Below are positions 1 through 64,000 of a stretch of DNA of 64,000 bases, one piece after another. The notes under the pieces are model-generated. The model ran no database searches. It saw only the letters and a program-made list of their open reading frames with translations, and was not told the DNA's origin. Each line of letters starts with the position of its first letter. The first letter of the stretch is position 1. The position numbers and the translations under genes are program-made. Origin of the DNA: Bacteriovorax stolpii (GTDB lineage Bacteria; Bdellovibrionota; UBA2428); contig CAMCVE010000001.1 of assembly GCA_945881775.1 (NCBI GenBank), positions 127,836 to 191,835 on the forward strand, given 5' to 3'.

Positions 1-2
1 AG

Positions 3-1457
3 CTCCTAACGGCGGAAGTCCCGATCCACCTTTTTGAGGCCCATAGTCTTCCGGGGGGGTCGGCGTCCTGGTTTCGACGCAGTTCGAAGGCGGGAGCCCT
101 CCAGTTTGACGTGGGCGCGACGGTCCTCGACGGACTTGCTGACGGGGCCTGGCTCGGAAAGCGTTTTGCCACATGGGGGGTTGAACTAGCGCCCTTCGAG
201 CGAATGCCCTCGATGCACTACAAGCTCGGCGCAGACAAAGCCGCTTTTGCTCTCGATACCCGAAGTCTCAACGAATGGACGCAGAGTCTTGTACGGGCCT
301 TCCCCGCAGACGAACGCTTCATTCGTCACGACCTCGCTCAGCTCGCTCGCTTGGCTCAGCACTTAAAATCCTTGATCGAAGCACGTCCCCATTTTCCAAT
401 TCAAAGCCTCGGCGACCTCGTGCGCAACATTCGACTGGTGCCTTACCTGCCCGAGGTTCTGAGATCAGTTCTTGCGACGGGTGACTTTGACTTCGCAACT
501 TGGCTCTCTAAGCGCCCTGTTTCACCCGAGCTCCGGCGCTGGATCGAAATGTCGCTTCTGATCACCGTTCAAGATTCTCCTGAAGAGATTTTTACACCTT
601 GGGCCGCGCTCGCGCTTTCATTCTACCCACTCGGAGCCGGCACCCTCCCCGGCGGCATGCGCGGTCTCATGGAAGCCGCCCTCAGGCGCGTGATCGCAAG
701 TCCAAAAGCAAGCGTATCCCTAAAACACTCTGTCACTAGCATTCGGCAAGACTCGGAGGGGTTTTATATTCAAACGCTCGACCGAAACGCAGTCCAACGC
801 GCTTGGGGTCCCTTCCGAAGTGTGATCTCAAGCTTGCCTCGCTTTAACACCGCACGGATCGCACCAGAAGGAACTTTTGCGCCGCGGGACGAGTGGAGCC
901 GTCACAAGGAGTCGCTCTGGGGCGCAAACACGGCCTACATTGCTGTTGAAGACGGCTCCGCGTGGCCTGAGGCTGCGTTCAATTTGCACTCGCGACTCGA
1001 TCCCAACTTGGGCGGCTCCGAAGGCAACGACGCGTATCTCTCGTTCTCCAAGCGAGGCGACTTTGATCGCGCTCCTGCTGGAATTCGCGTGGCCACCCTC
1101 AGCACCCACACTCGTCTTGGAAACTGGAGAGACCTGGAGACAGGCAGCTATGCCACGCGCAAAGAAGCTGCCGGCAAGCAGCTCTTAAAACATTTCTATT
1201 CTTGGTCACCCGATTCAAAAATTCTGCATCAGGAGTTTGGCACTCCTCGCACCTTCCAGCGCTACACCAGCCGTCTCGAAGGAAACGTCGGGGGCCTCCC
1301 GATGAACCGCAACAACACGTTGCTCTCACCCCCCGCGCAGCGAACGCGCCTGGCTGGCCTTTACCAAATCGGTGACACCAGTTTTCCTGGGCAAAGTGTT
1401 TACGCGTGCACGCTCGGCGCAATTCTCGCCGTCGAAAAACTGCGCTCTGAGACCTAG
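3..1457 (+). CDS. FAD-dependent oxidoreductase, phytoene desaturase/CrtISO-like (5' truncated by window edge)
   Basis: Frame is open from base 3 and encodes ...IHLFEAHSLPGGSASWFRR..., the end of a dinucleotide-binding motif. C-terminal GLYQIGDTSFPGQSV...GAILAVEKL is typical of FAD amine oxidase/phytoene desaturase families. The track ORF starts at an internal GTG. Confidence 0.75.
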   Translation, partial: LLTAEVPIHLFEAHSLPGGSASWFRRSSKAGALQFDVGATVLDGLADGAWLGKRFATWGVELAPFERMPSMHYKLGADKAAFALDTRSLNEWTQSLVRAFPADERFIRHDLAQLARLAQHLKSLIEARPHFPIQSLGDLVRNIRLVPYLPEVLRSVLATGDFDFATWLSKRPVSPELRRWIEMSLLITVQDSPEEIFTPWAALALSFYPLGAGTLPGGMRGLMEAALRRVIASPKASVSLKHSVTSIRQDSEGFYIQTLDRNAVQRAWGPFRSVISSLPRFNTARIAPEGTFAPRDEWSRHKESLWGANTAYIAVEDGSAWPEAAFNLHSRLDPNLGGSEGNDAYLSFSKRGDFDRAPAGIRVATLSTHTRLGNWRDLETGSYATRKEAAGKQLLKHFYSWSPDSKILHQEFGTPRTFQRYTSRLEGNVGGLPMNRNNTLLSPPAQRTRLAGLYQIGDTSFPGQSVYACTLGAILAVEKLRSET

Positions 1458-1461
1458 AGAT

Positions 1462-1842
1462 TTAGAGGGAGCAGGTGCTCGTCGCGTCGATGCCACCGCG
1501 GGTGTTGTAGGTCATGGAAACCGACAACGCTGCGGGCGCGAGGGCCTTCTTCAGATCTTCGAATATCCGAGCCGTGGCGTGCTCTTGGTAGATCCCGACG
1601 TTACGGAAACTCACGAAATAATACTTGAGAGACTTCAGCTCGACGATCTTCTTGGCAGGCGTATACTCGACTCGCACGTAGGCGATGTCCGGAAGTCCGG
1701 AGAAAGGACACACCGCCGAGAACTCTTCGGTTTCGTAAACGATATTCTGCTTGGGTCCTTCGTAAGGAAAGCTTTCCAAGATGCTGGTCTTGATGTGGGT
1801 TTCGTCGACGAAATCGATTTTAAGTCCTTCAGCGGTTGCCAT
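1462..1842 (-). CDS. queF: NADPH-dependent 7-cyano-7-deazaguanine reductase QueF
   Basis: FSAVCPFSGLPDIAYVRVEYTP and ELKSLKYYFVSFRNVGIYQEHATARIFEDL are QueF signatures. Start trimmed to MATAEGLKID at 1842. Confidence 0.93.
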   Translation of the reverse strand: MATAEGLKIDFVDETHIKTSILESFPYEGPKQNIVYETEEFSAVCPFSGLPDIAYVRVEYTPAKKIVELKSLKYYFVSFRNVGIYQEHATARIFEDLKKALAPAALSVSMTYNTRGGIDATSTCSL

Positions 1843-2108
1843 GGGACGGGATTTAGCGGCCGTGCCTCGCCCTATCAAGCAAAACCTACAAAGCTTTAGA
1901 AGGATCGAATCAAAATCTTCGCGGCGAGCGAAACGCTCCACAAAGAATCGAGGCCCGACTTTTCGGGAAGCAAAAGGACACTTAGGATCCCAGCCACGGT
2001 AGCCCTATTCGAAGCTGCCGCACCCCACGTTGAGCGAGAACTCCTCAAAATTTTTTGCACGCAAGTTGGAGAACGAAGACGTCAGGATGAGCAAAGCGAA
2101 TAGATTTT

Positions 2109-2816
2109 TTATGACAAAGATTTGCGGGCTGAGAAATCCTCAAAACCCTTACGACGCAAGTCGCATGCAGGACACTGGCCGCAGCCGTATCCCCAGGAGT
2201 GTAGATCCGTGTGATTGCCCTCGTAACAGGTGTGTGTGCCAGTCACAACTTTCTCGAGCACGCCCAGTTTTTCGGCGAGCCTAAAAGTTTGGTCTTTCGT
2301 GAGGTACATGAGCGGCGTGTGAATATGCACCGGCGACTCCATCGCCATACTCAGAGCATGTTGCATGCTTTTTATGAATCCGTCGCGACAGTCCGGGTAG
2401 CCTGCGGCGTCCATCTGACAGGCTCCGATCACAAGATCCTGAATTCCTTTGGGCACGGCGTAAGCAGCTGCCAAGGTCAAAAAGAGCGCGTTGCGACCTG
2501 GCACGAAGGTCGAAGGAAGTCCATTCATTCCGGTGTTGCCTGCGGTCGAGACTCCCTCGTGCGTGAGAGCGTTTGAGGAAAGCGCCGACAAGGAATTCAC
2601 TGGTACGATCGAGTGAATCGCTCCGGCGTCGCGTGCGAGATTTGTGGCACATTCGAGCTCAACCCGGTGACGCTGACCGTAGTCAAAAGTGATCGCGTGA
2701 AGAGGGCCTGCAAACTGCTTCTTCGCCCAATAAAGGCAGGTCGCAGAATCCTGCCCGCCCGAAAGCACAACAAGCACAGAACGAGGCTGACGCTCGGCGT
2801 AGACGTTTGTGCTCAC
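2109..2816 (-). CDS. queC: 7-cyano-7-deazaguanine synthase QueC
   Basis: VLVVLSGGQDSATCLYWAKKQF PP-loop; C-terminal CxxCxxC-type WGYGCGQCPACDLRRKGF. Confidence 0.94.
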   Translation of the reverse strand: MSTNVYAERQPRSVLVVLSGGQDSATCLYWAKKQFAGPLHAITFDYGQRHRVELECATNLARDAGAIHSIVPVNSLSALSSNALTHEGVSTAGNTGMNGLPSTFVPGRNALFLTLAAAYAVPKGIQDLVIGACQMDAAGYPDCRDGFIKSMQHALSMAMESPVHIHTPLMYLTKDQTFRLAEKLGVLEKVVTGTHTCYEGNHTDLHSWGYGCGQCPACDLRRKGFEDFSARKSLS

Positions 2817-3184
2817 TGCATCTCCTCGGAGTAAGTGACTTTGATGCCCACGGTTTCGCGCGACACGCTGACTTCTTTGAGGCCCTTCACAGCAGGCTTC
2901 AGGCGTTCAAAAATCCATTTTGTAATGTATTCACTCGTCGGCATCTGAAGGCCCGGAATGTCGTTGAGAAGTCTGTGATCGAGCTGGCTCACGATCTCTT
3001 TCACGCGCCGGTCGAGAGTTTCGTGCTCCATGACCATTCCTGTCGAGGGATCAACGCCCGACTCGATCACGACTTCTCCCGTGAAGGAATGACCGTGAAA
3101 CGAACGATTGGGGTGCCCTTCGGGATAGTTGGGCATAAAGTGTGCTGACTCAAAATGGAATTTGGTGGAAAGCCTGGCCCTCAT
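2813..3184 (-). CDS. queD: 6-carboxy-5,6,7,8-tetrahydropterin synthase QueD
   Basis: KFHFESAHFMPNYPEGHPNRSFHGHSFTGEV...LDHRLLNDIPGLQMPTSEYITKWIF. Start trimmed to MRARLSTKF at 3184. Confidence 0.92.
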   Translation of the reverse strand: MRARLSTKFHFESAHFMPNYPEGHPNRSFHGHSFTGEVVIESGVDPSTGMVMEHETLDRRVKEIVSQLDHRLLNDIPGLQMPTSEYITKWIFERLKPAVKGLKEVSVSRETVGIKVTYSEEMQ

Positions 3185-3185
3185 G

Positions 3186-3842
3186 TCAGACGCCTCTTTG
3201 CTCGGGGGACCAGATGTACTTGTGCATCTGAAGCTGCATGCGGAAAGGAAGTCCTGACTCGAGCACCCAAGTGGCCAGCTCGAGATTTGAGACGTCTTTG
3301 AACGAGGGTGAGATGAGGACAACCACACGTTCAAAAAGACGATGTTCGCGTGCTGTGGTCACGGCGAAATCAAAATCTGACTTCGAGGTGACCACGAATT
3401 TCACTTCGTCGAAGCCGTTCTTAAGAGCCTCGAGGTTCTCCCACTTCATACGGGCAACTTCGCCCGAACCCGGCGTCTTAATATCCAAGATGATCCTCAC
3501 ACGCGGTGAAATATCATTGATCGGGAAAGCACCACTTGTCTCGAGCATGACCTCGAAGCCGCGCTCGACGAGCTCAGACATAAATGGAATGGCGTTGGGC
3601 TGCGCAAGCGGCTCGCCGCCGGTGACCTCAACAAGTTTTGTGGGGAATTTCTCGATTTCACGAAAAACTTCGTCGAAGCTCCAACGTTTCCCTTCAAAGA
3701 AGGCATATTCAGTGTCGCAGTATTTGCAGCGCAGCGGGCAACCCATGAGGCGAACAAAGGTCGTTGGCCGCCCCGCTTGGGTGGATTCCCCCTGGATACT
3801 AAAGAAGATTTCGTTGAGCCCGAGGCTCCGCGGCGTGGCCAT
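3186..3842 (-). CDS. queE: 7-carboxy-7-deazaguanine synthase QueE (radical SAM)
   Basis: EIFFSIQGESTQAGRPTTFVRLMGCPLRCKYCDTEYAF (CxxxCxxC) and VTGGEPL. Confidence 0.94.
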   Translation of the reverse strand: MATPRSLGLNEIFFSIQGESTQAGRPTTFVRLMGCPLRCKYCDTEYAFFEGKRWSFDEVFREIEKFPTKLVEVTGGEPLAQPNAIPFMSELVERGFEVMLETSGAFPINDISPRVRIILDIKTPGSGEVARMKWENLEALKNGFDEVKFVVTSKSDFDFAVTTAREHRLFERVVVLISPSFKDVSNLELATWVLESGLPFRMQLQMHKYIWSPEQRGV

Positions 3843-3938
3843 TTGGGTAGGCTTCTAGGCGATTATGTCGCTTCGGGTCAATCGTCGTTTCACGATGATC
3901 TGTTCCCAAAGTTGCGAATTTCTTATATTACTTCTGGA

Positions 3939-5615
3939 GTGTCATCGAAAATTACCTCCAGCTCTACTGCAGAATACTTCTCAAAAAACCTCCAACAAGT
4001 GGGGTTTTCGTCGGGGACTAAGGCTGTTTTAACGACCCTCAAAGAGGCGGTCGACAACTCCCTCGACGCCTGTGAAGATGCTGAAATTCTTCCGGAAATT
4101 CAAATTGAGATCGAGAAAATTTCTACGGGATCGCAGAAGAATATGGACCAGATTCGTGTGAAGGTGGTCGACAACGGACCCGGACTTTCGGCCGAGGATG
4201 TGCCCCACGTTTACGGCGAATACCTCGCGAGCTCGAAGTTCGGACGCGGACGCTGCTCGCGCGGACAGCAGGGTATCGGGATCTCGGCAGCGACCACCTG
4301 GGCTCAGATCACCAATGCCCACGGCGCTCGAGTGATCACCAAGACCGCCAAAATGAAACAGGCGTTCAAATGTGAGATCGAAGTCGACATCAAAAAGAAC
4401 GTCGGGGTGATCAAAGAAAAATCCAATATCAACTGGGACCGCGAGCACGGCGTGAGCTGTGAGTTCATTTTTGATGGTCGCCTGCAGCTCAACGGCGATG
4501 CCGGAATTCTCACCTATCTCCAAGGCACAAGTCTTGTGAATCCCCATCTCAAACTCATCTACAAGATCAATGATGACGAGCCCGTCACACTCGAGCGCGT
4601 CTCCGACGAACTTATCCAGATTCCAGAGCCTGTGGCGCCTCACCCGCACACCATGAAGCTCGGAGAATTCCTTGCTCACGGCACCCTCTTTGGAAAGGCC
4701 ACTCTCGCCACTTTCCTCAAGACGGGATTTTCGCGTGTGAACGAGGCGACCTTTGCGGATCTCTCGAAACTTGGACTTAAAAAAGCCTGGCTCAAAGAGC
4801 CTGTAAGCTCACTCAGCCAGACCGAAATGAAAGCTGTCTTCGCCGCGATTCAAGAGGCGAAGCTCATGGCCCCCTCGACGCGCTCTGTGCTCTCAATCGG
4901 CGAAGACGCTCTGTCTAAGAGCATCCGCCGCCTTGGGGAAGTCGACTTCTTCAGCGTCCTCTCTCGCAAACCCACCATCTGCGACGCCAAACCCGTCGCC
5001 GTCGAAGTGGCCATCGCCCGCCTCAAAAACTCAAAAAACGAATTCGACGACCCCGTCGAAGTCCTGCGTTTTGCTAACCGTGTTCCCTTGCAGTTCGACA
5101 AGGGCGCGTGCGCGATCTTGAAGTCCATCGAATCCATCAATTGGAAATCCTACGGACTCAACCAGCCAAAACGATCCATTCCCACCGGACCCTACGTCAT
5201 CGCGGTCAGCGTTGTTTCGCCGTTCATCAAATTTAAAAACGCTTCAAAAGAAACCATCGACGCCAGTGATGAGCTCGTAGCAGAGCTGCGCCTGGCGCTC
5301 ATGCAGGCGGGTCAGCGCCTCGCACGCTTCGTGAACAAAGAAAAACGCGAATTCGATCTCGAGAAGAAGCGCTCGCACATCGAACAATTCGGTCCCATCC
5401 TCATTGAGGGCATCGGTCGCATCACGGGAGCACCCCGTACGCGTCTCGACAAAGCTTCCGATGGCCTCTTGAAGATCCTCGGCCGCGACGAAGCCGCAGC
5501 GGAAGACGCGCTCGCCCACGCGACGACGAAACAAAAAGAGATGGTCAAAAAACTCGATCAATACGACGAAGAAGAATTCGATCGCTCCGAAGAAGATTCG
5601 GAAGAGGGCGCTTAA
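3939..5615 (+). CDS. top6B: DNA topoisomerase VI subunit B (GHKL ATPase)
   Basis: STAEYFSKNLQQVGFSSGTKAVLTTLKEAVDNSLDACEDAEILPEI (N-box), VVDNGPGL, SKFGRGRCSRGQQGIGISAATTWAQ. Start uncertain: the track ORF begins at a TTG at 3777 overlapping queE; GTG 3939 or TTG 3912 fit the archaeal N-terminus better. Confidence 0.9.
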   Translation: MSSKITSSSTAEYFSKNLQQVGFSSGTKAVLTTLKEAVDNSLDACEDAEILPEIQIEIEKISTGSQKNMDQIRVKVVDNGPGLSAEDVPHVYGEYLASSKFGRGRCSRGQQGIGISAATTWAQITNAHGARVITKTAKMKQAFKCEIEVDIKKNVGVIKEKSNINWDREHGVSCEFIFDGRLQLNGDAGILTYLQGTSLVNPHLKLIYKINDDEPVTLERVSDELIQIPEPVAPHPHTMKLGEFLAHGTLFGKATLATFLKTGFSRVNEATFADLSKLGLKKAWLKEPVSSLSQTEMKAVFAAIQEAKLMAPSTRSVLSIGEDALSKSIRRLGEVDFFSVLSRKPTICDAKPVAVEVAIARLKNSKNEFDDPVEVLRFANRVPLQFDKGACAILKSIESINWKSYGLNQPKRSIPTGPYVIAVSVVSPFIKFKNASKETIDASDELVAELRLALMQAGQRLARFVNKEKREFDLEKKRSHIEQFGPILIEGIGRITGAPRTRLDKASDGLLKILGRDEAAAEDALAHATTKQKEMVKKLDQYDEEEFDRSEEDSEEGA

Positions 5616-6791
5616 ATGGCTGAAAAAACCGTAGAAAAGAAAAAACGACTCACCTCGGGTTCGGATATCACGAACCTTGCAAAGCAGACCTGCCTCAATA
5701 TGCTCTCAGACCTCGAGAAGGCACGCCGCCCCGTACTTGAAGCCACCAAGTGTTCACTGGACAACTCTTTTTACAATCCGAAAGTGGGCTATCTCACTCC
5801 GGGCGACAAAAAGGTGCGCTCTGAACTAAACGTGTCCTCTGTTCAAAAAATGTCCCGATCGGTCTTTTTCATGGAGATTTTGCTTCGCAATATCGAAGTC
5901 GGAGCCGTCAACACAAAGCGCGAGCTTTACTACATGGCCAAAGGTATGTGTAAAAAAGACGCGCTCTACAAACCTCTCGATTTCGAAGACCAAGCCGAAA
6001 GCGACGAAATCGTCGACTTCATCGGAGAGATGCTCGAAGTCTACCGCGAAGACCTGAACTGCTACGCCAACGACCGTGGCGGGCAAACTTACAGCCAGCA
6101 TCTCGTCGTCGAAGAAACGATGCCTAATGGTGAGAAGGCAACCATCGACTTAAGCGCGCTTGGTACGTCGCCCTTCCAGCCCAAGAACCGACCCCAGAAC
6201 CTTAAGCTGAAGGCTAAGAAAAAAATTGAATTCTGCATGGTGGTTGAATCCGAAGGCACAGCGAACACACTCGTCGCCAACGGATTCACCAAACGCTACA
6301 ACAACATCGTGATTGGCTCCGGAGGTGTGCCTTCAAACGCCGTGCGTTCGTGGTGCAAACTCATCCAAAAAGAACTCGATGTTCCGATGTTCTTCTTCGG
6401 CGACTTGGACGCGTACACCATCCAGAACATCTACCGCACGCTCAAAGCCGGATCGGCCGCGAGTCTCATCCGCAATTCTGACTACTCTGCACCCGACATT
6501 CACTTCCTCGGCGTCCTTCCAGAAGACATCAAGAAATACGACCTCAACGACTATCCCGTCAAAGAGAAGGATCCCGGCGAAGCCCGCTCTCTCAAGAAGG
6601 CGGCGGATGCCCTGAAGAATGATCCCTTCTTTGCGGACAAAAAGAATAAGAAACTTGCGGATATTTTGCGTTGGCTCGTCAAAGAAAAACGTCGTTGTGA
6701 GCAGCAGGCCTATTTCTCTGTGGATCCCCGCGATCCCACGATGATCGAGAAAATTCTTGTCGAGAAAATCCGCAAAGGAAACTACGTCTGA
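5616..6791 (+). CDS. top6A: DNA topoisomerase VI subunit A (Spo11/Top6A family)
   Basis: VNTKRELYYMAKGM (winged-helix motif with catalytic Tyr), Toprim FCMVVESEGTANTLV and VPMFFFGDLDAYTIQNIYRTLKAGSA. Starts directly after the top6B stop. Confidence 0.9.
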   Translation: MAEKTVEKKKRLTSGSDITNLAKQTCLNMLSDLEKARRPVLEATKCSLDNSFYNPKVGYLTPGDKKVRSELNVSSVQKMSRSVFFMEILLRNIEVGAVNTKRELYYMAKGMCKKDALYKPLDFEDQAESDEIVDFIGEMLEVYREDLNCYANDRGGQTYSQHLVVEETMPNGEKATIDLSALGTSPFQPKNRPQNLKLKAKKKIEFCMVVESEGTANTLVANGFTKRYNNIVIGSGGVPSNAVRSWCKLIQKELDVPMFFFGDLDAYTIQNIYRTLKAGSAASLIRNSDYSAPDIHFLGVLPEDIKKYDLNDYPVKEKDPGEARSLKKAADALKNDPFFADKKNKKLADILRWLVKEKRRCEQQAYFSVDPRDPTMIEKILVEKIRKGNYV

Positions 6792-6817
6792 GAACAGCCC
6801 CTAAGGTCCTTGGTATC

Positions 6818-7096
6818 ATGGTCCTGACGCTGAAGGTGTGGGCGGTCTTTTTTGCATTCGTGGTTCTCGGACAACTGAGACCTGGCCAGGGTGGAACTCT
6901 TGAACAACGTTTTCACGACTACTTAAACCAAGACAGGCCGCAAAAATTCTTCGTGGGACTCTTGTCTCCTGTTCATGGCTTCATGTCGCTGGTGGGGATT
7001 GAGGTCGACGAAGCCAGTATCCAAGCTGTTCGGGAATCTCCCGAGGAACTGAAGAAGTTGAAAAAATCCCTCAAGGAAAATGAGCCTAGCCCTTAA
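6818..7096 (+). CDS. small hypothetical protein with N-terminal hydrophobic segment
   Basis: 92-aa ORF with hydrophobic N-terminus MVLTLKVWAVFFAFVVLG, co-directional with its neighbours. Confidence 0.5.
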   Translation: MVLTLKVWAVFFAFVVLGQLRPGQGGTLEQRFHDYLNQDRPQKFFVGLLSPVHGFMSLVGIEVDEASIQAVRESPEELKKLKKSLKENEPSP

Positions 7097-7142
7097 GCGC
7101 CCTCCACTGGTGAAGCGCGCCCGATAGGCCTACAATAGTGAC

Positions 7143-8156
7143 ATGATTTCCCAATCACCTTCCGATTACCAGGTCCTCGAGGACTCGGATTTTCCAAAAA
7201 TCGGTGACACGCTGGCCTTCGATATTTACGTGCAGCTGCCGCGTGCAGGGCGGTTTTTGCGTTATGTTTGTGCCGGGGATATTTGGGATGAGCGACGAAA
7301 AAAAATCCTTCTCACTCACACAAACCCCACACTTTACAAGAGCCTCCGGGCCGCGCCAGCAGCTCACATCAACTCCGCTCCTCGCGCCGAAACTCCCAAG
7401 GAACTTCTCGCTCTCAACGATAAGGTCGAAAAGGAGCTCATCGAGATTTTTCGCGTCGTGAACGATCCCTCCGGGGCCGAAGCCCCTCAAACCATCCAAG
7501 CGATGGAAGACCTTTCACAGAAGATCATTGAAGTCGTTGCTCCCGAACAAGAAAATCTCCGCGAAACCATGCTGCAAAAATCTAAATATTTGATGGTGAT
7601 GTCGGACTCAGCCGCAATCACCTCCATTGCCATTCTTGTTGCGTTGGCTCACGGATTCGACTCTCGTAGAATTTTTCAAGACCTCTCAATGGCGATTATT
7701 CTCATGGACGCAACTGTTTCTACTCTGCCCGAGGAAACGGTGCTCAAATACTACCGTGACCCCAACTCTCTCACGACTGGAGAGTGGCAAGAAATCAGAC
7801 GGCACCCGGCTCAGGCCCACGAGGCCGTTTCAACTCGCATCAAGTCGGTCTCAAATTCAGTTTTACAACTGATCCTGAATCATCACGAGCTCTACAACAG
7901 CAAAGGATATCCAAGGCAGCTGCGCAACGAAACGCTTCCACCGATTGTGCGATCACTCGCAGTTTCCGTGGATCTTTTCGAAATCATGAAGCGCGAGCAT
8001 TTGAACGGAAAAGACATCGATATCTTGCAGGCCCTCTCTGAACTTCGAGAGCCTACGATCGAGGCCCACCTGCGGCGCCACAACCAAAAACTTATTCAAA
8101 GTGCGATTCAGTACATCCAAACCCAGTCGGCAGCCGGAGCCGCCTCAAAAAGCTAA
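7143..8156 (+). CDS. degenerate HD-GYP domain protein
   Basis: RRHPAQAHEAVS and LNHHELYNSKGYPRQLRNETLPPIVRSLAVSVDLFEIM match the HD-GYP core, but the HD motif position reads ILMDATVSTLPEE. TACAAT -10-like box just upstream. Confidence 0.75.
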   Translation: MISQSPSDYQVLEDSDFPKIGDTLAFDIYVQLPRAGRFLRYVCAGDIWDERRKKILLTHTNPTLYKSLRAAPAAHINSAPRAETPKELLALNDKVEKELIEIFRVVNDPSGAEAPQTIQAMEDLSQKIIEVVAPEQENLRETMLQKSKYLMVMSDSAAITSIAILVALAHGFDSRRIFQDLSMAIILMDATVSTLPEETVLKYYRDPNSLTTGEWQEIRRHPAQAHEAVSTRIKSVSNSVLQLILNHHELYNSKGYPRQLRNETLPPIVRSLAVSVDLFEIMKREHLNGKDIDILQALSELREPTIEAHLRRHNQKLIQSAIQYIQTQSAAGAASKS

Positions 8157-9830
8157 TCAGGAGCGCGTCAGCTTCTTGTACTGGATGCGCTTAGGCACGT
8201 CCGCCGCTGAGCCGAGTCGACGGCGCTTGTCTTCCACATAGGCTTCGAAGTTGCCTTCGAACCAAACCACTTTGCTGTCGCCCTCAAACGCCAAAATGTG
8301 GGTTGCTACGCGGTCAAGGAACCAGCGATCGTGGCTAATGACCACCGCACATCCCGCGAAGTTCTCGAGCGCTTCTTCGAGCGCGCGAAGTGTGTTCACG
8401 TCGAGGTCGTTGGTGGGTTCGTCGAGCAGTAGAACGTTGGCACCTTCCCGTAACATTTTCGCCAGGTGCACGCGGTTTCTCTCCCCACCCGACAGGACGC
8501 CAACCTTCTTAGACTGGTCGTTGCCCGAGAAATTGAAGCGTGCCACGTAGTTTCTCGAGTTGACCTCTTTGTTGCCCACGCGAATCGTCGGCTCTCCGCC
8601 TGTGATTTCTTCGAAAATCGTGCGGTCAGCATTCAAGGCATCACGACTTTGATCGACGTAGCCGAGCTTGACGGTCTCACCCATCTTAAGATTGCCCGAG
8701 TCTGGCTTTTCAACGCCCATAATCATGCGGAAGAGCGTGGTTTTACCTGCACCGTTCGCACCCACAACACCCACGATACCTCCAGGAGGAAGCTTGAAAT
8801 CTAGGTTCTCAAAGAGCAAACGATCGCCATAGGACTTCGAAAGTCCTTCGGCCTCGATCACAACCCCGCCAAGACGTGGTCCTGGAGAGATGTAGAGCTC
8901 GAGCTCCTCCATCTTCTCAGAACCCTCCTGGTTCAAAAGATTTTCATAGGCCGCGATACGCGCCTTTCCCTTGCTCTGACGAGCTTTGGCTCCTTGGCGA
9001 ATCCACTCAAGCTCGCGCGCGAGCGTCTTCTGGCGCTTTGACTCCTGCTTTTCTTCTTTGGAGAGACGCTCACTCTTTTCACCGAGCCAACCCGAATAAT
9101 TCTGCTCGAAGGGGACTGTTTGTCCACGATCAATCTCAAGAATCCATTTCGAAACGTTGTCGAGGAAGTAGCGATCGTGAGTCACAGTGATCACGAGGCC
9201 AGGATACTCCTGAAGATGTTTTTCGAGCCAAGCCACGGACTCTGCGTCGAGATGGTTGGTGGGCTCGTCGAGGAGAAGCATGTCGGGCTTCGAGAGCAGA
9301 AGTTTACAAAGAGCCACACGGCGACGCTCTCCACCGGAGAGCTTGGTGACGGGGGAATCTCCAGGCGGGCAACGAAGGGCGTCCATCGCGATCTCGAGTG
9401 TCGTGTCGAGCTCCCAGCCATTCACAGATTCGATTTTGTCTTGGAGTTCAGCTTGTCTGGCAAGCAACTTGTCCATGTCATCGGCACTCATCTCTTCGGC
9501 GAACTTCGCGCTAATTTCTTCGAACTCTTTGAGCCAGTCGGCGATGGGACCGACGCCTTCCATCACGTTTTCTTTTACGGTCTTGTCCTCGCTGAGTTTG
9601 GGCTCTTGAGCGAGGTATCCGATGCTGAGACCGTCTTTGGCGAAAGCTTCGCCCTGAAACTCTTTGTCGATCCCGGCCATGATCCGCAGAAGAGTTGATT
9701 TTCCGGATCCGTTGAAACCGATCACGCCGATTTTGGCATCGTCGTAAAACGAGAGGAAGACGTTCTTTAGGACCTGCTTGGTGTCGTGATACTTGTTCAG
9801 GCCTTTGAGGGTGTAGGCAATTTGAGGCAT
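8157..9830 (-). CDS. ettA: energy-dependent translational throttle protein EttA (ABC-F ATPase)
   Basis: Two ABC domains (GFNGSGKSTLL, LSGGERRRVALCKLL, GANGAGKTTLF, LSGGERNRVHLAKML), both with LLLDEPTN; ABC-F linker between. Confidence 0.93.
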   Translation of the reverse strand: MPQIAYTLKGLNKYHDTKQVLKNVFLSFYDDAKIGVIGFNGSGKSTLLRIMAGIDKEFQGEAFAKDGLSIGYLAQEPKLSEDKTVKENVMEGVGPIADWLKEFEEISAKFAEEMSADDMDKLLARQAELQDKIESVNGWELDTTLEIAMDALRCPPGDSPVTKLSGGERRRVALCKLLLSKPDMLLLDEPTNHLDAESVAWLEKHLQEYPGLVITVTHDRYFLDNVSKWILEIDRGQTVPFEQNYSGWLGEKSERLSKEEKQESKRQKTLARELEWIRQGAKARQSKGKARIAAYENLLNQEGSEKMEELELYISPGPRLGGVVIEAEGLSKSYGDRLLFENLDFKLPPGGIVGVVGANGAGKTTLFRMIMGVEKPDSGNLKMGETVKLGYVDQSRDALNADRTIFEEITGGEPTIRVGNKEVNSRNYVARFNFSGNDQSKKVGVLSGGERNRVHLAKMLREGANVLLLDEPTNDLDVNTLRALEEALENFAGCAVVISHDRWFLDRVATHILAFEGDSKVVWFEGNFEAYVEDKRRRLGSAADVPKRIQYKKLTRS

Positions 9831-10152
9831 GCAAGGTTTCTAGGCTCTGAGGAGCGTCCTCTCAAGGGGGAATTGTGGAAGTTTTGGGCTGGAGGCCGTG
9901 GTGCATCCACGCTTACGTAGTACCCGACACTTCGCACCGCAGAGGGGCGCAACTCTTAGAGCTTCGATCCACGCCAACTCAGGCCCAACGACATGCAGCC
10001 GAAGTTCTTAACTTTAAGAAAGTTCTTGCGTTCCCTCCCTCCTCCCTGGGACTTGGTCCAAGTCGCGCTTTGCCTTTGGAGGCGCCCATCTCAAGGACTC
10101 ACACCCCAAGACAAAACGCATTTTTAGTCCCAAGCTGCCGCTCCACGTCGTC

Positions 10153-10614
10153 ATGAAATCCTCGCGGGCTCAGGGCACACATTCTCTTTTGAGGCATTCA
10201 CGAGAGATCTCACGCATCCTTTCACTTCAGGCCTCGAGGCACCAGATTCGCCTCCAGCAGGTCGCCAACGCCGGAAATCACATCCATTTGCTCCTTGAAG
10301 CGCCCTCTCGCGAGCATCTGTCAGCGTTCTTGAGAGCCATCAGCGGACGCATCGCTCAGACAGTCATCGGTCCCCAGATTCAGCCACCTACGTCAGGCGA
10401 GGCGACACGCTTCTGGGACGCACGACCCTTCTCACGCATTGTGAGCCGCGGGCGCGATCATCGAAACGTCGCGCGCTACCTCGGAATGAATTCGACAGAA
10501 ATGGCGGGACTTTCGCGTGTGAGCGTGCGAGGTGTTTTCAATGAGATCCAGGAAGCCCTCAGGCGAGGAATCCTGCGGCGAAGCCCGGGGCTTGTCGCGG
10601 CGGGATTTGTATGA
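10153..10614 (+). CDS. REP-associated tyrosine transposase-like (Y1_Tnp, IS200-like) protein; 5' end lacks a normal start
   Basis: ANAGNHIHLLLEAPSREHLSAFLRAISGRIAQ (HUH motif) and RFWDARPFSRIVSRGRDHRNVARYLGMNSTE. Same frame is open upstream to 10018 and encodes SRFAFGGAHLKDSHPKTKRIFSPKLPLHVVMKSS, a family-typical N-terminus, without an ATG/GTG/TTG start. Confidence 0.75.
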   Translation: MKSSRAQGTHSLLRHSREISRILSLQASRHQIRLQQVANAGNHIHLLLEAPSREHLSAFLRAISGRIAQTVIGPQIQPPTSGEATRFWDARPFSRIVSRGRDHRNVARYLGMNSTEMAGLSRVSVRGVFNEIQEALRRGILRRSPGLVAAGFV

Positions 10615-10718
10615 AGACTCCCACGAGACTTTCCCGTGTCGAATAGGCCTCAACCCTATCGCGCTCTATGTCCAAAGCCGGCAGGAGGGCGACTTTAATC
10701 GGTATGCTCCCTAAAAAC

Positions 10719-11819
10719 CTAGAACAAGGTGCGCCGGTACCCGACGTTCATGAGAAGAGCGAGACTCCCGAGCGCTGTGAGCATCGAGGTTCCGCCGTAA
10801 CTCATCAGCGGCAGAGGGATCCCCACAATCGGGAACATCCCCGTCACCATCGCGACATTGATAAAAATCTGTGAGGCCATGAGCGCAATGATACCGACAC
10901 CCAGAACCGCCCCAAAAATGTCATTTGCATGAGATGCGATTCCGACCATTCGGTAAAAGAGGATGAGATAAAGCGAAAAAAGCGCAAGCGCCCCGAGAAA
11001 ACCCCACTCTTCGGAGAGGACCGTGAAGATAAAGTCCGTGTGACCTTCGGGCGTAAATTCGAGTTGCGTCTGAGTCCCGCGAGTGAACCCTTTGCCAGTC
11101 GCCTCGCCCGACCCAACCGCGATGAGCGACTGAATAGCGTTGTAACCTTCTCCTTTGGGGTCTCGAGTCGGATTCATGAAGGTGATGATTCGGTCTTTTT
11201 GATACTCCTTGAGGCCGTACTGCCAGAAAACTGGAAAACTCACGATCCCGAGAAGCGCAGTCCAAATAAGAATTTTGGGACGAATACCCATAAAAAGAAG
11301 AACAACTGCTCCCACAATCATAAGGTGTCCGCCGGTCCCCAAATCGGGTTGAGCAATTGTCATGATTCCAGGGACACCAATCATGAGACAAGGCACGATC
11401 AAATCCTTAAGTCCCATCTTTTGGATCTGGTTCCTTGCATGGAAGTACTTTGCAACGGCGAGAACCATCATGATTTTCATGCTCTCGCTGGGTTGCCAAC
11501 TGAAAAAACCAAAGTCGATCCAGCGCCTTGCACCGTAGCGAATTGAGCCAACAAATGGCACCGTAGCGAGTGCAAGCAAGTTGATCGCGTAAGTCACGTA
11601 AGCGATTCGCTCAAAAATTCGGTAGTTGAGCAAGAGAATCAGAGAACAGACCAAAGAGGCAATCCCAAAGGAGATCAGCTGCTTTGAGATAAAATGCTGA
11701 TCGTCGTGGTGGTAGGTCGCGGAATAGATGTTCACGAGCCCTAATCCAACCAAGGCCAAGACCGTAAACAGCAACGGCCAGTCGAAACGGCTCCCCTGCC
11801 CTTCTTCGAGTTCTTCCAT
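10719..11819 (-). CDS. rodA: rod shape-determining protein RodA (SEDS glycosyltransferase)
   Basis: Multi-TM; YGARRWIDFGFFSWQPSESMKIMMVLAVAKYF, QPDLGTG, FIFTVLSEEWGFLGAL, VGIPLPLMSYGGTSML. Confidence 0.93.
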   Translation of the reverse strand: MEELEEGQGSRFDWPLLFTVLALVGLGLVNIYSATYHHDDQHFISKQLISFGIASLVCSLILLLNYRIFERIAYVTYAINLLALATVPFVGSIRYGARRWIDFGFFSWQPSESMKIMMVLAVAKYFHARNQIQKMGLKDLIVPCLMIGVPGIMTIAQPDLGTGGHLMIVGAVVLLFMGIRPKILIWTALLGIVSFPVFWQYGLKEYQKDRIITFMNPTRDPKGEGYNAIQSLIAVGSGEATGKGFTRGTQTQLEFTPEGHTDFIFTVLSEEWGFLGALALFSLYLILFYRMVGIASHANDIFGAVLGVGIIALMASQIFINVAMVTGMFPIVGIPLPLMSYGGTSMLTALGSLALLMNVGYRRTLF

Positions 11820-11896
11820 GCTATTCAGTGTATGCCGAGACCCGGCCGGCGTGAAGATCTCTTGCGGATTAATGAAAGCGGTTCTATCAACAAAGT

Positions 11897-12445
11897 ATGA
11901 TTTGCCTTATCGCCGGAACAAACCGACCCCAGAGCCAGACCCTGCGTGTCACTCGGATTCTCGAAAAGCGCTACAAAGCCCTCGGCGTGGCGACTCAGGT
12001 TCTCGACCTCAACGGCCTGCCGTCAGAAATTTTTCTACCGAGCGCCTACACCGAAAAGCCCCACTCCTTCGCTCCCTATTCGGATGCGGTCTTAAAGGCT
12101 GATGGACTCGTTGTCGTCACACCCGAATACAACGGTTCTTTTCCGGGAGTTTTGAAGCTCTTTATTGACATGCTGAAGTTCCCCGAGAGTTTTGAGAGAA
12201 AGCCCGTTGCCTTCGTTGGGCTCGCCGCCGGCATGTGGGGCGCCCTTCGCTCTGTCGAACAACTCGAAGGGATTTTTAAGTACCGCAATGCCTTTCTATT
12301 TAACGAACGCGTTTTCCTTCCTCGCGTCGAAACTCAGCTCAACGCCGATGACAGCTTCACTCAAGCTCTCACCGGCCAACTCGTAGAATCCCAGGTTAAG
12401 AACTTCGTCTCCTATGTGGAGCAAGTAAAAAAGTTGCATGGGTGA
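11897..12445 (+). CDS. NADPH-dependent FMN reductase family protein
   Basis: MICLIAGTNRPQSQTLRV...ADGLVVVTPEYNGSFPGVLKLFIDML flavodoxin-fold signature. Confidence 0.85.
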   Translation: MICLIAGTNRPQSQTLRVTRILEKRYKALGVATQVLDLNGLPSEIFLPSAYTEKPHSFAPYSDAVLKADGLVVVTPEYNGSFPGVLKLFIDMLKFPESFERKPVAFVGLAAGMWGALRSVEQLEGIFKYRNAFLFNERVFLPRVETQLNADDSFTQALTGQLVESQVKNFVSYVEQVKKLHG

Positions 12446-13760
12446 TTCCAAAAAGTCCGGCGGCGCACCCGCTTCACTTTTTTCCAGGTCGAAAGAGTTG
12501 GTCGGTCTTTTCGCCAAACTTGGACAAAAAGAGCTGAGCGGTAGAGTGTCAGCGCTTTTGAGCGAAAATTCTTCGCTGAAGAAACTGGGACTTCAAGTCG
12601 ACCAGGCGCAAGCTCTCGTCGAAGCCCTCAAGCATTTGCGTGGCGCCGCCATGAAGGCGGGTCAAATGCTCAGCATTGAGGCTCGAGATTTTTTGCCGCC
12701 TGAAGTGATTGAGATCCTCAACCAACTTCAAGATCAAAGCGAATCCATGCGCAGCTCAATCGTCGCCCAGATCCTTCTAAAAGAGCTTGGACCCGAACTC
12801 CTCGGAGAAATTCGAGATCTTTCCGAGAAACCCATCGCCTCGGCGAGTATTGGGCAAGTCCATCGTGCCAAGTTTCGAGGCCAAGACGTGGCAATTAAAG
12901 TCCAGTTTCCTGGAGTTGCTGAAAGTATCAATAGCGACCTCTTTCTCCTCAAAAAAGTGGCAGAAGCCTTTATCAAAGTCTCCGGCAAAGAGATTCGCCT
13001 CGAAGGACTCTTTGAGGAGCTCGGTGAAATTCTTCGACAAGAAGTTGATTACGTTTCCGAGGCCACACACATGGAAGAATACGCCACCATGTTTGCGGGA
13101 CGCCCTGGCTATGTCGTTCCGAAGCCCATTTGCGAACTCGTCAACGGCCGCGTCCTAGGAATGACTTACGAATCCGGCCTCAAACCCGACGAGTGGCTGA
13201 GTCGCAATCCTTCGGACGAAGAAAAAACCGCCTTAGCCCGCAAGGTCCTCGATCTCTACGTAATCGAGTTCTTTGAGAACGGCTTCGTTCAAACCGATCC
13301 GAACTTTGGAAATTTTTTCATTCGCCCAGAATCGGGGGAACTCGTGATTCTGGACTTCGGAGCGATGAAACGTTACCCACCCTCCTTCGTGCTGCAATAC
13401 AAGCAGCTCCTTCGATTGATTCGCAGCGGAACACCCGATCAAATCATTGAGCACACGCGAGCCATGCGTCTCCTTGATCCGCGCGAGAGCGCCGAATGTA
13501 TGCAGGCTTTTGTTTCGATGCTGAAATTGAGTTTAGAGCCCTTCGAGCCTCAGCATCAGCCCTTTGATTTCGCAATGAGCGCCTACAGCTCCGACATGCG
13601 TCAATCAAGCCTCCATTTCACGAAACTCATCCGATATTCCGCTCCACCGCATCAGATTCTGTTCTTGCATCGCAAATTGAGCGGTATTTTCCGGCTCATC
13701 CAAGCAATGAGGGTTAAAATTCCTCTGCAAGATTATTGGGAAAACTTCGTATCGGTGTGA
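12438..13760 (+). CDS. ABC1/AarF/UbiB family atypical kinase
   Basis: KAGQMLSIEARDFLPPEVIEILNQLQDQ, PIASASIGQVHRAKFRGQDVAIKVQFPGV, QTDPNFGNFFI, LVILDFGAMKRY. Confidence 0.9.
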   Translation: MGDSKKSGGAPASLFSRSKELVGLFAKLGQKELSGRVSALLSENSSLKKLGLQVDQAQALVEALKHLRGAAMKAGQMLSIEARDFLPPEVIEILNQLQDQSESMRSSIVAQILLKELGPELLGEIRDLSEKPIASASIGQVHRAKFRGQDVAIKVQFPGVAESINSDLFLLKKVAEAFIKVSGKEIRLEGLFEELGEILRQEVDYVSEATHMEEYATMFAGRPGYVVPKPICELVNGRVLGMTYESGLKPDEWLSRNPSDEEKTALARKVLDLYVIEFFENGFVQTDPNFGNFFIRPESGELVILDFGAMKRYPPSFVLQYKQLLRLIRSGTPDQIIEHTRAMRLLDPRESAECMQAFVSMLKLSLEPFEPQHQPFDFAMSAYSSDMRQSSLHFTKLIRYSAPPHQILFLHRKLSGIFRLIQAMRVKIPLQDYWENFVSV

Positions 13761-13778
13761 TAAACCTGCTCCCCTAGT

Positions 13779-16358
13779 ATGTTCACTTTGGAGCAGGTAA
13801 AAATAGATCTTCCCCGTTTCGACTCGGCTGAGCTTAATCGTCTTTGGAATCTCCGTTCCGAAGGCCGTCCTCTGCATTCGACGCTTCACTCAGCCAAAGA
13901 GCTCGGCCTCCAAAGCTCCCCAGACGCGATTCGCGCTTTCTACGAAAGCTGCGATCGTCGCGCTCGACTTGAGGCCCAGCGTGAAAAGATTGCAGCCGAA
14001 GCTGCCGAAACTCTTGGCAGCTCTCCCGCTCTTGCGGAAGGACTTTCGAAAGCCGCCGATGCAGAAACCCTTTCTCTCATCGAGAAGAAACTCAAACGCC
14101 GCCACCGTTCTCGTGCGGCCCTAGCTCGTCAGCACGGCCTCGAAGCTTTGGCACAAGGCCTCTGGAATAAACTCCACGGCGAAGCAACCGACATCACTGA
14201 AGCCAGCATGGCAGCCGCCGCCAGTCCCAGCACCGAAGAAATTTCTGATTCGGCAAAAGTCACAAAGCTCGTCGGAGCGTTGCTTGCCGAACGCCTTTTG
14301 GACGATGCTGCGCTTTGTGAGTCGCTGCGCGACCTCTTCCTCAACAAAGCCGAAATCCTGAGCACCAAAAACGAAAAATCTGCGGAAGACTCGCGATTCA
14401 AAAATTTCTTCAATTTCCGTGATTCGTTTGCCCATCTGATGCGCCGAGATCAAGCCCACCGCTTCCTCAATCTCCGTCGTGGCGTGAGTCAGGGCGACCT
14501 GAATATGAACGTGGAAGGGCCTCGCAGCGAACTGGAAACTAAGCTTTTCGAAGCACTCGCTCCGATTGCACATCGCAGTTCTTCTCCTTCAGACTGGGTT
14601 GACCTCGCCCTCGCAACTGCTACGGAAGCGCTGGAGCAGTCCCTGCTTCCTCAGTTCCAAAAAGATGCCTTCAACCTGCTTCGTGATTCTGCGGAACAAG
14701 AAATTCTGCCTCCGATTCGTAGGAACTTGCGCCGAGTGCTTATGAGTCCGGGACTGGGGCGCCAAGTTGTGATGGGCGTGTCTCCCTCAGGCAAAAAGAC
14801 GTGCCGCGTGGCTGTCGTCGACCGAGAAGGCCACTTCAAAGAGACCGCACTTGTGCACCTCCTCGAGGGCGAGAAAAAGTCTGAGACAGAGGCTGTCTTC
14901 TTGGCCTTTATCGAAAAGCACCAAGTGCAGGCCATTGCACTTTCGGATCATCCCGGGGCCCGCGAGATCGAGCGATTCCTAGCAGATCTTTTCCGCAGTG
15001 TTAAGATTCGCATTCCCGTCTCTCTGATGCCGTCTGAATCTTCCGACGACTACGCAGGAGCGAAGGTCGGACAAGACGAATTTCCTGAAATGGAAACTCC
15101 AAACCGCAAAGCTGTCTTCGTGGCTCGCTTGCTCCAAAATCCACTCGGAGAATTGGTCAAAGTGAAGCCCAAAAGTCTGGGCGTCGGCCAATTCCTGAGC
15201 GAGATCCATCCCGAAAGCCTAGCGAGGACTCTCGACGAGGTGCTTGCAGACTGTGTCCACGAGGTGGGCGTGGATCTGAACTCAGCTTCAAAACCCCTTC
15301 TCGCCAAAGTCTCCGGCATTAGTGACGAAGTCGCTGCAAAAATCATTTCCTACCGCACCGACAAGGGCTTCTTCTGGGACCGCGACCAGATTCTCGAAGT
15401 CGAGGGCGTCGAATCCAAGCATTTTGAATTTGCGGGCCCCTTCCTTCGAATCCGCGACGGGAAGAACCCTTCCGATCTTTCGGACATTCACCCAAAGCAC
15501 AACAAATCCATTTTGGATGCACTCAAACGCCTAAAGATTGAGAAGTCCGACTGGAGCGCCAAAGCCGAGCTCCTATTGCAAGACGAAAAGATCAAGGCCT
15601 CGCTTGGAGACACTCTTCTTTCTCACGTCGTGCAAGTCATGAAGAATCCTCCCAAGGACCCCCGTGGAGACTTCAAATTCATTCAGTTCCGCGAAGACGT
15701 CAAAGACATCCGTGATCTCAAGATCGGCATGGTTTGCCCGGGCCGTGTTTCGAACGTGACATCGTTTGGAGCTTTCGTCGATATCGGTCTCCAGCAGGAT
15801 GGTCTCGTGCATCTTTCTGAACTCAGCAGCACTTTTGTGCGAGATCCTTTTGACGTGATTCACCCCGGTGATCTCGTGACCGTCAAGGTCATCGCCGTCG
15901 ATCCCGACAAGAAGCAAATTTCTTTCACCATGAAGAATTTTGCCGAGGTTCTCGAGAAGAACCTGGAGATTCAACGACGCCATAAAGAGTCGGTTGAACG
16001 CTCGCGCGAAGAGAATGCCCCTCGCGCTCGTCCCGAAGGAGATCGGCCCGCACAAGGGGAGCGTCGTCCAGATCGCGGCGCACGGCCCGAAGGTGAACGC
16101 CAAAGCCGCCCTCAGAACGATCGTGGAAATCGTCCACAAGGCGACCGCGGGGGACAACGTGGCAGCGCTCCCCAGGGAGCTCGCGGTCCTCGACCCGAAG
16201 GAGCCCGAGCCGACTCGTCGCGCGGACCTCGCCCCCAAAACGACCGCAGACCTCCACGCGACCAGAACAGCTCACGAGCTCCGAAATCTGAAGGGCTCAA
16301 AGACAATCCATTTGCGGCTCTCGCCCAGCTTCGCGATCAGCTCAGCAAACGATCCTAA
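13779..16358 (+). CDS. tex: Tex family transcription accessory protein (HhH + S1) with R/G/P-rich C-terminal tail
   Basis: HEVGVDLNSASKPLLAKVSGISDEVAAKIISYR; LKIGMVCPGRVSNVTSFGAFVDIGLQQDGLVHLSELSS S1 domain; tail RARPEGDRPAQGERRPDRGARPEGERQSRPQNDRG... Confidence 0.9.
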   Translation: MFTLEQVKIDLPRFDSAELNRLWNLRSEGRPLHSTLHSAKELGLQSSPDAIRAFYESCDRRARLEAQREKIAAEAAETLGSSPALAEGLSKAADAETLSLIEKKLKRRHRSRAALARQHGLEALAQGLWNKLHGEATDITEASMAAAASPSTEEISDSAKVTKLVGALLAERLLDDAALCESLRDLFLNKAEILSTKNEKSAEDSRFKNFFNFRDSFAHLMRRDQAHRFLNLRRGVSQGDLNMNVEGPRSELETKLFEALAPIAHRSSSPSDWVDLALATATEALEQSLLPQFQKDAFNLLRDSAEQEILPPIRRNLRRVLMSPGLGRQVVMGVSPSGKKTCRVAVVDREGHFKETALVHLLEGEKKSETEAVFLAFIEKHQVQAIALSDHPGAREIERFLADLFRSVKIRIPVSLMPSESSDDYAGAKVGQDEFPEMETPNRKAVFVARLLQNPLGELVKVKPKSLGVGQFLSEIHPESLARTLDEVLADCVHEVGVDLNSASKPLLAKVSGISDEVAAKIISYRTDKGFFWDRDQILEVEGVESKHFEFAGPFLRIRDGKNPSDLSDIHPKHNKSILDALKRLKIEKSDWSAKAELLLQDEKIKASLGDTLLSHVVQVMKNPPKDPRGDFKFIQFREDVKDIRDLKIGMVCPGRVSNVTSFGAFVDIGLQQDGLVHLSELSSTFVRDPFDVIHPGDLVTVKVIAVDPDKKQISFTMKNFAEVLEKNLEIQRRHKESVERSREENAPRARPEGDRPAQGERRPDRGARPEGERQSRPQNDRGNRPQGDRGGQRGSAPQGARGPRPEGARADSSRGPRPQNDRRPPRDQNSSRAPKSEGLKDNPFAALAQLRDQLSKRS

Positions 16359-16467
16359 TCGCGGCAACGCTGCCTCAGAAGCCTGGCGACTCGTCGAAGC
16401 CCCGGGCCACATTCTGCCTCTGCGTTCAGCGCGACGACTTTCGTCGTGTCAGTGGCTTCGCTCCTCA

Positions 16468-18051
16468 TCAGCGGAGCAAAGAACCCAGGTCGACAGCCGC
16501 AGGTGAGTCCACTCCCGATCCAGACACTCCACGCTGGAGTTCGTCGAGGCTGAAGTCCATCCTCGAATCATAAGTGCGCTCCATCTGATTGCGCAGGCGT
16601 TGTTCGGCTTGGTACCAGGCGCGCTTGGTGGATCCATCTTGGCAGCTCGCCATCTCGGAACCCCGAGCGCCCCAACGGGCCTCGGCGCAGTGGTAGGGAT
16701 CAAATGAAAGGTCCCAAAGACGTTCTTCGATGTCGCCGAGGTTGAGTTCAACGTCGCGACCCGCAGAGTTGCGGTAGCTTAGCCGGCAAGACGCGTAAGA
16801 ATTGTCGATCACCTGACCAAGCTCGCGCTTGAGATCGTCGACGCTCCCGCTGTAGTCAACAAGAGGCGAACGCTCTGCAGTGAGCTTTAGGAACTGCTCG
16901 ACCTTTTTGTACGCTTCGTGGAACGAGGTCTTCAGACGCGCGTCGCGCGAAGGTGTCGAGTAGGTTTCCCATTCGCCGTTTGTTCCGTAAATATTGTAAG
17001 GCAAACGCTCGGGTTGACTCTTGTCATGGATTCCCGCTTCGATCGCTTCATTCACCGAAGCGACACGATCTTTGGAATCGTAGCAGAGAGCCTCAAGAAG
17101 ATTTTCGACTTCTTGAAGAGGCTCGAAGCGCAGGTTTCCTTCGGCAAGAACGACGCGAACATAATCGTAGTAGTCATAGCGAACACCGTCTCGGCTGAAG
17201 CTGCCTTTTTTCCAATTCCTATCGGGCGAGGCTTCAGTTCCGTAGAATTGTGCAAGGCTGTAGTCCGCGATTTGAGCGTTGGAGCGACCCACAACAGCAC
17301 CGTTGGTTTGATAGACAACAGGGCGCCAGTTCTTGAATCCCGCACCACTTGTGGGACGCGAGCGCGCGAATTTCTCTCCGTAGGTGCCACGGGTGATCGA
17401 GTTGTCAGGGTGCGCATCCATGAAGCGCACGCGACCGTCGGATTCAATTTTGTAGATCATCGCAACGTGCCCGTTGGGATCATAGATAATCGTGCCAGGG
17501 CGAATGCTACGACGATCTAGCGCTACCGAATAGAAGTCTGGGAAAAGGTTGTCGCCCCTGACATCTTCTTCAGGCGGAATGCGGAACATCGCCGAGGACG
17601 TGACGTTCATCATGTCGCTGATAGCTTTTTTGAGAGGGGTACCGTTCGCGACAGACTTCCGCGCGACGACGGTGTTGCCTGTGGGAGAATAGCGAATGTC
17701 ACGCGACTCTCCACGGGCTGCAACTTTGCTTTCGTAGGAATACGGCAGATCATTCATGTACGCAAAGTAGAGACGGAAAATGTAGGGCAAACGCGAACAA
17801 TCCGAATAGGCATTCTTGATGAACGAAGGATTGCGATCGCGGTACGGATTCTCGGGAGCATCAAAGCAGCGTCCCGTGGTGTTGCACCGGGTTTCACCAA
17901 GTCGCTGTACGAAGGCCGAATAGGCAGCTTCGTCGGCATCGCTCCAGCGATCTTTTTTGATGCGCCAAATTCCGTCGGGGTTGGCTGCAGCGAAAGAGGG
18001 TAGAAGAACAAGGACGCCGAGGAGTTTCAGAGTTTTGAGGGAGTTCGACAT
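16468..18051 (-). CDS. secreted hypothetical protein, possible NlpC/P60/CHAP-like papain-fold hydrolase
   Basis: Signal peptide MSNSLKTLKLLGVLVLLPSFAAA; Cys in YSDCSRLPYIFRLYFAYM and His in RPGTIIYDPNGHVAMIYKIESDGRVRFMDAHPDN. Confidence 0.55.
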   Translation of the reverse strand: MSNSLKTLKLLGVLVLLPSFAAANPDGIWRIKKDRWSDADEAAYSAFVQRLGETRCNTTGRCFDAPENPYRDRNPSFIKNAYSDCSRLPYIFRLYFAYMNDLPYSYESKVAARGESRDIRYSPTGNTVVARKSVANGTPLKKAISDMMNVTSSAMFRIPPEEDVRGDNLFPDFYSVALDRRSIRPGTIIYDPNGHVAMIYKIESDGRVRFMDAHPDNSITRGTYGEKFARSRPTSGAGFKNWRPVVYQTNGAVVGRSNAQIADYSLAQFYGTEASPDRNWKKGSFSRDGVRYDYYDYVRVVLAEGNLRFEPLQEVENLLEALCYDSKDRVASVNEAIEAGIHDKSQPERLPYNIYGTNGEWETYSTPSRDARLKTSFHEAYKKVEQFLKLTAERSPLVDYSGSVDDLKRELGQVIDNSYASCRLSYRNSAGRDVELNLGDIEERLWDLSFDPYHCAEARWGARGSEMASCQDGSTKRAWYQAEQRLRNQMERTYDSRMDFSLDELQRGVSGSGVDSPAAVDLGSLLR

Positions 18052-18188
18052 AGCGACCTCATACTCAAACCAATAACGCATCGCAATGCCAAGTCTGCAC
18101 CCTCAGCCTCCAGGTGACAGGTTTTGCTGAAGTTGTCGCGGTCTTTGAGCAGGTTAAGTAGCTGATACTGATTAAAATCTATCGGCCC

Positions 18189-19013
18189 CTAAACACTCAC
18201 GCCGAAGTCCCTGAGCGCTTCGTTGAGCGAAGTTTTCTGATCCGTCGAAGCTTTGCGCTGACCCACAATGAGAGCGACGGGAACATGGAACTCGCCCGCC
18301 GGGAAGTTCTTCGGGCGCGATCCGGGGATCACGACGGAACGCGGAGGCACAAAACCCGTGTACTCTTTTAGCTCTGCACCACTGACATCAAGAATACGCG
18401 TGGACGAAGTGAGCACCACGTTGGCTCCGAGCACGGCGCCTGCGCCAACGCGCACGCCTTCGACCACTACCGAGCGAGAACCCAGGAACGCATCGTCCTC
18501 GATCACGACAGGAGCGGCTTGAGGCGGCTCCAAAACTCCACCAATTCCCACACCACCGCTGAGATGAACACGCGCACCGATCTGCGCACAAGAACCGACC
18601 GTAGCCCAAGTGTCGATCATACTTGCCTCTCCTACAAAAGCGCCGATATTGACGAATGAAGGCATGAGAATCGCACCACTCGAGACGTGAGAGCCATAGC
18701 GAACAACGGCGCCCGGCACCGCGCGCACTCCCTTGAGTTGCGCGAGAGTTTTGAGCGGAATCTTATCGTGGAAGTGGAAGGGACCCACGTCCATCGCCTC
18801 CATCGGACGAAGTGCAAAATACAATAAAATGGCTTTCTTCACCCAGTCGTTGACCTTCCAGGCTTCGGCGGTCGAGTCGTATTCTGCGACACGAACCTTG
18901 CCTTCGTCGAGTGCCGCAAGTGTCTGCAAGACGGTGTTCCGAACGTCGTCGACCTTTAGCAGTTCACGGTTTTCGAAAGCCTGAGCGATCAGTAATTTTT
19001 GATTGTCGTTCAT
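18189..19013 (-). CDS. dapD: 2,3,4,5-tetrahydropyridine-2,6-dicarboxylate N-succinyltransferase DapD
   Basis: RAVPGAVVRYGSHVSSGAILMPSFVNIGAFVGEASMIDTWATVGSCAQIGARVHLSGGVGIGGVLEPPQAAPVVIEDDAFLGSRS hexapeptide-repeat protein. Confidence 0.95.
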   Translation of the reverse strand: MNDNQKLLIAQAFENRELLKVDDVRNTVLQTLAALDEGKVRVAEYDSTAEAWKVNDWVKKAILLYFALRPMEAMDVGPFHFHDKIPLKTLAQLKGVRAVPGAVVRYGSHVSSGAILMPSFVNIGAFVGEASMIDTWATVGSCAQIGARVHLSGGVGIGGVLEPPQAAPVVIEDDAFLGSRSVVVEGVRVGAGAVLGANVVLTSSTRILDVSGAELKEYTGFVPPRSVVIPGSRPKNFPAGEFHVPVALIVGQRKASTDQKTSLNEALRDFGVSV

Positions 19014-19031
19014 GAGGGTGCTCCTACTCGC

Positions 19032-19721
19032 TCAGCCAAGCTCATCGTTCATGCCAGCAAAAAGAAGTCCTGCCATGAGAGAGTCCTTGTGAACACTCCA
19101 TGTCTTCTCAGACCCGGAGTCGCGCTCGATCTCGAGAGTGATTGTGGGTATTTTGCGTTCCCAACCGGCCCAGGTTCCAAAGGATCCAGGGGTCGGATAA
19201 CCGATGTCATCCGTGATCACGTAGCCACTTTGAGCCGCCATCACTTCCGCGAGTTTGCGTGCTGGACCGTTGTAATTGATCATCGGCTCCCAGGTGTGCA
19301 TCGTGATGATCGCGTGGGGCTGAAGACGTTCAACGATTTTGATGAGCGTCTGCGATTCAAATTCCGAACCTGCGCTAGGTCCAGGTTGATAGCGTTCTTT
19401 GCGAGCAACGGGATCCCAGTCTTTCGTGGGCATGTTGCGATTGAGGTCGACGCCCCTACCGTTCACTCGTGTGTGGGTGGCGCATCCATCGGGATTAAGT
19501 CGAGGGAGCACCCAGAGCGAGGCCACGCCTTCGAGCTCGCGCCAGAGTCCAGATCGCACAAATTCTTCCACGAGGAAGAATCCCTCGGGCTCGTCGCCGT
19601 GAACGCCCCCCATAAGAAGAAGATTCTTCGAACCCCGCGTGAGTTGAAAGAGCTCTATTTTACGACCACCCTCGGTGGGGCCAAAGTTCTCAAAGTGGTG
19701 AGTTTTGATTTCCGCAGTCAT
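19032..19721 (-). CDS. M14 family zinc carboxypeptidase, MpaA-like murein peptide amidase
   Basis: LLLMGGVHGDEPEGFFLVEEF (HxxE), PRLNPDGCATHTRVNGRGVDLNRNMPTKDW, IITMHTWEPMINYNGPA, ITLEIERDSG. Confidence 0.8.
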   Translation of the reverse strand: MTAEIKTHHFENFGPTEGGRKIELFQLTRGSKNLLLMGGVHGDEPEGFFLVEEFVRSGLWRELEGVASLWVLPRLNPDGCATHTRVNGRGVDLNRNMPTKDWDPVARKERYQPGPSAGSEFESQTLIKIVERLQPHAIITMHTWEPMINYNGPARKLAEVMAAQSGYVITDDIGYPTPGSFGTWAGWERKIPTITLEIERDSGSEKTWSVHKDSLMAGLLFAGMNDELG

Positions 19722-19750
19722 CGCCCAAAGAACTTAGGGCGTGTCTCACC

Positions 19751-21802
19751 CTAAGGCAAGACTCCGCCTTCAGAAAGCGGAGTACGCAAGCGTTTCTCCA
19801 GAACGGAAACGAGTTCGAAACGTTTGGGAGCAAGAAGCAAACACGCTCCCCACTGACAAAGCTCAAAGCCCGCTCCTTCGCGCTCAACGACAAGCACTTC
19901 AGAAGGACGGTACCCCTTCTCGGCACACTTCCGCAAAAGCTCCGCCTTCTCTCCCGGAGGAACCTTCGCCACCGCTCCACGCGCCACAATCTCGAGCTGA
20001 CATAGCAGATAGCTAAGTATGACAGGATGTCGCTTGCAGATGCTCTCAGCGAAGGACATGTCTTTCCAAAAACGCTGCTCGAGATCTTCTCGAGGATCGA
20101 CGATCAGATCCCGAGCGAGCACACCCATGTAGGTTGAATATGCTGAGGGAGTGGCACCATCTTCGTCCTGCAGATCACTCCAGGGCGCCCCAAAACGCTT
20201 GGTTGCCCGGGAACGAGCCAAGAGCCGTCCCTCATCATCGCGGAAATTCTGCTCGATCGCGTTGATCCTCGTCCTCGCTTCCACACGAAAACGGTCTTCG
20301 AGTACAGCGGGCAACGCGCCACAGAACAGTGCAGACTGCAGCGCTTCCACGAGAGCCGCCTGGTCCTCGAGTGAGGCTTCGTCGAAAGCCACGTCTCCAT
20401 AGTAGACGTGGGCCAAATCCGTGGGATTCGGGGCCTTGGACAAAAGAAATTCCAGAGTCCTAAGCGCCGCTCCCCGCAGACGCGAAGACAGGAGCACGTC
20501 GTCTGCAGAAAAAGCATAAGACGCCTGAAACAAGGCCGAAGCCATCCAGGCATTCCACGAAACAATCACCTTTTCGTCGCGCAAAGGACGCGGCCTCTGG
20601 CTTCTCTCGGCTCGGAGCTTGGCTTTTTGTCTCTTCAAATCCGCATTGCTCCAGAGCTCGACTGCGCGATCGTGCGAGAGTCTGAGCACATTGTGCCCTT
20701 CCCAATTGCCCGCTTCGCGCACATCAAACATTTCGGCGAAACGAGCGCCCTCGAGCAGCCCAAGATTCTTTAAAATCTCTGCTCGCGACCAGACAAAAAA
20801 TTTTCCTTCGACGCCTTCGGTGTCAGCATCTTGAGCTGCAGCCCATGCGCCCGACTCAAGCCGAAGTTCGGACTCGAGATAGTCAAGGATCCCCTCCACC
20901 ACCGCACGCGCCAAGGGCGAGCGCGTGGCAAGAAAGTGTTCCGCATAGGTCCCAACAAGAAGTGCCTGGTCATAAAGCATCTTCTCAAAATGAGGGACAT
21001 GCCACTCCTCGTCGGTGCTGTAGCGATGAAAGCCCCCACCCAAGTGATCCCACATTCCACCGTAAGCCATCCCTTTAAGAGTTAGAGCCACCGCATGCTC
21101 GCACGCTTTCGCTCTCTCAGGAGTCTCAGACACAGCTGAAGAACGAAGCAGCGCAGAGACGGCATGGGATCTGGGAAACTTGGGAGCACGACCGAAGCCG
21201 CCCCAAACCGGATCAAAATTCCGAAGCTGCAAGGTGCCGAGTTCCCTCATCCACGTGTTCCACTTTCCAGCGAAGCCCCCCGCAGAAAGTCCAGCTGTAA
21301 ACAACGCGCTATCAAGACTGCGGGCCTTCTGCATGTGCTCCACGACTTGCTTGCCCTGAGCGTGAATCTGAGCGGGATCTTGCTTCCAGACCTGGTGGAT
21401 ATTGGAGAGAAGCTGCGTGAACTGCTCCTTGGGAAAATACGTGCCGCCAAAAAATGGCGTGCGATCCGGAGTTGCAAAAATATTGAGGGGCCAGCCCCCA
21501 CGCGCAACCATGGTGTGGAGAGCGTCCATGTAAAACTGATCCACGTCGGGGTGCTCTTCACGGTCCACTTTGATGGCCACAAAATTTTCATTGAGAAGCC
21601 TGGCGACATCCGGATCCTCGAAACTTTCATGTTCCATGACGTGGCACCAGTGACAGGTGGAGTATCCAATCGAGATAAGCACAGGTTTCTCAGAGAGCTC
21701 GGCCTCCTCGAAAGCTTGCGCGGACCAAGCCCTCCAATGGACAGGGTTAGAGGCATGTTGCCGAAGATAAGCGCTTTTTTCGCGTCCGAGAAGGTTCATC
21801 AA
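19751..21802 (-). CDS. thioredoxin domain-containing protein, YyaL/SSP411 (DUF255) family
   Basis: [122 protein letters not shown]. Confidence 0.93.
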
Positions 21803-21923
21803 AGTCGATCAAAACACATTCGGGGTCCGCTTGAACATCAAGCCTTTTTGGAGAGTGAAATTTTCTTGCATCGCACCACTGTCTAGTTTTATGACACCGC
21901 TAGCAATGAAGGAGGACATCAAG

Positions 21924-22379
21924 ATGTCTCGTATGAAACAAATGGTCGTTCAAGTCTGTGTGTTGGCCACTGTGCTGGTTGGATTTAATGTTTTCGCTTC
22001 GGAGTTCGACCCCAAAACTGGCGAACTTCTCGCTCCCGAAGTGCTCGTGGTTCGCGAAGACACCGCCGGAAACCGCATTGTTCTGAGCGTCGACAAAGCT
22101 CCTGCTCAACTCGAAGCCGCCGATATGGCCCGACTTGCAAGCGAAGCTGAAAGCTCTGCTGTTGCTGTTTCGCCTACCGAAGGCGGCGCTGAAGGATCAG
22201 GCCCTCGTGAATTCGACAAGGTCACCGGCACACCCGCTTGGTACTACTGGTCGTATCCCCGCGCCAACTATGGCTACGGCTACTACAACTACTATTACAG
22301 CTACGGTTACTACAGCTACTATCCGGTCAACTACTACAACTACGGATACTACCGTTACTACTACTACTACCGCTGGTAG
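21924..22379 (+). CDS. secreted Tyr-rich low-complexity protein
   Basis: Consensus SD AAGGAGG before ATG at 21924; signal peptide; C-terminus YYWSYPRANYGYGYYNYYYSYGYYSYYPVNYYNYGYYRYYYYYRW. Confidence 0.75.
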   Translation: MSRMKQMVVQVCVLATVLVGFNVFASEFDPKTGELLAPEVLVVREDTAGNRIVLSVDKAPAQLEAADMARLASEAESSAVAVSPTEGGAEGSGPREFDKVTGTPAWYYWSYPRANYGYGYYNYYYSYGYYSYYPVNYYNYGYYRYYYYYRW

Positions 22380-22406
22380 TTTGTGAGACCTTCGGGTCCG
22401 TTTCCG

Positions 22407-22442
22407 GCGCGATTCGACCTTGGGGTCGGATCGCGCTTTTTT
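22407..22442 (+). terminator. Rho-independent terminator
   Basis: GCGCGATTCGACC-TTGG-GGTCGGATCGCGC followed by TTTTTT; one G-T pair in a 13-bp stem. Confidence 0.9.
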
Positions 22443-22478
22443 GTTTCAATAAAAGAAAAGAATTTGGAGACTTGCCGC

Positions 22479-22778
22479 ATGCCCACGCCGCTCGAGGAGC
22501 TTCGCACTCAGATCCTTATAGCCCCACACACCGATATGGAGCCTCATGTGCGGCGCCAAGCTTTTCTTCTCCTTGATTGTCGCCATGACCTCGCCGAAGT
22601 CGCCCACAAGATGGTTCTCAATGATCTAGGCTTCATCGCCGACCTCGTTCAGAACTCGGAGCTTCGAAAGGCTGCCCCGGAGGATCTCGAGATTTGGCGG
22701 CAGCAAAAGCGCTTTTTCCGCTTTCTCATCGTTCAGCCTTTCGTGTTGGCCCAAGACTACAGCCCAGACTTTAATTGA
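22479..22778 (+). CDS. small hypothetical protein
   Basis: ATG at 22479 (MPTPLEELRTQILIAPHTDM...) preceded by GGAG; 99 aa; no recognisable domain. Confidence 0.55.
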   Translation: MPTPLEELRTQILIAPHTDMEPHVRRQAFLLLDCRHDLAEVAHKMVLNDLGFIADLVQNSELRKAAPEDLEIWRQQKRFFRFLIVQPFVLAQDYSPDFN

Positions 22779-22810
22779 CACACCGCAACGCATTCATTAT
22801 TTCTGGCCCC

Positions 22811-24166
22811 ATGACGAAGCTCACTCACGCCCTTTTGGGACTGACGGCCGCCGCAACTCTTTTTGTTTCAACAAGTTCTGCCCACGCCGAGCTGCGGGTG
22901 CGCAACGCCCGTGAGTTGCGTTCGGTCTATGGACTTGACGCCTTCACGGCACGTCCTGAGGCGCTAGCTCGGCTCAAAGTTGCGGTGCTGGACAACTCGT
23001 TTGAAGGCTTCCTGCAAAATCAAAACAGTCTTCCACAGAGCGCAGAGTTCATCCGCGGCCCCCTAAGAACTCCTCCTTCAGCCGGAAGCACATCGAGTGC
23101 AGGTCACGGCCTTCTGATGGCCCAAGTGCTCTGGGCGCTGAGTGGAAATCACCCCGAAGGACCGAAACTCTATCTCATGGAAGCCAGCGGTATCACAAAC
23201 CTTCGTGCCGCCATCGATCGTGCGATGGAACTCAAAGTCGACATTGTGCTTTATGCTTCGACCTGGGAAACGGGTGGCAACTTCGATGGCCAAGGATTTA
23301 TCAACGCGGCTGTGACGCGCGCGGCGCAGTCCGGAATTCTCTGGATCAATGCCGCGGGGAATGATCACAACATGACCTACACAGGACGCATCTCGAGCGA
23401 CCCCGCAACAGGTGCACTCCGTTTGCCGGGTCCCGGAGGGATGCTCAGTTTTAGCAACCAACTCACAAACAACCCCGTTAAACTCACGCTCAGCTGGAGC
23501 GACTATAAGAACTCCGAAGACTCACAAACTCTTAAGGATCTCGACTGGGAACTGAGCGACTGGACCGGCGCGCGCGTGCCTCTGAAAAATCTCAAGCAGG
23601 GATCAAAGTCCACGTGTGAAGACAGTCCTAGGTATTCCCGAGGCGCACGCGAAGCTTCGCTTCACCCTCGCGAACAAGACGAGGTCACCCTCCAGGAGGG
23701 AGTCTATCAGCTGCGCGTGTACGACTGCTCCGGAAATTTTGTGCCGAGCGACAGAGTTCGCGTCGTGATCCAAAGCCCGAAAGGTGATTCGGTGGAATTC
23801 CATGAGGCTAATGGGGCGTATGAGATCAATCCTCCGGCCGACAACGCCAACGTCGTCACCGTGGGCGATCTCTCTCCCGTGTCATCTGTGGGCCCCACGC
23901 TCGATGGTCGCGCCAAACCAGATTTCCGCCTTCAGGAAACCCGCGTTGAAATGAGCGACGGTGTCTCGATTCCCATGGGTTCGAGTGTGGCTTCAGCAAT
24001 TTTTGCGGGCGTCGTCGTTCAGCTCAAGAGCCAAGAGCCTCGTCTCTCGAAAACAACACTCGATAAATTCCGCGCGAAGCTTGCTAGTGAGCAACGCGCA
24101 GAAAAATCCGTGGGTCCGGTTTGGCGCACGCCAGGAACTTCGGAATTTCCCACCCTCTTCTGGTGA
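22811..24166 (+). CDS. secreted subtilase (S8) family protein
   Basis: Signal peptide MTKLTHALLGLTAAATLFVSTSSAHA; triad-like LKVAVLDNSFEGF (D), SSAGHGLLMAQVLW (H), MGSSVASAIFAGVV (S); WINAAGNDH oxyanion region. Confidence 0.8.
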   Translation: MTKLTHALLGLTAAATLFVSTSSAHAELRVRNARELRSVYGLDAFTARPEALARLKVAVLDNSFEGFLQNQNSLPQSAEFIRGPLRTPPSAGSTSSAGHGLLMAQVLWALSGNHPEGPKLYLMEASGITNLRAAIDRAMELKVDIVLYASTWETGGNFDGQGFINAAVTRAAQSGILWINAAGNDHNMTYTGRISSDPATGALRLPGPGGMLSFSNQLTNNPVKLTLSWSDYKNSEDSQTLKDLDWELSDWTGARVPLKNLKQGSKSTCEDSPRYSRGAREASLHPREQDEVTLQEGVYQLRVYDCSGNFVPSDRVRVVIQSPKGDSVEFHEANGAYEINPPADNANVVTVGDLSPVSSVGPTLDGRAKPDFRLQETRVEMSDGVSIPMGSSVASAIFAGVVVQLKSQEPRLSKTTLDKFRAKLASEQRAEKSVGPVWRTPGTSEFPTLFW

Positions 24167-24290
24167 TCATTATCTTGCCGCGTATCCGCGAAATTCTGAC
24201 CCTGCTCGCCACCTCGATCTGCGTAAGACGCTCGGGAGCGTCCAAAGAGACTTGTCGCGACCCGTAACTGCGGTCTAGATCTTTGCTTTA

Positions 24291-24776
24291 ATGAACTACT
24301 GGCTCATGAAATCCGAACCCGAAACTTACTCCGTCGAGGCCTGGCGGAAGGACAAGAAAACTCTTTGGACGGGTGTGCGCAACTATCAGGCTCGTAACTT
24401 CATGACCCAGGAAATGAAACAAGGTGACGGCGTGCTCTTCTATCACAGCAACGCGGAGCCCTCCGGCGTCGCAGGCCTCGGCCGCGTTTCATCCGATGGC
24501 TCAGAATCCGACCCCACACAGTTCGATAAGAAGAGTGACTTTTACGACCCCAAAGCGACCCGAGACAAGCCCATCTGGGGCTGCGTCGAAGTCAGCTGGC
24601 TTGAAAGCTTTGCGAGAGTTGTCAGTCTTCAGGACCTGCGCGCCAACCCTAAGCTCACTGAGCTCGGCGTCCTCAAAAAAGGAAGCCGACTTTCAATTCT
24701 TCCAGTGACACCAAAAGACTTCAAAGAGATCTGCCGGATGGCGGGATCGAAGACAGAATTACTCGCCAAAACCTGA
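24291..24776 (+). CDS. EVE domain-containing protein (PUA-like)
   Basis: MNYWLMKSEPETYSVEAWRKDKKTLWTGVRNYQARNFMTQEMKQGDGVLFYHSNAEPSGVAGLGRV. Confidence 0.92.
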   Translation: MNYWLMKSEPETYSVEAWRKDKKTLWTGVRNYQARNFMTQEMKQGDGVLFYHSNAEPSGVAGLGRVSSDGSESDPTQFDKKSDFYDPKATRDKPIWGCVEVSWLESFARVVSLQDLRANPKLTELGVLKKGSRLSILPVTPKDFKEICRMAGSKTELLAKT

Positions 24777-25190
24777 AGGATACGAAGAACCGCCGGTTCC
24801 CGGTGCGCGGTTCTTGCGCCGCTGTTCGAGATCCTGCTGAGCTTCGAGCGAAAGACGGGTCCAAGGTTGGGCCGCCAGACGCTTAAAGCCAATAGGCTCT
24901 TCGGTCTCTTCGCAGACTCCGTAGGAGCCGTCGGTGATGCGCTTTAAGGCCTCTTGAACTTCAAAGAGAAGGTTCTTCTTGCCGACTAGCACGATCTGGC
25001 TACGCTGAACGCTCTCTTCGTAACTGCTGCGATCGACCTCGTCGGGTGCGCTTTGGTCTTCATTTTCTTGTTGGGTGAGCTCAGCTTCTAGCTCGCCGAT
25101 TTCGCGCTCGAGCGAAACCGATTTTTCGGTAAGTTTGGCGCCCAACTCCTTGAGTTGAACGGGGGTGAGTTCTGAGGGATGTGCTGACAT
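24759..25190 (-). CDS. DksA/TraR-like protein with degenerate zinc finger
   Basis: Coiled-coil N-terminus plus LLFEVQEALKRITDGSYGVCEETEEPIGFKRLAAQPWTRLSLEAQ, matching the DksA/TraR core but with only one of four Cys. Confidence 0.75.
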   Translation of the reverse strand: MSAHPSELTPVQLKELGAKLTEKSVSLEREIGELEAELTQQENEDQSAPDEVDRSSYEESVQRSQIVLVGKKNLLFEVQEALKRITDGSYGVCEETEEPIGFKRLAAQPWTRLSLEAQQDLEQRRKNRAPGTGGSSYPSGFGE

Positions 25191-25263
25191 GTCAGTCCCT
25201 GCCTTTCCTAAAAGTAGCCCCGTCGATAGCCTCAAAGGCCATTTGAGCCAAGTGAAAATTTCT

Positions 25264-26430
25264 TCACAAGGTCGCGGAAGGGGCTTCCGGAACCAAAATT
25301 TTCCTCAAATAATCGAAGGCATAGAGACCGGTGCTGTGGCCATCAGACCAATGAATTCCGAGAGCGTAATTTCCTATGGTCTGGATGCGCGCCGGATGCA
25401 CGTCCGGCTTCACGTCCTCGCGGCGAATTTTGCGATGACCCGTGTTCTCGTCGACACAAACGGCGCAGGGGCAGAGGTACCGAAGCTCCTTATAAGCCAC
25501 GACGCTTTGGCGCCCGTCATTCCAGCTCACTTTAAGCATCTTGTTAGCTTCATTGGGTTCCGTTGAGACAACCACGGGACGGGTGTTTCGGCCCCCCGAA
25601 ACAAGCGTCGAGAGTTCTGCAGCCATATTCTGAGCCAGCTCCAGGAAGAGTTTCGCAGAGCTCGATTCAGGACGACTGATATTCACAGGAACACCCGCAT
25701 CACCGTCTTCAAGAAGAAGGGGATCTAGCGGAAAGCGCTGAAGAATCGGAAGATCGAGCTCTTTCGCAACAGAGTCACCTCCTCCTCGGCTAAAGAGATG
25801 ACTCTTGTGTCCGCACTCGGGACACAGGTACTCGCTCATGTTTTCGACGAGACCAAGAACGGGGACGCGAACCTGCTGGAACATTTTGAGGCCACGGCGC
25901 GCGATTTCTGTCGCCAAAGCCTGTGGCGTCATCACAACGATCGCAGCGCTCAAGCGGATCGACTGAGCCAATGTCAGTTGAATATCGCCGGTCCCCGGGG
26001 GGAGGTCAACGATGAGATAATCGAGCTCGCCCCATTCAACCTCGGAGAGGAACTGAGAAACAGCCTTCGAAGCCATCGGTCCCCGCCACACGATGGGAGT
26101 GTCACCACCGAGGAGTCCCATACTCATGCATTTGATGCCATGAATAACAGGAGGAGCAATCTTGCCGCTTGGGGCTTCGATCGGAGCTTCATGAAGACCC
26201 ATGAGCTTGGGGAGTGAGGGGCCGTAGATATCGGCGTCCATGAGCCCCACTTTGGCGCCCAGTTTTTGTAAGGCCACAGCGAGGTTCACAGCGGTCGTGG
26301 ATTTGCCCACACCTCCTTTGCCAGAACCGATGGCGATAATATGTTTCACTTGAGCGAGAGGGCTCCCCTCGGGGCGGAGCGCTGCAGGAACGATAACGGA
26401 GCTGTGCGACGTCGACATGCCGCTATTCAT
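25264..26430 (-). CDS. Mrp/NBP35 family P-loop ATPase fused to C-terminal DUF971
   Basis: IIAIGSGKGGVGKSTTAVNLAVALQKLGAKVGLMDADIYGPSLP; IVDLPPGTGDIQLTLAQS; C-terminal VSWNDGRQSVVAYKELRYLCPCAVCVDENTG...GNYALGIHWSDGHSTGLYAFDYLR (DUF971). Confidence 0.92.
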   Translation of the reverse strand: MNSGMSTSHSSVIVPAALRPEGSPLAQVKHIIAIGSGKGGVGKSTTAVNLAVALQKLGAKVGLMDADIYGPSLPKLMGLHEAPIEAPSGKIAPPVIHGIKCMSMGLLGGDTPIVWRGPMASKAVSQFLSEVEWGELDYLIVDLPPGTGDIQLTLAQSIRLSAAIVVMTPQALATEIARRGLKMFQQVRVPVLGLVENMSEYLCPECGHKSHLFSRGGGDSVAKELDLPILQRFPLDPLLLEDGDAGVPVNISRPESSSAKLFLELAQNMAAELSTLVSGGRNTRPVVVSTEPNEANKMLKVSWNDGRQSVVAYKELRYLCPCAVCVDENTGHRKIRREDVKPDVHPARIQTIGNYALGIHWSDGHSTGLYAFDYLRKILVPEAPSATL

Positions 26431-26495
26431 AAATCAGGGGCGACAAATTGACGACAAGAATTCAGCAGAAAGCGACCCTGTGGTAGTGTGCTGTC

Positions 26496-27503
26496 ATGAT
26501 GAAATCTTCAACGAAGATCACCTTGATTCGGGGTGATGGCATAGGTCCCGAGATTTCCGACGCCGTAATGCGCATCCTCGATGCTTCCGGCGCTCGGATC
26601 ACCTACGACGAGGTCGAAGCAGGTCTCTGCTGCATTGAAAAGACCGGTCAAGGAATCACGCCTGAAGGCATGGACCTTATCAAGCGCAACGGTGTCGCAC
26701 TTAAAGGCCCTACCACCACCCCCGTGGGCGGCGGACACAAATCCATCAACGTCACGATCCGCAAGGCCCTCGATCTCTACGTCAATCTGCGCCCTTGCAA
26801 GTCGATCCCCGGTATCGAAACACCCTTCAAGAACGTCGATCTCCTGATCGTTCGCGAAAACATTGAAGACACCTATGGCGGTATCGAACACATGCAAAGT
26901 GCAGATCTGGCACAGTGTTTGCGCCTCATCACTCGAAGCGGCTCACTTCGCGCCGCGCGTTTTGCCTTTGAGACGGCGCGCAAGCTGGGACGCAAAACCG
27001 TGACCTGTGTTCATAAAGCGAACATCATGAAGATCACGGATGGACTGTTCCTCCAGGCCTTCCGCGACGTTGCCGAGGACTACAAAGATATTCAAGCCAC
27101 AGACATCATCGTCGACAACTGCTGCATGCAGCTGGTCTCCAAGCCTCAGCAATTCGACGTTCTGCTGCTTCCAAACCTTTTCGGCGACATCGTCAGCGAC
27201 CTCTGCGCGGGACTCATTGGAGGACTCGGCATTGCGGCCGGTGCCAATATCGGCGCTCAATCGGCTGTCTTCGAAGCCGTGCACGGATCCGCACCTGACA
27301 TCGCCGGCAAAGGACTCGCCAATCCCACTGCGATGCTGCTCTCTGCGGTGAGCATGCTCCGCCATATCGAACAACTCGACGTCGCTGATCGAATCGAGAA
27401 TTCTGTTTTCAAAGTCCTCCAAGAAGGCAAATTGAAAACCCGAGATCTGGGTGGTCGTGCCTCAACCGACGACTACACGCGCGCTGTGATCGCGAACCTG
27501 TAA
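26496..27503 (+). CDS. icd: isocitrate dehydrogenase (NAD-type, isocitrate/isopropylmalate DH family), catalytic domain
   Basis: ITLIRGDGIGPEI, GGGHKSINVTIRKALDLYVNLRPCKS, ENIEDTYGGIEH, NLFGDIVSDLCAGLIGGLGIAAGANIG, AVFEAVHGSAPDIAGKGLANPTAMLLS. Confidence 0.87.
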   Translation: MMKSSTKITLIRGDGIGPEISDAVMRILDASGARITYDEVEAGLCCIEKTGQGITPEGMDLIKRNGVALKGPTTTPVGGGHKSINVTIRKALDLYVNLRPCKSIPGIETPFKNVDLLIVRENIEDTYGGIEHMQSADLAQCLRLITRSGSLRAARFAFETARKLGRKTVTCVHKANIMKITDGLFLQAFRDVAEDYKDIQATDIIVDNCCMQLVSKPQQFDVLLLPNLFGDIVSDLCAGLIGGLGIAAGANIGAQSAVFEAVHGSAPDIAGKGLANPTAMLLSAVSMLRHIEQLDVADRIENSVFKVLQEGKLKTRDLGGRASTDDYTRAVIANL

Positions 27504-27519
27504 GAGAGGGAGAAAGACA

Positions 27520-27858
27520 ATGGGACTTCTCAACGACAACGTGAAGCTTGTGGGTTGCGACATTTTTGTCGTGAACCAAGGACTGCCAAAGATTCCAGAG
27601 ACGGTCGGAGGACTTCGACTGACCCTCATCTCCAACCGCGGCACCAAGGTTTGGCCAGGCCCCACTCCCACCATTCAGCTGACCGACGTGCATCGCTGCC
27701 GCTTCTTGAATCCTAAGGGTGCCTTCTTGCCGATCACACATGCGGAAGTTCTCAGCGCTCTCGGCGCGATCGAAGAAGCGGGATTCGAGTGGGTCCACGT
27801 CGAAAAACTTCTTGAGATCAACGGATCTCACGGATTCACCAAAGCTCAGGGAGAATAG
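27520..27858 (+). CDS. stand-alone ORF resembling the C-terminal domain of long-form (Thermus/Rickettsia-type) isocitrate dehydrogenase
   Basis: VGCDIFVVNQGLP...LTLISNRGTKVWPG...TDVHRCRFL...GAIEEAGFEWVHVEKLLEINGSHGFTKAQGE; own SD (gagggaga) and ATG 17 nt after the icd stop, in a different frame. Confidence 0.7.
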   Translation: MGLLNDNVKLVGCDIFVVNQGLPKIPETVGGLRLTLISNRGTKVWPGPTPTIQLTDVHRCRFLNPKGAFLPITHAEVLSALGAIEEAGFEWVHVEKLLEINGSHGFTKAQGE

Positions 27859-27884
27859 CACGATCCCACGCTTGAGAGCGTGTC

Positions 27885-28811
27885 CTAGAGTTCGACGAGC
27901 CAGTTGCGCTCTTTAAGGGTTTCAACAAAATCTACAAGAAGCCCGTTCCGAAGAGTCATTTCGGTCACGAAAATATCTTCTTCTTTGAGCCAATGAAGGA
28001 CCTCACTCAGAATAATGGCACCAGGAACAAGCACGCGCGCACGACTCGGCGCCAAAGCGTAATCACTTTGCAGCGAGCGCACGTCTTCATCGAAGCTATG
28101 AACGATCCAGTCATCCAGATCTCCGAGGTGAATAACTGCGTTCTTTTTGCGGGCACAGAGAATTTGTCCCAGACTTTGAATCGCACCCGCCGATCCCACG
28201 AGGTAGTCAAAATTACGAGGGGGCTTCTTTCGATTGAGAACCGAACGCACATTTTCTCGAAGCTTGGCCTCAGCGCTAGGACGCTTGCGGTTGACGTCCC
28301 ACTTGAGTGCCAAGCGAACCGATCCCATTTGAAAAGAATCCTGTCCGAGCTTTTTCCAGCCTTCGCCGAACTGTGCCACTTCGGTGCTACCACCCCCGAT
28401 GTCCACAAGCACACCGCGCTCCACAAAGGGGTACTCCCACTCAAGACCTTGTGCGATCACTCGGGCCTCTTCAAGACCGCTGATAACCTGAATCTTGAGT
28501 CCCAACTTCTGCCGAATCTCGTCGACAAATTGGGGACCGTTGCGGGCATCGCGAAGCGCACTGGTTCCGACAACGCGCACGAGTGGCATATTGAAATGGG
28601 CCAAATTGTCCCGCATGCGTGTGAGCGCCTTAAAAGCCATCGTCTTATGACGGGGGGAAATGATTCTTTCTTCGAAGACTGAGGCTCCCATTTGAACAGG
28701 GTGGCGCTCTTTGTGAATGATCTTAAACGGGACCTTACGCCCTGAGCCCACATACTGGGCCACTGTCATTTTAAAAGAGTTTGAGCCCAGATCGAGGACC
28801 GCAAAAAGCAC
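27885..28811 (-). CDS. Ppx/GppA family phosphatase
   Basis: LFAVLDLGSNSFKMTVAQ, VVGTSALRDARNGPQFVDEI, GVLVDIGGGSTEVAQF. Confidence 0.92.
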   Translation of the reverse strand: MLFAVLDLGSNSFKMTVAQYVGSGRKVPFKIIHKERHPVQMGASVFEERIISPRHKTMAFKALTRMRDNLAHFNMPLVRVVGTSALRDARNGPQFVDEIRQKLGLKIQVISGLEEARVIAQGLEWEYPFVERGVLVDIGGGSTEVAQFGEGWKKLGQDSFQMGSVRLALKWDVNRKRPSAEAKLRENVRSVLNRKKPPRNFDYLVGSAGAIQSLGQILCARKKNAVIHLGDLDDWIVHSFDEDVRSLQSDYALAPSRARVLVPGAIILSEVLHWLKEEDIFVTEMTLRNGLLVDFVETLKERNWLVEL

Positions 28812-28814
28812 GTT

Positions 28815-29255
28815 TTAAGCCTCTTGCTCGGTCAAGGCATCCTGGAGAGCTTCAATGAAATCGGTAAAGAGATCCCTGTGTCGGGAGTCTTCGAGGGGAA
28901 ACTCATAGACACTCGCACCACGCACGACGTCGATCGCCATACCAAGAATTTTTTGGAACTTTTTAGGGAAGGCCGAGGTCGTGATCGTCTCAAGTTGAGC
29001 CTTGGAGAGAGTGATAACGCCGATCAGAGGCTCCTCAACAGGGTGCAACTCGCAGAAGACCTCTTCATCCAGGAGGCCGACACAGACCCAGCCACTCTCG
29101 GCATTTTTCCAACGCCAGTCCAGGCGCAGACCGGCAGTGCGCAGGCTCTGCATCGCGGCATCCAGAGAGCGGAATTGTTTGCCGGGAAGCATGCCTCGCA
29201 CCGTGCTGATTGAAGGCTTCACGGATTTTCTTTTGAGGGGATGCGAGGGACTCAT
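28815..29255 (-). CDS. hypothetical protein
   Basis: 146-aa ORF immediately upstream of the Ppx/GppA gene on the same strand, 3-nt spacing; no recognised motif. Confidence 0.6.
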   Translation of the reverse strand: MSPSHPLKRKSVKPSISTVRGMLPGKQFRSLDAAMQSLRTAGLRLDWRWKNAESGWVCVGLLDEEVFCELHPVEEPLIGVITLSKAQLETITTSAFPKKFQKILGMAIDVVRGASVYEFPLEDSRHRDLFTDFIEALQDALTEQEA

Positions 29256-29355
29256 CGGAGCACAAGGTATCGCGGCTGAACATCTCTTTCCAGCACATTA
29301 TCCGTGAATTCCGAGATGGATAAGGCTATGACTCCCCTCAGAAGCAATCTGCGCC

Positions 29356-30432
29356 ATGATCGAAGCCTTTCACCTCAGAGAAAACCGCGCACTCATTGAC
29401 GCCAAGTGGCGCGAGAAGCGCCTTTTGACGAGCGAAATTCTCGGTTGCGACCCTATCCGCGCGCTGCAACCCGACTTAACGGCCGGTCGACTGCGTCTGG
29501 ACCTCATGTGGAAAGAGGGCCTCATTGGCATCCGAGACGAGAATGATGGCTTCACAGAAATCCGCGAACCGGACTCTGCTCATCCACGCATTCGCGGCAT
29601 GATGAACCTGCTCTTGCAGGATCCTCTGCCTGTCGCTCGAGCAGGACTTCGTTTTCGCTATTCCATGCAGGAAGATCTCTGTGGACTTTGGATCGATTGC
29701 TCCAACGAAGAGATCAAACAACTCAAAGATGAGAAAGCCTGGCTCAGCCGGACCCTCACAAAGAAGCGCTGGGTGATCGAAGCCGGTCAAAAAGGCAAGG
29801 AATTTAGTCTTAATGAGACCGGAGAAGTCCTTTTTCAAGAAGCCCGCTCGCATGTTTGGCTCGCCAGTTTTGACGCCAACAACGATGAGATCCCGCTCCG
29901 CTCAAAGATTCATCTCTTCTCGCAGCCCGGCCCCGAAGTGAATCGCGCGATGATCGCCTGTGGTTTTGAGCTGCTGGACCTCCTGAAGACATCCCCGAGA
30001 AGCTGGGCCGAGTTTGGAGCTGGATACGGAAACCTCACTGCAGCCTTTGCCTCACTCCTTTCCGAGGCTCGAATTTGGACCTCGGAGATACACCCCCTAG
30101 CGGTCGAGTGCCTCGCTGAGAACGCGAAGCACTTCTTTGCAAAAGCCGAGTTGCAGCTCACGGCCGCCAAACTCGATGCCGTCGCTTCGGCAAGTGATCT
30201 TTGGATTCTCGATCCACCTCGTCCGGGGTTCCCAGAACTCTTTGATGGGCTCGCCCTTCGCCCCGACCTCAAACCCCACTCCGTTCTCATCTATCATTGT
30301 CACTCCAAAGGACTCCTCGGCGACAGCTCTCGCCTGAAAAGTCTTGGCTACGCTCTCCAGGGATGGTCCTCGGTCGATGCGTTCCCTGGAACGCCCTATC
30401 ATGAGGTCATCTCGCTATGGAACTTGTCGTAA
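29356..30432 (+). CDS. TrmA/RlmD-like RNA (uracil-5-)-methyltransferase family protein
   Basis: LFSQPGPEVNRAMIACGFELLDLL, WAEFGAGYGNLTAAFA, LWILDPPRPGFPELF, SVLIYHCHSKGLLGDSSRLKSLGYALQGWSSVDAFPGTPYHEVISLW. Confidence 0.8.
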   Translation: MIEAFHLRENRALIDAKWREKRLLTSEILGCDPIRALQPDLTAGRLRLDLMWKEGLIGIRDENDGFTEIREPDSAHPRIRGMMNLLLQDPLPVARAGLRFRYSMQEDLCGLWIDCSNEEIKQLKDEKAWLSRTLTKKRWVIEAGQKGKEFSLNETGEVLFQEARSHVWLASFDANNDEIPLRSKIHLFSQPGPEVNRAMIACGFELLDLLKTSPRSWAEFGAGYGNLTAAFASLLSEARIWTSEIHPLAVECLAENAKHFFAKAELQLTAAKLDAVASASDLWILDPPRPGFPELFDGLALRPDLKPHSVLIYHCHSKGLLGDSSRLKSLGYALQGWSSVDAFPGTPYHEVISLWNLS

Positions 30433-31595
30433 GTTGTTCACCCGGCCTCGAAGCCCTACTCGCCAAAGAAATTACGGAACTCTGTCCGCGGCTAGAACCC
30501 ACGATCGAACACGGTGCGGTCCGAATGCAAGCACCTCTTGAGCCCACGGACGATGAGCTCCGCGAGATCTATCTCCGAAGCCGTCTGGCCTCGCGTATCC
30601 ATTCGAGTCTGCGCAGTTTCGCCGCCCAGAACGCGGCAATGCTTTATGACCAAACCCGTCGCGTCGCGTGGCAAGATTTCCTCTCGCCCGAGAAAAGTTT
30701 CATCGTGCACTCGCGCGGTGAATCGAAGGCCTTCGATCTTCGTTTTGCGGGCCTCAAGGTAAAAGACGCCATTTGCGACGAAGTCAGAAAACATTTTCAA
30801 GGCGAGCGACCCAACGTGGACCGCGAAAATCCAGACGTTCGAGTCACTCTTTTCCACAGGCTCGGCCGCTGTGAAATTTCCCTCGACCTTTCGCGCGACG
30901 TTCTTCACCGCCGGGGTTATCGCATGGACGCCGGAGAAGCTCCACTGCGCGAAAATCGCGCGGCAGCCTTGGTTCGCCTGACCGCTTCGCTCGCAGAGGG
31001 CCATGAAGAGGCCCACGATCCCTTTTGTGGATCAGGAACACTTCTTATTGAATGGGCATCCTTGGTGCTTGGCGCTCCACGAGCTCTGGCCTTTGACGGC
31101 GAGGATCCCCTCTTCAAACTCCGTCCTGAACTTAAGGATCCGTTCCGCAAGCGTCACCAAGAACTCATGCAGCAGTACCGCAAGAACATCGAGAAACGTG
31201 TGGCATTAGGCGTTCCACTGATCACGGGAAGCGACACCTCACCGGCCGCCCTCGAGGCAGCGCGCAAGAATTTGAAAGCCGCAGGTCTTGAAAAACTTTG
31301 CCGCCTAGAGAAGGGCGACGCCCTAAAACTCGAGACCAAGGCCCGCGTTTTGCTCGCAAATCCACCTTACGGAGAACGCCTCGAAGACACCGATGCTGCG
31401 ATCGAAATTCTGAAAACTTTCGGGAGACACGTCAAACATCAACTCGGGCCCTGCACTCTCGGTGTGGCACTCGCCAAGACCGGACTCACCAAGCATCTTG
31501 GTTTCAAGCCCGATCTCAAACTTGCCGTCGACAACGGACCGATTCCCATCGAGTTGTCCGTCATCAAAATCTACGAAGGACGAGCCCCTCGCTAA
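30417..31595 (+). CDS. THUMP-domain class I RNA methyltransferase (RlmL/Trm14-like)
   Basis: MELVVSCSPGLEALLAKEI; HRRGYRMDAGEAPLRENRAAALVRL; DPFCGSGTLLIEWA; ARVLLANPPYGERL. Start overlaps the upstream gene by 16 nt. Confidence 0.9.
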   Translation: MELVVSCSPGLEALLAKEITELCPRLEPTIEHGAVRMQAPLEPTDDELREIYLRSRLASRIHSSLRSFAAQNAAMLYDQTRRVAWQDFLSPEKSFIVHSRGESKAFDLRFAGLKVKDAICDEVRKHFQGERPNVDRENPDVRVTLFHRLGRCEISLDLSRDVLHRRGYRMDAGEAPLRENRAAALVRLTASLAEGHEEAHDPFCGSGTLLIEWASLVLGAPRALAFDGEDPLFKLRPELKDPFRKRHQELMQQYRKNIEKRVALGVPLITGSDTSPAALEAARKNLKAAGLEKLCRLEKGDALKLETKARVLLANPPYGERLEDTDAAIEILKTFGRHVKHQLGPCTLGVALAKTGLTKHLGFKPDLKLAVDNGPIPIELSVIKIYEGRAPR

Positions 31596-33166
31596 ACTGT
31601 AGCGTCGGGATCTTTCGGGAGTTCAAGGCGAGGATAAAGACGAGGCACTTCACCAAGCGGTGTCCCCTCTTTGGGACGCAAACCTGTGAGCTCCCAGGCC
31701 AAAACCTCTGGATCATTTGTAAAGCCGAGCGCGCTACGCAGCTTGCGCGAACCCTCGGGAAGCACGCTTTGCATGACCACTGACAAGAGCGACAGCGCAT
31801 CGAGCATGGTTCCGAGCACAGCCGCAAGCCGGTCTTTTTGCGCGGGATCCTTGGCCAGCGACCAGGGCTTGGTGTCGTTGATATACCGGTCGCAGGTCGC
31901 CACTGTTTCAGCGAAACTCGCCAAAGCCACGTGGTAGCGAGCATTTGCAAATTCCTCTGCAAACTTAGACGGAAGTCCGTCCACCTTCGCGAGCAAGGCA
32001 CGATCCTCATCATTCCGGTGTGCCGCACTTGGAACTCGCGCCTCGAGATTCTTGTGCACCAACGTTAGAGTGCGAGATGCGAGATTGCCGATTCCGTTCG
32101 CCAATTCTGAGTTCGCACGACTCACAAAAGACTCCCAAGTAAAGCTCGCATCGACACCATAAGACATGTCGCGCATCAGAAAATAACGAAAGGCCTCTGC
32201 TCCGAAGATTTCGTAGACCTTCACGGGATCCACGACGTTCCCCAAGCTCTTGCTCATTTTGAGTCCCGCCGTGAGCCAAAATCCATTGACCTGCAATTGC
32301 CGCGCAGGCTCGAGGCCAAGAGCTAGCAACATCGTCGGCCAGTAAACTGCGTGCGTCTTGAGGATATCCTTACCGATAAGATGCTGTGACTGGCCCCACA
32401 AATCGTGACGGAAACTTTTCTCCTCGGCGAGAGGTCTCCCGGTGTAGCCCAGCCCTCCGAGATAGCTCAGCAGGGCATCGAACCAAACATAAGTAACGTA
32501 GTTCCTGTCGAAAGGGAGCGGAATCCCCCATGTGATACGGGACGTGGGCCGTGAAATACACAGGTCCTCGAGGGGCTCTTCGAGCATCGCGAGCGCCTCT
32601 TTCATATAGTGATGAGGAACAATGGCATCCGAATGACCACGGTAATACTCGAGAGTCTTCTGGCGATATTTCTCCATATTGAAGAAATAATTAGACTCCT
32701 CTCGAATCTCAGGCGGGCGCTGATGATCAGGACACAGCCCCTTCTCATCCCACTCTTGATCGGTCCGGAAGCGCTCACAACCCAGGCAATACTTGCCCGT
32801 GTAACTCGAGAAACGGATGTCTCCTTGATCCTTCAGACGCTGGAGAGCTTCCTGCACCAATTTGATGTGCGAGGGGCGCGTGGTTCGGTAAGAAATGTCG
32901 GGATTGAGACCGAGCAACTTCCATGTTCCTTCAAAAAGCGCAGCCACCTCATCAACGAATTCCATAGGTGATTTGCCAGCTTTTTCGGCAGATTGGGCGA
33001 TTTTTTCGCCGTGTTCATCAGTGCCTGCAAGGAAGAAACATTCGCGTCCTTGCTGGAGCGCAAAGCTCTTGAGGGTGTCCCCCAAGAGGGTGGTGTAAGC
33101 GTGTCCCAAGTGCGGTTTTGCGTTCACGTAGTAGAGGGGAGTTGTGATGTAGAGGGGTTTTCCCAT
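31592..33166 (-). CDS. metG: methionyl-tRNA synthetase
   Basis: YITTPLYYVNAKPHLGHAYTTLLGDTL (HIGH-type), YCLGCERFRTDQEWDEKGLCPDH, GLKMSKSLGNVVDP (KMSKS). Start trimmed to MGKPLYITT. Confidence 0.95.
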   Translation of the reverse strand: MGKPLYITTPLYYVNAKPHLGHAYTTLLGDTLKSFALQQGRECFFLAGTDEHGEKIAQSAEKAGKSPMEFVDEVAALFEGTWKLLGLNPDISYRTTRPSHIKLVQEALQRLKDQGDIRFSSYTGKYCLGCERFRTDQEWDEKGLCPDHQRPPEIREESNYFFNMEKYRQKTLEYYRGHSDAIVPHHYMKEALAMLEEPLEDLCISRPTSRITWGIPLPFDRNYVTYVWFDALLSYLGGLGYTGRPLAEEKSFRHDLWGQSQHLIGKDILKTHAVYWPTMLLALGLEPARQLQVNGFWLTAGLKMSKSLGNVVDPVKVYEIFGAEAFRYFLMRDMSYGVDASFTWESFVSRANSELANGIGNLASRTLTLVHKNLEARVPSAAHRNDEDRALLAKVDGLPSKFAEEFANARYHVALASFAETVATCDRYINDTKPWSLAKDPAQKDRLAAVLGTMLDALSLLSVVMQSVLPEGSRKLRSALGFTNDPEVLAWELTGLRPKEGTPLGEVPRLYPRLELPKDPDATV

Positions 33167-33312
33167 AGGAGAATTAAGCTTTCTTCCTGCGCGCGGGTCA
33201 ATGTGCCTAGAGGGAAAAAACACGAAAAAATGTTTGTGCCCTATTGCAAGAGTGAAAAATCAGGTAGAAATAGAAACTAAGAAACGATCCACTAGAGGAG
33301 AAATTAGGGATT

Positions 33313-33744
33313 ATGGCAAAGAAAGCTACCAAGAAAACCGCAAAACCCGCTAAGAAAGCTACGGCTAAAAAGGCAACCGCTAAGAAAGCGACTGCTAAGA
33401 AAGCCCCCGCAAAGAAAGCAACCGCTAAAAAGGCAACTGCTAAAAAAGCTACTGCCAAGAAAGCTCCTGCAGCTAAGAAAGTTAAGACCAAGCGCAAGCC
33501 GAATCCTGCTTTCATGAAGCCCTTCAACCCCAGCGAAAGCCTCGCCGTTGTCGTCGGCAACAAGCCCCTTCCCCGCACTGAAGTTACCAAGAAACTTTGG
33601 GCTTACATCAAGAAGAACGGCCTGCAAGACTCCAAGAACCGTCGCATGATCAATGCAGACGCTGCTCTTAAGGCTGTCTTCAGCGGCAAGGGTCAAGTCT
33701 CGATGTTCGAGATGACCAAGCTCGTCAGCAAGCACCTCTCGTAA
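33313..33744 (+). CDS. SWIB/MDM2 domain protein with histone H1-like Lys/Ala repeat N-terminus
   Basis: N-terminal (A/T)KKA repeats (MAKKATKKTAKPAKKATAKKATAKKA...) followed by AFMKPFNPSESLAVVVGNKPLPRTEVTKKLWAYIKKNGLQDSKNRRMINADAALKAVFSGKGQVSMFEMTKLVSKHL, a SWIB domain. Confidence 0.92.
   Translation: MAKKATKKTAKPAKKATAKKATAKKATAKKAPAKKATAKKATAKKATAKKAPAAKKVKTKRKPNPAFMKPFNPSESLAVVVGNKPLPRTEVTKKLWAYIKKNGLQDSKNRRMINADAALKAVFSGKGQVSMFEMTKLVSKHLS
33316..33485 (+). repeat. in-gene short tandem repeats coding for (A)KKA(T/P)AKK
   Basis: Repeated units of gctaagaaagc.acc/gctaaaaaggcaac within the SWIB-protein gene. Confidence 0.85.
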
Positions 33745-33774
33745 TTCGAGAAGCTTTCGCTCACTAGCGAAACC

Positions 33775-33807
33775 AAACCCGCTTTCCGAAAGGAAGGCGG
33801 GTTTTTT
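33775..33807 (+). terminator. Rho-independent terminator downstream of the SWIB gene
   Basis: AAACCCGCTTTCC-GAAA-GGAAGGCGGGTTT followed by TTT; 13-bp stem with one G-T pair. Confidence 0.92.
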
Positions 33808-33838
33808 CATTCGCGCAGCTCGGAATGAGCGCCAGCGC

Positions 33839-33897
33839 GGATGCTCGAGCACGAAAGCGTGCGCCTGTGGCACGCTTTCCCGCCTCGGCACTTGCTC
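33839..33897. repeat. direct repeat copy 1 with hairpin GAAAGCGTGC-gcctgtg-GCACGCTTTC
   Basis: Perfect 10-bp inverted repeat 33853-33862 / 33870-33879. Confidence 0.88.
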
Positions 33898-33927
33898 GGT
33901 CGCTCCGGTGCTCACATAGCCTCTGGT

Positions 33928-33985
33928 GGATGCTCGGGCACGAAAGTGTGCGCTTGTGGCACACTTTCCCGCTCCGGCACTGCTC
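33928..33985. repeat. direct repeat copy 2 with hairpin GAAAGTGTGC-gcttgtg-GCACACTTTC
   Basis: Perfect 10-bp inverted repeat 33942-33951 / 33959-33968; differs from copy 1 by a compensatory base-pair change. Confidence 0.88.
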
Positions 33986-34061
33986 CGCGCCTCACTTCCC
34001 TCCCGCCTAGCTGGCATCTCATTCTGAGCTGCGCTAGTTGCGGAGATGCTCGTGTAGGAGA

Positions 34062-34823
34062 CTACTTTTGGCCGAGTTCTTTGAGAAACTGGAGGGCTTG
34101 GTGGGAGTCGTTGAAGAACTCGACCTGCCACGCTTTGTGCTCGATCTCCGTTGCCCAGCCGCAGTGCTCGCCGACGAGGATGGCGTATCCCTCGCGTTTA
34201 AGGGCTTCTTCGACCGCAGGCCTATCCAGGAGATCGTCGCCAATCACAACGGGTTTAAATGCGCACCCTGGAGCGAGGCCCGCCTCGACATCCCGTATCG
34301 CGAAACTTTTGTTGTATTCGGTCGAGAGGAGTTCTGCCCCGCGAGCGCCCACGTGCCAGACCCAACCTTTTAGACCCGTTGGCAAAGGGTGGTGCAGGAT
34401 GAACTTATGAAGCTCAGCCATATTCACGTTTTGGTAGGGAGCAATCCGCAGACTCGAAGGCTTCACCTCGAGTCTGAGACCCTTGTTGGCTTCGAGAGAC
34501 TTTTGGTAGATCTCGATAAGTTCTGGCGGTAATGCGGGGCCGACGAGAGTGCTGGTTTTGGCCGTGGCGTTCCAGCGCAGAGAGCCCTGAATAAAATAAC
34601 CAGAAAAAAGAAGATAATCTGACAGTACGGATCCCAAGGATTCTACGCGTCGCCCCGTATTCCAATAGACTCCGCCGCTCTTCTTGGAGAGCGAAGCGAC
34701 GACCTCGTAGATTTCTTGAGGATCATAAGAGCGCCCTTCCCAGACTTCGAGATGGGGACAAAGAGACCCGTCAAAATCTAGGAAGAAATAGAGATTCTTG
34801 AAGGCCGCATTTTGAAGTTTCAA
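34062..34823 (-). CDS. HAD-family phosphatase, trehalose-6-phosphatase-like
   Basis: LYFFLDFDGSLCPHLE, VYWNTGRRVESL, FKPVVIGDDLLDRPAVEEAL. Confidence 0.75.
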   Translation of the reverse strand: MKLQNAAFKNLYFFLDFDGSLCPHLEVWEGRSYDPQEIYEVVASLSKKSGGVYWNTGRRVESLGSVLSDYLLFSGYFIQGSLRWNATAKTSTLVGPALPPELIEIYQKSLEANKGLRLEVKPSSLRIAPYQNVNMAELHKFILHHPLPTGLKGWVWHVGARGAELLSTEYNKSFAIRDVEAGLAPGCAFKPVVIGDDLLDRPAVEEALKREGYAILVGEHCGWATEIEHKAWQVEFFNDSHQALQFLKELGQK

Positions 34824-34862
34824 TTAAAGAACATGTTAACATGAATGCCTCCAGGAGGAAAA

Positions 34863-35621
34863 ATGTTCAAAGAAAGCATTCTTTATACTGCCGCCCTTAC
34901 GCTCTGCTTGGTCGCCTCTCCGTCGCTCTCTGCCGCCGCACGTTCCGGAAAAGCCTACGCTGTTGGAAGCGGACTGGCCTACCCCACACTGAACCACTCC
35001 CTCTTCGTCAATCCCACAGCTCTCGTCGACTCTCCCAAAGCGAGCCTGCAGGGATCGTATTTGGTCGACCCCGAAGATATCCACGCCTCACTCACGAGCG
35101 GTGGCTCTTCCGTGGGCTTTGGTGTCGGCTACCGCCAAGTTGGCTCGAGCTCGGTTGAGGAATTCGGTCTCGCAGGACGAATCAACGTTCTCACCTTAGG
35201 AGCGACGTTGCGCACTCAAGAATTCGACAATGTTGACGCGGATGTCGGCGGAAGTTTGGATTTTGGATCGATGCGACTGGCTGTCATTGGACGTAGCGCA
35301 AACAGCGGCTTTGAGCGTGTCGACGCCGGACTTGGTTTCATGGCGGGACCTTTCACGCTCGGATTTGACGTAAAAAAACCACTGGCCGCGGGCAACGAAG
35401 CTCTTTTCTTCGACGCCGGCCTTGCGGTGGGCGACGGCAAAATTTCAGCCGGAATGGGTTACACCTTCGCCTACGATGGAACAGACTTTGTTGAAGGAGA
35501 CATCCACGCAGGACTGAGCCTTATGGTCACAAGCGGGATTGCTGCAGAAGCCTTCTACAAGCCGAGCAACCAAGAGTGGGCACCGGGTGACTGGGTCGTG
35601 GGCGCAAGAATCGCCCTCTAA
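34863..35621 (+). CDS. secreted hypothetical protein, possible outer-membrane beta-barrel
   Basis: SD AGGAGG before ATG at 34863; signal peptide MFKESILYTAALTLCLVASPSLSAAA; alternating Gly/aromatic beta-strand-like pattern throughout. Confidence 0.65.
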   Translation: MFKESILYTAALTLCLVASPSLSAAARSGKAYAVGSGLAYPTLNHSLFVNPTALVDSPKASLQGSYLVDPEDIHASLTSGGSSVGFGVGYRQVGSSSVEEFGLAGRINVLTLGATLRTQEFDNVDADVGGSLDFGSMRLAVIGRSANSGFERVDAGLGFMAGPFTLGFDVKKPLAAGNEALFFDAGLAVGDGKISAGMGYTFAYDGTDFVEGDIHAGLSLMVTSGIAAEAFYKPSNQEWAPGDWVVGARIAL

Positions 35622-35627
35622 ATCCTC

Positions 35628-36491
35628 ATGAGCGCTCTTCGTGTTTCTCGGCCAGCTGTGATCTTCGTGCGGCCTCAGGCCGCGGGTAATATTGGAGCGC
35701 TAGCCCGCGTGATGTCCAATTTTTCTATCGAGGAGCTTCGACTTGTAGGTCCCGCCCCTCTTGACTCCAATTCACTGGATGCCTTTTCAAAAATGGACTG
35801 GGCTCTCGCCTGTAAGGGCCGCGAAGTCCTCGATAACGCGAAATACTATCCTGACCTCGCATCCGCTCTAGAGGGCCTGCACGTCGCACTTGGGAGCTCC
35901 GGGAAAAAAGACAATTTCTTCGATTTGGGATACACGCGGCCCTTTGTGTCGCCCACGCGAGCACTCGGTGAGATCCAGGCTGAAAGTCGTGAGGCTCCAG
36001 AGATTTTGAAATGGGCCTTTGTTCTTGGCCCGGAGGATGACGGTCTGAGCGCTGAAGAAGCTTCGCTCTGCCAGAAACTTGTGCATATTGACACCTGCGA
36101 CCAGAATCCCTCAATCAATCTTGCGATGGCAGCGGGCCTGTTTTTGTACCACTGGCACCTCTTCAATCAGGGAGAGATTTCGCATGAGGCTCCGTCCCGC
36201 TCCCAAGCGGTTATCGAGGGTCAGGCGGCTTTTGCTCTCGATGCTGGCGACCGTCTCGCTACTCTCGACGAAAAAGAAGCTCTCTTGAATTATGCCGTCG
36301 AGGTCTTGCAGACGACACAGTTCTTTAAAACTCCGGACCTTGGAAATTCCCGAGCTCGCCTCAGACGCTGGCTCCAGAGCGCACCTGCACCTCTCAATGA
36401 CCTCCGTGTTGTGTTCGAGGCGCTCTATCAACTCAAGTGCAAGGCGCAAGGCCACTTCGAAGCTCGCGATTTCCTCAAACGAAAACCTTAA
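35628..36491 (+). CDS. TrmJ-like SPOUT tRNA/rRNA 2'-O-methyltransferase
   Basis: PAVIFVRPQAAGNIGALARVMSNFSIEELRLVGP; WAFVLGPEDDGLSAEEASLCQKLVHIDTCDQNPSINLAMAAGLFLYH. Confidence 0.88.
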   Translation: MSALRVSRPAVIFVRPQAAGNIGALARVMSNFSIEELRLVGPAPLDSNSLDAFSKMDWALACKGREVLDNAKYYPDLASALEGLHVALGSSGKKDNFFDLGYTRPFVSPTRALGEIQAESREAPEILKWAFVLGPEDDGLSAEEASLCQKLVHIDTCDQNPSINLAMAAGLFLYHWHLFNQGEISHEAPSRSQAVIEGQAAFALDAGDRLATLDEKEALLNYAVEVLQTTQFFKTPDLGNSRARLRRWLQSAPAPLNDLRVVFEALYQLKCKAQGHFEARDFLKRKP

Positions 36492-37066
36492 CGTCGCCCC
36501 ATACAGCGTTCAAAGGCATCAGAGGCACCGGCACAGAAGCGGTCCGTGCCAATAGCAGGTATCGGAAACTGGACGGGATAGGGGCCCTTCAAAAGCTGCA
36601 GCTTAATTTTCCATTCGGAGGGCAATCCGAACCCGTTGTTTTTGAGCTTTGCAAAGAGACCACAGCTTTTCAGTCGAGCATCCGTGGCCGCTTCTTCGAA
36701 AACACTCGGGCCGAGGGGCCAGCATGAGACCGCATTAAAATCTCCGTTCGCAGGCGCCCTTCCCTCACAATACCAAAGAGCATAACCCGACTGTTCTTTG
36801 TTCTTCACGATTCGAATGAACTCATGGGAGCCCTGACCCGCGTTTTGCGTGACATGTCCCCACTCCGAATAAACAGCAGAATTGTCCACTGGAGAAATCT
36901 TCACTCCTTTTGGAGCACACGTTTCAGGAAAACGAATCGGAAGAGGATGGGAATCCGCTGGAGGCGAAACCGGGGGCTCCGAAGCCAGTTCCCGAAAAGC
37001 ACATGAAGCAACACCAGCAAAAATCATAAGACCAAGTACCACGCGACGTGGGATTAGAAGATCCAT
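36488..37066 (-). CDS. predicted lipoprotein, hypothetical
   Basis: N-terminal RRVVLGLMIFAGVASC lipobox-like sequence; no recognised domain. Confidence 0.6.
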   Translation of the reverse strand: MDLLIPRRVVLGLMIFAGVASCAFRELASEPPVSPPADSHPLPIRFPETCAPKGVKISPVDNSAVYSEWGHVTQNAGQGSHEFIRIVKNKEQSGYALWYCEGRAPANGDFNAVSCWPLGPSVFEEAATDARLKSCGLFAKLKNNGFGLPSEWKIKLQLLKGPYPVQFPIPAIGTDRFCAGASDAFERCMGRR

Positions 37067-37119
37067 AGGACCATTATCAATCCGCGCCACCCTCCAGGCA
37101 AAGGCGGTGATTTGACGCT

Positions 37120-39249
37120 TTAGTTCTCGGTGCGACCGATGATCTTTAGAATGAAAGCCAGATCGCGCGCGCGCTCCTTATAAGCATCGTAGCGACCGGA
37201 AGCGCCTCCGTGTCCCGCCTCCATATTGGTCTGAAGAAGTAAGGGTGTAGAGTCGCGCTTGAGAGTTCTCAGTTTCGCCACATACTTGGCGGGTTCCCAG
37301 TACATCACCTGGCTGTCATGAATTGAGGTGCGCACGTAGATGGCGGGATAGGCCCCTTCTTTGAGATTGTCATAGGGCGAATAAGCGCGCATCCGATCGA
37401 ATGCGACACGCTCATTAGGATTTCCCCACTCTTCGTACTCGCCCACCGTGAGCGGAAGACTGGCATCGAGCATCGTGTTGAGGACATCCACAAAAGGCAC
37501 ATGAGAAATCACGCCGCGAAACATCTCCGGGCGCATATTGGTGATGGCACCCATAAGTAGCCCGCCCGCACTACCCCCTTCAACAAAGACCTGGTCCTTG
37601 GCAACGTAGCCCTCTTTCACGAGATGCTCCACCGACGCGATAAAGTCGTTAAAGGTGTTCATCTTCTTTTCCATCTTGCCCGCATCGTGCCAGGCTTTGC
37701 CGTATTCACCGCCACCCCGGATGTGAGCGATCGCCATCACAAAACCGCGGTTCAAAAGCGCAAATCGAGAGGCCGAAAAAGACACGCTCATGGGATACCC
37801 GTAGGAGCCATACGCATAAACATGAGAAGGATTTTGGCCCTTCTTGAAGAGATCCTTTCGGTAAACGAGCGAGACGGGAATCTGAGTTCCGTCTGCCGCC
37901 TTGGCGAAGACTCGCTCAACCTGGAACTGGGTTTTGTCGTAAGGAGTCGGCGGCTTCTTCTCTTTGAGAAGTTTGGAGGCACCGCTCGCCGCATTAAGCT
38001 CATAAGTTCCCTCTGGAGAAATAAATGACTGATATCCATAACGGAAATTCTCGGTCTCGTATTCGGCGTTCTGCATCGGATAGATGTCGTAGGCCGCTTC
38101 GGGGAGCTGGACGATGTAGGGCTTCGTGCCACTCGCAAAGGGGACAATTTTAAAGCGAGGCAATCCTTGGGCCTGTTCGTGAATCACCATGAAGGTCTTA
38201 AAGACATCGTGATCGGTCACAGCAATCTTCGGATCGTAGGCGATCACCTCCGTAAGAGTCTTTAGAGATGCTCCCTTGATGGGTGTTTTGACGATTCGGA
38301 AATTGGGCCCCTTGTCGTTGAGTCGAATGTAAAACTCATTCTCATGCACATCGAGCGAGTATTCGATGTCCTGACGGCGCGGGAGCACCACTGTCCAAGG
38401 AGCGTCCGGAGTGTTGGCGGGGATATAGCGGTATTCACTCGTCGTATGACTTGAGACCACAGTCATCACAAAGCGAGCGTCGCGACTTTGTGTGACATAG
38501 ACACGGAATCTCTCGTCAGCTTCCTCGAAAACGACTTTGTCGTTTGAGGGGTCCTCACCCAGCACATGCTTCAACACGCGGTACTGACGTTTGGCGTGAT
38601 CTTCAATTGTATAGAAAATAGTTTTATTGTCCGCAGCCCAGGCAACGCTGCCAACTTTGTCAGCGATGGGTCCCTGGATCTTGCCTGTCGAGAGATTCTT
38701 AACAAAGAGCTTGTACTGACGGAATCCCACCGTGTCGGTTGAATACGCAAGGAGTCCGTCGTCTGGACTGATTTCGGTGTCTCCGATACTGAAGAATTTT
38801 TCACCTTTGCCCATCGCATCGGCATCAAGATAAACAGTCTCTCGCGAGGGGTCCGAGCGCGGGGTACGAAAGTAGGTCGGATACTGCTGACCCTTTTTGA
38901 TACGACGGCCGTAGAGATAGGGTCCATCTGGGTAGGGAACAGACTCGTCGTTCTCATTAATAAATCCGAGAATGTCTTTGAAAAGTGTTTCTTCAAGAGA
39001 CTTCGCATCGGCAAACCAATTCTCAGTGTAGGCATTCTCCGCCTTAAGATGCGAGATAACTTCGGGACTCTCTTTTTCTCGCAGCCAAAAATAGGAATCT
39101 TGCAGTTCGAGACCGTGGATCTTGGTCACATGAGTTTTAGTTGGGCTTACGGGTGGCTTCATTTTCGAATCTCCCTTGTGGGCACAGGACAAAGTGAGTG
39201 CAGTCAGGAGAATGCTAAGCATCCCCCCGGCCTTGATTGTAAATGGCAT
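37120..39249 (-). CDS. S9 family peptidase, oligopeptidase B-like, predicted lipoprotein
   Basis: HGLELQDSYFWLREKESPEVISHLKAENAYTENW; VYAYGSYGYPMSVSFSASRFALLNRGFVMAIAHIRGGGEYGKAWHDAGKMEKKMNTFNDFI; VEGGSAGGLLMGAI (GxSxG). N-terminal lipobox LTALTLSC. Confidence 0.92.
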   Translation of the reverse strand: MPFTIKAGGMLSILLTALTLSCAHKGDSKMKPPVSPTKTHVTKIHGLELQDSYFWLREKESPEVISHLKAENAYTENWFADAKSLEETLFKDILGFINENDESVPYPDGPYLYGRRIKKGQQYPTYFRTPRSDPSRETVYLDADAMGKGEKFFSIGDTEISPDDGLLAYSTDTVGFRQYKLFVKNLSTGKIQGPIADKVGSVAWAADNKTIFYTIEDHAKRQYRVLKHVLGEDPSNDKVVFEEADERFRVYVTQSRDARFVMTVVSSHTTSEYRYIPANTPDAPWTVVLPRRQDIEYSLDVHENEFYIRLNDKGPNFRIVKTPIKGASLKTLTEVIAYDPKIAVTDHDVFKTFMVIHEQAQGLPRFKIVPFASGTKPYIVQLPEAAYDIYPMQNAEYETENFRYGYQSFISPEGTYELNAASGASKLLKEKKPPTPYDKTQFQVERVFAKAADGTQIPVSLVYRKDLFKKGQNPSHVYAYGSYGYPMSVSFSASRFALLNRGFVMAIAHIRGGGEYGKAWHDAGKMEKKMNTFNDFIASVEHLVKEGYVAKDQVFVEGGSAGGLLMGAITNMRPEMFRGVISHVPFVDVLNTMLDASLPLTVGEYEEWGNPNERVAFDRMRAYSPYDNLKEGAYPAIYVRTSIHDSQVMYWEPAKYVAKLRTLKRDSTPLLLQTNMEAGHGGASGRYDAYKERARDLAFILKIIGRTEN

Positions 39250-39269
39250 GATCTCTCCCAAAAACGCGT

Positions 39270-40790
39270 TTAGCGTTTCATTTCCATCAAAACAATAAGC
39301 GTGGCATCTTGGCGCTGAATCTTCAGCAAGTAAGACTTTTCTTTCTTTTTGAGGGCCGCAAGAGCCTCTGTCACATGCGCAATCGGTTTGCGATTGATCT
39401 CAAATAGAACGTCGCCCGGAAGAACGCCTGCCTCTGCAGCAAAGCCTCCTCGCGCCACACGTTGTACGAGCACGCCTCCGCTGCTGCCATCCAGACCTAG
39501 CTGTTCTCGAATTTGAGGGTTGAGGTTTGTGAGAAGCATGCCACGGCCGCTCTCGACATCTTGCTTAAGCGACATTTCTTCACGCGCGGCAATTTCTTCA
39601 TCTGTCTTTCGCTTCGTGATGGTCACGAGGTAATCTTTGACTTGACCATCGCGCATCACGCTGAGCCGAGCCTTGGTCCCCACGGAGAGGTTGCGCACGC
39701 TGCGCACGAGATCGCGCGAGTCAGCCAGGACCTGACCATTGATCTTGAGAATCACGTCGTAGGACTTGAGACCCGCAAGAGCGGCGGGCTCTCCAGAAAC
39801 CACGTCCTGCACCAACACTCCCGACGTGTTCTTTAGGCCCAGTTGCGACGCGATACCTGGCGTAAGGTCCGACATATAGATGCCAATCCAACCCAAATCC
39901 ACACTGCCTTTTTCGATGAGCTGACGCACCACCGACTTTGCCGCATCAACTGGGATCGCGAATCCAATTCCCTGCGCCCGAGCATCGATTGCGGTGTTGA
40001 TTCCGATAACCTGCCCTTTCAAATTGAAAAGAGGTCCCCCAGAATTTCCAGGATTGATGGAGGCGTCTGTCTGAATGAAGTCGGCACGCGACTCGAGGCC
40101 GTCGAGGCTGCGACCCATCGCCGAGACAATACCTGTCGTCACACTGTGCGAGTGACCGTAGGGATTGCCAATGGCCATGACCCACTCCCCCACTTTGAGT
40201 TGAACGCTATCGCCGAGGGGTGCTACTGTCGCGGATTGGGGCTTGCTCTTGAGTTTTAGAACAGCGACGTCTGTGGTCTCATCAATGCCCACGATCTCCG
40301 CACGATGCCCTTCAAAAGTGGGCGCATCTCCCACGAACTTGGCAAAGACTTCGTCGGCGTTGCGTCCCGAATTGCGAACGACGTGAGAGTTGGTGATCAC
40401 GTATCCCTGATCATTGATAAGAAAGCCCGATCCTAGCGACTGCGCTTCTTGGGGCTGTTGGGGGCGAGGGCCTTGGGGCCCCAAGGGATTCCCGAAAAAG
40501 AAACGGAAAATGTCTGCCTGCGATTGCATGCGAGGATCTGCTGCAATCTTTGTCTTCGTGGAAATGCTGACGACCGACTGAGACAGTCTCTCCGCCAGCG
40601 TGGTGAACGCTTTGTTGAGCGACATCACATCGATATTGAAATTCTCCGAACTGCCCGAATCTGTGGTCCAGTAGTTCTTTGGAGGAGGAGCCTCTTGGCT
40701 GCTCACGAGAATAGGAAGCCCCACTCCAAGCGCTCCCAAGCAGCTCAGGCCCAACACAAATATGACACGACGAAGGGAAGTGGTTTTCAT
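39270..40790 (-). CDS. HtrA/DegP-like periplasmic serine protease with two PDZ domains
   Basis: GYVITNSHVV, TDVAVLKL, NPGNSGGPLFNLKGQVIGINTAI; two C-terminal PDZ-like segments. Confidence 0.95.
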   Translation of the reverse strand: MKTTSLRRVIFVLGLSCLGALGVGLPILVSSQEAPPPKNYWTTDSGSSENFNIDVMSLNKAFTTLAERLSQSVVSISTKTKIAADPRMQSQADIFRFFFGNPLGPQGPRPQQPQEAQSLGSGFLINDQGYVITNSHVVRNSGRNADEVFAKFVGDAPTFEGHRAEIVGIDETTDVAVLKLKSKPQSATVAPLGDSVQLKVGEWVMAIGNPYGHSHSVTTGIVSAMGRSLDGLESRADFIQTDASINPGNSGGPLFNLKGQVIGINTAIDARAQGIGFAIPVDAAKSVVRQLIEKGSVDLGWIGIYMSDLTPGIASQLGLKNTSGVLVQDVVSGEPAALAGLKSYDVILKINGQVLADSRDLVRSVRNLSVGTKARLSVMRDGQVKDYLVTITKRKTDEEIAAREEMSLKQDVESGRGMLLTNLNPQIREQLGLDGSSGGVLVQRVARGGFAAEAGVLPGDVLFEINRKPIAHVTEALAALKKKEKSYLLKIQRQDATLIVLMEMKR

Positions 40791-40812
40791 AGGATTCAAC
40801 TCCTTGTCCCGC

Positions 40813-41070
40813 TCACGGGATCATAGCGTATTGAAGTTTGAGATCGACGATCACGCGTTCCACGAGTTCTCTCTCATGGGCGTCGAGATTTCCTCGGGTT
40901 TTTAACTGCAGCATGTCGAGAAGATCGATGTGCTGCCGCGCTTGATCCTTGCGAACACGTTTTTTCTTGTCGAAGGGATCTTCGAGAAGACCGAGTTCGA
41001 TCATAGTCGCGCTTGCGAGACCCATCACGAAGGTCGAAAACAGAGCTGGGTTTGCAGAGTGCTCAGACAT
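40813..41070 (-). CDS. DUF1844 domain-containing protein
   Basis: FSTFVMGLASATMIELGLLEDP...ARQHIDLLDMLQLKTRGNLDAHERELVERVIVDLKLQYA. Confidence 0.85.
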   Translation of the reverse strand: MSEHSANPALFSTFVMGLASATMIELGLLEDPFDKKKRVRKDQARQHIDLLDMLQLKTRGNLDAHERELVERVIVDLKLQYAMIP

Positions 41071-41103
41071 GCTCCTCCTTCTAGCAGAGACGGGTTTTGA
41101 ACA

Positions 41104-41904
41104 TCAACTCTCGATCAACGCCGAAGTTTCGACGAGGATCCGCCACGAAGGATGCAAGCAACGCGTCGGATAGCGGCTCCAGACTCCGAAAACCCAAGAT
41201 CTCCAGTAAGAAGGTTCGGCATCGACGCGGAGCGCATGCTTCTCGAAAGGATCCGTCGAAAACGTACGCATTTCCACTCCAAAACACAAACGTTTGAGAG
41301 ACCATGCACATCGCTGACACCAAAATGCAGGATGTGGCATTTCCCGAAGCCCCACGCTGCTCATCACGAAATACAAGATATCGAAGAGACGATCGAGCAT
41401 GCAAAAAGCACCCACCCAAACTCGAAACTGAACGCTGCGCAGGCGGCGCTCCGCCGGAGCCATCGAAGCAATATCTGACCAGAGGCTACGGAATTCTTTA
41501 AAGCGTGAAGCTTCGGGCAGCCCGTCGTACCAGGCCCGAGAAAGAACAATATCTTGGCCCCTTGTATTTCCCCAGCCTCGCTCAAACCACAAGAAGCCAT
41601 GATCTTCGGCCGCGTCTAAGATCCAAAACCGAGGGCGAAGACTTCCTTCCCTCAAGACGCATTGCAGGACAAGATCACGCAAGGGAGAAGTTTGACTCAG
41701 TACCAGTGGCCGCAGGCGACCCGTGAGACGAGCCCACGCGAAAATTATGTCGGGAACAAAGAGCGGCGCCACGACGAGAGAAATTCCGGCGAGGACAGCC
41801 GCATCGCCGAGGCGACCCGAGCAAAGCCAGGCAAAGAGACCCCAAGCCAAAGCGAATACAAGCGCAACAACGAGGGCACGGAGGACTTTGACTAAGAAGT
41901 TCAC
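41104..41904 (-). CDS. hypothetical membrane protein
   Basis: N-terminal TM segments (MNFLVKVLRALVVALVFALAWGLFAWLCSG, AGISLVVAPLFVPDIIFAW); no recognised family. Confidence 0.55.
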   Translation of the reverse strand: MNFLVKVLRALVVALVFALAWGLFAWLCSGRLGDAAVLAGISLVVAPLFVPDIIFAWARLTGRLRPLVLSQTSPLRDLVLQCVLREGSLRPRFWILDAAEDHGFLWFERGWGNTRGQDIVLSRAWYDGLPEASRFKEFRSLWSDIASMAPAERRLRSVQFRVWVGAFCMLDRLFDILYFVMSSVGLREMPHPAFWCQRCAWSLKRLCFGVEMRTFSTDPFEKHALRVDAEPSYWRSWVFGVWSRYPTRCLHPSWRILVETSALIES

Positions 41905-42016
41905 GCTCTCTCGAGATTACTCCCGACTGGACCAAAATGCCCTGCGTTGTTCGACAGAATTTTAACGGGTGCTCTCACGATGACGCCCCCCAAGAAGAGG
42001 CCTAGAATGAGGCCAC

Positions 42017-43009
42017 ATGAATCCAGAAGTGGCTCAGCTCACCGAACTCATCAAACACGAAGGTGCCTTTTTCAAACAAGTCCGCGAGGAAGTCTCGAAG
42101 GTTATCGTCGGCCAAGCCGACATGATCGAGAAAATTCTTATGGGCCTTCTTACAGGCGGACATGTTCTCCTCGAAGGGCTCCCGGGGCTCGCAAAGACGC
42201 TCGCCATCAAGAGCGTTGCGCAGTCGATCCACGTGAATTTCAACCGCGTGCAGTTCACACCCGATCTGCTCCCTTCTGACCTCACAGGCACCATGATTTA
42301 CAACCAAAAGACCGGAGACTTCTCGGCCAAAAAGGGCCCGATCTTCACGAACATTCTCCTAGCAGATGAAATCAACCGCGCTCCTGCAAAAGTTCAGGCG
42401 GCTCTTCTCGAATCGATGGCGGAAAAACAAGTCACCATTGGAGAGACCAGCTATAAACTCGAAGATCCCTTTCTCGTACTTGCCACGCAAAACCCGATTG
42501 AACAAGAGGGCACCTACCCTCTTCCAGAAGCTCAAATGGACCGATTCATGTTCAAAGTGGTCGTGGGTTATCCCAACCGCTTCGAAGAAATGAAAGTACT
42601 CGAGCAACAGGCGAGCACTCGTAAGGTCGAGATCCAGCCCGCCGCTTCCGGAGCTCAGATCGTCAAAGCTCGCAATATTTGCAGCGCCGTATTCATGGAC
42701 CAAAAGGTGAAGGACTACATTTTGGATCTTGTCTTTGCGACTCGCGAGGCCGGTCAAAAGAAAAACCTCAGGGAACTCGCACCCTACATTTCAATCGGAG
42801 CCTCTCCTCGTGCCACGATCGCGCTCGCGCGCGGTGCCAAAGCCAAAGCCTTTCTGGAGGGCCGCGGTTTTGCCACGCCGGACGACGTCAAAGCGGTCGC
42901 GATGGATATACTCCGTCATCGCATCGTGCTTTCCTTCGAGGCGCAGGCCGAGGAAGTCACAGCCCCCATTCTCATCAAGAAACTTCTCGCGGCCGTACCG
43001 GCACCGTGA
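42017..43009 (+). CDS. MoxR family AAA+ ATPase
   Basis: GGHVLLEGLPGLAKTLAIKSVA, RVQFTPDLLPSDLTGTMIYNQ, LLADEINRAPAKVQAALLESMAEKQVTIG, LATQNPIEQEGTYPLPEAQMDRFMFK. Confidence 0.95.
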   Translation: MNPEVAQLTELIKHEGAFFKQVREEVSKVIVGQADMIEKILMGLLTGGHVLLEGLPGLAKTLAIKSVAQSIHVNFNRVQFTPDLLPSDLTGTMIYNQKTGDFSAKKGPIFTNILLADEINRAPAKVQAALLESMAEKQVTIGETSYKLEDPFLVLATQNPIEQEGTYPLPEAQMDRFMFKVVVGYPNRFEEMKVLEQQASTRKVEIQPAASGAQIVKARNICSAVFMDQKVKDYILDLVFATREAGQKKNLRELAPYISIGASPRATIALARGAKAKAFLEGRGFATPDDVKAVAMDILRHRIVLSFEAQAEEVTAPILIKKLLAAVPAP

Positions 43010-43012
43010 TTT

Positions 43013-43894
43013 GTGACTCCTGAAGAGTTTCTAAAACGCGTTAAAGCGATCGATCTCTCCGTTCGCAGGCTCATCCAGGGGGGCCTTGCGGGACAGTACT
43101 TGTCCGCGTTTCGTGGCAGCGGAATGCAGTTTCGTGAGTTTCGCAATTACGTTTATGGCGACGACGTGAGACACATTTCCTGGACAGCTTCAGCAAAGGG
43201 CGGCGACCCCGTCCTCAAGACTTTTGAAGAAGAACGCGAAAGAAATTTTCTCCTGGTTGTCGACGCTTCCGCCAGCCTAAGAAAAGGAGCCTGGGCCCAG
43301 CAAAAAGCCGAGCGACTCGCAGAAATCGCCGGGGCCCTCGCACTTTCGGCCGAAGAAGCCGACGACAAAATCGGACTGATTCTTTTTACGGACCACGTCG
43401 AAAAGACCTTGAGCCCCTCCAAGGGCAAAACTCACGTGATGCGCGTCATTCGTGACGTTCTTGGATTCGAGCCCCAGGGCCGTCTTACAGATCCAAACTC
43501 AGCACTGCGACACATCGACAAGGTTCTCAAGAAGCAATCGATCGTTTTCTTCCTCACCGACATGGAAGTTCTTCCTGACGAGCGTCTCTTGAGACGCTGC
43601 GCCTCGAAGCACGAGTTTATTACCATCGCAATCGACCATCCTCAGGAGTGGAAACTTCCGAGTGTTGGATTTCTCGAGGTGCAGACCGCTGAACAGAGCC
43701 GTCCCGTCACCCTTGATACCCATTCGGACTCTCTTAGGCGCTATCTCGAAATGCACGGTCAAACCCGGCGCACGGCCATCGAGCAAAGCTTTAAGCGCAT
43801 GGGCGTCGACCTGATCTGGATTTCGACGACCGACAATTTCGTCACCGCCTTGCAGAACTTTTTCAAGATGCGCATTTCGAGAGGCTCTCGCTGA
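43013..43894 (+). CDS. DUF58 domain-containing protein
   Basis: GQYLSAFRGSGMQFREFRNYVYGDDVRHISWTASAKGGDPVLKTFEEERERNFLLVVDASASL; GTG start. Confidence 0.92.
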   Translation: MTPEEFLKRVKAIDLSVRRLIQGGLAGQYLSAFRGSGMQFREFRNYVYGDDVRHISWTASAKGGDPVLKTFEEERERNFLLVVDASASLRKGAWAQQKAERLAEIAGALALSAEEADDKIGLILFTDHVEKTLSPSKGKTHVMRVIRDVLGFEPQGRLTDPNSALRHIDKVLKKQSIVFFLTDMEVLPDERLLRRCASKHEFITIAIDHPQEWKLPSVGFLEVQTAEQSRPVTLDTHSDSLRRYLEMHGQTRRTAIEQSFKRMGVDLIWISTTDNFVTALQNFFKMRISRGSR

Positions 43895-44748
43895 TGGATC
43901 CCATTCTCATTCCACCGGGTCGCACGCAGGTATGGAAGTGTCCTGTGGGATCCGCGCCATCTGTTGAGAAGGGACAAGTCCTGAAGTTCCAAGACAAGGC
44001 GGCGATGTACGTGGCCGAAGTTACGCCTGAGAGCATCGTGCTGGGCCCGCTCATGGCCGGTGACTTGGAGATCGCCGACCTCTGCAAGGGTCAGGGCGCT
44101 GTCACATTCCGCATCGAGGCTCCGGATCCCTCAAAAGTTGAAAAAAAAGTGCAAGTGCTTTCTCCCGTAGCAATGTCGTATCCTTGGTGGCTCTGGGTGG
44201 TCCTCGCGCTCAGCGTGATTCTCATCGGTGCGTGTGCTTGGTTCGTGCGTCGTTTTCTGGCCGCGAGACCAGAGGATGCACTCAAGCTTGCTCGAGAACG
44301 CCTTCGCAAAACGCCCCAACAAAAGATGGAAATCTTTCTCTCAAAAGTTGAAAACCAGCAGTTGGTTGAAAAGTCCGACGTCGCAAGTTCTCAAATGATC
44401 TATGGCGAGGGCCTCGCTTGTCTCCGTCTAATGCTACAAGCGGCTTACCAATTCAAAGCTCCTGGCGCGACGACCACCGAATTCGTGGCGGAGCTCAAGG
44501 CTCAAGCGATTCGTAAACCGAGCATCATGGCAGCTCCCCAGCTCGCCCAACTCGAATCCACTTTCATGCAAGCCAAGCAGGTCACCTATGCTCGCGAGAT
44601 TCCTGAGCTGGCACTGCGCAAGGCCTATCTCAAATCGCTCAAGGACTTCGCAGCTCAGCTCGGCACCAAGATCGCCGCCGCCGAGGCGAGCCTCACCCCT
44701 CCCAAACGTAAACCCCTCTTTAAACCCAAGGAGAAAAAACCGTCGTGA
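43894..44748 (+). CDS. hypothetical single-TM protein of the Bat operon
   Basis: ATG overlaps the DUF58 stop; TM segment WWLWVVLALSVILIGACAWFV; lies in the usual position between DUF58 and BatA genes. Confidence 0.7.
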   Translation: MDPILIPPGRTQVWKCPVGSAPSVEKGQVLKFQDKAAMYVAEVTPESIVLGPLMAGDLEIADLCKGQGAVTFRIEAPDPSKVEKKVQVLSPVAMSYPWWLWVVLALSVILIGACAWFVRRFLAARPEDALKLARERLRKTPQQKMEIFLSKVENQQLVEKSDVASSQMIYGEGLACLRLMLQAAYQFKAPGATTTEFVAELKAQAIRKPSIMAAPQLAQLESTFMQAKQVTYAREIPELALRKAYLKSLKDFAAQLGTKIAAAEASLTPPKRKPLFKPKEKKPS

Positions 44749-45743
44749 GTTTCGCGCATCCGGCTTTTTTTCTTCTTCTGATTCCACTGGCAGTCGCGGC
44801 GTGGCTCGCATGGCGCTACGGCATCAAGCGCCGCAGTCGTCTGTTCATTCCCATGGCGAGCTGGATCGACCAGCGACCCCGTTTCACCATTCCTTCGCCC
44901 TTTCGAGTTCACTACGTGCTAAGACTCCCGGCGCTAATTCTGATTGTCATCGGCCTCGCCAGGCCGCAGGAAATTTTTGAGCGCGAGAAACGCACCATTG
45001 AAGCGGTCGACATCGTTGTCAGTTTCGATCTTTCAAAATCGATGGACGCCATCGATTTCCGTCCCAACCGTCGTACGGTCGCAATCAATGTGCTCACCGA
45101 CTTCATTGACCGACGCAAGGACGATCGTATCGGCCTGGTGCTGTTTAGCGGAGAAGCCTTCCTCGCCGTCCCCACGACGACAGACCACAAAGTCGTCAAG
45201 GACGCGCTAGCGAACTCCACGAATAAGTTTCTCCAAGACGGCACGGCCATCGGCGAATCCCTCGCCGTCGCAGTCAATCATCTCAAAGATTCCCGAGCCA
45301 AAAGCCGCATCGTTATCCTCGTCACAGACGGTGACAACAACATGGGGTCGGTTGACCCTGAGACAGCGGCGGAACTCGCCAAAGGCTACGGGATCAAGGT
45401 CTATACAATCGCCGTGGGCAAAAAGGGTAAAGTAGATTTTCCAGTGACAGTCTACGATCCCGTCTTTGGTGAGCAAACCGTGATGCAGCAGCTCACCGAT
45501 GCGATCAATGAACCTCTCCTGCAATCGATCGCGAACCGCACCCAAGGCCGCTTCTTCCGAGCCCAGGATATGGGCGTGCTCGAGAACATCTTCGAAACCA
45601 TCGATGCCCTGGAGAAAACGAAAGTCGAAGTCGATACGTTTGTGAGAACTTCTGAGAAAGCCTGGCCATGGATTCTAGGCGCTCTTGTGCTGGTGCTTGT
45701 GGAACTGCTCGCAGTGAACACGCGATGGAGGAAATTGCCATGA
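44745..45743 (+). CDS. batA: BatA-like VWA domain membrane protein
   Basis: VDIVVSFDLSKSMDAIDFRPNR (MIDAS DxSxS), DRIGLVLFSGEAFLAVPTTTDH, VILVTDGDNNMGSVDP; flanking TM segments; GTG start overlapping upstream gene. Confidence 0.88.
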   Translation: MSFAHPAFFLLLIPLAVAAWLAWRYGIKRRSRLFIPMASWIDQRPRFTIPSPFRVHYVLRLPALILIVIGLARPQEIFEREKRTIEAVDIVVSFDLSKSMDAIDFRPNRRTVAINVLTDFIDRRKDDRIGLVLFSGEAFLAVPTTTDHKVVKDALANSTNKFLQDGTAIGESLAVAVNHLKDSRAKSRIVILVTDGDNNMGSVDPETAAELAKGYGIKVYTIAVGKKGKVDFPVTVYDPVFGEQTVMQQLTDAINEPLLQSIANRTQGRFFRAQDMGVLENIFETIDALEKTKVEVDTFVRTSEKAWPWILGALVLVLVELLAVNTRWRKLP

Positions 45744-47608
45744 ACGCTTTCCTCGCCGGACTCGGAGTGGGATTTGCTAACCCCGACTACGCGGGATTCG
45801 TCGTCGCCTGGTTCTTAGTCCTCGGCCTCACACTAGCGACGATGCGCTGGCGACGTAAGACCCTCCGCGAGCTCAACGTTCTCTCTTGGCCGGGCGCTTT
45901 CGACAAACCGCGCTTCCGCGGATTCAAAACACTCTGCCAAGTTGTGGGCTTTCTCTTCCTTGTGATTGCTCTCATTGGCCCGCAATGGGGACAGAAAGAG
46001 AAAGTCATTAAAGCCGAAGGACTCGATCTTTGTTTCGCCGTGGACCTTTCGCGGAGCATGCTCGCCGAAGATGTGCCACCCAATCGATTGCAGGCCGCTA
46101 AGAACCAGTTAACAATCTTCATGCAACGCATGGGAGGCGATCGTGCCGCCCTTGTGGGTTTTGCGGGTTCGGCCTTTGTCGCGGCACCCCTCACCACCGA
46201 TCATCGGGCGCTCGTTAGCTTCCTCGACCCTATGGATTCAACCTACATCAGCGATCAGTCCACCAACCTGAGTGTCGGAATTGACGCCTGCCTTAAAGCG
46301 CTCGGGTTGGACAAAGTCAAAGATCGCGCCGAGATCGCAGACCTTGCCGCAAAAGTCGTTGTGATCGTGAGTGATGGAGAGGAAACGGGGGAGGATTTCA
46401 AGGGAGCCGTGGAGCGCGCAGAGAAACTGGGTGTTCCCGTCTATGCCTTTGCTGCAGGAACAGCAAAGGGCGGCCTGATCCCAATCCGTAATGAGCGCGG
46501 AGTCGAGTACCTCAAAGACAGTGCGGGTGGAGGTGGCAATGTCATCACCAAACTCGAAGTAGGAAAGATCAAAACGATCGCCGAAAAGACCGGTGGCAAA
46601 GTCTTCTACCTGAGCGGCGGCGTCGAGGTCTTAAAAGATTTTGAAGCGGCACTGGCAAACTACAAACGCGACAGCGTCGATGCTGGCACGCGCCTGGACC
46701 GTGAAGATCGTTTCCAGTGGCCTCTCGCCATTGCGTTCCTTTTCCTCTTCCTGGACTTCCTCCTGCCAGAGCTTGGTTTCCTTTGGACACGAGGACGTGC
46801 AGCAACCCGTTCTGCCAAGACCCTCGCACTCTTCGTCGCTGCAGCGAGCGTTCTACAATCCACTCAGGCGCTCGCCGCACCCACTGAAAGCGGACTGATG
46901 CCGTGGACCGTTTACCGCAACAACCGCGGTACAGATTTCTTCAAAAAGAAATCTCTTTCAGAGTCTCGCAAGTCATTTGAAGACGCGCTCTCGGACAACG
47001 CTCGAAATTTCCTACTCCGTTATAATTGGGCCTCAACGCGGCTTGCGATGAGTTTCCCCCAAGAAAACAGACAGGACTACAACCAGAAAATCCTCGAAGA
47101 AACAATCGGTGAGCTTCGCAAGATTCTTGCCGAGTATGAACCCGACAAACCTTCGGATGCCTTTGCCAAGGCTCTGCACTACCAACTCGCACTCGCCCTC
47201 GAACTCAAGAAGGACCACGAGAACGCTCTCAAGAATTACTACCAAAGTCTTTTGCAGCAGCCCGCCCAAAAACAGATCGACGCCCTCAATGAGGAAGGCA
47301 TCAGGCGCCTGCTCGCGGCTCAGCAGCAACAAGGCGGCGGGGGCGGCGGAGGCGGGCAGAACGAAAAGAAAAAAGATGACAATGAGGGCGAAGGCGAAAA
47401 AGACAAAGGCAAATATGGTCAGCAGCCCCAAAAAGCTCCTGAGTTTCAGGGAACTGACATCGATAAGTCCCAAGCGAAAAAGATTCTAGAAAGCGTGGGC
47501 AGCAAGGAACGCGAAGTTCAAAAGCGCCGATCGCAAAAAGAGGCCCAAGATAAGCAGCGCACCCAAGGCAAAGAAGGTGAGGCTATGGGACGGGGCAAGC
47601 AGTGGTAA
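45740..47608 (+). CDS. batB: BatB/BatC fusion: VWA domain plus C-terminal TPR region
   Basis: LDLCFAVDLSRSMLAEDVPPNRLQAAKNQLTIFM; after a TM, TPR-like TVYRNNRGTDFFKKKSLSESRKSFEDALSDNARNFLLRYNWAS; Gly-rich QQQQGGGGGGGGQNEKKK linker. ATG overlaps batA stop. Confidence 0.87.
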   Translation: MNAFLAGLGVGFANPDYAGFVVAWFLVLGLTLATMRWRRKTLRELNVLSWPGAFDKPRFRGFKTLCQVVGFLFLVIALIGPQWGQKEKVIKAEGLDLCFAVDLSRSMLAEDVPPNRLQAAKNQLTIFMQRMGGDRAALVGFAGSAFVAAPLTTDHRALVSFLDPMDSTYISDQSTNLSVGIDACLKALGLDKVKDRAEIADLAAKVVVIVSDGEETGEDFKGAVERAEKLGVPVYAFAAGTAKGGLIPIRNERGVEYLKDSAGGGGNVITKLEVGKIKTIAEKTGGKVFYLSGGVEVLKDFEAALANYKRDSVDAGTRLDREDRFQWPLAIAFLFLFLDFLLPELGFLWTRGRAATRSAKTLALFVAAASVLQSTQALAAPTESGLMPWTVYRNNRGTDFFKKKSLSESRKSFEDALSDNARNFLLRYNWASTRLAMSFPQENRQDYNQKILEETIGELRKILAEYEPDKPSDAFAKALHYQLALALELKKDHENALKNYYQSLLQQPAQKQIDALNEEGIRRLLAAQQQQGGGGGGGGQNEKKKDDNEGEGEKDKGKYGQQPQKAPEFQGTDIDKSQAKKILESVGSKEREVQKRRSQKEAQDKQRTQGKEGEAMGRGKQW

Positions 47609-49608
47609 AAAGGGAGTCAGAGATGGGCAGATTGAGCCGTAACATATTGCGCGCCTTAATGGGATTTACCTTTGCGGCAGCTTCCTTCGCGGCAGAGGCG
47701 CAGCCGGTTCTCTCGGTCAGCGTCAGTCCCAATCGCAGTCGAAACGGAGAAAGTGTTCTCTTTAAGATCAAGGTCCAGACCAATTCGAGCGGACGCCTGA
47801 GCCCCCCAGCTATGGGAGAACTCAAAGACTGGGAGACGGTCAACAGTTTCCGCTCCGAGAGCCCTAGCGTGTCCTATGTGAACGGCAAAGTTGAGTACCG
47901 CTACCGGGCCGAGTACTCGTATTTCCTACGCCCTCTGCGAACCGGAAAACTTTCAATCCCAGCAATCGATGTGGAGATCGCGGGAAAAGCCTACAAGACG
48001 GACGTCATCGTAGTGCAGGTGGATTCGCTTCCTCGCGGACAGGCGACGCGCCCTCCTCGGGGCTTTCAAGCGCCTTCGCGCCAATCCCCCATTCCTCCCC
48101 AGTTTCAGCAGGGCCAGACTCTTCCCCAAGGGGGAACTTCGCCTCAAGAAGATCTTTACGGAAACGGAGCGGGAGGCACCGGAGGTCTCACACCAGATGA
48201 AATTCCAGCCAACCAAAGTTTCTTCCTGAAACCTGAATTCAAAATCAAAGAGGCCTACATCGGACAGATGATTGAGCTGAGTTATGTTTTGTATCAACGC
48301 AGCCGCAACCTGCGTAATTTCGAGATGGCGAAGTTTCCCGACTTCAAGGGCTTCCTCAAAGAAGAACTCTTTATCACAAAGAATTTCTCACAAGAGCGCG
48401 TCCAGGTTGGCAACGAAGTGCTTCTTCGTTCAGAGATCATTCGCTATGCTCTTTTCCCACTCAAATCCGGTGAAGTAAAAATTGATCCTTTTGTGGTTCG
48501 CGCCGAGGTTTTCACTAGTCCCGAAGATCTCATCAACAGCCTCATCACGGGAGCCCCCACCCCGCAGATGGGCACTCCCATACCCATGGAAAAGTCTTCT
48601 GGCGTGGTCACGATCCAAGTGAAGGAGCTCCCCGCAACTCCTGAGGGCGTGATTTTCACGGGAGCCGTAGGTGATTTTAATATCGAGCTCAAAGGCCCTG
48701 AAGGAAAACTCAGCGTCGATCAACCTTTCACGGTGCAGTTCACCATTGCAGGCAAAGGCAACGTCAAAATGATCGAAGAAGCTCCCATTCCGCTACCGAA
48801 GGATCTCGAACTCTTTCAGACAAAAAATACTTCGGAACTTCGCCCCGACACCACTGGCTACAAGAGCTTCGAGTATCTGTTGCTACCGCGAAAAAATGGC
48901 ACGCTGGTCCTCGAGCCGTTTAAGTGGGCGTTCTTCGACCCTCAGACACGAAGCTATCAGGTACGTGAAACCCCACGCCTGAGCTTCCAGGTCGAAGGAA
49001 GCTCAAACCCTAACTCTTCTGCCTCGAGCACCGCCCCTAAGGTGGCAGAGCGCCGAATCAGCCCTTTTGATGTGATGAAGCAGCCAATCAACGAGAAGAA
49101 GTCTCTCGCAAAGACCGAGTCCATGATCTGGGTTGGCCTCTCAGTGGCGCTCGCCCTCATGTATCTCGCTCTAGGTTTTGTCTTCGCTAAGCGCCGCCGC
49201 GAACAGATGCTAACAGCCCACCTCAAAGACAATCCCTGGGAGAAAACAGCCCTATCGATTCAAAACAAGAATTATAAAAACCCCACGGGACTTACGATTC
49301 TCGTAGATCAGTGGACACGCGAGTACCTCACAGGACACCTCAAGATCAAAGAACTCCACAGCGAGTCGGCTCGATCGGAGTTCGAGCGAGGACTTCGTCG
49401 TCGCCTGCCCGTCGAGTTTCAGAAACTCACAAATGAAGTTTCCGAATTCTGGAATCAACTGGATCTGGCACGTTTTGCGGGATCTGAGAAATGGCCGCTT
49501 GAAACCAAACCCGCCCAGCTCTTCGACGTCGCTCAGGAGCTCTGCAAACGTCTCATCTCTCGCTGCCGCTTCGAAGAAGACCAATCAGACCAGGACGACG
49601 AGGACTGA
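47602..49608 (+). CDS. batD: BatD-like protein
   Basis: Signal peptide; PVLSVSVSPNRSRNGESVLFKIKVQT; PFTVQFTIAGKGNVKMIEEAPIPLPKDLELFQTKNTSELRPDTTGYKSFEYLLLPRKNGTLVLEPFKWAFFDPQTRSYQ. ATG 47623 is an alternative start. Confidence 0.88.
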   Translation: MVKRESEMGRLSRNILRALMGFTFAAASFAAEAQPVLSVSVSPNRSRNGESVLFKIKVQTNSSGRLSPPAMGELKDWETVNSFRSESPSVSYVNGKVEYRYRAEYSYFLRPLRTGKLSIPAIDVEIAGKAYKTDVIVVQVDSLPRGQATRPPRGFQAPSRQSPIPPQFQQGQTLPQGGTSPQEDLYGNGAGGTGGLTPDEIPANQSFFLKPEFKIKEAYIGQMIELSYVLYQRSRNLRNFEMAKFPDFKGFLKEELFITKNFSQERVQVGNEVLLRSEIIRYALFPLKSGEVKIDPFVVRAEVFTSPEDLINSLITGAPTPQMGTPIPMEKSSGVVTIQVKELPATPEGVIFTGAVGDFNIELKGPEGKLSVDQPFTVQFTIAGKGNVKMIEEAPIPLPKDLELFQTKNTSELRPDTTGYKSFEYLLLPRKNGTLVLEPFKWAFFDPQTRSYQVRETPRLSFQVEGSSNPNSSASSTAPKVAERRISPFDVMKQPINEKKSLAKTESMIWVGLSVALALMYLALGFVFAKRRREQMLTAHLKDNPWEKTALSIQNKNYKNPTGLTILVDQWTREYLTGHLKIKELHSESARSEFERGLRRRLPVEFQKLTNEVSEFWNQLDLARFAGSEKWPLETKPAQLFDVAQELCKRLISRCRFEEDQSDQDDED

Positions 49609-49625
49609 TCGAGCTTCTAAAAACC

Positions 49626-50057
49626 TCACTCCGTCGGAGCGGGAGCTTCTTTGGTGTAGGTCTCGTCAAGAATTTCGACGCTCGCAAGGGGAACCCAGGC
49701 CCGCTTGCGTCCGTTGAGGAGCTCCACTGCAACCCACTTTTTGTCTTTGGAGTACTGCAAAAACCGGCCGCGGTATTCGGAACGAAAGCGCAAAACAGCT
49801 TTCGCGTTGGGCTTGGCTTGGGTGCGACCGATCGCATCAGTTTTAAACAGAACCAGCCCGTGGAGAAGCTTCTCGGGCTTGATGATGTTGTCGGTAAAAA
49901 TGAGGTCCTTATCCGTCAAAGGCCTCTCCGCCTGGCGAACAACCCGCTGAGATCCGCTGTAGTCACTGAGATCAACCGGGGGCGAGGCGAGGCCGGCCTG
50001 AGAGACAAAAGCTAAGCCGAGCACCGTCAAGAGACTCATTAAAATGCGAATCGACAT
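49626..50057 (-). CDS. secreted SH3-like domain protein
   Basis: Signal peptide MSIRILMSLLTVLGLAFVSQAGLA; VLRFRSEYRGRFLQYSKDKKWVAVELLNGRKRAWVPLASVEIL. Confidence 0.65.
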   Translation of the reverse strand: MSIRILMSLLTVLGLAFVSQAGLASPPVDLSDYSGSQRVVRQAERPLTDKDLIFTDNIIKPEKLLHGLVLFKTDAIGRTQAKPNAKAVLRFRSEYRGRFLQYSKDKKWVAVELLNGRKRAWVPLASVEILDETYTKEAPAPTE

Positions 50058-50809
50058 CTGAATTCCCCGTTCCATTGTCGCTCGCTTCCTAAAAAGAGTC
50101 CACCTCTAAGACTGAGAGCCACTCGAGACGAGAGCCCCATCCCCAAAGAGTATCCTATACTTAAGCCAGCCTGCGTGGGACTAAGACTTCGACGCTCATA
50201 GCCCACGTCGAGCTCACGAAAAAAACTACCCACCCATGCGTATCGACCCAAAAAACTCACACGCCACGCATAGGGAATAGTGTCTCCACCGATATCGAAA
50301 TCCGCGCGCACACCCACACCTTGAGCGGCTCTCGATTCGAGATATGCGAGTCCGAGGGGATATACAGTTTGCACTCTATCCGAGATGCCCTCGCGGTATC
50401 CAGCCGAGAGTTCCCAATTGCCCCCCCTTGAGCTCTGCGACGGAGCTTCAGTCGGCTCGGGACTCGCTTCCTCAGAACTCAAATCATTCATTTTGGTCTT
50501 CCACGAGGGGTCCACCGGCAACAATTGATCGCTGAGATCAAAAATATCTTTGTAATTGCTTCGCTCGGTCGGCATCCAGCCCCGATTTCCGTCAGAGTCT
50601 TCGACAAGAATCCAGGATTTCTGCGTCGAGAGGTCTCGCCCCAAAACCGGAGTCCCCGGATCTGCCTCTGCCAGTAGTTTTGCTTTTGCCGAGGGCTTAT
50701 CGAAGAGCGGGGCCGTGCGAGTGATCTGTAAAACAGGAGAAATCTGAAATTCGGCATGGGCCGTAGTCGCAGAAAGAAGCCCAGCGATCCAAAGCAATGG
50801 GCCTTTCAT
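50039..50809 (-). CDS. secreted SH3-like domain protein with additional C-terminal domain
   Basis: MKGPLLWIAGLLSATTAHA; QITRTAPLFDKPSAKAKLLAEADPGTPVLGRDLSTQKSWILVEDSDGNRGWMPTERS; beta-rich C-terminal half. Confidence 0.7.
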   Translation of the reverse strand: MKGPLLWIAGLLSATTAHAEFQISPVLQITRTAPLFDKPSAKAKLLAEADPGTPVLGRDLSTQKSWILVEDSDGNRGWMPTERSNYKDIFDLSDQLLPVDPSWKTKMNDLSSEEASPEPTEAPSQSSRGGNWELSAGYREGISDRVQTVYPLGLAYLESRAAQGVGVRADFDIGGDTIPYAWRVSFLGRYAWVGSFFRELDVGYERRSLSPTQAGLSIGYSLGMGLSSRVALSLRGGLFLGSERQWNGEFRCRFAF

Positions 50810-51216
50810 CGACTCTTCAGAGCCTCCAACAGAAGTTGATCGCCCCACACTTTCACATCGGTCTCGTAGTCATATCCAGGGTCGGGTAGAGTCTCACGAG
50901 GATAGAACCTGTTCCGAACATCGACGGGATTGACGGTATAGGGAGATCGGATCCAAGCCACAGGGATCCAGCCTTGAAACTTTGTTTCGGTGCGAACGAA
51001 AGCCCAATCTCCACTGCGTGTCGTGGTAACGAGCAGGAGTTCCGTCCCCACGGCGAGCGCTTCTTGCATTCCTTCGGCAGCACCTGAAGCCAAAAGTGGT
51101 TTCCTGTAGAGGAGGCGAGATTCGTCGATACGAAAAGCTTGAAATCTACGCTCTGATTCATTCGCACTCGAAGTTGTCGCCAGAAATGCAAAAGCCAAGA
51201 ACAAGAGTCTCTTCAC
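50806..51216 (-). CDS. secreted SH3-like domain protein
   Basis: MKRLLFLAFAFLATTSSANE; LLYRKPLLASGAAEGMQEALAVGTELLLVTTTRSGDWAFVRTETKFQGWIPVAWI. Confidence 0.65.
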   Translation of the reverse strand: MKRLLFLAFAFLATTSSANESERRFQAFRIDESRLLYRKPLLASGAAEGMQEALAVGTELLLVTTTRSGDWAFVRTETKFQGWIPVAWIRSPYTVNPVDVRNRFYPRETLPDPGYDYETDVKVWGDQLLLEALKSR

Positions 51217-52046
51217 GGCAGCGCCCTCATAAAACGCAGCCGATGCTCAATTAGTTCTGTCGCTCCATCGCCAAAAGCTGCTCTCGTCACGAATTGGGGA
51301 GGCGTGAAACTCATACCTGCCTTGATGAAGTCATGGACGTTAGCAACGCCCACAGAAATATCAACGACTCCAAAGAGTGGACCGTCATTGGGAGAATCCC
51401 CCGTGTAGATCACGTTGCTATTGAGCTCAGAGCGCCAAATGCCCTCAACGAGGCAACGCAGTCCTTCGATCTTCGTGAAATTTCCCTTCCAGACGTTCAC
51501 ATGAATATTGCTCACCTTGGCTGAAAAACCAAGCGACTCGCAGTAGTCGGCGAGAGCCTGCGCTTCGGACAAAGCAAGTGCGGGTCGGCAAGCTTCCGCA
51601 AAATCGAATGCGATGTCGTACAGACGAAACACCTGATCGGTCGCAATCAGAAACTTTGGAAAGCGCGCGAGCACGTCTTCGGACAATTTTAAAAGGTGCG
51701 CTTGAGTCTCGCGCGTCGGAGGGTGCGAGACATAGTGGCCCGATTCCCAATACAAACGCTCCACATTCCCGATCCGCGCTGGATCTTTCCAAAAGACCAC
51801 TGATCCATTTTCGGCAACGGCGGCTTCGAAAGGTAAGAGTCTTAGCAGAGCATCTGCCCATGAAGCGGGTCGTCCCGTCACCAGCACATTGCGCAAACCT
51901 GCGGCGTGACTTTTTTTGAGGGCTGCTAAAGCCGAAGCCATGAGCTCCGAATCTTCGGTGAGCGTGTCGTCGAGGTCGAAGGCCAAAATATTTCGGGAGG
52001 CAAACTTAGGATCCGAAGCCGGTGTCCATTCGGAAAGAGGGCGCAT
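51213..52046 (-). CDS. HAD-IIB family hydrolase
   Basis: NILAFDLDDTLTEDSELM, NVLVTGRPASWADALL, VAENGSVVFW, VIYTGDSPNDGPLFGVVDISVGVANV. Confidence 0.85.
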   Translation of the reverse strand: MRPLSEWTPASDPKFASRNILAFDLDDTLTEDSELMASALAALKKSHAAGLRNVLVTGRPASWADALLRLLPFEAAVAENGSVVFWKDPARIGNVERLYWESGHYVSHPPTRETQAHLLKLSEDVLARFPKFLIATDQVFRLYDIAFDFAEACRPALALSEAQALADYCESLGFSAKVSNIHVNVWKGNFTKIEGLRCLVEGIWRSELNSNVIYTGDSPNDGPLFGVVDISVGVANVHDFIKAGMSFTPPQFVTRAAFGDGATELIEHRLRFMRALP

Positions 52047-52085
52047 GACTCCATCTTGGTCCGGAATTTGTATTGGCGCAAGATA

Positions 52086-53501
52086 ATGGAACAATGTCTG
52101 AGTCCTGTTGTGTCGGTGCCCACTCGTCAAAATTCTGCGTTTCTCATTCGTGAGCTGCGCGTCGAAGTGTCAGTCCTGCGTGGTCTGCAGAACCTCACTC
52201 TGAGCGGTCTTCCAGGAGAAGTCCTGCGCGACGCGCGCGACAAGATTCGAGCCGTGCTTCATAATTCTGTCTCGTGGGACCCACTCGAGAGACTTGTCGT
52301 GCACTTGTCTCCACAAGAGATCCCCAAATCCGGTGCTCATCTTGAGCTGCCGATCACTCTTGCTTGTTGGATTGCACTCCAGCCAGAGCTTCGCTCGGAT
52401 GAGCGTGTTCTTCAGCGTCTCAAATCACATCGTTTCTACGGGAGCATCGATTTGAGCGGAAATATTTCGGCAACTCCAACTTCGAGCTGCCTCGAGAACG
52501 AAGACTCCATAGGTGTCGGAGCTCGCCAATTCTCGAGTCTCGCAGAACTTTTCTCTTGGATCGTTTCCGAAGCACCGCTGCCCGCGGCCCAACTCGAAAC
52601 CCCCAGCTCGGCCCATAAACTTCGCGAAAGTATCCCTGTTGAAGGTCGCTACCTAGAGCGCATGGCCCTCGTCACAGCGGCACTTTGCACTGAGCCGATC
52701 CTACTTATCGGCCCGCCTGGAGTCGGGAAAACACATCTCGGCAAATGGTGCCGTTCCTGGTACCCCTCGCACGACGGCCGAACTGAATCCGAGAAAGAGC
52801 GCATCTGGCGCAGCGCTGGATACGAAGCCGCTCCGCGCGTCCCTTTTCTCAATCCTCATGCGCGCACCCATGTCTCGGAATTCCTCGGTTACCGTCGCCA
52901 GAACCGAAGTCTGCCGGGTCTTTTCAGCCTTGCACACGGAGGACTGATGGTGCTTGACGAATTTCCAGAACTCGCCCGAGATGTTCGAGAAATTTTTCGC
53001 AACGTGCTCGACCAGAAAGAGCTCCGGCGCTTCAACGGACAAGAATTCTCGACCTGGCCAGCGGACTTCTGGCTTGTCGCTACCGCAAATCCTTGTGCCT
53101 GCGGACAAGCGCGGCCCAAAGACCTTTCTCAGTGCCGTTGTTCGCGGCCTCAGCTGGCAAAATACTTAGAACGTTTTTCGGGACCTCTCCTCGACAGGTT
53201 TGGTATCCAACTCTTCGTCAGTGACACAGACTCTTCAGACGCCGCAAAGCTCATGGATTCAGTAGAACTTAGTAGCCTGCGCCAGTTCCTAGATTCCAAC
53301 CCACAAGAAATTTCTCAACGAGTCCTAGAAGGACGTCGCCTCCTGAGTCTCGAAGCTCCGACGCTTGCAAGTAGTCGACGCAAAATGAAAAACAAACAAC
53401 TCGACCAAGCTCTCTCAGTTCTTGGACTATCCCGAAAAACCCGAGCGACCTGGATTGAGCACTTCACTCTTGCTTTCCTGAATCAGAAGCACTTCCGATG
53501 A
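52086..53501 (+). CDS. ComM/YifB family Mg-chelatase-like AAA ATPase
   Basis: ELRVEVSVLRGLQNLTLSGLPGEVLRDARDKIRAVLHNS; LLIGPPGVGKTHLGKW; GGLMVLDEFPELARDVREIFRNVLDQKELRR; ANPCACGQ...CRCS. Confidence 0.9.
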   Translation: MEQCLSPVVSVPTRQNSAFLIRELRVEVSVLRGLQNLTLSGLPGEVLRDARDKIRAVLHNSVSWDPLERLVVHLSPQEIPKSGAHLELPITLACWIALQPELRSDERVLQRLKSHRFYGSIDLSGNISATPTSSCLENEDSIGVGARQFSSLAELFSWIVSEAPLPAAQLETPSSAHKLRESIPVEGRYLERMALVTAALCTEPILLIGPPGVGKTHLGKWCRSWYPSHDGRTESEKERIWRSAGYEAAPRVPFLNPHARTHVSEFLGYRRQNRSLPGLFSLAHGGLMVLDEFPELARDVREIFRNVLDQKELRRFNGQEFSTWPADFWLVATANPCACGQARPKDLSQCRCSRPQLAKYLERFSGPLLDRFGIQLFVSDTDSSDAAKLMDSVELSSLRQFLDSNPQEISQRVLEGRRLLSLEAPTLASSRRKMKNKQLDQALSVLGLSRKTRATWIEHFTLAFLNQKHFR

Positions 53502-54052
53502 TGATCCGTATTAGCCATCACACCGTGCGTGCTGTCGCGCCCCTGAATTGCTTCAACCTGTCCTGGATCAAAAGAGTGAAGTTTGGACGCCTCCTGAGCG
53601 AAGAAGACTTTCTCCAACTCAAGACCTGGGGCCGAGAAGCGCTCAGCTATCAAGATTTCAGCTTTGATGCGATCACCTCGGTTCCCTCGCATCCTCTAAG
53701 AAGCCTGCTAGAGGTGGACCTGGCTTGGGAATGGGCTCGCTGCCTCGAAATTGTGTCCGAGACACCTCTCCTTTCTCCAGGTCTTCGTCACCGTTCTCTG
53801 ACTCACGCTGTTCTGCGTCGACCTCAGAAAACTCTGTCTCTCAGCGAGCGAAGGTCCCATTTTGTGTGTCCCGGTCGCGAATCTCGCTTTCAGGCCCCTC
53901 CTCTGAAAGTTCGTCGGCGAGTCCTCCTCGTCGATGACGTGTTGAGCTCGGGATGCAGTTTTCTCGAGGCCACTGAAGCACTCGAAGCCAGCGGACACCA
54001 AGTCGTGGGTGGACTCGTGCTCGCCGGCAGGTCATGCATTCGTAATCTCTAG
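53498..54052 (+). CDS. ComF-like phosphoribosyltransferase domain protein
   Basis: AITSVPSHPLRSLLEVDLAWEWARCLE and PRPP motif RRRVLLVDDVLSSGCSFLEATEALEASG; overlaps the ComM-like stop. Confidence 0.82.
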   Translation: MMIRISHHTVRAVAPLNCFNLSWIKRVKFGRLLSEEDFLQLKTWGREALSYQDFSFDAITSVPSHPLRSLLEVDLAWEWARCLEIVSETPLLSPGLRHRSLTHAVLRRPQKTLSLSERRSHFVCPGRESRFQAPPLKVRRRVLLVDDVLSSGCSFLEATEALEASGHQVVGGLVLAGRSCIRNL

Positions 54053-55032
54053 AGTCCGATGTTGCCGCACGATGTTCCCGTGCATCCGCCAGGGCCTTCA
54101 TTCTGACGGATCACATCCCGGATATAATCACTTTCACAAGGGTTCATGTATTCGTCGCGAGGAATCCGGAAGACATGGGCGGGAACCACGTTCCAACCTC
54201 TCTCAATCAGATCTGCGTGAGCTATTTTTGGAAGCGAGGGATTCTTCGTCGAATCAAAGAAGAGTGAGTTGCCCGCTCGGCCGCAAAGTGGATCTCGCGA
54301 TGAACCGGCCTTGCGCCACAAAAGCGTCAATGCGATATGGTGACGTGGCCCCTGGAAGTAGTCCAGTTTCACAGGAACGACCGTATTCCGACTGAGTGTC
54401 ACGGTCTGTTGATCTGAGCAGATCATCTTCGTGGGCGTATTTGAGGGATGCTCGAGATAGACTTGCGAATTTGAGCCTTCGCCCAATTGCATACGCACTC
54501 CGTCGTCGGCAAGAACTGCAAACTCATACTCGCCCTCCTCATCTTCGTCGCCCAATTTCAGTTCTGTACGGAATCGCAGTGAGAAGTACTCAACGAGATC
54601 CGCCCCCTCTGCAGTCTGAATCATGCTTCCGTCGAGCTTGGGAAATCCGAGACTAAAAGAGCGGGTCGGAACATCGAGCCTCGTGAGATAGATTTTGCTG
54701 GCTGATTTTACGGCTAGCGGGCTCGAAAAAAACTTATCGAGGTTGTTCCATCCGCCCTCGCTGGACCGGCAAGACTGAGGCTGATAGATGAGGTCGGCCG
54801 AAAGACCTCGGAAATAGTCCGTGCTGCCGATGTCGTCGAGATAGTCGACGAGGTTACGAAGCGATTCGCAACTGACATCCGAGTAGGTCTCGAGGATTTG
54901 CTGACGACTCAGTAAAAAGGCCGGATCTTTTACTCCATTGATGTCTTCATTTGCCGAACTAGAGTCGTTTCTCTGGCAGGCACCGAGTGCCAACATGGAT
55001 ACAACGAACGGCAGACAGTCGTACACTTTCAT
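54049..55032 (-). CDS. predicted lipoprotein with PA14-like domain
   Basis: Lipobox SMLALGAC; YEFAVLADDGVRMQLGEGSNSQ...VVPVKLDYFQGPRHHIALTLLWRKAG resembles PA14. Confidence 0.65.
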   Translation of the reverse strand: MKVYDCLPFVVSMLALGACQRNDSSSANEDINGVKDPAFLLSRQQILETYSDVSCESLRNLVDYLDDIGSTDYFRGLSADLIYQPQSCRSSEGGWNNLDKFFSSPLAVKSASKIYLTRLDVPTRSFSLGFPKLDGSMIQTAEGADLVEYFSLRFRTELKLGDEDEEGEYEFAVLADDGVRMQLGEGSNSQVYLEHPSNTPTKMICSDQQTVTLSRNTVVPVKLDYFQGPRHHIALTLLWRKAGSSRDPLCGRAGNSLFFDSTKNPSLPKIAHADLIERGWNVVPAHVFRIPRDEYMNPCESDYIRDVIRQNEGPGGCTGTSCGNIGL

Positions 55033-55131
55033 ATAAACTCCATTGCTTTGATACTTTGCTTGGGATTGTGCAGAAATGAGGGCCTGGATAAGCGACCCTT
55101 GGAGCTTACATGCAACAGTAAGAATGCTAAC

Positions 55132-55155
55132 ACACCCCTCCGGTGGGAGGGGTGT
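55132..55155. promoter_or_regulatory. perfect 10-bp stem-loop in the intergenic region
   Basis: ACACCCCTCC-GGTG-GGAGGGGTGT; no strong U-run on either side. Confidence 0.7.
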
Positions 55156-55200
55156 GAAGTTATAATAACTAAAGGTAAACGCCCACTAAGGGACTAGAAA

Positions 55201-57861
55201 CTATTGAAGATTCGAGTGGATGTCGCTTTCCTTTTTCCACCAGAGTTGCAGGGAGCGGTTTCCGGCGGTGATGGACTCGTCGATCTTGTCCATGCTCTCG
55301 ATTTTCAATGCTTCCTTCATCAAGTTTTCATAAGAGTTCTTCGTCGATTCGCGCGATGACTTGGACCATCCGTTCAAATTCAGCAGAGAAGAGCCAAGCA
55401 GAGCAGAGGCTTCTTTGCGCACATCAAGAGCGAAGGCGAACTGTTGGAAGAGGACCTTGTTGTCGGGAGCGATTGGAATCACAATCTGAGCTTCTCCGCG
55501 ACGGAGCACGATCTGGGGCATCGTTTCAGCCAATCCGTTCTCGAGAGCAATTGTGAGTCCTTCGTCTTCGAGATCACCAAGCGCCTCGAGCTCCAAGTTC
55601 CAAGTGGTCTCGCCGTAGATAACCAATATTTTCTTGATAAGAGCTTGCTGAAGTTTCGCAAAGTAGGGCTTTGCCTTTGAGAGAATCTCAGATTTTTGCT
55701 CGTCGGAGAGATGCCCTTGTTGACCTTCGTAACCGATGAAATTGGTCACCTTGGATTTGCTGAGATACTTGTGCACGGCTTCGACCTGGATCGCAGCCCA
55801 GTCGGCACGTAGCAGTCCCGAGTCGGACGACGTCAGCACATCAAAGATCATCTTCTTGAATCCGCCTTGACGAGCGGCTTCGTCTTTGACGAGATCATAA
55901 CGATCGCGCACGAGATCGGCTTTGTTGAGACTATTGAGATAGAGATACTTGCGCATCAAGAGAATTGAAGAAGCTTCTTTATCGAGGAAACCTAGGGCTA
56001 CCGTGAGTTGCGCAGCCGCTTCGGTGGCTTTCTTGTCGGGATCGACGCTCACTCCAGAAATTTCTTTTGCGACGGCTCCTGCTTGAGGGGCCAGTGCCGC
56101 GAGATGCGCCTCGACGAAAGCCATTGGGAATTCAGATACAATGCGGCCCACTTCGTAGAGACCGCCCTCGATGGGGTTGCGGCCTCGATCAAAGCGCACG
56201 CAATCGGCGACTCCCTCGGCATGACTGTCTGTGCAGAACAAGGGAGCCTTGAGGGGATCGATCGTCTCATCAAGGTAGGCGTGACGAATCGCGCTGACGT
56301 CGTAGCTCAGGGGATCTGATCCACGAGCGATGCGTTGTCCAGTGATCACGGATTCAGGGAAGCCCTGATACTCCATCACGGAGTTCGAAGTGATAAGGTC
56401 GTCGACAGGAGTCGAGGCGTCTTTCACCAGAGACTTAAGGCGATCGTCGATGATAGCGGGTGAAGCATTGGATCCAAAGTTGCCCGCAAAATTGTGACGA
56501 AGTCCCAGGGTGTGTCCAATTTCGTGTGAAACGACTTCGCGAATGTAGTCTTGTGCGAGGCGGAGCAGAGTTGCGTCGGAAGCATCGGCACGCAAGGCAA
56601 CTTTTGCGACTTGAGCGATGCGCCCGGTGGCATCATTCAAACAGAGCTTCGAGCTCGGGATGTCTTTCAGACCAATTTGCTTAGCAAAAGCCACACTCGA
56701 TGACTCACCAGCTTCGGAACTCTCTTCGGTTTGGCGCAGAAGGCGGTTCGCACGCAGCTTCGATCCCCAAGCAAAAGCACTCGTGAGATAGACTTGTGCG
56801 TGTTTGATTTCACCCGAACGGGGATCCATCAAGGCATCCGCGTAAGCGAAACCTGCCTGATCCCATTCAACCCACTGAACGATGTTAAAACGAGGATCGG
56901 GAGCCGTGACGTTCTCGGGAGAGACTTCAACTTGGATGACTTCTTTTCCGAAGACTTGGTTCCAGTAAAGAATTCCTTCCATGACGGCTTGTTGGTATTC
57001 CTTAGGAGTGTTCGACGAAACGTAGAATTTTACGGGCTTCGAGATGTCGAAGTGGGTGGTACGAATCACCGTGCGTCCACTCCCTTTTTCGAGGACAGGA
57101 GGTGTTTCAAAGAATCCCACGCGATCGAAACTTCCAGTTTCGCGGGGTTTGTAGGAGTCGTTCTTTGAATAGGGGCTTAGGAAGTAGCGCACTTCAACGT
57201 TCGGGCTGGACTCAGCGCCATCAACCTGAAGAACCTGACGAATCTCGAGATTTTCGCTATCCACCACCTCGATCTGTTCGAGATAGCTCGAGCGGATCTT
57301 AGCGGTTGCGACAGCTTCTTTGTCCGAGTAGTCGGTACCTTGAAAATCACTGCCGTACCAGTTGCCCGATGTGAAAATCTGTTTCATGCCGGCGTTGAAA
57401 TCCAGAATGTATGAAGACTCCGTTTCAAGAATGATCGGGATCTCGGCCAGAATCAGGTTCGAAGACAAAGCGTCGGTGACAACGTGCCCATCGGTCGCTT
57501 CCATCATGAAAATTGTTTTGCCCTTCTTTGAAAAGGCCACGACGCGACCTTGAAGTCCGTTGCTGGTGGGAGCTCCGCGTTGAGGAATGATCGAACCAGA
57601 TAAAAGGAATTCTTTATCGAGAGCATCTTTCTTGATCTCGAGATAAGCAAGGTCACCGAGGCGGGAAACTCCAACACCGGCGCTCAAGCGCTCTCCGAGC
57701 TGGGCTTTACTCATGGCTGTGAAGGACTGGGCCACGTCCAAATCGGCCTGAACCGAGGGTGGCGGAGCTTCGGAACAAGCAGAGGCCAAAAGACCTACGG
57801 CAACCGCGAGTAGCGTCGTGCGACGTAGATCAGGACGAACACATTTATGGATATAGGACAT
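55201..57861 (-). CDS. metzincin-type zinc metalloprotease, predicted lipoprotein
   Basis: Zinc motif VSHEIGHTLGLRHNFAGN (HExxHxxGxxH); lipobox GLLASAC; SD GGGAGGT before ATG at 57861. Confidence 0.88.
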   Translation of the reverse strand: MSYIHKCVRPDLRRTTLLAVAVGLLASACSEAPPPSVQADLDVAQSFTAMSKAQLGERLSAGVGVSRLGDLAYLEIKKDALDKEFLLSGSIIPQRGAPTSNGLQGRVVAFSKKGKTIFMMEATDGHVVTDALSSNLILAEIPIILETESSYILDFNAGMKQIFTSGNWYGSDFQGTDYSDKEAVATAKIRSSYLEQIEVVDSENLEIRQVLQVDGAESSPNVEVRYFLSPYSKNDSYKPRETGSFDRVGFFETPPVLEKGSGRTVIRTTHFDISKPVKFYVSSNTPKEYQQAVMEGILYWNQVFGKEVIQVEVSPENVTAPDPRFNIVQWVEWDQAGFAYADALMDPRSGEIKHAQVYLTSAFAWGSKLRANRLLRQTEESSEAGESSSVAFAKQIGLKDIPSSKLCLNDATGRIAQVAKVALRADASDATLLRLAQDYIREVVSHEIGHTLGLRHNFAGNFGSNASPAIIDDRLKSLVKDASTPVDDLITSNSVMEYQGFPESVITGQRIARGSDPLSYDVSAIRHAYLDETIDPLKAPLFCTDSHAEGVADCVRFDRGRNPIEGGLYEVGRIVSEFPMAFVEAHLAALAPQAGAVAKEISGVSVDPDKKATEAAAQLTVALGFLDKEASSILLMRKYLYLNSLNKADLVRDRYDLVKDEAARQGGFKKMIFDVLTSSDSGLLRADWAAIQVEAVHKYLSKSKVTNFIGYEGQQGHLSDEQKSEILSKAKPYFAKLQQALIKKILVIYGETTWNLELEALGDLEDEGLTIALENGLAETMPQIVLRRGEAQIVIPIAPDNKVLFQQFAFALDVRKEASALLGSSLLNLNGWSKSSRESTKNSYENLMKEALKIESMDKIDESITAGNRSLQLWWKKESDIHSNLQ

Positions 57862-58011
57862 GGCACCTCCCAAAGAACTCATAGAAGACTAAGAGCAAGG
57901 AGGGGGCCAGAATAAGTCTATTTAATTTCAAGCACCTAGGGCAAAACCTAAAGCAGTCGCCGCGCCCGAGCCGCTGAGGGCCCGCGGGTGTCTAAATCTT
58001 CGACAGAGCGG

Positions 58012-60900
58012 TCAGGCGCCTGCGGTGACCGAGGACTTGAGCACGGGTTCTAGATAGCGCGCGGTGAAGCCATCGGACTTCTTCACGAGGTCTTCTGGAG
58101 TTCCCTCAAAGACGATCTCGCCCCCTCGGTCTCCACCATCGGGACCAAAGTCAATGAGCCAGTCCGAGCATTTCATCACGTCGAGATTGTGTTCAATCAC
58201 GATGACCGTATTGCCGCGTTCAACCAATTCATCGAGCGTTTTTAGAAGCACGGCGATGTCGCGAAAGTGCAGTCCAGTCGTGGGTTCGTCGAGAATGTAA
58301 ACTCCGTGAGCAGCGTCACTGCGCATCAGCTCGCGCGCAATCTTGAGACGTTGGCTCTCACCACCTGAAAGAGTGTTTGAAGCCTGCCCTAAGCGCAGAT
58401 ACCCGAGCCCCACCTTATCGAGAGTGTTGAGAATGTTGTAGAGACGCCGTTCGCTTCCAAAAAATTTTCGAGCTTGGGTAACGGTCAAATTCAGAACGTC
58501 GTTAATGTTCTTGCCATTGTACTGAACCATTAAAACTTCTTTGCGGTAGCGCTTTCCGTCGCAGACATCGCACTTGAGGAACATGTCTTCCATGAAGAGC
58601 ATCTCCACGCGGATGTAACCTTCACCTTCGCAGGTTTCGCAGCGACCGCCTGGGACGTTAAACGAGAAGTGTCCGGCATGGAAGCTCGCTCGGCGCGCCT
58701 CAATCGTCGACGCGAAAAGCTCGCGGACCGAATCAAATCCTTTCATGAAAGTGATGGGGTTGGAGCGTGGGCTACGACCGATGGGGTCTTGGTCGATCAT
58801 GAGCACCGACTCAAGTCCTTCAAAGCCCGTGATCTTGTCGAAACGACCAACTTCCTCGACTTGGGCCATGATGATGCGCGCGAGCGCGGGATATAGAGTC
58901 TTTCGAACGGCGGTGGACTTGCCGCTTCCCGAGACACCCGTCACGCATGTGAACATTCCTCGGGGAATCTTGAGATCCACCTTTTGAAGGTTGTGTGCCT
59001 GACATCCCGTGACCTCAATCCACTGAACGCGTTTCTTGCGGTCTTCGAAACGGTCCATGCGCCTGCGACGTGGGAGAGGAATGCTCTCAGTACCCGTCAT
59101 GAAAGCTTGTGTGGCAGACCCAGAATCGTGGCCTAGTTTAGTCAGAAAATTGGAGTATTCGCCTTGATAAATCAACTCACCGCCGGCCTCGCCGGCATAG
59201 GGTCCAAGATCGACCAGATAGTCACTGCTACGAATGATGTCTGGGTCGTGCTCGACCACCACCACTGTGTTCTTCAGGGCCGCGAGATCTTTTAAAATAC
59301 TAATGAGTCGATCGGTGTCGCGCGGATGCAAACCAATGCTGGGCTCATCGAGCACGTAACAGGTCTGAGTGAGACGCGTGCCGAGTTGATTGGCGAGTGC
59401 GATGCGCTGGGCTTCGCCGCCGGACAGCGTCTTAGCAAGACGATCGAGGCTCAAATAATCGAGCCCCACACGCATCAGAAAATCAATACGGTTCTTAATC
59501 TGGACGATGATCTCTTGAGCGGTCTTGGCTTCGGTCTTGTTCCACTTCTGAGTGTCCAACCAAACACCGAAGTCTCGAATCGTCAGCTTGGAGAGCTCAC
59601 CAATATTTTTCTTGTGAATCAGAACAGCGCGCGCTTCAGCCCGCAAACGCGCACCTCCGCAGGAAAGACAGGTTTGACCACTGCGATAGCGAGACAGAAA
59701 TATTCGGATGGTTTTTTTGTAGCGCTCACTCTCGAGATCTTCGAAAACACCTAAAATCCCCGTATAGGTTTTGCCGTCTCCGTTCCAGAGCATTTCTTTT
59801 TGTGTTGCACTCAGGATACCCCACGGCACGTTGAGGGGAATCTTCTTAGCCTTGCAAAACATCACGAGGTCTTTGAGCCATTCGCGACCCGAAGGTTTTG
59901 AGAAAGGTTCGACTGCGCCCTGAGCAATGGAGATGTTGTCCATGGGAACAACCAGTTTAGGATCCACGCGCAAAACATTTCCGAAACCTTTGCAGGTCTC
60001 GCAAGCTCCCATGGGAGAATTGAAAGAGAATAGAAGCGGTGCAAGCTCTGGGAAGCGACGATCTCCAGCGCCGGTCGAGGGGTAATCAGTGTATTTTCCT
60101 TCTTCGAGCAACTCACCCTCATCGCCAACAACGAGCACGCGCGCACGGCCGAATCCGTCGGCATAGGCCGTCACAAGAGATTCCTCAAAACGTCCACGGA
60201 AATCCTCGGTCAGTGAAAAGCGATCTGTCATCACGAGGAGCTTCTGCGCCGAACCCGAACGACCCAAGAGAATTTGCCCTTTGGTTGCGAGGTTTTCTTG
60301 AATATCGAGAGCTTCGACAACTTCTTTGCTCTTGTGGTTTTTATCGATGAAGGCCCGAGTGAAACCGCGCTCCAAAAGACTCGCGATGCTCAACTTGCGG
60401 TCGGCAATCTTGGATTTTGCCTGAAACTCAAAAGGGAACACAACGTAAGCTCGCTTGCCCGGGTAGCGATCAAGGAGATCGCTCACCACATCTCGCACCA
60501 AATTCTTGCGAACTTCTTCTCCGGTTTCAGGATCGTACATGCGTCCGATCTTGGCGTAGAGAAGACGCAAATAGTCGTAGATCTCGGTTGCAGTTCCGAC
60601 CGTTGAACGAGAATTTTTCGTGTGGTTTTTTTGTTCGATGGCGATTGTGGGGGCGAGTCCCTTGATCGAATCGACATCAGGCTTTTCTTGCTTGTCGAGA
60701 AACTGCCTCGCGTAAGTTGAGAGCGACTCCATGAAGCGACGCTGCCCTTCGGCAAAGAGCGTGCTAAACGCGAGTGACGACTTGCCGCTGCCCGAAGGAC
60801 CGGTGACGACCGTGAGCTGTTCCTTGGGAATGCGCACGCTGATGTTTTTGAGGTTGTGCTGGCGGGCCCCCGTGATCTCGATCCATTTCTGTGGTTTCAT
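58012..60900 (-). CDS. uvrA: excinuclease ABC subunit A (UvrA)
   Basis: [106 protein letters not shown]. Confidence 0.97.
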
Positions 60901-60939
60901 GGAGTTTGCATTCTACCGTATGATTGGGAGCAAAGAAAA

Positions 60940-61932
60940 ATGAACTCACTCTTCACGCCAACATCCAAAGAGCTCTCTGAACTCTTCCACCGGGAAGAGG
61001 ACACCCAGGACCTGCGTCTCGCGCACAGCATCACTCGCGTGGAAGCTCCTTTCGGGGTGTTTTTGGAGCAACTCAAGAAGGGTGACGTGGTTCTGCTCGG
61101 TTATCCCGACGATCGCGGTGTTGAGCGCAACGGAGGACGCACCGGAGCCTTCGCCGGTCCCGATCTCATCCGTAAGTTTCTTTTTCGACTCACCCCGTCT
61201 TATTCGAACAAAGCGCTGCCCAAAATCTACGACTTGGGCAATCTTAAGACCTGGAGCCAGGACTTGCTTGTGGCTCATGAAGAAGCACGGGGCTGCATCA
61301 AAAGCCTTCGCGAAAAAGGCGTGCGGCTCGTCACACTCGGCGGGGGCCACGACTGGGCCTATCCCGACTATGTCGACTTCGCTTTGACCCATCCGACTCG
61401 GAAGGCACGTGTCATCAATGTCGACGCTCATCTCGATGTACGACCCGAACCCACCGTTGAGGCCCGGCAGGGAAACTCGGGCACACCTTTCCGTCGTATC
61501 CTGAGCCTCCAGACCCAGAAAGTTCCTGAAATCATGGCCCTAGGACTTCAGGAAACTTGCAACTCCAAAGCCCATGTCGATTGGGCGCAAAGCCGTCACG
61601 TTACGATGCTCTTTCTCGAAGAAATGCCTGAAAACCTGGAGCGTCGCTGGCCGTTTGTGATTGATCGCCTTCAACTCGCAGACACAAATGCGACCTATGC
61701 ACTGAGCGTCGACTTGGACGCCTTCCCTCAGTATGTCTCTCCGGGTGTTTCGGCTCCGCAGGTTTTCGGAGTCGATCCGAGCCTGGTCTCAAAGATGATA
61801 CAAACGCTGGGTGAATCGGTCGAACATCTTGGCATCTACGAGTACAATCCTAGCTTCGACGTCGATTCACGGAGTGCACGACTGGCTGCGCATTTGATTC
61901 ATACTTATCTGACGACTCTTTCACCGAAGTGA
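60940..61932 (+). CDS. arginase/agmatinase/formiminoglutamase family protein
   Basis: [53 protein letters not shown]. Confidence 0.88.
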
Positions 61933-61942
61933 GACCCCACGC

Positions 61943-62950
61943 TCAGTGATCGTGGTTGTGCCCGTCGCCCGAGGAGTGCGGCTTGTCGACTTCTTTGATG
62001 TAAGAAGGGTCGTTTTTGGGGAAATCTCCAAACAGTGATTCTTCTCCCGTGTCTCCAGTAAGAAATTTGCCTTTGGCTTTAAGAAGATCCACCTGCTCGT
62101 CGCGGCCCTTGGGGTCCATGAACTCACCGCCGACTCGTGTGCGAATAAAGCGAGTCCCCGAAGTGTCCTTGAATACTGACAGTTTACCCAGCTCGTTGTT
62201 GACCTTCACGTAAAGTTCATCACGACCGTAGTCGTACGACCAAAACTGCGCTCGACCCCCGAGGTCTTTTTCGAGCTTCGCTCCTAGCTGGGTCCCGTAA
62301 AACTCAGGATCGACGGGAGTGAGGTTGAGCTTGTCGATTTCTTTGGCTTTGCTGCGTTCGAAACTCGAACCACCGAAAACACCCGGAAGCTTGGGACGAT
62401 CGACTTGTTGATCGTCCTTAACAATACGTTGCTCAGGCGCGAGAGTCTCAAGGCTTTTGAGAACGCTTTCGTTGGCCTGAATCGAGAGGATCACAAGAAT
62501 CTTACGGTTCTGCTGCTGTTTTCCCTTTAGTGACTCAACTTTGAGCTCTTGGAGGGACCTGTTCTGCGTGTCAGATAGAGCCGTCTTATCCATGTCCGAC
62601 TCGATTTTTTTGATCTGTTCGGCAAGTACGGATTCTTGCTGGCTAAAGTCTCGGTAATCCTGATTGAACTTGCGAAAACGCGCCTGAAGCACTTCCACCG
62701 ACAAGCGCCTCAGGAGCTTAGGGTCGATCGGCGGAAACTTGTAAGTACCCCCACCCGCTTCCGACTGATACTGGGGATATTTCTTGTAATACTCGAGCAA
62801 AGATTCGAAGGACTTGAAATCTGCCTCAGTGAGCGCCCTTGGTGATTGTGCGTAGACTGTGGGCACGGGGCCAAGCCCCACTTGCGTGAGGCCAAGGGCC
62901 AAAGTCGCCAGAACCCTACGCATAATCGCTGAGTAAGACACCTCACTCAT
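61943..62950 (-). CDS. secreted hypothetical protein with His-rich C-terminus
   Basis: Signal-peptide-like MRRVLATLALGLTQVGLGPVPTVYA; C-terminus DKPHSSGDGHNHDH; no recognised family. Confidence 0.6.
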   Translation of the reverse strand: MSEVSYSAIMRRVLATLALGLTQVGLGPVPTVYAQSPRALTEADFKSFESLLEYYKKYPQYQSEAGGGTYKFPPIDPKLLRRLSVEVLQARFRKFNQDYRDFSQQESVLAEQIKKIESDMDKTALSDTQNRSLQELKVESLKGKQQQNRKILVILSIQANESVLKSLETLAPEQRIVKDDQQVDRPKLPGVFGGSSFERSKAKEIDKLNLTPVDPEFYGTQLGAKLEKDLGGRAQFWSYDYGRDELYVKVNNELGKLSVFKDTSGTRFIRTRVGGEFMDPKGRDEQVDLLKAKGKFLTGDTGEESLFGDFPKNDPSYIKEVDKPHSSGDGHNHDH

Positions 62951-62995
62951 TGTACGGGGGCCCGACCCCGAAAGAAAGTGCCGAAGCGACGACTT

Positions 62996-63999
62996 TCAAT
63001 GAGATCGGGGCGTCAAAGAACGGCTTTCAAAACGCTCGAGTTCACGCAGAAAGCGAATATATTCTCCGTGAGCCCAACCCAGCGGGGTTGCGGCCCCAGT
63101 GGGACGACCCTGACGCGGCCCAGAATCCCAAACCTGTTCAGGGAACATCCCCGATGGTGTTGCAAAACCCTCGTAGGCCCTAAGATGTGACAGCACTTGC
63201 GAGTCGTAAACTGAAGCGATCCCAGCTGGCGAAAGACGCCCGGCGCGTTCGCGGAGAGAGGACAGTTCATATTGACCCCTCTCTCCCGACAAAAGAGGCC
63301 AAATCATGCCACCGGTCTGCTGCCCCGAGGCCTCGTCCCAGTTGTATCGGTCTTCCGAATACCGTTTAAAGCCCACTCCAGCGGATGTTGAGGAGCGAAG
63401 CTCCGTATCGTAGACATCGACGGTGTTACGAACAAAAGAGCTCCAGGCACTGCGCACACCATGACGAACGAGTTCCAAAAAACCTCCGTCCAAAACCGAT
63501 TTTTCTAGAATATTCGGGCCTCCATTGGTGATCCATATTTTCGCGAAAGAGTTGGGATTCCAAGCGGCTCCTGGAGACTCAGTTCCGACAATGCGCAGAT
63601 AGTAGTTGCCGTGCCCACGCGTGCCGCTCGTGGTGAAGGTCCAGGCCTCAATTTGAGACTCCCATTCGGCTGCCCTGCGGGCAAAACGTTCTGCTCGCAA
63701 GGGGTCTTTGTTCTGAGCAAAGGCATCGGACGCCTCGCGAAGTGCACGAATCTGAACAGCGAGAGTCGACGGGGCCACGCCCATGTTTTCTTCCCAGCGC
63801 TCCTGGAAAGTCCACGGCCCATTGGCCTCCACAAAGTCAGCCGCCGTTGTCACCAAAGTGCGAATGTCTTCGAAAGAAACGGCTCCCTGGCGCCACAACT
63901 GCAGCGCTAGGATGATCGGGAAAGAGGTTTGATCGATCTGCAACATTTCCCAATAGGACTCTCCATGCAACCACGCATTCTGCATGAAAGAACCCGTCT
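62996..63999 (-). CDS. glycoside hydrolase family 15 (glucoamylase-like), N-terminus outside window
   Basis: ESYWEMLQIDQTSFPIILALQLWR; GPWTFQERWEENMGVAPSTLAVQIRAL; C-terminal PTGAATPLGWAHGEYIRFLREL. Frame remains open through the window edge (KTGSFMQNAWLHG). Confidence 0.87.
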   Translation of the reverse strand, partial: TGSFMQNAWLHGESYWEMLQIDQTSFPIILALQLWRQGAVSFEDIRTLVTTAADFVEANGPWTFQERWEENMGVAPSTLAVQIRALREASDAFAQNKDPLRAERFARRAAEWESQIEAWTFTTSGTRGHGNYYLRIVGTESPGAAWNPNSFAKIWITNGGPNILEKSVLDGGFLELVRHGVRSAWSSFVRNTVDVYDTELRSSTSAGVGFKRYSEDRYNWDEASGQQTGGMIWPLLSGERGQYELSSLRERAGRLSPAGIASVYDSQVLSHLRAYEGFATPSGMFPEQVWDSGPRQGRPTGAATPLGWAHGEYIRFLRELERFESRSLTPRSH

Positions 64000-64000
64000 T

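Follow-up and report, generated by a model that had tools for sequence, protein, structure and literature searches.

An intergenic element of Bacteriovorax stolpii as a probable old, enlarged copy of a structured IS5-type MITE

A 222-bp intergenic stretch in a 64,000-nucleotide piece of the Bacteriovorax stolpii genome (the whole piece is referred to as the window) is probably an old member, grown in size, of a structured MITE family of the IS5 type, a reading to which we assign a probability of roughly 70%. The element is proposed to be a non-autonomous transposable element (MITE) of 95 to 280 bp. Copies in relatives insert at a 4-bp YTAR target, mostly CTAG, and duplicate it, and an ISButh5-like DDE transposase of the IS5 type would move the element in trans via its ends.

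RESULTS

Architecture of the 222-bp stretch

The element lies beyond the terminator of a SWIB gene (PF02201; 33313-33744, plus strand), and the minus-strand gene on its other side ends at 34062 (Table 1). The initial annotation had named these neighbors SWIB and HAD; the former name is borne out by Pfam, whereas the second gene gave zero Pfam matches at an E value of 0.001, its HAD identity being plausible from an N-terminal LDFDGS motif. The inverted ends were recovered as a 17-nt repeat of 94% identity that is extended by 7 further pairs past a bulged A, and the two direct repeats as units of 54 nt, not 59 bp as first described, which are 89% identical and have a spacing of 89. Both 10-bp stems with 7-nt loops are present in the sequence, as is the one compensatory C-G/T-A pair between hairpins 1 and 2; in the motif pair suggested to enclose hairpin 1, GTGCTC occupies 33908-33913 as reported, and GAGCAC starts at 33848 instead of 33847. 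Upon folding, the 222 bp reached z values of -7.6 and -6.5 for the two strands relative to dinucleotide shuffles, with 0 of 200 shuffles equaling it.

Table 1. Features of the element in the window
Feature	Position	Strand	Basis
Whole element	33813-34034, 222 bp		between SWIB gene and minus-strand 'HAD' gene
P1 5' arm, outer stem	34018..34034	-	inverted repeat; minus-strand reading GCGCAGCTCAGAATGAG; family-wide covariation of P1
Bulged A (34017) and P2 5' arm UGCCAGC	34010..34017	-	sequence
Conserved core, 5' half, TA-GGCG-GGAGGGAAGTGAGGCGCGGAGC	33982..34009	-	matches C2:170880-170999 and G002 copies
Accessory hairpin unit 1, at apical (P3) position	33928..33981	-	direct repeat with unit 2
Apical P3 hairpin remnant ACCAGAGGCTAT	33916..33927	-	alignment with copy B
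Conserved core, 3' half, GTGAGCACCGGAGCGACCGAGCA	33893..33915	-	20-mer identical in copy B
Accessory hairpin unit 2, between core and P2	33839..33892	-	direct repeat with unit 1
P2 3' arm GCUGGCG	33830..33836	-	sequence; covariation in the family
P1 3' arm, outer stem	33813..33829	-	inverted repeat

Placed side by side, the window copy, the partial second copy of the genome at C2:170880-170999, and the rpsD-adjacent match of a same-family genome display a common architecture consisting of a long outer stem P1 ending in ATGAG/CTCAT, a bulged A (found also in copies B and C), and a 7-bp P2, which differs in all three with compensation (UGCCAGC/GCUGGCG, UGCCGGC/GCCGGCG, and UGAGCGC/GCGAUCG). The three-copy core reads GGCG-GGAGGGAAGTG...GACCGAGC, and the 20-mer common to the 3' half of the window core and copy B had 0 matches in a backward control. 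Neither of the other two copies has the hairpins of the window copy, these having been inserted at the tip and beside P2, respectively; the hairpins on which the initial annotation centered are real, but they are optional accessory modules within a frame whose core lies elsewhere. A similar GTGCCGGAGCGG...GCCCGAGCATC unit is present in the copy at C5:3570. In the window copy, the 54-nt hairpin module would have been acquired and then duplicated.

Across the family, the shared portion comprises the long outer stem and a frame that reads GC-AA-GGCG...CAA-CGCC-GC, together with short GC steps that separate loops rich in purines. Extra hairpins of 30 to 130 nt, which are lineage specific, occur at the fold tip in L176, L149, L190, and L217, and other extra hairpins occur at P3 in L149 and L173. 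Within each of six genomes (G006, G014, G035, G041, G046, and G051), near-identical cores are combined with very different yet complementary outer arms, and the orthologous copies L116/L268 and L302/L112 display the same pattern of differing outer arms.

Copies in related and distant genomes

A BLAST search with 241 bp retrieved one partial second copy from the same genome (C2:170880-170999), situated between convergent genes, and a weak match beside rpsD in a genome of the same family. Model 1, a covariance model built from three copies, was run against 98 genomes of the phylum and gave 5 matches in the window's genome, 14 in the same-family genome G002, and single matches in three others. 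Model 2 (R2), built from six copies with the window copy excluded, had matches in 11 of 37 relatives, the highest count being 46 in a single genome of the phylum; it also matched the window at 33886-34010 with an E value of 4.6e-6. The possibility, raised at the outset, that no other copy exists is removed by the multicopy family that these searches yielded. Overall, the window's genome has 6 matches, two of which possibly represent one locus because both lie at the ends of contigs and have the same sequence. Scanning GTDB genomes with a DNA pattern returned at least 120 stretches from Rokubacteria, Methylomirabilota/NC10, Deltaproteobacteria, Chlamydiae, and others, and the covariance model gave 76 matches in the 80 scan loci listed. 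As is typical of MITE copies, those of the element are multiple, dispersed, and about 95 to 280 bp long, and they are noncoding as judged by length alone; their number per genome is uneven, ranging from 0 to 46.

Further observations concern individual genomes and loci. G026 carries approximately 46 copies (e.g., in L128, L130, and L132), some of them in tandem arrays and several at contig ends, for which reason its assembly was probably broken by the repeats. One NC10 MAG has approximately 200 end-motif matches (forward plus reverse). In G039, two tandem copies are located immediately upstream of a tmRNA gene (L061, 709-943). Copies truncated at the 5' side were also seen; they hinted at a retro-type mechanism but carry no weight for it, since the scan pattern itself selects intact 3' ends. 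L351 and L352 are viral contigs in which the pattern of the element's 3' end occurs, and the plasmid and phage records examined were free of the element. End sequences of this type presumably also occur in other genomes. Rfam returned nothing at the gathering threshold or at E <= 1, the literal end sequences have no occurrence in the open part of PubMed Central, and a description of the family is absent from the open PubMed Central literature searched, although an entry may exist in a subscription journal or in ISfinder.

Covariation of the fold

An alignment of 69 distinct sequences was made with the covariance model and consequently leans toward structure. In this alignment, 84.8% of cells are paired and double changes occur in 30 of 34 pairs; the 464 double-change cells observed compare with 129 after shuffling and 50 to 135 with slid partners. 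Exchanges of G-C for C-G at the step pairs are likewise seen when six sequences are aligned with MAFFT, which uses no structural information. The initial annotation had read selection on the hairpin from its single compensatory pair, which does not carry that claim; the family covariation does, as obtained with the covariance model that the annotation had itself suggested. Covariation beyond phylogeny, as judged from the shuffle and slide controls, is what a structured RNA, as the initial annotation also considered, would display, without distinguishing RNA from DNA. On the strand carrying the GA loops, G.T mismatches outnumber A.C mismatches by 96 to 32, an excess present in 22 of the 27 columns that are informative (p 0.0015); when the copy-rich G026 is left out, the counts are 51 versus 30 and the columns 16 versus 7 (p 0.09). 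This suggests that the GA-loop strand is the folding strand, which is a lean and no proof.

Paralogous regulatory RNAs (3' UTR elements, terminators, or sRNAs) that are non-mobile and vertically kept would account for the strong covariation and for the one-sided mismatch excess, but this excess falls to 51:30 without a single copy-rich genome, the favored strand is antisense to the gene abutting the 3' end, and an Rfam match is absent. Alternatively, the compensatory changes might be template-switch corrections of quasi-palindromes, in which case the covariation would stem from mutation and not from selection on the fold. Such correction would yield near-identical copies with different yet complementary outer arms in one genome, as are seen; however, the core 2-bp steps covary as well, and mismatches (tandem GA, A/A, the P1 C.C, and the AA bulge) are conserved beside covarying pairs, which counts against template switching because correction should erase mismatches. 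We consider this origin of the covariation quite unlikely.

Insertion sites and target duplication

Among the 59 complete copies, which are of the NC10/Rokubacteria type and belong to the GTDB-scan matches listed, 24 have identical 4-mers on both flanks, compared with 11.2 in shuffled partners (p < 5e-5), whereas none has identical 5-mers, fixing the duplication at 4 bp. The flank pairs include CTAG/CTAG (16 copies), CTAA/CTAA (4 copies), and TTAG/TTAG (3 copies); the 4-mers of the two flanks covary at position 1 (p 0.003) and position 4 (p 0.0003), and YTAR is present on both sides of 27 copies, as for an IS5-family target. In a pair of NC10 MAGs with flanks of 91% identity (L167 and L206), one locus is element-free and reads GAGGGA-CTAG-CCGGCC, and the other contains a 153-bp element between the same flanks, preceded on the left by CAAG and followed on the right by CTAG. 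Because both arms are missing at the empty site, both are part of the element, and an origin of the outer arms as host palindromes or flank copies was ruled out on this basis. As a counterpoint, L167/L206 is the sole empty site, and its left duplicate is the CAAG. Together with the high and uneven copy number, the empty site and the 4-bp duplications stand against vertically kept RNAs.

A MITE-like mobile unit, as initially proposed, is consequently upheld for the family by its copies, 4-bp duplications, empty site, and IS5 ends. The checks suggested for duplications and empty sites were positive in relatives, which supply all of the direct evidence for mobility. The window copy itself lacks a target duplication, with CTAG at just one of its flanks, and the genomes covered include no close relative with an orthologous site. 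Its outer arm GCGCAGCTC... is not recognizable as an IS5 end, and the core alone ties it to the mobile copies. Since CTAG is one-sided and the arms have diverged, the window copy is probably old and probably dead.

Opposite-strand genes on the 3' side have their stop at one exact offset in approximately 25 of the 59 copies and at a second position, within the end repeat, in 11. Four copies, in L121, L105, L071 (window's genome), and L103 (G033), directly adjoin tRNA-Asp, tRNA-Met, tRNA-Thr, and tRNA-Gln genes. Placement at the ends of genes, or behind tRNA genes, would likewise suit regulatory RNAs, a reading that on balance we regard as unlikely. For a mobile element, insertion at a stop codon would be harmless because CTAG, CTAA, and TTAG contain or complete TAG or TAA, which the duplication restores; this would explain why many copies are positioned on gene ends, often right at a stop codon.

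IS5-type ends and candidate transposases

The ends of the element read CAGGCTG(C/T)TGAAAAA. The carrier genome G014 contains an IS1182/IS5-like element with ends GAGGCTGTCGAAAAA. Plasmid-borne relatives include ISButh5, which extends from CAGGCTGTTGAAA to TTTCAACAGCCTG between two CTAA flanks, and an Azotobacter IS5 element beginning with CAGGCCGTTGAAAAA between two TTAA flanks. The match to IS5-family ends holds for the family but does not extend to the window copy, whose arms have diverged. IS5 elements duplicate YTAR (PMC10359306) or CTAG (PMC10379815). Because of the ends and the YTAR target, a DDE transposase is indicated, and IS5-family transposases most likely move the element family, on the strength of these sequence matches.

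No PF01609 transposases were found in the window's genome, G002, G026, or G041, several of which are draft assemblies, and the copies in these four genomes may be immobile now because such transposases are missing there; those in the window's genome are probably stranded. Among the matches listed, neither the loci examined nor five carrier genomes yielded an autonomous element of full length that has exactly these ends. An IS701-type DDE_5 transposase was discarded as mobilizer, being present inconsistently, in 2 of 16 genomes.

The REP/BIME-like nature also proposed initially, with movement by a RAYT (Y1 HUH transposase) as ssDNA and the folded strand as substrate, is very improbable, and RAYT was rejected as mobilizer: although the element is palindromic and extragenic with one folding strand, and Y1 genes occur in several carriers including the window's genome, there was no Y1 match in four carriers (G002, G014, G041, and G051, all draft), a copy lies beside just 1 of the 42 Y1 loci examined (L345, among L081-L092 and L321-L350), a GTAG or CGTC tag is absent, and Y1 enzymes are not known to leave 4-bp duplications. 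The window itself encodes a Y1_Tnp (RAYT/IS200-type) domain at 10195-10479, within an open frame of 198 aa; the genome has three such domains, and no family copy lies within 1.5 kb of this one.

DISCUSSION

A transposase that acts on end repeats alone leaves the conserved internal fold of the IS5-type MITE unexplained. The covarying fold may be kept for action as a folded single strand, and our best guess is that it forms an RNA structure at gene ends, where it would terminate transcripts or shield them, making insertion tolerable or useful. Tentatively, the copies might be viewed as a MITE family spread across many phyla with a folded RNA or ssDNA cargo, ready-made 3' ends at stop codons, and swappable tip hairpins. 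The family reaches 46 copies in a single draft genome and is without an Rfam match or a description in the literature searched. It ties IS5-type transposition to stop codons via the YTAR target, and it is a case, open to testing, of a MITE in which structural constraint extends beyond the ends to the interior.

The BOX elements of Streptococcus pneumoniae are modular, with outer parts that pair and optional inner modules that vary in number; the element has a similar modular plan, likened by architecture and not by sequence, in different phyla. BOX and RUP are treated in PMC3049150. Bacterial MITEs such as RUP and NEMIS (PMC3733652) are also small and gene-flanking, do not need an ORF, and have inverted-repeat ends and target duplications, whereas here the arms vary with compensation, the internal fold is conserved across phyla, and many phyla are occupied. 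REP/BIME and RAYT/TIRYT repeats are, like the element, extragenic palindromes 3' of genes (PMC3733652), but the element is longer and tagless, has a 4-bp duplication, and is not linked to a Y1 gene. IS1272 (IS1182 family), which has a DDE transposase of a neighboring group, uses palindromic targets near gene ends (PMC5678879) and replaces a host hairpin without duplication, whereas the empty site found here is a plain CTAG. Compared with the ISButh5-like IS5 group (NF033581-type transposases), the element is protein-free and has a structured core that is not in the terminal sequences of four IS copies, and it has in common with this group the ends CAGGCTGTTGAAA(AA) and the 4-bp YTAR duplication (PMC10359306).
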